Source: a virus
Length of the DNA stretch: 21,006 nt
Reading direction: 5' to 3' (one strand)
IMG/VR virus record: IMGVR_UViG_3300017960_000067
Location: 1-21,006 of that record
Shown: positions 1 through 21,006 of the stretch, in pieces
How the letters are laid out: each line of letters begins with the position of its first letter
How positions within the stretch are numbered: the stretch's first letter is position 1
The notes under the pieces: generated by a model
Told to the model about the DNA's origin: nothing
Database searches by the model: none
Seen by the model: only the letters and a program-made list of their open reading frames with translations
Position numbers and translations under genes: made by a program

Positions 1-954
1 CTGCCCCGCCTCGACGAGGCCACGAAAAGTGTCCGAAATTTTATCATCCTTTGAGACATCGAAGACCTGCCCGAAAACATCTCCCAGGGCCGTCTTGGCG
101 CTCTCGAAAAGCGGCTCAACCACAACGCCGGAGATTTTAGAGACGGCCTCTTCGATATTGGATACTATCGCCCCCCAGGTCTTAGCGGTTTCCGCGCCCG
201 CGAGGCTGAAGGTCTCCAAGCGTTTGTTCAGTTCCTCGGCGAGTGTGCCCTGGGCCTTCCAGTCCTTGACCATTGCATTGGTGATGCCCAGGGATTTCGC
301 GATCCGGGCATTCATGTCGATGGTGCCCTCGAGGATCGTCCGCACCTCCTGAGAGACTTGGTTCATGGGCACGCCGAGAGCCCCGGCCGCCTGAACGATT
401 TGGATTGTAATATTCCGGATTTCATCGAGATCCAGGCCAGCACTAAGACCCGTACCAATGGCCTGCTGGAACGCATCCCTGAGTTGTTCTCCTGTGGCCG
501 CAGTCTCGAGGCCTGCGATCTCCAGCTTCCCAAGTTGGTTTTCGGCCACTTTCATAGCGGCGGAAAGCGCCTCTTGGCCTTTAAGTGCGTTGCCATTAGA
601 ATCGGTTAGCTTGGATTGGGCAGCGATCAGTGTCGCGATCCCGAGTCGCCCTTGCTCCAGGCTTGCATTGTATTGAACGCCCTCGCGTACAAACTCGCGC
701 AGGGCCTGCGTAGCCAACCGGAATCCCTGGAACGCTGCGAGGGCGCCGCCAAGGCCCACCACCATATTCCGAAGGTTGCCGACAGCGGGAATTGCAGAGC
801 TGACCCCGCCCCTGAATCCCTTCGCGTTGTCCGGCAGTTTTTTCCCGCCTGCCTGGGTCAGCTCGCGGATCTCCTTCGTCAGGCGGTCGACCTCCTTCGC
901 ACCTTTGACGAGGGCGTTGATCCTGAGCTTGAGCTGGAGATCCTGGTCGGCCAT
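1..954 (-). CDS. Tail tape measure protein, N-terminal part (runs off the window)
   Basis: I translated this frame directly: 318 codons without a stop from ATG at 954 to the window edge, starting MADQDLQLKLRINALVKG. The N-terminus matches the usual opening of siphophage tape measure proteins: a short beta/helical start, then a charged coiled-coil stretch (VDRLTKEIRELTQAGGKK), a Gly/Ala hydrophobic segment near residues 75-95, and long helical sequence. It follows the tail chaperone G/GT pair, the standard position for a tape measure. AAGGAGG lies about 12 bases upstream of the ATG. In the family this protein sets tail length and is packed inside the tail tube. The C-terminus is outside the window, so total length and any embedded muralytic domain cannot be judged. 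The distal part of this segment is visibly richer in A/T than the head genes. Confidence 0.88.
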   Translation of the reverse strand, partial: MADQDLQLKLRINALVKGAKEVDRLTKEIRELTQAGGKKLPDNAKGFRGGVSSAIPAVGNLRNMVVGLGGALAAFQGFRLATQALREFVREGVQYNASLEQGRLGIATLIAAQSKLTDSNGNALKGQEALSAAMKVAENQLGKLEIAGLETAATGEQLRDAFQQAIGTGLSAGLDLDEIRNITIQIVQAAGALGVPMNQVSQEVRTILEGTIDMNARIAKSLGITNAMVKDWKAQGTLAEELNKRLETFSLAGAETAKTWGAIVSNIEEAVSKISGVVVEPLFESAKTALGDVFGQVFDVSKDDKISDTFRGLVEAGQ

Positions 955-960
955 GGTCGG

Positions 961-1550
961 TCAGATCCTCCTTAGGGCGGCCGCGCCCTTGCGCAGCTTC
1001 GCGAGCAGCTTCTTCAGGACGCCGGGCTTGGCGTAGGGGCTGCAGGTATCGGCGATTCGTTCGATTCGATCGGTTCTGTTTCGGGCTTGGGCGAAGCGGT
1101 AGAAGACTCCGATCTGGGCCGGGGTGAGTTCGACGAGGTCCCCCCACCGGTGGCCGTTGGCGATGAGGAACTCGATGACTTCAGGCCAGAGAGGGCCCCC
1201 TTGAGCGCCTGGAGAGCCGGCCCTAGCCGGTGGGCGAAAAAATCCGAGTTCACCTCGATGACGGCGCTGAGCAAAGTCATGCCCTCGTCAGCCGCCAATT
1301 CCCGAACCCAATTGGAATCCTTGCCGGCGGAAAGGGCCATGAGTTCCATGACGTCATCAACGCCTTTTTTGAGCAACTCCATGAGTTCTACGTCCTCGCT
1401 CTTGAAGTCGTCGTACAGGCTTTCCATCAGTTCTGTCACTCGAGGAATCTGACCGAACCGGAACGGCCGAACGTGGACTTCCTCGCTGCCCTCCATGCCG
1501 CTGACCGTCACAATGGATTTGAGGGGAAACATCGCCTTCAGGTCGTCCAT
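961..1550 (-). CDS. Tail assembly chaperone, frameshifted long form (GT-like fusion)
   Basis: A -1 shift from the gpG-like frame near 1200-1195 joins codons 1550..1197 to an open frame 1197..961 (GGC at 1197-1195 is the first shifted codon; TGA at 963-961). The shifted frame reads as convincing protein (WPEVIEFLIANGHRWGD, then LVELTPAQIGVFYRFAQ), whereas the unshifted frame is low-complexity. The fusion would be 196 aa. The likely slip is on the run of five G in AAGGGGGCC, where a glycyl-tRNA on GGG can re-pair one base back. A second candidate is the classical heptamer T-TTT-TTC at 1242-1236, in frame and also without a stop afterwards, but it would replace a sensible helix with Pro/Gly-rich residues. 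Programmed -1 shifting of G to GT is very common in long non-contractile tails. A sequencing indel is the alternative. Confidence 0.72.
1014..1550 (-). CDS. Tail assembly chaperone, short form (gpG-like)
   Basis: 178 codons from ATG at 1550. GGAGG lies five bases before this ATG; a GTG just upstream at 1553 is too close to the Shine-Dalgarno. The first ~119 residues look like a real folded protein: a beta-rich start, then helices, with NSDFFAHRLGPALQALKG near the end. The last ~55 residues in this frame are Ser/Pro/Thr-rich, low-complexity sequence, which looks like the out-of-frame reading of a conserved extension in the -1 frame (see the GT entry). Tail chaperones of long-tailed phages bind the tape measure during tail assembly and are not part of the virion. 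Position between tail tube and tape measure fits this role. Function is assigned from gene order and architecture, not from a strong sequence motif. Confidence 0.75.
   Translation of the reverse strand: MDDLKAMFPLKSIVTVSGMEGSEEVHVRPFRFGQIPRVTELMESLYDDFKSEDVELMELLKKGVDDVMELMALSAGKDSNWVRELAADEGMTLLSAVIEVNSDFFAHRLGPALQALKGALSGLKSSSSSSPTATGGGTSSNSPRPRSESSTASPKPETEPIESNESPIPAAPTPSPAS
1195..1200 (-). other. Probable -1 frameshift site (G5 run) in the tail chaperone gene
   Basis: Minus-strand bases AAG GGG GCC (1202-1194) contain five consecutive G. A P-site tRNA on GGG (1199-1197) re-pairs perfectly after moving back one base. Protein quality switches from the 0 frame to the -1 frame at this point. 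The A-site codon GCC would re-pair imperfectly, so this is not a textbook heptamer. Confidence 0.5.
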
Positions 1551-1569
1551 CACCGCCTCCTTCGGGGTT

Positions 1570-1593
1570 GGGGGGGTGCCGGTCAGCCCCCCC
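1570..1593 (-). terminator. G7/C7 stem-loop between tail tube and chaperone genes
   Basis: Seven G (1570-1576) pair with seven C (1587-1593) around a ten-base loop. It lies just after the tail tube stop and 20 bases before the next start. There is no U tract in the minus-strand transcript, so it is a poor intrinsic terminator. An mRNA 3'-end stabiliser or processing boundary that keeps tail tube mRNA abundant is as likely. A comparable hairpin follows the capsid gene. Confidence 0.4.
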
Positions 1594-1638
1594 GATTTCG
1601 CGCCAGTCAGAGACGCCCGGCTACCGTGAATGGTATGA

Positions 1639-2409
1639 CTACAGCACGTTCATCCGCGTGATCCGGCCGAACTGGCCGAGAGTCGCGTCGACGGCGCGCA
1701 GCGTGTCCGCGAGGGCGGTGCCCTCCATGGGAAGCGGCGACAGCTCGTCGGTGATCAGCCCCATCTCCGAGAGCGGATCGAGCTGCACCCGGTATAGATC
1801 GACGAGCACCGGTTCGAAGACGCCGTTGTCTTCGTCGGCAGTGTTCAGGCCCTTGAAGAAGATGAACCGCTCCGGCGGCGCCGCGTTGAACATCGCCACA
1901 TCCGTGCGGGCGGCGTAGTCATACGTCGCCTGGAACGGCTGCGTGAAGGCCGCGAGATCGAGGATCTTCAGGAGGCCGTGCTTCGCCGAATCCACCTCGT
2001 AATGGGTGTCCAGCGTCAGCGAGGCCGAGAGGCTGTCCTCCACCGAGAGGGCGGAAACGTCCGGGTTGGCCAGGCGCACGAAATCCCCTACGGCCAAGCT
2101 GTCCGGAAGCACCTCGTCCGTGACGCTGTCGCCGGCCACCGTGACCTCGGTTCCGTAGAGCGCCATGGCCAAATTGGCGGCGGTCCACTCCTCGAGGGTC
2201 ATGGAAACGGAGATCTCCTTCGAGGTGGAGATCACCAGATCCGTCTGGCGTTGGCCGGACATGGATTCCTTATGGACGACCTTCTCGACGTTGCCGGAGA
2301 GCTTGAAATCGGGGACGTTCCCGATCTTTCGCAGGGCGAGGGCCGTTCCGGCTGCCGCATCCCTCAGCCCCACGAAGATCTCCCCTTGTCCGCTGAAATA
2401 GTCGGTCAT
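1639..2409 (-). CDS. Tail tube (major tail) protein
   Basis: 256 aa, starting MTDYFSGQGEIFVG; the ATG overlaps the previous stop as ATGA. The sequence is beta-rich and contains a stretch typical of siphophage tail tube proteins: LSGNVEKVVHKESMSGQRQT, followed by STSKEISVSMTLEEWTAANL, a pattern in which a strand-rich domain is followed by a helix. Its place after the gp36/gp37-like connector and tail-terminator genes and before the chaperone and tape measure supports the call. In the virion it would polymerise as hexameric rings around the tape measure. No sheath protein is encoded next to it, which in Mu would be gpL, so the tail should be non-contractile. Family assignment is from architecture and context; an exact Pfam name is not claimed. 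Confidence 0.78.
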   Translation of the reverse strand: MTDYFSGQGEIFVGLRDAAAGTALALRKIGNVPDFKLSGNVEKVVHKESMSGQRQTDLVISTSKEISVSMTLEEWTAANLAMALYGTEVTVAGDSVTDEVLPDSLAVGDFVRLANPDVSALSVEDSLSASLTLDTHYEVDSAKHGLLKILDLAAFTQPFQATYDYAARTDVAMFNAAPPERFIFFKGLNTADEDNGVFEPVLVDLYRVQLDPLSEMGLITDELSPLPMEGTALADTLRAVDATLGQFGRITRMNVL

Positions 2410-2693
2410 CTCTTCTTCTCCTTCTTGGCGCCCTCATCGGGCTTCGCTCCCTCCTTCAGAGGGGCGGGGGGCTCCGGCGGCCGGCCTTCTCCGGGGTTGG
2501 GATCGTGCGGGGCGGTTTCGGCGCCGGCAGCCGATACCACATCGCCACGTTTCCGCTCGATGAGGAAGTCCCGCACGGTGGCCGAGACGGTGATCTCGTC
2601 CCCGGCCTGGCGCAGCTTCCCCTTGTGCATGTGGGGCCAGTTGAGTTTGAAACGATAGGTCTGCACCTGATCGGGTTTCGAATTGTGGGTCAT
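2406..2693 (-). CDS. Small phage protein with DUF7210-like N-terminal domain
   Basis: 95 aa from ATG at 2693, overlapping the tail-terminator stop as ATGA. Residues ~10-55 (YRFKLNWPHMHKGKLRQAGD and following) form a small beta-rich domain. The remaining ~40 residues are Pro/Glu/Lys-rich and end in a basic KKEKKR tail, probably disordered. The N-terminal domain resembles the whole 51-aa protein encoded at 3597-3752, so the window has two paralogues. The location matches Mu gp38. Its biochemical role is unknown; a head-tail or tail assembly accessory role is inferred only from position. Confidence 0.7.
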   Translation of the reverse strand: MTHNSKPDQVQTYRFKLNWPHMHKGKLRQAGDEITVSATVRDFLIERKRGDVVSAAGAETAPHDPNPGEGRPPEPPAPLKEGAKPDEGAKKEKKR

Positions 2694-3175
2694 GGCGTCA
2701 TCACCTCCGAGGTAAAGAGCAGCGGGAAATAGGCGAACGTGTCGATGTAGGCAGGTTTGGGACCGGGCTGGCGGATGAACGGCTTGTGGCGGGTCAATGG
2801 CTGCCATCCCTGGAGGACCTCGATCGTCCGCTGAATAATCAAGCCCGCGGACTGCCGAACCGCCTCTCCGGTTTCCAACTCGCCGGCGGCGTTGCGGACG
2901 ACAGTGACGACGAGCCAGCGCTGCCGGACGCGCTGCTTCGACCGGTATTCCGTCTCGGCCGTCGTCATTCGAGCGCCGTGGCCGGCTCTATCGTGCTTCC
3001 CGGTCAACACGTCGTCGCCGTCATAGACGACATGGATGGCAGGCACACGCTGCGCTTTTTGCCTTACCCCGGCGAGATCCTTCACTGAGAACACATGCCC
3101 ATTCACATGGGCGACCTCTTCTTTTAGGCGCTCGATAAGGGGCTGCTCGAGGGCGAGGTAATTCACGAGCGCCAT
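2690..3175 (-). CDS. Mu gp37-like protein, probable tail terminator
   Basis: 161 aa, starting MALVNYLALEQPLIERLKEE; the start overlaps the upstream stop as TGATG. It has the layout of the Mu gp37/tail-terminator group: an N-terminal helix, a beta-alpha core with VPAIHVVYDGDDV, then an Arg-rich strand (QRWLVVTVVRNAAGELETGE) and a helix (SAGLIIQRTIEVLQGWQPL). In this family the protein caps the tail tube and forms the surface that joins tail to head. Gene order (gp36-like, gp37-like, tail tube) agrees with transposable phages. Function is from family and order, with moderate certainty. Confidence 0.75.
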   Translation of the reverse strand: MALVNYLALEQPLIERLKEEVAHVNGHVFSVKDLAGVRQKAQRVPAIHVVYDGDDVLTGKHDRAGHGARMTTAETEYRSKQRVRQRWLVVTVVRNAAGELETGEAVRQSAGLIIQRTIEVLQGWQPLTRHKPFIRQPGPKPAYIDTFAYFPLLFTSEVMTP

Positions 3176-3585
3176 CAGTAATCCTCCAGGGTGTCCTGAG
3201 ACCAGACGCGGTCCGGGGCGTCATAGTCCGCCTCGTCATTGGTGTCCGGCGTCGGTGTGACGCCTAGGGATACCCTGCCCATGCTCACGTCTCGCAGGAA
3301 GCGGATGGCGTTGTCGTAGCGACTCTGAACGGTATCGGTCGGCTGATCCTGGTAGAGGAAGTACCTGGCGATGTCGCAGCAGATGCGCACGAGGATTTCG
3401 GGGGGACTCTCCAGGGGAAGGGTATGCCGCGTGGCGAGGTAGCCGTCCATCTCCGACGTGGCGTCATCGAGGGCCGCATCGAGCACGGCCTCGTCGATGG
3501 AGGTGCCCTTCTCATGATCCGTGATCTGTGCGATTTCGGGCTGCCCGAACCGTCCGGTCATGTCGTCCTGCGTGGCGTATGCCAT
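3175..3585 (-). CDS. Mu gp36-like head-tail connector (DUF1320)
   Basis: 136 aa, starting MAYATQDDMTGRFGQPEIAQ. The opening 'YAT..D...RFG..EI.Q.TD', the acidic helix with VLDAALDDATSEMDGYLATR, and IARYFLYQDQPTDTVQSRYD are characteristic of the DUF1320/gp36 family. In transposable phages it is taken to be a head completion or connector protein bound to the portal. GAGGT lies about nine bases before the ATG. It lies in the same strand and order as the terminator gene that follows, with overlapping stop and start. Confidence 0.85.
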   Translation of the reverse strand: MAYATQDDMTGRFGQPEIAQITDHEKGTSIDEAVLDAALDDATSEMDGYLATRHTLPLESPPEILVRICCDIARYFLYQDQPTDTVQSRYDNAIRFLRDVSMGRVSLGVTPTPDTNDEADYDAPDRVWSQDTLEDY

Positions 3586-3596
3586 CGGCGGCTACC

Positions 3597-3752
3597 TCAG
3601 GAGTTCCCGGTCCTCTTGCCCTTTTTCACCGGCACGATGACACCGCTCTTGCGAAGCGGCGCCGCATCCTTCTGGCTGAGCGTGATCGTCTCGCCAGGCT
3701 TGTGCAGCTTGCCCCCGTGCTTCAGGTTCCACTTGATCCGGTATTCCGACAT
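3597..3752 (-). CDS. 51-aa phage protein (DUF7210-like)
   Basis: Start ATG at 3752 with GGAG about ten bases upstream; the reading frame remains open farther upstream, but that part is antisense-like and would overlap the capsid gene. The product begins MSEYRIKWNLKHGGKLHKPG and ends in a Lys-rich tail. It aligns by eye with the N-terminal domain encoded at 2406-2693 (YR-K-N, GKL, GE/DEIT, then V near the end), so the two are probably paralogues. It sits between capsid and gp36-like genes, where small head-completion or decoration genes often lie. No function is known to me. Confidence 0.72.
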   Translation of the reverse strand: MSEYRIKWNLKHGGKLHKPGETITLSQKDAAPLRKSGVIVPVKKGKRTGNS

Positions 3753-3774
3753 CTGAATCACTCTCCCTTCAGTC

Positions 3775-3804
3775 ACCGCCCCCGGCCTCCGGGCCGGGGG
3801 CGGT
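3775..3804 (-). terminator. 13-bp GC hairpin immediately after the major capsid gene
   Basis: Stem 3775-3787 pairs perfectly with 3792-3804, thirteen base pairs nearly all G-C, closing a four-base loop. It lies about 28 bases past the capsid stop on the transcribed strand and 22 bases before the next ATG. No U run follows, so full rho-independent termination is doubtful. It may stabilise the capsid mRNA 3' end or attenuate downstream genes. Confidence 0.55.
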
Positions 3805-3832
3805 CTCCCGGTGGTGGGAGTGGCGGTGAAGA

Positions 3833-4759
3833 TCAGGCCGCTGCGTCGGTGATGAGGTAGCCGAGGTCGTTGGCGACCATCAGCTCCTTCACCGACTCGC
3901 CCACGCGCACGCGCTGGCCGCCGCGCAGGCCGATGTCCTTGTCCTCCCAGGAGCCGGACACCCGTGTGCCGAACTCCGCGGTGAACCCGAAGGTCACTCC
4001 ACCGGAGGTGTCGGCCTGCTTGTTTCGGTGGATGAGGGCGCAGTGCTTGCCCCACACCCGCGACAGCGTGGCCGTCTGGCCCTTCTTCGCGGTGTTGAGC
4101 CAGCCCTCGCCGACGAGGACCTCCTCCAACTCGAAGAGGTCCGCGATCTGGCGCCGCTGGGCTACGCCCGAATCACCGGCGGTGCCGTGCACCGCCTTGT
4201 TGATGACGGGATTCTTGATGAGGGCCGTGAAGGCGCCCCGGCCGATGACCATGACGTTCGGCCGCATGATGCAGGCGTCGAGCCCGGTGAGGATGTCGTC
4301 GATGGGGTCGCCTTGGGCGTGGCTCCACTGGTCGGTCCCGGAGAGGGTGATTTTGTTGGCCGCGGCGTAGTTTGCGGCTGCGAACGCGAGAGTGGCCGCC
4401 CTCACTTCACGGTCCAGCAGGATGAGGTCCGTGAGCCGCTCCGTGGCCCGGCCCAGCGGGTTGTAGTTGGGCGGCGCGTTGTTGATGTCCGCCTGGGGGA
4501 CGGGGTCCTCGAGGCCGTAGTCCTCGGTCGTGTCCGGCACCTCGGTGGCGGAGACCTCGATCTCGTTCGGCTTCGACTTGCGCCCAACCTGGGTGTCCGG
4601 AATGGTGAAGGCTCCTCCCTTGGGATAAGAGAAGTACTTGAACTCCGCCTTGCCGACGGGTACCCGGGGGAATACACCGTCGGCGATCAGCACCGCATTC
4701 CTGTACGCCAGGGCGATGGCGGTCAGGACGGGGTCCACGGGAAACGGGGCTGTGGTCAT
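3833..4759 (-). CDS. Major capsid protein (HK97 fold, Mu gpT-like role)
   Basis: 308 aa, close to the length of Mu gpT. GGAG precedes the ATG by six bases. The N-terminal part (VDPVLTAIALAYRNAVLIAD, FPRVPVGKAEFKYFSYPKGG) and the acidic loop with EDYGLEDPVPQADI are typical of a large group of phage capsid proteins. The centre contains a P-domain-like stretch with NVMVIGRGAFTALIKNPVI, and the C-terminus has WEDKDIGLRGGQRVRVGESV and ends DLGYLITDAAA. The gene follows protease/scaffold and a decoration protein in the expected order. The protein would form the icosahedral shell around the scaffold, which is then cleaved by protease I. Confidence 0.88.
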   Translation of the reverse strand: MTTAPFPVDPVLTAIALAYRNAVLIADGVFPRVPVGKAEFKYFSYPKGGAFTIPDTQVGRKSKPNEIEVSATEVPDTTEDYGLEDPVPQADINNAPPNYNPLGRATERLTDLILLDREVRAATLAFAAANYAAANKITLSGTDQWSHAQGDPIDDILTGLDACIMRPNVMVIGRGAFTALIKNPVINKAVHGTAGDSGVAQRRQIADLFELEEVLVGEGWLNTAKKGQTATLSRVWGKHCALIHRNKQADTSGGVTFGFTAEFGTRVSGSWEDKDIGLRGGQRVRVGESVKELMVANDLGYLITDAAA

Positions 4760-4823
4760 TTGAGTCTCCTTTTCTTCCGCGCGTTAGCGCGATTGGACAC
4801 CGAAGGGGTCCCTGGATCAGGGC

Positions 4824-5597
4824 CTACCAGGAGGTGTCGATGATCTTGTAGTCCACCCGAATCTTGAGCGGGCTGTCACCCGTGGCGATCTCGCCCGTGG
4901 CCATGTGGAGAACGAGGGCCGCGTTGTCGACCGGGGTGATGGCCGCGGCCGCCAGCGGGTAGACGTACCGAAGGTCGTCCGCGACGGCGTCCAGGAATCC
5001 CGTCGCCTCGATGGTGGCCACCGTGTCACCGCTGCCGTCCGTGTAGTTGATGTTGAGGTCCTCGCCGGCGGCGATGCCGTCGTAGGCCGTCGTTTCGAAG
5101 TCCAGGAACGCCGTCGCGCCCAGAAGGACGATCGCCTTGCCGGCGCCGGGGGCAGCCACCAATTCCTTGGGCGTTGCGTTGAGGGCGAGCAGCTCCGCGG
5201 AGGAGACGGTGACCAGGTCGCTGAAGGTCTGGGACTCCAGAACCTTCCCGGTGATCCCCAGGAGGACCGACCCGATGTCGCCGCTCACACCGGACTGCAT
5301 GGCGACGCCGATGATCCGGTCATCCTCCGAAGCCGCCACGGCTTTGCCGTCCGCATCGGAGGTGAGGAGCCCACCGCGAGTGACGGCGCCGCCGTACTCC
5401 ACCTCTGCGGCGCCGGAGACGACCACGTCGACCCTCTCACCGGAGGCGGCGCCGAGGCCCGCGTCCACTCCGATGAGGGAGTCGCTCACGGCGGCGGCCT
5501 GGAGGACCTCGGCATCCGAGGACCCGAACTTGATGATGCGGTAGGCATTGATGGTCCCGCCCGCGGTGAAATTCTTCGTCAGCAGAGGGTTGTTCAC
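4824..5597 (-). CDS. Capsid decoration protein, DUF2190-like N-terminus plus extra beta domain
   Basis: 257 aa from GTG at 5597, which overlaps the protease stop as GTGA and has GGAGG six bases upstream. The open frame continues upstream but is arginine-rich and antisense-like there. Residues ~1-120 resemble DUF2190/capsid-cement proteins: NNPLLTKNFTAGGTINAYRI, then DDRIIGVAMQSG and GDIGSVLLGITGKV. The C-terminal ~130 residues form a second beta-rich unit (GAGKAIVLLGATAFLDFETT and GEDLNINYTDGSGD) ending DYKIIDTSW. Such proteins bind the outside of the capsid and stabilise it after expansion. The two-domain length is greater than that of a minimal DUF2190 protein. Confidence 0.7.
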   Translation of the reverse strand: MNNPLLTKNFTAGGTINAYRIIKFGSSDAEVLQAAAVSDSLIGVDAGLGAASGERVDVVVSGAAEVEYGGAVTRGGLLTSDADGKAVAASEDDRIIGVAMQSGVSGDIGSVLLGITGKVLESQTFSDLVTVSSAELLALNATPKELVAAPGAGKAIVLLGATAFLDFETTAYDGIAAGEDLNINYTDGSGDTVATIEATGFLDAVADDLRYVYPLAAAAITPVDNAALVLHMATGEIATGDSPLKIRVDYKIIDTSW

Positions 5598-6079
5598 TTG
5601 GCACCTCCCTTCGTGACGGCCTCGACGGCCTCGGTGAAGGAGATGCTCCTTCCCGTCTTGGCCTGCTCGTCCATGTGCTTGCGGGCCGCGTCCGCCACGG
5701 CCTGCGGGTTGCTTTCGGGCGCGCCGGCGCCGGCGGGCGATGCCTCGTCGAAGTCCACCTGCTTGGGCAGGTGCCCGAGGAACTCGCGCAGCCACTTCCC
5801 GGAAGCGGTCTTCACGGCGTCGTCGCCTTCGCCGAACTCGACCACGCCCTCGGAATCCTGGCCGGCCATGAACTCGACGAGCCCGGCCTGGTCGCGGGGG
5901 AGGACCTTGCCCCCCTTCACCAGGCCGTCGACGAACTCGACGATGTCCTTCTTACGGGTCTTTTCCTCGGACGCCGAGAGCTTCGTCTCGCGCTCCTCGA
6001 AGGATGCTTCCTGCTCGGCCACCTTGGCCTCGCGGTCCTTCAGCTCGGCCTCCTTCCGTTCCAGTTCTGCCTTGTCCAT
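5594..6079 (-). CDS. Nested head scaffold protein (Mu gpZ-like), internal in-frame start
   Basis: An ATG at 6079, in frame with the protease, has AAGGAG five bases upstream, a stronger ribosome site than most genes here. The product would be 161 aa, beginning MDKAELERKEAELKDREAKV, with a heptad-like coiled coil for ~45 residues and then an acidic, flexible part. In Mu the scaffold Z is made exactly this way from within gene I, giving a molar excess of scaffold over protease. I infer the same arrangement. The C-terminus is shared with the protease. Confidence 0.8.
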   Translation of the reverse strand: MDKAELERKEAELKDREAKVAEQEASFEERETKLSASEEKTRKKDIVEFVDGLVKGGKVLPRDQAGLVEFMAGQDSEGVVEFGEGDDAVKTASGKWLREFLGHLPKQVDFDEASPAGAGAPESNPQAVADAARKHMDEQAKTGRSISFTEAVEAVTKGGAK

Positions 6080-6700
6080 GGGATCTCCTTCCGTGAACGA
6101 GGAGGCGCCTTCGACTTCGGCGTCTCGGGTTTCACGTGCGATACGCGTGACGTTGTCCACCTGCCAGTTGGGGATGATGCGGTCTGCCTGCTCGAGGCCG
6201 TCCCGGCCGATGATCCAGTCCCGCAAGCCCCGGAGAATGTCAGCCAGGCTCGAATAGAGATTGGCTTCCTCCACGAAATCCACCACGCCCTCCTCGTCCT
6301 CCCCGAACTCGAGGGGGCGAAGCCCCTTCAGGGCCGGCGGCGCCGCTCCGAGAAAGCCGATGTGGCGGAGGTAATAGGCCCCCGGAACGGGATTCTTGGG
6401 CGAATCGGGCTCGTAGAAGCTCGCGGAGACCTTTTTGAAGCTCCCGTTCTGGATCATCTTCACGAACTCGGGCGCCACCTGGTCCGCCTCGGCGACGAGG
6501 GTTTCCTCGAAGGAAAGCCCCTGCACCCACCCATACGCAGGTTCGTCCGCCTTCGGGTGGCCGATGACCAGGGGCGCCTCGTGCAGGGCCGTATCGTAGA
6601 CCTCCGCGGTCTTGGAGAGGTCCGCCCCCGTAAAGGGGATCTTCCTCCCGTCACTTGCGGTATGCCGTCCGGGCCTGAAAATCTCTATCTTCTTGGGCAT
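5594..6700 (-). CDS. Mu-like prohead protease I with fused scaffold
   Basis: 368 aa from ATG at 6700; GGAGG is five bases upstream, whereas the longer open frame to 6763 crosses a probable promoter and has no such signal. The N-terminal ~200 residues match the Mu gpI protease family: MPKKIEIFRPGRHTASDGRK, then APLVIGHPKADEPAYGWVQG, VSASFYEPDSP and AYYLRHIGFLGAAPPALKGL. The C-terminal half is a highly charged helix (MDKAELERKEAELKDREAKV and following), a scaffold removed during maturation. In Mu the protease and scaffold Z share one frame, and a second start exists here too (see the next entry). This is the first gene after the 266-base gap, matching the Mu PI late transcription unit. Confidence 0.9.
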   Translation of the reverse strand: MPKKIEIFRPGRHTASDGRKIPFTGADLSKTAEVYDTALHEAPLVIGHPKADEPAYGWVQGLSFEETLVAEADQVAPEFVKMIQNGSFKKVSASFYEPDSPKNPVPGAYYLRHIGFLGAAPPALKGLRPLEFGEDEEGVVDFVEEANLYSSLADILRGLRDWIIGRDGLEQADRIIPNWQVDNVTRIARETRDAEVEGASSFTEGDPMDKAELERKEAELKDREAKVAEQEASFEERETKLSASEEKTRKKDIVEFVDGLVKGGKVLPRDQAGLVEFMAGQDSEGVVEFGEGDDAVKTASGKWLREFLGHLPKQVDFDEASPAGAGAPESNPQAVADAARKHMDEQAKTGRSISFTEAVEAVTKGGAK

Positions 6701-6706
6701 GGAAAC

Positions 6707-6765
6707 CTCCGTATTCCTATCCTCGGATGAACGGGCAAGACCCTCCAGGGTGACGGCGGTCACCC
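6707..6765 (-). promoter_or_regulatory. Candidate activator-dependent late promoter (Mu PI equivalent) with dyad operator
   Basis: A perfect dyad, GGGTGAC at 6748-6754 and GTCACCC at 6759-6765 with a four-base spacer, lies 48 bases before the protease ATG. A weak -10-like GAGGAT is at 6724-6719, which would start transcription near 6712 and place the dyad centre about 44 bases upstream. A second copy of the dyad with the same spacing precedes the endolysin. In Mu, protein C activates exactly these two units (Plys and PI) by binding a dyad at about this distance, so this is the probable target of the Mor/C-like protein of this phage. The -10 and start are inferred. Confidence 0.62.
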
Positions 6766-6880
6766 CGAAGCATGGCCGTCGGTTTTAAGGGGGTGCCGTA
6801 AAGGCCGACCGGGATCCACCCCGACATGGGGGTCCGGACCGCACCGTGGAACCCATTTAAGACCCGTTTAACGTCTTTTA

Positions 6881-6906
6881 ATTCGGGCGAAAGCGGGCTC
6901 CCGAAT
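6881..6906 (-). terminator. Inverted repeat in the 266-base gap after the gpG-like gene
   Basis: ATTCGGG at 6881-6887 pairs with CCCGAAT at 6900-6906 around a 12-base loop; on the transcribed strand it is followed by an A/T-rich stretch. It could end the packaging/head transcript before the PI-like promoter. The rest of 6766-6966 holds short G/C-run inverted repeats (for example CCCC-GACAT-GGGG near 6817-6829) and no convincing gene. Confidence 0.35.
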
Positions 6907-6966
6907 GGGGTGGGGCCTGAAATGGGGGTTCGTCGATCCTGGGGCCTCTCACGGCGCCGTTTTTTC

Positions 6967-7455
6967 TCAGCCACGGAAGTACTCCATGAGGATGTCAAGG
7001 ATCTCCGCCTCGTCCGCATCGGAAAGGCCCAGGTAGGGGCGGGCTTCGATCAGGGCTCCGCCGGTGGACCCGCCGGACCTCGAGGAGGTGACGGTGCCTC
7101 GGCCCGCCATCCCTCCGAACTGATGGATCGGACCGTAGACCTTGGGCGTCCCGATGACCAGGTCGTCACCTTCGATCTGGTACTGGATGCTTCCCCGGAG
7201 ATCCCCATAGAAGGTCAGGATCTTGTCCGGGTTGCGGCCCTTGGCCTCCTTCACCGCCAGCCAGCCGGGGCTCAACGGCGCCCAGGGGACACCCTCCGGG
7301 CTCTTCTGGTCGTCGAACCGCTGCTCGGTGGAGATCAGCAAGGCCTCCCCGATCTCGCTCAGGGGCGTCGTGATGTCGCCCATATGAACCCGGAGGACCT
7401 CCAGGTAATCGAGGGCCGCCGAGTCCTGCGGCTTGATCTCGATGCCCACGCCCAT
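6967..7455 (-). CDS. Phage virion morphogenesis protein (Mu gpG / gp31-like)
   Basis: 162 aa from ATG at 7455, overlapping the gpF-like stop as TGATG. The open frame extends upstream but that part is antisense-like. Diagnostic features of the gpG family are present: the helix with LSEIGEALLISTEQRFDDQK, the W-x-PLSPxWLAxK-like block (VPWAPLSPGWLAVKEAKGRN), and ILTFYGDLRGSIQYQIEGDD followed by VYGPIHQFGG. The C-terminus has ARPYLGLSDADEAEILDILM, also typical. In Mu gpG is a tail/connector completion factor. It is the last gene before the noncoding gap, as in Mu. Confidence 0.9.
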   Translation of the reverse strand: MGVGIEIKPQDSAALDYLEVLRVHMGDITTPLSEIGEALLISTEQRFDDQKSPEGVPWAPLSPGWLAVKEAKGRNPDKILTFYGDLRGSIQYQIEGDDLVIGTPKVYGPIHQFGGMAGRGTVTSSRSGGSTGGALIEARPYLGLSDADEAEILDILMEYFRG

Positions 7456-8129
7456 CAGGCCGCCTCCTTCTCGCCCACGTTGTAGGCCCAGCCCGGATCG
7501 ATCCCGTTCGGCACCACATGGATCTCGCCGGTCTTCGGATTGATCCACTCATAGGTCCCATCGTCCGGCGCCGTGTCGGGGCCGTCCTTCCCGAGCTTCT
7601 CCATGTCACGCTCCGAGAGCGACTGCACGAAGCACCGGCAGCCCCACCCGTTCGGCGGATAGTGTGTATGCCACCAGGGGTCGTCGAAGCGGAGGATCAG
7701 CCCGTCCCACTTCAGGTGCTGCTCGCGGGGCTCCTTGGATGCGGGACTGTGCCGGTATCGCCAGAAGGGGCGGCGGTCGCTGATGGCGACGAGCTGGCGA
7801 TACCGCCCCGCCTGGTAGGACGTACGGATGTTGGCGTCGTAGATGACCCGCGTCCGCCAATCCCGGCCGCCCTTGTAGGCCCAGCCATACCGGGCCACGA
7901 TGTCGTCGAAGTCCTTTCGGAAGGTCTCGATTGTGACGCCCTCGGTCACCGCCCGGTCAACAGCCTTCCGCATGTCCTCGAGGAGATCGTCGCGGGCAGC
8001 CCCGGCAATGGAGAAGGCCCGCTGATGCTCCTGCTGCCAGAGGTCGTCCCAGGCTTCCGTCGGCATGTTGACCTTCTTGCGGAAGAAGGCGATCTGCTCC
8101 TCGAAAGGCAGGGCGCCAAAGACCGGCAT
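7455..8129 (-). CDS. Head morphogenesis protein (Mu gpF / gp30-like)
   Basis: 224 aa, starting MPVFGALPFEEQIAFFRKKV; the start overlaps the portal stop. Family marks are visible: RVIYDANIRTSYQAGRYRQL, WRYRHSPASKEPREQHLKWD, and the signature HYPPNGWGCRCFV, the conserved 'H-PPNGWGC-C' block of phage Mu F-like proteins, plus a WAYNVG ending. The protein is about half the size of Mu gp30, so the C-terminal region of the Mu protein is absent. It is a minor capsid protein needed for head assembly. Order portal, gpF, gpG is as in Mu. Confidence 0.9.
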   Translation of the reverse strand: MPVFGALPFEEQIAFFRKKVNMPTEAWDDLWQQEHQRAFSIAGAARDDLLEDMRKAVDRAVTEGVTIETFRKDFDDIVARYGWAYKGGRDWRTRVIYDANIRTSYQAGRYRQLVAISDRRPFWRYRHSPASKEPREQHLKWDGLILRFDDPWWHTHYPPNGWGCRCFVQSLSERDMEKLGKDGPDTAPDDGTYEWINPKTGEIHVVPNGIDPGWAYNVGEKEAA

Positions 8130-9643
8130 CAGCTCCCCTCCTCTAGGACATCGGCCCGGCCGGCCAATTCGGCGGCCAGGCGGCCGAGCCGCATGTGGCG
8201 GGTGAACTCATCGAGATCGATCTCGGGGTGGATCGCCTGCAGCCGCTCGTTGAAGTCGACGAGGTCCTTGGCCTCACTGGCCAGGATCCGGGCGGTGGCG
8301 ATCCACTCGTCCACGATGGGCCCGAGCCGCTGCTGGAGCTGCTCCACGTGGCCGGGCGGGAGGATGTCCCGGCTGCCGCCGGCAGCCTCCGCGAACTCCG
8401 CGCTTCCGGACGATCCGGCCGAGCCGGACGCTCCGGCCGCCGCCAGGTCGAAGGGGCTCCACACCAGGTCTTCGCCGGGATCGGGTTCGGGGATTCCGTA
8501 CTTCTCGTAGACGTACCGCCTGCTGATCGGAACCATCTTGGCGAGGACCTGGTCCCGGTAGGCCGTGAACCGGAGGTCCTCCGGCTCCTCGATCCGCCGG
8601 CTGACGAGGGGCGTCTTCGCGTTGGGAAAGTTCCACTCCGTGAGCCATCGCCCGATGGTGAGGTTGAAGGAGTGGCAGACCAGGTCCGCGTCGGCCTCCA
8701 CCAAATCCTGGCGGACCGTCATGTGAACCTGGGCCTGGCTGCTTCCCAACCCGGCAGCCGTGGCATCTGCCGTCATCGTTTGGCCGATCATCACCTTCGA
8801 GATGGCCGCGTCCATCTTGTTGAGGAGCGACTGGTAATCCGCCGTCCCTGAGCGGGCGGCCTCGAGAAGCTCAATGAGCATTCCCTCGGGAGTGATGATC
8901 CCGCTGTCCGCCTGGATCGCCTGCAGAGCCGCCAGCAGCTTGGTCTTCTCCTGCTCCCCCGCTCCCAGCGGGAACTTCCCCCAGGCCGTGGGCTGGCCGA
9001 ACTTCTCGAGAAAGATCAGCCAGAACTTCATTCCGTTGCGCTTGAACTGGACCGGCCAGTAGACCCAGTGGGCCAGGCCGAGACCATACAGCTCGTCGTC
9101 GTTGTCCGAGCCGCACTGGAACACCCAGAACTTCCGATCCGGAAGCACCTCGCCCGTCGGCTTATCGGAGGTCAGCAGCCTCATGGAGCCGTCGCCCATG
9201 AAGGCGAAGCGGCGCCGATTGCGCACCTTGATGGAATCGAGGACGATGTAGCTCCCGTCCCTCGCCCACAACGCCTCCGCAACGGCGAACCCGAAGAAGC
9301 GGCCGAAGAGCATCTTGTCCGTGGCGTTATCGAACTTGATGTGGTCGAGCTGCTCCCGCATGAAGTCGGCGGCCTTGGCGTCCTCCGACGATTCCCCTCC
9401 GGCCTCCACCTCCCAGTCCGTGGAGATCACCGCCAGGCGCCGCTGCTGGAAGGTGGCCGCAACCTGGTCGTCCCGGAGCAGCTCCTCGTAGGTTCTGTAG
9501 TTGCCCCCGCCCCGGCCTATCAGGATCGAATCCTGCGGCTGCTGGATCTGAAGCGGATCGACGTATCCGCGGGTGATATCCCGGCCGTCCCGCGTGGTGG
9601 CAACCTCGTCGAAAGTGGGTTCCTTAGCGTTTCCTCTCGGCAT
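8129..9643 (-). CDS. Portal protein, DUF935 (Mu gp29-like)
   Basis: 504 aa from ATG at 9643, which overlaps the terminase stop as TGATG. The frame extends farther upstream but the extra ~118 residues are Arg/Gly-rich and antisense to the terminase. The DUF935 pattern is clear: GYVDPLQIQQPQDSILIGRG, then DQVAATFQQRRLAVISTDWE, NATDKMLFGRFFGFAVAEAL, and MIGQTMTADATAAGLGSSQA followed by VRQDLVEADAD. This protein forms the dodecameric ring at one capsid vertex through which DNA enters. It follows the large terminase and precedes gpF, as in Mu. Confidence 0.93.
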   Translation of the reverse strand: MPRGNAKEPTFDEVATTRDGRDITRGYVDPLQIQQPQDSILIGRGGGNYRTYEELLRDDQVAATFQQRRLAVISTDWEVEAGGESSEDAKAADFMREQLDHIKFDNATDKMLFGRFFGFAVAEALWARDGSYIVLDSIKVRNRRRFAFMGDGSMRLLTSDKPTGEVLPDRKFWVFQCGSDNDDELYGLGLAHWVYWPVQFKRNGMKFWLIFLEKFGQPTAWGKFPLGAGEQEKTKLLAALQAIQADSGIITPEGMLIELLEAARSGTADYQSLLNKMDAAISKVMIGQTMTADATAAGLGSSQAQVHMTVRQDLVEADADLVCHSFNLTIGRWLTEWNFPNAKTPLVSRRIEEPEDLRFTAYRDQVLAKMVPISRRYVYEKYGIPEPDPGEDLVWSPFDLAAAGASGSAGSSGSAEFAEAAGGSRDILPPGHVEQLQQRLGPIVDEWIATARILASEAKDLVDFNERLQAIHPEIDLDEFTRHMRLGRLAAELAGRADVLEEGS

Positions 9644-11184
9644 CAGAATCCCTCCAGGTCGGTGCCGCCGCCTACGCTCCCGAATCCAACGGCCGAGCGG
9701 ATCTCGTGGCCGCGCTCTTCGAACAGTTCTAGCGAGGAGCGCCGCACCCCCGTGGTCTCGAACTCGATGGGAGCGACCTCCCTCCGGCTCGCGAACAGCC
9801 CCAGGAAGATCGCGATGGCAGCGTCCGCGTGGCGCTGCCCGCCCTTCGAATCCTTGGCCCGGACATCCGGGATCTTCGGGGTGCCCTTGATCACCTGAAT
9901 GGCGCGCAGGTCGGTGAGCACGTCCGTATCGCGGGGGATCTCCACGGTGGCGTCCTCGAAGGCCGCCTTCCCCGGCGGCATCTGCTCCGAGTACCACTTT
10001 TCCGAAAGCATGACCTGCTCGATCCGGCTGAAGCCGTAGCGCTGGGCGGCATATTCGCCCAGGAACTGGCCGTTGCCCCGGCTATCCATGCCCGCGGAGA
10101 GGAAGCACGGCAGCCTGTCGGCGATGTAGTAGAGGACCTGCTCCTGCTGCTTGAAGGGGGCGTCCCGCAGCTCGAGCAGAAAGGGGAACCGGATCGTCAG
10201 ATTCCCTTGCTCCTGGTAGGGTGCGATGACCGTGAGGTCTCCGGACCGCCCGAAGTCCATCCCATAACCGCTCTTCAAAGAGGGGTTGAGGCTCTGTAGA
10301 AGCGGCAACACTTCCGCCTCGAGCCAGTCGTTGACCTCGGCCCAGCGGAGCTGATCGGGCCATGTCTCGAACTTCTCCACCGGGGGCTTCCAGCGGAGAA
10401 CGGGAGCGTCGACCATTCGGGCCGTGATTAGCGCGCGAGAAAGATACCCGCCCTCGCTGTTCGACGGGACGCAGAACAGCTCCTCGTCGGCATCATCTCC
10501 GTACTGATCGATGATCTTCTGGCGCCATTCGATCTCGGCCCCGGCGGACCACTCCTTCCCCTTGACCAGGCAGATTCGCTTGTACAGGCCGTCATCCAGC
10601 GCCTCATCGAAATCGATGCGGTGCAGCGCGTACTCCTTCCGACCGGCCCGGATGTCGAGCACGAGTTCGTTGAAAGGGTTCTCGGCGCCGTTGTGCGTGC
10701 TGATCACGTGCACCTGGCCGCCCCAGATCAGCATGGCCATGGCGGCCTTGAGCAGTTCCCCGAGCTGATCGTGGAAAGCCGCCTCGTCGATGACGATCCG
10801 GCCCTGCTTTCCGCGGAGGTTCGAGGGGCGGCTGGAGAGAGCCGTCACCCGGAAGCCCGACGCGAACCGGATCCGGAAGGCGAGGATCCCGCCGTCCTTC
10901 TCCTCGTCGTCGATGACGACCTCCTCCATCGCAGCCGCCACGAGCTGGTAGCGCTTGGCCCAGTCCGCAGTGTCCCGGATGAACTCCTCGGCCATATCCT
11001 TGTTGTAGCCGATGTACCAGACGTCCATCCCGTTGTCCCGGTCGGCCGCCAGGAGAGCCGAGTCGGCCGCCTCGCACCAGCTCAATCCGATGCGGCGGGA
11101 CTTCTCGCAGACCTTCACGTCCTTGGTGTCGCCGGCCCAGCGCTGTTGATACGGCAGAAAGGCGTAGGGCGCGGCATGCGTCAT
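9643..11184 (-). CDS. Terminase large subunit (Mu gp28-like)
   Basis: 513 aa from ATG at 11184, overlapping the methyltransferase stop as ATGA. The ATPase has an adapted P-loop (CEKSRRIGLSW, residues ~26-36), a Walker B GRIVIDEAAF (~128-137) and the coupling motif ISTHNG (~161-166). The nuclease half has the acidic residues expected of an RNase-H-like fold: GMDFGRSGDL (~308-317), GMDSRGNGQ (~365) and RHADAAIA (~468). As in Mu, it would cut packaged DNA by headful and power translocation through the portal. The combination of motifs makes the call secure. Confidence 0.95.
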   Translation of the reverse strand: MTHAAPYAFLPYQQRWAGDTKDVKVCEKSRRIGLSWCEAADSALLAADRDNGMDVWYIGYNKDMAEEFIRDTADWAKRYQLVAAAMEEVVIDDEEKDGGILAFRIRFASGFRVTALSSRPSNLRGKQGRIVIDEAAFHDQLGELLKAAMAMLIWGGQVHVISTHNGAENPFNELVLDIRAGRKEYALHRIDFDEALDDGLYKRICLVKGKEWSAGAEIEWRQKIIDQYGDDADEELFCVPSNSEGGYLSRALITARMVDAPVLRWKPPVEKFETWPDQLRWAEVNDWLEAEVLPLLQSLNPSLKSGYGMDFGRSGDLTVIAPYQEQGNLTIRFPFLLELRDAPFKQQEQVLYYIADRLPCFLSAGMDSRGNGQFLGEYAAQRYGFSRIEQVMLSEKWYSEQMPPGKAAFEDATVEIPRDTDVLTDLRAIQVIKGTPKIPDVRAKDSKGGQRHADAAIAIFLGLFASRREVAPIEFETTGVRRSSLELFEERGHEIRSAVGFGSVGGGTDLEGF

Positions 11185-11966
11185 GCCTGCCCCCCCGGCC
11201 GGATGATCAGCTCGTCGAACCGCTTGCGGAGGGTCTTGTGGTTGTTCCCGATACCCCGCTTTCGAGAGACCTCCACGATGTGGCAGTCTCCATACAGATC
11301 GCGGATCATGGGGTGGTCGTCGTAGCTCAGCACCCACTTCCCATCGACGCACCCCAGCATCTCCCGCAACGCCTCGTGATCCACATCGTCGAATCCGAGA
11401 TCGCCATAGACCCGCTGGTCGCCGCCAACATAGGGCGGATCAAGGTAGAAGCAGGTCTCCTCGCTGTCGTAGCGTTCGATGCAATCCTGCCAGGGGAGGT
11501 TCTCGACGTTCACCCGGTCCAGCCGCCGGTTCAGGTCCATGAGCGCGCGGATCCGGGCGGCCCGGCTGCCGCTCGCGGCGCCCCCGGATTTGCGGCCATA
11601 TCCGTAACTGGCGCCCTTCGCCGTCTTCCCACCGAAGGCCAGCCGGTTTTTCACGAACCAGCGTGCTGCTTTCTGGATGTCGGTCACCCCCGGCTGCAGC
11701 ACGATGTCGTTGAACTCAACCCTCGAATTCAAAACGAAGCGCAACGTCCGCTTAAGCTCCACGGGATGGAACTGCACAACCCGAAAGAGGTTGACCAGGT
11801 CCCCGTTCAGATCGTTGTAGACCTCCACCTTCGAGCGGGGCTTGGCCAACAGCACCGCGGCGCCTCCGCCGAACGGCTCGCAGTAGCAGACATGCTCCGG
11901 CAGGAGTGGGATGATCCGCTTGGCGAGCAGCCGCTTTCCTCCGGGCCAGGCGATGACGGGCTTCAT
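11181..11966 (-). CDS. Dam-type adenine-N6 DNA methyltransferase (MethyltransfD12)
   Basis: 261 aa from ATG at 11966, overlapping the small-terminase stop as ATGA; the longer open frame upstream is antisense-like. Motifs of the D12 class are in order: AWPGGK near residues 6-11, CEPFGGGAAVLL (SAM-binding motif I) at ~29-40, VEVYNDLNGDLVNLFRVV just after, and the catalytic YLDPPY at ~174-179. It transfers a methyl group from SAM to adenine in a short site that I cannot predict. No restriction partner is nearby, so it is a phage orphan enzyme, probably protecting phage DNA from host nucleases. Its location between the two terminase genes is not the Mu arrangement; in Mu the DNA-modification gene mom lies at the opposite end of the genome. 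Confidence 0.93.
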   Translation of the reverse strand: MKPVIAWPGGKRLLAKRIIPLLPEHVCYCEPFGGGAAVLLAKPRSKVEVYNDLNGDLVNLFRVVQFHPVELKRTLRFVLNSRVEFNDIVLQPGVTDIQKAARWFVKNRLAFGGKTAKGASYGYGRKSGGAASGSRAARIRALMDLNRRLDRVNVENLPWQDCIERYDSEETCFYLDPPYVGGDQRVYGDLGFDDVDHEALREMLGCVDGKWVLSYDDHPMIRDLYGDCHIVEVSRKRGIGNNHKTLRKRFDELIIRPGGQA

Positions 11967-12490
11967 GTCGATGCGATCCCCAGGATGTCGCGGCGAATCT
12001 GTTCCACCGACTCGGCGGAGAGGCCTCCCTTGCGGGCCACGGTTGCCACCGATTCCGCGGCGGCCTCGGCCTTCTCGCGAACCTCCGCCTGCCATTTCTT
12101 CTGGGTCACCGTCGCCCGGCTCAGTTCCGCGATGGAACGGGCAAGCGCCCCTAGGTTGGGCGACTTCTCCGGATCGATCTCGAGGTTCATGATGACTTGG
12201 AAGAGCTTTTCCTGAACCAGGCGCATAAGGGCTTCCGACACGGCCCCCTCGTCGTCGGGCGTAGTCTCAACGATCAGCTTCGCCTGGTGCGTCGCCATGC
12301 GGAGCGCCTCGACGCGCTCCTCGAACTGCTGGCCATAGCGATGGATGGCGCTCTTCGAGATCTCGAACCCGCGCTCCCCCAGCCACTCAGCCAGGCCGCG
12401 ATAATCGGTAAAGCCCTTCTCAATGAGAAGGTGCTCAAGCTCCGTGCGGATATCCTCGGGCAGCATGAAGACCGTGGAGCGCTTCGCCAT
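11963..12490 (-). CDS. Small terminase subunit (DUF3486, Mu gp27-like)
   Basis: 175 aa from ATG at 12490, with GAGG eight bases upstream; a GTG two codons earlier is less likely. The opening MAKRSTVFMLPEDIRTELEH is characteristic of DUF3486, followed by the DNA-binding helix-turn-helix region (GFTDYRGLAEWLGERGFEIS then KSAIHRYGQQFEERVEALR). The C-terminal half is helical (ALARSIAELSRATVTQKKWQ) and may oligomerise. In Mu-like phages this protein recognises the phage end and recruits the large terminase. Between it and the large subunit a methyltransferase gene has been inserted. Confidence 0.9.
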   Translation of the reverse strand: MAKRSTVFMLPEDIRTELEHLLIEKGFTDYRGLAEWLGERGFEISKSAIHRYGQQFEERVEALRMATHQAKLIVETTPDDEGAVSEALMRLVQEKLFQVIMNLEIDPEKSPNLGALARSIAELSRATVTQKKWQAEVREKAEAAAESVATVARKGGLSAESVEQIRRDILGIAST

Positions 12491-12492
12491 CT

Positions 12493-12801
12493 TCACCGCC
12501 TCGCAGGCCGAGCGATGCCGGGCTCGCAGGGAATGGTGTACTCCACCAGGTCCACGCCCAGACGCGTCAAGTTGGCGGACCAGACCGAGCCATCCTCCCC
12601 GAGGATCTCGATCGTTCCCCGGTCCCGAAGGTAATCCATCTCTCGGCGAAGCTCATGGGGAGTGAGTTCCAGCTTTATATCGGTCAGAGCCGTGAGCAGG
12701 AGGGTCTCGGAGACGGGCATCGGCCGGCCCGCGTCCAGCACCCGCAGGACCCGCCAGCGCACCTCCTCGCGGCGCAGCTTCTCAAGATCGATCTCTGGCA
12801 T
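12493..12801 (-). CDS. Mu gp26-like winged-helix protein
   Basis: 102 aa, starting MPEIDLEKLRREEVRWRVLR. The pattern EVRWRVLRVLDAGRPMPVSE, then LLLTALTDIKLELTPHELRR and EMDYLRDRGTIEI, is an ArsR-like winged helix that recurs at this position in transposable phages next to the small terminase. It overlaps the preceding gene by 20 bases; GGAGG lies about nine bases before the ATG. Role is unknown in the family; DNA-binding during packaging or late control is an inference. Confidence 0.8.
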   Translation of the reverse strand: MPEIDLEKLRREEVRWRVLRVLDAGRPMPVSETLLLTALTDIKLELTPHELRREMDYLRDRGTIEILGEDGSVWSANLTRLGVDLVEYTIPCEPGIARPARR

Positions 12802-13120
12802 CGCGCATTTCCTCCATAAGCTTCTCGATCCGGTTATTGATGGAATCCAGCTTGCTGTCGATGACCGTGCTGAACCGGATCCAATCCCCGCGCCGCACGT
12901 AATCCCTCGGCAGATCGGCCTTCAGCCGGAGGAGATCCTTCTCGAGTTCGGTGGTGCGCTCACTCTGGCCCTGCAGCGCCTTCCCGAGGCTTTCGATCCG
13001 CTTGTCGATCTGGTCGATGAATCGGCTGAACAGCCAGCGGAAGATCCCTGCGTTGATGCCGATCAAGCCGATCACCACCGAGGTGAGCACGGCCGCAGCC
13101 TGCCACGTCATCTCTGTCAT
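12782..13120 (-). CDS. Membrane-anchored coiled-coil protein (DUF2730-like or spanin-like)
   Basis: 112 aa; start overlaps the previous stop as ATGA. One N-terminal transmembrane helix (AAAVLTSVVIGLIGINAGIF, residues ~8-27) is followed by about 85 residues of charged coiled coil (FIDQIDKRIESLGKALQG and DSKLDSINNRIEKLMEEM). This resembles the Mu gp25/DUF2730 group found between lysis and packaging genes. The topology, with a short cytoplasmic end and a long coiled coil, would also suit an inner-membrane spanin subunit, but no partner lipoprotein is visible here. I cannot separate these options. Confidence 0.65.
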   Translation of the reverse strand: MTEMTWQAAAVLTSVVIGLIGINAGIFRWLFSRFIDQIDKRIESLGKALQGQSERTTELEKDLLRLKADLPRDYVRRGDWIRFSTVIDSKLDSINNRIEKLMEEMRDARDRS

Positions 13121-13701
13121 TTATTCTCCGTGGATAGGTTCTGAAGGCAGAAAGCCAGTAGCAGGGCCGGGTCCGTCGTGTCCCGATCGAGCAGGTCCAC
13201 CCACGCGAGCCGGTCGGCAGCTTCGCGTTCTCCCCCCATATGAAGGGACATCTGCAGCCGCCAAAGCCACAGCACGGAGATCTCCGAGCAGATCTCGCCG
13301 CCCGGTGCCGGGTTGGCCATCTTGCCGCCGAAACGCTTCCGGGCCCACAACACGGGCAGGAATCCCATGATCTGCATCCACCCGTATGAGGCGTTGAGAT
13401 ACTCCCGCACGAAGGACTGCATGGCCACGCGCTTGGCCTGAAGGGTGCCGGGCGGACGGAAGGCAAGCGCCCGCCCGGCTTTGAAGGCGGCCGAATACAC
13501 GGCCAGCGGTCGGATCTTGGTCTTATCGAGCGCCTCGATGACCTGCGTCCTGGAGCAGATCACGAATGCATGCGATGGCGTCTGAATCCCTCGAAGGTCA
13601 CTGCGTCTGGTCAGGCGCGTGATGGCCTTGCTGAGGAATCCCTCGCCCGCCACGAATCCGATGTCGCCCAGCCGCAGGTCTTCGTACGGCACTCGATGCA
13701 T
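13117..13701 (-). CDS. Permuted papain-fold hydrolase (YiiX/NlpC-P60-like)
   Basis: 194 aa, starting MHRVPYEDLRLGDIGFVAGE, with AGGAGG seven bases upstream. It shows the order of the permuted NlpC/P60 (YiiX/YebB) group: a GDI-F strand, then SHAFVIC with His ~44, a following Glu in VIEAL (~56), and a late Cys in GGEICSEI (~138) preceded by NASYGWMQIMGF. In such enzymes the late Cys and early His form the catalytic pair. It has no clear signal peptide. It lies in the lysis region with the M15 endolysin, so a second peptidoglycan hydrolase is a reasonable inference; an acyl-transfer or lipid-related role of this fold is possible too. Confidence 0.7.
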   Translation of the reverse strand: MHRVPYEDLRLGDIGFVAGEGFLSKAITRLTRRSDLRGIQTPSHAFVICSRTQVIEALDKTKIRPLAVYSAAFKAGRALAFRPPGTLQAKRVAMQSFVREYLNASYGWMQIMGFLPVLWARKRFGGKMANPAPGGEICSEISVLWLWRLQMSLHMGGEREAADRLAWVDLLDRDTTDPALLLAFCLQNLSTENK

Positions 13702-13713
13702 GGAACCGCCTCC

Positions 13714-14289
13714 TCAGAATCGGAAGCCGATGCCGAATCCCGTTTCCACGACGTTCGCCACGGGAACCAGAAATCCCTCCACGTGCCTGTACTTCATAAG
13801 CACACGCAGGAACGCCCGGTCCGTGATGCCGTAATCGAGGCCGACACCGGCAAGGAAGCCTCCCTTGGAGAGGCCCCCGGACTTGTAGAAGGAGCCCCCG
13901 GCCAGCGCGTAAATCTCCGCACGGTCACCGGGATTGAAGGTGACGCGGCACGCCAGGTCGGCGACGTTGTAATTGTAACGGGTCTCGGTGAGTTCGGAGG
14001 TGAAGCGGTGTTCGTACAACCACTCCTTTAGCTCCGCTGTGTCTCTCACATATTCGAACGTCAGGCCGAAGCGGTCCGTGAAGCGCCAGTCCCCTCCGAG
14101 GTGGACCTGCGCCTCCGCGGTGTTCACGCTTCGCTCCCAGTCGCCCGATCCGGACCAGATGTGGCCGGAACCCAGGGTGATGGAGAAGGGATGATCCGCC
14201 GCGGCGGGCTCCTCCACGTCACCCGCGAACACGGAAGCCGTGAACAGCAGGACGACGAACAGGAGCATGAATCCGATAGGCTTCTTCAT
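13714..14289 (-). CDS. Secreted outer-membrane beta-barrel protein in the lysis cassette
   Basis: 191 aa from an internal ATG at 14289 with GGAGG seven bases upstream. It opens with a classical signal peptide (KKPIGFMLLFVVLLFTASVF then AGD, cleavage after ~Ala22). The mature part alternates polar and hydrophobic residues in ~8 strands (FSITLGSGHIWSG, AQVHLGGDWRF, LTFEYVRD, AEIYALAGGSFY, GFLAGVGLDYG, AFLRVLMKYRHV) and ends GFGIGFRF, the aromatic C-terminus read by the BAM machine. This resembles small OmpA/Ail/Lom-like barrels. The reading frame continues without a stop into the holin-like segment upstream, so a fused precursor is formally possible. A cell-surface change in the host (exclusion or adhesion) or help in outer-membrane disruption would fit. 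Confidence 0.72.
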   Translation of the reverse strand: MKKPIGFMLLFVVLLFTASVFAGDVEEPAAADHPFSITLGSGHIWSGSGDWERSVNTAEAQVHLGGDWRFTDRFGLTFEYVRDTAELKEWLYEHRFTSELTETRYNYNVADLACRVTFNPGDRAEIYALAGGSFYKSGGLSKGGFLAGVGLDYGITDRAFLRVLMKYRHVEGFLVPVANVVETGFGIGFRF

Positions 14290-14517
14290 GTCGGAACCTC
14301 CATGAGAAAACGAATCGCGATCGAACGGCCACCGGCCCTTCCATGCCGGTGGCCCGTCCGAAATGTGGCGGAAGAAAAGGGCCAGGCCGCAGAGGACCAC
14401 CCAGCTCCAGCGGTAGACCTCTTCGGGAATAAGCCCACGCGTCATGGGGAAGACGTTGAGGAGCACATCCAGAACCGCCACCCCCAGAAAGAAGGCACCC
14501 GTCCGCCAGCCCTTCAC
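14290..14517 (-). CDS. Holin-like two-helix membrane segment (no stop before the next gene)
   Basis: Starts at GTG 14517, overlapping the endolysin stop as GTGA. The first ~50 residues contain two hydrophobic helices (AFFLGVAVLDVLLNVF and WSWVVLCGLALFF) followed by HISDGPPAWKGRWPFDRD, the size and position expected for a small holin directly after the endolysin. The frame has no stop and continues into the beta-barrel gene. One of the other frames ends in TGA overlapping the barrel ATG as ATGA, which is the usual gene boundary here, so a small frameshift in this gene may have removed its natural stop. Whether the product is ~76 aa, a readthrough fusion, or a broken holin is unresolved. Confidence 0.5.
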
Positions 14518-15170
14518 TGTGGATCTCCGCCCGCCTTGATATCGGCGATGGCGCGGCGCGTCATCTCGCGGTAGGCGTGGCGTTGGCTGCCGGTCTCGGC
14601 GAGAGCCTGCTCATAGATCGCAAGGAACGGGCCTGGGAACTCCCAGTGCCACTCCTCCCGGACGTCCACCCGGTTCGGGTTGCCGAAGTTGTCGTGAACG
14701 ATATCCCGCCAGCCGCACGCGTGGGCGATGTCCGCGAACGTCCGCTGGTCCATGCCGAGCCGGGCCGGATCCATATCCACGTCGATCGCCCGGCCGGCCT
14801 CGTGCATGCTCCCGCCGGGCTCCGGCGAAAACGCCTTCTTTCCCCGGCCGTTGTTGCAGGCCACATATCCGCGAAGAAGCGGAAACATCCTTATGAGCGA
14901 TTCCCGCTCCGCGTAGCGGCCCTGGCCGGTCAGGTAGTCGAATCGGGCCCGCGCTTGATCCAACTCCGACCGGAAGCCGTCGGAGAGGTAGAGCGTGCCC
15001 CCGGCATGGGACACCTGCTCCCGCAGCTTCTCCAGCGCGACAGCCGTGTCCGGCGTGAACCAGGCTAGCCGCGAAGGGAGGTCCACCGAATAATTCCGGT
15101 AGATCGAGGGAACGAGGACCGGGGCGAGTTCCCCGCTGAGAATGCCTTCAGGGTAGGGATGAAACCGCAT
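14514..15170 (-). CDS. Endolysin, peptidase M15 (VanY/DD-carboxypeptidase-like)
   Basis: 218 aa, GGAGG six bases before the ATG. The M15 zinc-binding set is complete: SDGFRSELDQ (~63-72), SMHEAGRAID (His123 and Asp130, the SxHxxGxAxD motif) and EEWHWEF (Glu173 and His175). It lacks a signal peptide, so it should act from the cytoplasm once a holin opens the membrane, cleaving peptide cross-links of peptidoglycan. It takes the place of Mu gp22 (lys) as the first gene of the late region, immediately after the dyad at 15220-15237. The enzyme class differs from the Mu lysozyme. Confidence 0.92.
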   Translation of the reverse strand: MRFHPYPEGILSGELAPVLVPSIYRNYSVDLPSRLAWFTPDTAVALEKLREQVSHAGGTLYLSDGFRSELDQARARFDYLTGQGRYAERESLIRMFPLLRGYVACNNGRGKKAFSPEPGGSMHEAGRAIDVDMDPARLGMDQRTFADIAHACGWRDIVHDNFGNPNRVDVREEWHWEFPGPFLAIYEQALAETGSQRHAYREMTRRAIADIKAGGDPQ

Positions 15171-15176
15171 GGGCCG

Positions 15177-15237
15177 CCTCCATGCTCTACATCATGGGGC
15201 GGCCCGTGAAGGTCGATAAGGGTGACGGGTGTCACCC
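15177..15237 (-). promoter_or_regulatory. Candidate activator-dependent late promoter (Mu Plys equivalent) with dyad operator
   Basis: Perfect dyad GGGTGAC (15220-15226), four-base spacer, GTCACCC (15231-15237), 50 bases before the endolysin ATG. A -10-like CATGAT lies at 15196-15191, which predicts a start near 15184, leaving the Shine-Dalgarno in a short leader and placing the dyad centre about 44 bases upstream. Geometry is the same as in the copy before the protease. The dyad also overlaps the stop codon of the preceding gene. Likely target of the Mor/C-like activator; the -10 is inferred. Confidence 0.62.
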
Positions 15238-15570
15238 CGCAGGCTTATTCCTGAGTGCGATGTAGTCTCGAAGCACCTCCGCGAGCGCATCGGCTCTCAC
15301 GTTTCCGATGAGCAGGACGTCCCCCTCGTAAGCAGAGGCACATAGCATTGCCTCCTCGGCTACCCCGAGCAGGCTCGTTGAAAACCTCACCTTGCGCACC
15401 GATCCGTCCCTGCGCACGAGATAGTCTTGGCCGTTTCTGGATTGGAACACGGTGCCGGGTTTGTGCACCGCAACAGATTCGTTCCTTTGATCCATGAGGG
15501 CCTTTTCTAGCTGCTTTCGATCCCTTAGCGTCGATAGAATGTCAGATCCGTCATGCCTCATTTCCTGCAC
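15232..15570 (-). CDS. Unknown 112-aa protein
   Basis: Begins at GTG 15570, directly after the preceding TAA, with GGAG six bases upstream; an ATG three codons later is a weaker alternative. The product is soluble-looking: an N-terminal charged helix (STLRDRKQLEKALMDQRNES), then a small beta section (VFQSRNGQDYLVRRDGSVRK) and a C-terminal helix (ADALAEVLRDYIALRN). I recognise no family. It is the last gene before the late operator and its stop lies inside that dyad, so it ends the early/middle transcript. Confidence 0.6.
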   Translation of the reverse strand: MQEMRHDGSDILSTLRDRKQLEKALMDQRNESVAVHKPGTVFQSRNGQDYLVRRDGSVRKVRFSTSLLGVAEEAMLCASAYEGDVLLIGNVRADALAEVLRDYIALRNKPAG

Positions 15571-15807
15571 TTAGCTCTCCTTATCATCCGAAGCTACATC
15601 GTTAGCATCGGCCCTCTGCAGCGCCTCCGGCGCCCTGTCGCTTATCGTTGCGCTGGCAAGCTCCAGCCCGAGGAGCGTCGACATGACTCGCATCAATCCC
15701 CAGAGGAGTGAGACTCTCATCCCGGCTCCCCTCGGAGATTGCAGCCGAATGCCGACGACCATCCCCCACAGAAAGATCGAGATCGCGAACAGCACATCCG
15801 TCACCAT
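15571..15807 (-). CDS. Small membrane protein
   Basis: 78 aa from ATG at 15807, overlapping the Mor-like stop as TGATG, with GGAGG seven bases upstream. Residues ~3-22 (TDVLFAISIFLWGMVVGI) form one transmembrane helix; a second hydrophobic stretch (SLLWGLMRVMSTLLGLEL) follows, and the C-terminus is acidic and polar. No family recognised. Small membrane proteins are common between activator and lysis genes in transposable phages; a holin or holin-control role is possible but unproven. Confidence 0.6.
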   Translation of the reverse strand: MVTDVLFAISIFLWGMVVGIRLQSPRGAGMRVSLLWGLMRVMSTLLGLELASATISDRAPEALQRADANDVASDDKES

Positions 15808-16244
15808 CACCGCCCCTCCGCAAGTATTCTGAGCACGCTCCTTCGTGTCATCCCGAAGCGGCGGGCGATGGAGCCCGCGCTCCGGTGGCTATCGCTCATC
15901 CGCTTGATTTCCAGGTTCCGGAGCAGCCTCGTCACATCCGATCCCAGGGGCACCTCCAAATGAAGGCCGGCCCACCTCTCCGAAATCGCCTCTGCGGCCT
16001 CTTTCCCCACGAGCACCACTAGCGGATGGCGTTCGTCGAGGTGTTCTCGGCTGGGCACATACATCCTCGTTCCGCCGTAGCGATCGGCCAACCGAATGGC
16101 GGCCTCCTCCCCGGAGATCTCCACCACCTGGCCCAGCAGTTCCGGCAGGGCATCGACCGCCCGGTGACGGTGACGTTCCGACCGCTCCTGTTCGAATGCC
16201 TCGAAAATGCTAGGCTGTTCCACCCTTCCGCCTTCGTTGGTCAT
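15807..16244 (-). CDS. Mor/C-family transcription activator of late genes
   Basis: 145 aa from ATG at 16244 inside the end of gemA; a TTG six codons earlier is possible. The conserved Mor core is present: GEEAAIRLADRYGGTRMYVP, matching the family's AxxLAxxYGGxxxYxP strand-helix, and a C-terminal helix-turn-helix, SAGSIARRFGMTRRSVLRIL. Mor and C of Mu bind dyad sites as dimers and recruit RNA polymerase to weak middle and late promoters. Only one such gene is seen here, so it may do the work of both. The two GGGTGAC-N4-GTCACCC dyads in front of lysis and head genes are candidate targets. Confidence 0.88.
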   Translation of the reverse strand: MTNEGGRVEQPSIFEAFEQERSERHRHRAVDALPELLGQVVEISGEEAAIRLADRYGGTRMYVPSREHLDERHPLVVLVGKEAAEAISERWAGLHLEVPLGSDVTRLLRNLEIKRMSDSHRSAGSIARRFGMTRRSVLRILAEGR

Positions 16245-16629
16245 ACATGAGAGCCGACACAATCTTCCCCAGTTCCGGCGGCCGGCACCATTTCACGCGC
16301 TGCACCTTGCACATCCGCTGCGCGATCGCGTCGGCGTAAGACCATGGCCTCCCTGCCTCCGTGAGCAGCGCCTCGATCTTCCGGAATAGCCGTCCTCGGT
16401 CTGGATCGTCCAGATTCGGCCGGCCGGGGTACCCCGTCTTTCCCTTCTTGCGCTTCGCGCCCTTCGCTTCGAATTCCCTGAGCAGGCGGCAGTACTGGGC
16501 AACGGTCAGCTTCTTGCAGCTCCGCACCGAGAACAGGTCATCGAGGAGGTCGTGATAGGTGTCGTCGTCGAGGCCGATGGAACGGCGAATGGCATGGATC
16601 TTCCGGATCTGCCGAGCATCGAGAGCCAT
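16210..16629 (-). CDS. gemA: GemA-like regulatory protein (Mu gp16, DUF1018)
   Basis: 139 aa from ATG at 16629, overlapping the previous stop as TGATG behind a GGGGGGAG ribosome site. The DUF1018 pattern is clear: RQIRKIHAIRRSIGLDDDTY followed by HDLLDDLFSVRSCKKLTVAQ, then a basic loop (AKRKKGKTGYPGRP) and a C-terminal helix region with WSYADAIAQRMCKVQRVKWC. In Mu, GemA alters expression of host genes and DNA supercoiling-related functions. The gene lies directly upstream of the Mor-like activator, as in Mu, and overlaps it. Confidence 0.9.
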   Translation of the reverse strand: MALDARQIRKIHAIRRSIGLDDDTYHDLLDDLFSVRSCKKLTVAQYCRLLREFEAKGAKRKKGKTGYPGRPNLDDPDRGRLFRKIEALLTEAGRPWSYADAIAQRMCKVQRVKWCRPPELGKIVSALMYDQRRRKGGTA

Positions 16630-16820
16630 CACTCCCCCCCATACCCGAAGATCTCCCGGCCCATATTCCGGATCCACTCGGCAAGATCCTGCCGCAGGAT
16701 GATCCCGACGGGGGTCGCCAGAAACAGGGCCACGAAGCTCACGGCGGCGCCGGCCGCACTGGCCAAAAGGATGGCGATCATCACCAGGTGCACGCCGACG
16801 TAGCTCCAGTAATCAGCCAT
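16629..16820 (-). CDS. Small two-helix membrane protein
   Basis: 63 aa, starting MADYWSYVGVHLVMIAILLA. A long hydrophobic segment (residues ~8-45) can form two transmembrane helices separated by a Gly/Ala turn (SAAGAAVSFVALFLATPVGI), then a short polar tail. It overlaps the upstream gene by eight bases and the downstream gemA by one. No family recognised. The tight coupling on both sides argues that it is translated. Confidence 0.6.
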   Translation of the reverse strand: MADYWSYVGVHLVMIAILLASAAGAAVSFVALFLATPVGIILRQDLAEWIRNMGREIFGYGGE

Positions 16821-17598
16821 AGATCCGCCTCTTCACCCGGCGCCAGACCGAGAAGAGAAGTTCTGTCAGCTCCTCCATTTCCTCACCGATGGCCTGGCGC
16901 ATGTCCTCGTCGGAGGGCGCAAACGAAGGGAGCGCGGCCTGCGGAAGAAGAGTGATCCCTTCTACCGGCTCCTCGGGTGGCTGTCCCTCCGCCTTCGGCT
17001 CCGGTTGCGAAGGGGTGGGAGTTGCGGGTGGTTCCGGCGTCTTCTTCTTGACCTTCGGCTTGGCGGCCCTGCCGTGAGCACCGCCCTTGTCGGAATTGTT
17101 CCCGGCGCACTTGCGGCACCTCGCGCTTTTGAACTCCACCCAGCCCTCACCGCATTCGGGGCACGGCCTCACCCGATTGCCGCAAGGACTTTGCACCGTT
17201 CCGTTCCTGGTGTACCGGTACCCCTCGGGCAGTTCCGGTCGCTCCTCGGCGGGGATCCCCGCATAACAGCCCTCCGCCGGGTTCGTTGGAAACCGCGTGC
17301 CCTTCTTCATCTTCGCCTCCTTCTTCGGCTTCGGCTTCGGCGCCGATTGCATCCTGGGCGCAGTCCTGAAATCGACCTCCAGGGCCGCATAATCCTCGTT
17401 CCATCCGGGGCACTCCTCGCCGGCGCACAGGTGGTGCCGCTCCCGGCCGCTCTCTTCAAACTGCCTGCGTCGCGACTCACAGGCCAACGTCGAGATCGGG
17501 AAGTCCGCGATCATTGGGCACATCAGGCCCTTCGGGTTCTCCCGTACCGCCTCATCGGCTTGTAGACGTGCCGCCAGGCTGAGCCGTTCCGTGTCCAT
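16813..17598 (-). CDS. Zinc-ribbon protein with disordered Pro/Lys-rich linker
   Basis: 261 aa; ATG at 17598 overlaps the preceding stop as TGATG, with a G-rich ribosome site seven bases upstream. Two cysteine-rich units are visible: an N-terminal one around residues 26-65 with Cys, Cys, His-His, CAGEEC, and a central ribbon with CPEC and CRKC separated by 11 residues (CX2C-X11-CX2C). Between and after them are Lys/Pro-rich linkers (KPKPKKEAKMKKG, EPPATPTPSQPEPKAEG). The C-terminus is an acidic helix followed by a basic one (WRRVKRRIYG). The layout suggests nucleic-acid or RNA-polymerase binding, in an early-gene position. I know of no named family and claim no function. Confidence 0.62.
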   Translation of the reverse strand: MDTERLSLAARLQADEAVRENPKGLMCPMIADFPISTLACESRRRQFEESGRERHHLCAGEECPGWNEDYAALEVDFRTAPRMQSAPKPKPKKEAKMKKGTRFPTNPAEGCYAGIPAEERPELPEGYRYTRNGTVQSPCGNRVRPCPECGEGWVEFKSARCRKCAGNNSDKGGAHGRAAKPKVKKKTPEPPATPTPSQPEPKAEGQPPEEPVEGITLLPQAALPSFAPSDEDMRQAIGEEMEELTELLFSVWRRVKRRIYG

Positions 17599-17960
17599 CA
17601 CAGTGCCCCCTCTAAGAATGGCAGGATCTGCTTCACGTAGTCTTTCGGCTTCATCCGTTTGAGGTAGGCCACCTCGACGAGAGCCGACACGGCGGCCTTC
17701 TCCTTGAGCCGGATGGCGTCCGCATATTCCTTGGCGGTCTTCGCGAGCCTAAAACCCCTGCCGTCGGAGAGGATCGCCACCCCTTGGCTAACCAGATAGG
17801 CGCGAGCCTCGCGGACGCGCCGCTCCTTCGTCGATTGCTTCATGAGGGGGTTCTCGACCAAGCCCGCCAATTCCGCCCGCTTGAGGGGCTCAGGCGAGTC
17901 CTGCAGCCTCCGGTAGATCCTGCGTGCGAGCTGTACGGTCTGGTCGGTAACTCTCAGCAT
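17598..17960 (-). CDS. Small winged-helix-like protein downstream of the hammerhead ribozyme
   Basis: 120 aa, starting MLRVTDQTVQLARRIYRRLQ. The helical N-terminus, the basic helix STKERRVREARAYLVSQG and the short hairpin VAILSDGRGFRLA look like a winged-helix DNA-binding module, followed by a long helix (TAKEYADAIRLKEKAAVSAL). The ATG is five bases after stem II of the ribozyme; its Shine-Dalgarno (GAGG at 17971-17968) is shared with ribozyme stem II. After self-cleavage its mRNA would begin at 17993 with a stem-loop and a 5'-hydroxyl. An early regulatory role is inferred only. Confidence 0.65.
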   Translation of the reverse strand: MLRVTDQTVQLARRIYRRLQDSPEPLKRAELAGLVENPLMKQSTKERRVREARAYLVSQGVAILSDGRGFRLAKTAKEYADAIRLKEKAAVSALVEVAYLKRMKPKDYVKQILPFLEGAL

Positions 17961-17965
17961 GTTTC

Positions 17966-18022
17966 GGCCTCATCAGGTGGCGCCTCACGCCACGACGCGG
18001 GGTGTTGCCCCGCGTTTCGGCC
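17966..18022 (-). ncRNA. Type II hammerhead self-cleaving ribozyme
   Basis: Every core element is present in order on the transcribed strand. Stem II 3' strand GGCC (18022-18019) is followed by GAA (18018-18016) and A15.1 at 18015. Stem III is a closed hairpin, 18015-18008 with 18002-17995, eight pairs around loop CAACA. The cleavage nucleotide C17 is 17994. Stem I is a closed hairpin, GTGGCG 17993-17988 with CGCCAC 17982-17977, loop TGAGG. Then comes the conserved CTGATGA (17976-17970) and the stem II 5' strand GGCC (17969-17966). Cleavage is expected between 17994 and 17993 (GUC|G). Stems I and III are closed and stem II open, which defines type II. The motif fills the 67-base gap between the gam stop and the next ATG. 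Confidence 0.93.
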
Positions 18023-18027
18023 TCGGG

Positions 18028-18591
18028 TTATGCGATCTCCTCGAGGTCCAGCTCGAAGGGCTGGATCACGAAGTCCTCGCCCTGTGTCACGTTGATGCCG
18101 CCTACGTGCTGCACGAGGCTCGGGTCCTTCAGGATGGCGTCCTTGTCCACCTCCTCCTTGACCCGGATGAACTGGGCCATGCCCAACGCCTTCAGCGCCT
18201 CGATCACCTTCGGGATGTTCTTGAGAGAGACCTTCGGCGGCCGCATACGCCACAGGATCTTCCCGCTCGATAGGATGGCGGTCTTCGTCTTGCCGCTGTG
18301 GGTCAGGCCGTCCCGGTTCGCTTCGGCCCAGGTGTGAACACCCTTGGTGAGGGCTTGGATCTTGTCGTTGTGGGGCTGGGCCATCTCCTCGTACTTCTGC
18401 TTGATGGCCGCCAGCTCGTCGTTCATGTTCGCCTGGATCCGGGCCCGCTCCCTCTGATGGGCGCCGATCTCCGCGATGGCCTCCACCGCCTGCTCCGGCG
18501 TTTGAGGCACCGGCACAGATACGGCGTTGCACTTCACTCGTTTCTTCGCCATGGCTCGATCCTTATCAGGTGGGTCTTTTCGTCTGGTCAT
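18028..18591 (-). CDS. gam: Host-nuclease inhibitor Gam (Mu Gam-like)
   Basis: The C-terminal two thirds closely resemble Mu Gam: HSGKTKTAILSSGKILWRMR, PPKVSLKNIPKVIEALKALG, AQFIRVKEEVDKDAILKDPS, ending FELDLEEIA, with an N-terminal coiled coil (AHQRERARIQANMNDELAAI). Gam binds double-stranded DNA ends as a Ku-like dimer and blocks host exonucleases. ATG at 18591 has a strong AAAGGAG six bases upstream and gives 187 aa. ATG at 18552 (AAGGA, eight bases) gives 174 aa, the length of Mu Gam, so both are possible. Five bases after the TAA the hammerhead ribozyme begins, so cleavage would leave gam mRNA ending in the stem III hairpin. Confidence 0.93.
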   Translation of the reverse strand: MTRRKDPPDKDRAMAKKRVKCNAVSVPVPQTPEQAVEAIAEIGAHQRERARIQANMNDELAAIKQKYEEMAQPHNDKIQALTKGVHTWAEANRDGLTHSGKTKTAILSSGKILWRMRPPKVSLKNIPKVIEALKALGMAQFIRVKEEVDKDAILKDPSLVQHVGGINVTQGEDFVIQPFELDLEEIA

Positions 18592-18649
18592 CGGGTCTCC
18601 TTTCGCCTTCTGGTCCGTGGTTGACCTGCCCAACCCAAATGGATCTCGG

Positions 18650-18874
18650 CTACGCCGAGGCTCCTCCCACCACGGCTTCCATGCCATCGCGCATGCAACG
18701 CGACTGATATTCCTGAATCGCCTTCTGGGTCTCCCAGCAGTGCCGCTTCACCGCCCACAGGCTTTCACGGGTGTCGTATTTGCGGTGCCGTGCGATGGCC
18801 GCGTTCAGTTCCAGAACCGCATCCTCCGCAAGGATCCGGCTGTCTTCGAAAATCGCCTTCATTCCGTCCGTCAT
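18650..18874 (-). CDS. Small helical protein upstream of gam
   Basis: 74 aa from ATG at 18874, with GGAGG six bases upstream; longer starts would overlap the previous gene. Nearly all helical (RILAEDAVLELNAAIARHRK, then LWAVKRHCWETQKAIQEYQS) with two Cys. No family recognised. A six-base-pair hairpin (18645-18650 with 18654-18659) overlaps its stop codon and may shape the mRNA before gam. Small uncharacterised genes at this point are usual in the semi-essential early region of Mu-like phages. Confidence 0.58.
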   Translation of the reverse strand: MTDGMKAIFEDSRILAEDAVLELNAAIARHRKYDTRESLWAVKRHCWETQKAIQEYQSRCMRDGMEAVVGGASA

Positions 18875-18896
18875 CGCCGCCTCCATTGTGTTGTGG

Positions 18897-19289
18897 CTAT
18901 TGCCTCTTCCACTCCAACCGGCCACCGTCGTTGAGTGTCTGCGCCCTCTGCTCAGCCTTGGTGACCAAGCCGGACCAACCGTTCGCCCAGAGGTTCTGGA
19001 GAACGGCGTCGTTGTCCTCCGAGAAAGTGGTCACCCAGCCAGTGTCCTCGTAGGCCTGTCGTCCCCATGGGTCGGTGACACCAGGGATCGCGTTGCAGCC
19101 GACCAAGGTGACGGTGACCGCAGGCAGTTCGATCCAGGCCCCATCGGCATTGGTGGCGCCGCTGCTCAGCGTGATGGAGTAGACGCTCGCGGTATCCGGA
19201 AGCGGGACCGGGTCCGGCGTGACCGAGATGGCTGCCACCACGAGGACCGCGGCCGCCAAGGCGGCGAGAGTAAGAATGGTCTTCTTCAT
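18897..19289 (-). CDS. Secreted 130-aa protein of the early cassette
   Basis: Starts at ATG 19289 with AGGAG six bases upstream. An N-terminal signal peptide or anchor (KKTILTLAALAAAVLVVAA) is followed by an extracytoplasmic beta-rich part (ASVYSITLSSGATNADGAWI, ELPAVTVTLVGCNAIPG) and a C-terminal helical region with LVTKAEQRAQTLNDGG. The middle resembles short beta units of virion surface proteins. Third of three exported proteins encoded between MuB and gam. No family recognised, and nothing similar occurs here in Mu. Confidence 0.65.
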   Translation of the reverse strand: MKKTILTLAALAAAVLVVAAISVTPDPVPLPDTASVYSITLSSGATNADGAWIELPAVTVTLVGCNAIPGVTDPWGRQAYEDTGWVTTFSEDNDAVLQNLWANGWSGLVTKAEQRAQTLNDGGRLEWKRQ

Positions 19290-19297
19290 GGTAGCTC

Positions 19298-19933
19298 CTA
19301 TGACGCCTGGGTGATCTGCTGGTAGTGCCAGTTCGTGCCGTCGCTGACGACGACATAGACGCCCCCGCCGCCGTCGCTATCGATGACGAGCCTCATGCCG
19401 CCCTGACCAACTGTGGCCGGGCTTGTGAAGGCAGAGTCGAGCTCTGCGTCCGTGGGGGCCCCGTCGGTAAGGGATTCGGAGGGGATGGTGGCCTGTCCCG
19501 CCCAGACTTTCCCGCTCAGATCTGGGACATACAGCGAATTGTCACTGGTTGGATCATCGGCCAGGAGGGCCGTTTCATTCGTGTCCGCCGTGCTTCCCTC
19601 GAAGATGAGCCCACCCGCTACAGGCCAATGCAACATGATCCCGTTCGCGACGTTGGTGGAAGCGCCGCAGTAGAATCCCGACGCGAACCTGGCGACGGAG
19701 GAGATAGAAGCCGAGTTCGCCGTAAGGTTTTTCGTGCCCAGATCCACGCTTTCAGTTGCTCCGGTATACGGGACCACCTCCGTTTCGTCCGCGGGCGTGA
19801 ATCCCAGCGCGGCCGCAATTGCTTCGGAGGTCAAGGCCGCCCCGGTGGAGTAGCCTTGCCCCGCATGCGGCGCCGAAACCGAAAGCCAGATTATGGCGAG
19901 GATCGCAAGGAGGAAGAGTAGCTTCTTCGTCAT
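19298..19933 (-). CDS. Signal-peptide protein with tail-fibre-like sequence
   Basis: 211 aa, AGGAGG six bases before the ATG. Signal peptide KKLLFLLAILAIIWLSVSA with a likely cut after PHA (~residue 24). After it come patterns well known from phage tail fibres: TSEAIAAALGFTPADE and VPYTGATESVDLGTKNLTAN, then a glycine-rich beta region and a terminal strand segment VYVVVSDGTNWHYQQI, also common in fibre tips. Tail fibres normally lack signal peptides and lie at the other end of the genome, so this is odd. A host-surface display protein made early, or a fibre fragment captured behind a signal peptide, are both possible. Confidence 0.7.
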   Translation of the reverse strand: MTKKLLFLLAILAIIWLSVSAPHAGQGYSTGAALTSEAIAAALGFTPADETEVVPYTGATESVDLGTKNLTANSASISSVARFASGFYCGASTNVANGIMLHWPVAGGLIFEGSTADTNETALLADDPTSDNSLYVPDLSGKVWAGQATIPSESLTDGAPTDAELDSAFTSPATVGQGGMRLVIDSDGGGGVYVVVSDGTNWHYQQITQAS

Positions 19934-19943
19934 GCCGGCCTCC

Positions 19944-20636
19944 TCAGTACACGACCCGGTACCGCAGCCACACCTTTTCGTCGGTGGCCACGTTCAGCCG
20001 GATGTATTTCGCGGCGCCGGGAATGTCCCCGCTCTGGTAGGGATCGAGGAAGTCATAGGCGCTCGGCACTCCCGACGACGGCGCCGTCGGTAGCGCCACG
20101 GCCTCCGTGGTGCCGTAGTTCAGGTAGACCGGCACCGTGGGAGCATTCGCCTCGGACCCGTTGATCATGCTGATGTACTGGGCGCTTCCGCCCTCGGGCA
20201 CGAGGATGAGTCCCCCGGAGGCATATCCGCCGCTGTCGTAGGCCGTATAGCCGCTCGTATCCACCCCGGTCGAGAACGTGTCGGCGGTGAGCCGCGTCAC
20301 CTCGACGTACTCACCGTTCAGCTCCGTCATGCCAACGATGCCCGAGAGGTAGACGACGTGGCCCGTGTCGAGGTTATGGCCCGTGATCGTGATCACGCCG
20401 GGGTCTTCCTGGCTGATCCCCTCGATGGCCTGGTTCGCCACCACGATCTCCCTCGAGGGGATGCGGTCGCCCACATACCCGGCCGGGAAGACCTTGGCCT
20501 CGGCCTTCATCGCGGAGAGGTTCACCATGAGGCCGACGCAGCAGGCAATGATGCCGAGGGCGCAGCAGATCATCGCCGCGGTCCGCAGCCGCTCGAAAAA
20601 CGCATGGTCCCGCTTCTTGAATGGGTAGCTAGTCAC
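19944..20636 (-). CDS. Membrane-anchored protein with FCCH-like (ubiquitin-activating E1) domain
   Basis: 230 aa from GTG 20636, overlapping the MuB stop by eight bases, with AGGAGG five bases upstream. One transmembrane helix (AAMICCALGIIACCVGLMV, ~20-38) follows a basic N-terminus. Residues ~75-135 (ITITGHNLDTGHVVYLSG, ELNGEYVEVTRLTADTFS, TSGYTAYDSGG) match the small beta fold annotated as 'E1 FCCH domain' in many phage structural proteins. The C-terminus is beta-rich (AAKYIRLNVATDEKVWLRYR). It should face the periplasm or cell surface. Why a virion-like domain is anchored in the membrane and expressed early is not known. Confidence 0.7.
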   Translation of the reverse strand: MTSYPFKKRDHAFFERLRTAAMICCALGIIACCVGLMVNLSAMKAEAKVFPAGYVGDRIPSREIVVANQAIEGISQEDPGVITITGHNLDTGHVVYLSGIVGMTELNGEYVEVTRLTADTFSTGVDTSGYTAYDSGGYASGGLILVPEGGSAQYISMINGSEANAPTVPVYLNYGTTEAVALPTAPSSGVPSAYDFLDPYQSGDIPGAAKYIRLNVATDEKVWLRYRVVY

Positions 20637-21006
20637 CGTTTCCTCCTAGTTCTTTCCAGGCATGCTGGATGTCCTGTTCCGTGATGTCCTCCTCCCGTCC
20701 GGCCGCGTAGAGCCCGGCCAGGCGGAGAACCTTGGTCATGATCCGAAGGGCGCCGGGCTTCGAGGCAATCGCACGAAGCGGCGCAAGTCGCTGCGCGTCG
20801 GTGATGCCCCACGCCGCCGCGAGATTCGTGATGTCGTCCTTGTAGGGGCGCTTGAGGGGTACGCGCTTGCCGATCCTGCTGAAGAGCCGGTCCAGGTAGG
20901 GGGCCATCGAACCGCCCGTCATCCGCCCGTACACCGTCTCGTTCCCGACGAGGGCCAGGCCCACATCGGTGGCGTCGTGAATCGAGCGGAGCTGGTCCAG
21001 CCCGGA
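20629..21006 (-). CDS. MuB-like DNA transposition ATPase, C-terminal part (starts outside window)
   Basis: The frame is open to the last base; the visible 125 residues begin SGLDQLRSIHDATDVGLALV. 'LDQLRxIHDATDVGLALVGN' with the Asn at the end of the strand is the sensor-1 region of MuB/TniB AAA+ ATPases; then VYGRMTGGSMAPYLDRLFSR and IGKRVPLKRPYKDDI follow, and the C-terminal helical domain (AWGITDAQRLAPLRAIASKP) completes the family layout. Walker A and B lie beyond the window. In Mu, MuB binds target DNA and delivers it to the MuA transposase. Its presence makes this a transposable phage. Confidence 0.9.
   Translation of the reverse strand, partial: SGLDQLRSIHDATDVGLALVGNETVYGRMTGGSMAPYLDRLFSRIGKRVPLKRPYKDDITNLAAAWGITDAQRLAPLRAIASKPGALRIMTKVLRLAGLYAAGREEDITEQDIQHAWKELGGNGD

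Follow-up and report, generated by a model that had tools for sequence, protein, structure and literature searches.

A type II hammerhead ribozyme of a GGCC phage subtype in the gap downstream of a Mu-like gam

Why do self-cleaving ribozymes persist between the genes of phages, and most of all of Mu-like phages? PMC10085705, citing Roth 2014 and Weinberg 2015, states that no genes are more strongly associated with bacterial hammerhead and twister ribozymes than those of Mu-like phages, and leaves the reason unknown; the literature that we searched for a function of hammerheads beside gam likewise offered the association only, with no mechanism. The question arises anew at a Mu-like phage fragment, a 21-kb virus record (the window, i.e., the whole stretch of DNA analyzed), in which all recognised genes lie on the minus strand and a ribozyme fills the gap downstream of gam:

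20629-20964, minus strand: C-terminus of MuB
18028-18687, minus strand: gam (Mu Gam, DNA end protection; PF07352, E 8.9e-41; PHROG 491)
18022-17966, minus strand: type II hammerhead ribozyme, whole, occupying the gap from gam to the 120-aa gene
17598-17960, minus strand: downstream gene, 120 aa, with its ATG at 17960, 5 nt past stem II of the ribozyme
16210-16677, minus strand: GemA
15807-16262, minus strand: Mor
8129-9997, minus strand: Mu portal

The stop codon of gam (TAA, 18030-18028) lies 5 nt upstream of ribozyme stem II. The long gam open reading frame carries 45 additional N-terminal residues (window 18687-18552, minus strand) which are missing from other Gam proteins, and alignment with these proteins places the true start probably at an internal ATG at 18552 (MAKKRVKC). 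Over 65 aa, the 120-aa downstream protein shares 45% identity with a protein from L044, a second Mu-like phage, and it weakly matches PHROG 2113; L044 was the sole relative found, with none among viral contigs or annotated phages. The gene is likely real, since L044 encodes this 45% identical protein.

A first-pass annotation, made from the letters alone, had described a complete type II hammerhead after gam on the transcribed strand. Every element was confirmed base by base, and all of its coordinates proved correct; the same holds for its prediction of a cut between 17994 and 17993. In order of transcription the parts are:

18022-18019, minus strand: stem II, 5' strand (GGCC), with A18023 immediately before it
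18018-18016, minus strand: core GAA (G12 A13 A14), read directly
18015-18008 with 18002-17995, minus strand: stem III hairpin of 8 bp, loop CAACA, with A15.1-U16.1 at its base
17996-17994, minus strand: GUC triplet, read directly
between 17994 and 17993, minus strand: predicted cleavage site, after C17 of GUC
17993-17988 with 17982-17977, minus strand: stem I hairpin of 6 bp plus U17987.G17983, loop UGAGG (subtype consensus UNNNG)
17976-17970, minus strand: catalytic core CUGAUGA, read directly
17969-17966, minus strand: stem II, 3' strand (GGCC), read directly

The position of the cut after C17 follows from established hammerhead chemistry. The general hammerhead core (CUGANGA and GAA, the A15.1-U16.1 pair and UH at the cleavage site) is present at 17976-17970, 18018-18015 and 17995-17994, and three helices of 4, 8 and 6-7 bp surround it. 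Stems I and III are closed by loops and stem II is open, in the order GGCC-GAA-stem III-UC-stem I-CUGAUGA-GGCC, which makes the fold type II. The minimum free energy structure of the RNA is exactly the ribozyme fold. In folding energy the RNA stands out only moderately from shuffled sequences (z = -1.85; 10/200 shuffles equally good), and the evidence thus rests on the motif instead of the energy: a strict structural descriptor matched the window once, while 300 order-1 Markov-shuffled windows, both strands included, gave 11 loose matches, none as strong. The window ribozyme is probably active as a self-cutting RNA, as judged from its sequence. An 11-nt direct repeat, GAGGCCGAAAC, is found at both ribozyme ends (window 18024-18014 and 17971-17961, minus strand), probably because stem II is palindromic with GA on either side.

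At its gathering threshold Rfam found nothing in the window. When an E-value threshold was used, the type II model RF02276 matched 18022-17962, the best of all Rfam families for the ribozyme stretch, but with 25.3 bits (E 0.0025 for 201 bases) it stayed below the gathering score of 37. We built a covariance model (R2) from 53 related phage ribozymes, with the window left out; an earlier model (R1) had included the window, and its score was excluded as evidence. R2 scored the window ribozyme at 65.1 bits (E 9.9e-16), with the next-best match in the window at 12 bits. Among roughly 39 subtype copies in 16 loci, just four passed the RF02276 cut-off. The low Rfam score is explained by membership of the window ribozyme in a distinct GGCC phage subtype, most ribozymes of which escape annotation when the current Rfam model is applied at its cut-off.

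The signature of this subtype, which the window carries, consists of AGGCC-GAAA, a 6-bp stem I with a UNNNG loop, and CUGANGAGGCC. We searched viral contigs with a sequence-only pattern in which GGCCGAAA and CTGANGAGGCC were fixed at a spacing of 28-58 nt and pairing in stems I and III was not required, and at least 120 stretches matched. Among those listed, 115/135 distinct matches had the hammerhead fold (both hairpins and the UH site), as against 7/6750 shuffled inserts. Loop I is of five nucleotides, with U first and mostly G last. Moreover, an upstream open reading frame of at least 50 codons ended within -90 to +20 of the ribozyme in 111/115 listed copies, mostly a few nucleotides away, as compared with 50% at random positions; as a rule this frame terminates at the ribozyme's first bases, where its stop codon often shares the first G of GGCC. 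In the alignment of relatives, double-sided changes were found in 12/17 pairs and 98.7% of cells were paired (70.5% when shuffled). The covariation score was 0.65 versus 0.13 for shuffled alignments, stems I and III covarying strongly. Stem II is uninformative in that alignment since its letters were fixed by the search; a descriptor without fixed letters recovered, next to pattern matches, a few copies with the variants AGCC/GGCT, GGTC/GACC, AGTC/GACT and GCGC/GCGC, showing that stem II too changes in a paired fashion. By these sequence comparisons the GGCC phage subtype is distinct, abundant and widespread in phages. An exact search of viral contigs for CTGATGAGGCCGAAACATG found none.

Two further features separate the subtype from what had been expected or described. 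The first-pass annotation had suggested that tandem G.A pairs extend stem II; the letters are there in the window, but in relatives only the A preceding GGCC is kept (115/115 among the matches listed and 209/210 in the larger set) and the G is not; the extension was accordingly rejected. A pseudoknot between loop I and the tail was sought as well: in the window the longest Watson-Crick match is 2 nt, and in the subtype 11% of copies reach 4 nt, equal to the chance level set by swapped tails. With the pseudoknot absent, the speed of cleavage is uncertain. According to PMC3088659 (Perreault et al. 2011), type II hammerheads of RF02276 share the core CUGANGA/GAAA/UH, closed stems I and III and an open stem II, and likewise lie in phages and prophages on the sense strand between genes; their stem II, on the other hand, is of about 2 bp, whereas the subtype has a 4-bp palindromic GGCC with an invariant A ahead of it and the UNNNG loop I, and lacks the pseudoknot between loop I and the tail. 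As side observations, a bulge at the third base of stem I (TGACCCGTAATGCGGGCA) recurs among copies rejected by the strict descriptor (L272, L188, L193, L213 and L222), and type II hammerheads form arrays with copies a few hundred bases apart in L175 (nine copies in about 4.2 kb), L188, L196, L256 and L266.

The link between hammerheads and Mu-like phage genes that the first-pass annotation had raised turned out to be real, both in PMC10085705 and in our own survey. When the descriptor was run over 160 gam loci, type II hammerheads were found in 12 of them, all on the gam strand and downstream (6 nt to 3.3 kb), with none upstream or antisense; a weak descriptor match in L138 was regarded as chance. 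The Rfam or subtype model added L013 and L026, plus weaker matches in L156 and L161. About 90% of gam loci show none, so that a hammerhead is not needed for gam function; in L001, which carries a relative's gam, neither gap nor ribozyme was found. Most of the gam-locus hammerheads are of the classical pseudoknot type, and the window's type occurs in L044 only. The classical ones of Mu-like phages (e.g., in MP42, L006, and in L104, where one begins 6 nt after gam) share the gam strand and the downstream position and often begin at a stop codon, but they pair loop I GUGGY with tail GCCAC, while the window has the GGCC subtype instead. Placement downstream of gam thus recurs, and the ribozyme subtype is exchangeable. 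Cultured Pseudomonas phages carry two of the classical type II hammerheads 1.3 kb past gam, unannotated and scoring 66 bits with RF02276: L006 (MP42) at about 3286-3355 and L003 (FBPa28) at about 3448-3518.

How close the ribozyme of the window sits to translation signals is evident from one further feature:

17971-17968, minus strand: GAGG, likely Shine-Dalgarno sequence of the 120-aa gene, within the core and stem II and 7 nt from the start codon

This GAGG is the only Shine-Dalgarno-like sequence suitably spaced from the start codon, which itself lies 5 nt beyond stem II; the ribosome-binding site of the next gene is thus likely located inside the ribozyme. The first-pass annotation had missed this likely site, as it had missed the separate subtype below the Rfam cut-off. 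At the free core position N7 a G creates GAGGAGG, and in such copies the catalytic core holds a strong Shine-Dalgarno sequence. Among 210 relatives, an ATG 0-5 nt past stem II was found in 9/16 copies with N7=G versus 11/194 others (p 7e-7, calculated without kinship correction, on a sample that a scan for copies with N7=G had augmented, with 4/9 of the close-ATG N7=G copies coming from the sample that generated the idea). Copies with N7=G (CUGAGGAGGCC) and a start codon no more than 5 nt away were seen in L167, L209, L253, L267, L289, L296, L297, L299 and L301. From pairing probabilities, accessibility of the window's GAGG rises from 0.44 in the uncut RNA to 0.67 in the 3' product, while that of the start codon is unchanged by the cut (0.49 to 0.46); in other close-ATG copies the effect of the cut on Shine-Dalgarno accessibility was mixed.

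Other members of the subtype carry a second signal that involves the core. In 68/210 relatives a tail N'UCAG, complementary to core CUGAN, lies within a few nucleotides of stem II. The pairing between N7 and N' was C with G in 38/38 cases and U with A in 28/29 (G.U in one), the lone N7=G case being mismatched; in fresh scans made after the tail had been noticed, the U case matched in 14/15. An anti-core tail together with a close start codon was found in 0/20 (p 3e-4), and the tail of the window, GAAACAUGCUG, is not of the N'UCAG kind. The tail hairpin was predicted by folding with a probability of 0.80 before the cut and of 0.99 in the 3' product. Because the tail is transcribed later than the ribozyme, it could put an end to the period in which cleavage is possible, or lock the product. 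The alternative hairpin, CUGAN-GAGGCC-N'UCAG, would destroy the catalytic core; L255, L250, L187, L211 and L266 are examples.

Structure, subtype membership, covariation in relatives and placement are directly evident from the sequences, and self-cleavage of the early mRNA is strongly suggested. In our judgment the element is probably a type II hammerhead acting in cis: it would cut the polycistronic early mRNA past gam, ahead of the next cistron, and so separate the two. We infer the course of events as follows: i) the ribozyme would cut the early mRNA soon after polymerase has passed; ii) the upstream product would end with the 8-bp stem III hairpin, its terminus bearing the 2',3'-cyclic phosphate known from this chemistry; iii) the downstream product would carry a 5'-OH and open with the stem I hairpin, after which come GAGG and the start codon; iv) separated in this way and furnished with structured ends, each cistron could have its own lifetime and translation rate. 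Since stem II occupies half of GAGG, ribosomes and the folding ribozyme should compete for it, and once the upstream fragment is lost after the cut the GAGG site should be free. Hammerheads from prophages of other bacteria, type II among them, do cut in vitro, and some cut in E. coli (PMC3088659).

The overlap with GAGG also suggests that the element may mainly be a translation switch, in which the ribosome-binding site is concealed as long as the RNA is folded and uncut, and in which folding and cutting depend on ribosomes that come from gam or bind at GAGG. The placement of GAGG within core and stem II, 7 nt from the ATG, the company of N7=G with a close ATG and the gam stop codon 5 nt ahead of stem II all speak for such a switch; yet accessibility is predicted to change modestly, and not consistently from one example to the next, and only about 20/210 relatives have a start codon so close, so that we regard a mainly translational role as possible but somewhat short of probable. 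That the ribozyme is an inactive or neutral remnant, a tolerated insert hopping between phages without selected function, would fit its patchy occurrence across gam loci and the differing distances from gam at which classical and GGCC types are found. Compensatory changes in stems I and III over very divergent copies, the strict strand and stop-codon placement and the complete core in the window nevertheless make a remnant very improbable.

Still less credit is due to the idea that the ribozyme marks a circular or satellite RNA (a rolling-circle unit or retrozyme-like element) rather than a site of mRNA processing. The 11-nt repeat flanking the ribozyme and the arrays in some phages, such as the nine copies in L175, could be taken that way, but the window has one copy only, the copies in arrays have unlike stems I and III and hundreds of bases between them, and the repeat follows from a palindromic GGCC stem with GA flanks; the circular-RNA reading of the repeat was accordingly rejected as resting on a by-product of the stem. 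Cistron separation thus remains the reading that we prefer. We tentatively extend it to the subtype as a whole: a dedicated phage hammerhead might serve as a cistron separator whose catalytic strand either doubles as a ribosome-binding site (as in the window) or pairs with a covarying anti-core (an off-switch, or a lock that holds the product open after the cut), coupling cleavage to translation or to the timing of transcription.

Phage hammerheads, type II hammerheads and the Mu-like neighbourhood are already known. Compared with the Mu-like-associated hammerhead and twister ribozymes of Roth 2014 and Weinberg 2015, as summarised in PMC10085705, the window copy has the same kind of gene neighbourhood and differs in the likely ribosome-binding site within its catalytic strand. 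PMC3088659 further describes HHphage, a hammerhead variant of halophile viruses, which in haloviruses HF1 and HF2 precedes an early gene's start codon by 13 nt; in the window, from a Mu-like phage, the distance is 5 nt. In the literature searched, which is short on subscription papers, we found no description of the GGCC subtype without pseudoknot, of the overlap with a ribosome-binding site or of the covarying anti-core tail; some GGCC-type copies may already stand in the supplementary alignments of PMC3088659. The N7=G core with a close start codon and the tail that covaries with the core look new. Stop-codon placement, ribosome-binding-site overlap and anti-core tails suggest that cutting is tied to translation or transcription, and the subtype thereby suggests a concrete, testable answer to why phages, Mu-like ones above all, keep self-cleaving ribozymes between genes. 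Further structured RNAs were seen in Mu-like loci: C4 antisense RNA adjoining isrK in L007 (6763-6956), C4 in L008 (7423-7507) and L017 (6700-6786), and RT-15 in L016 (4288-4470).
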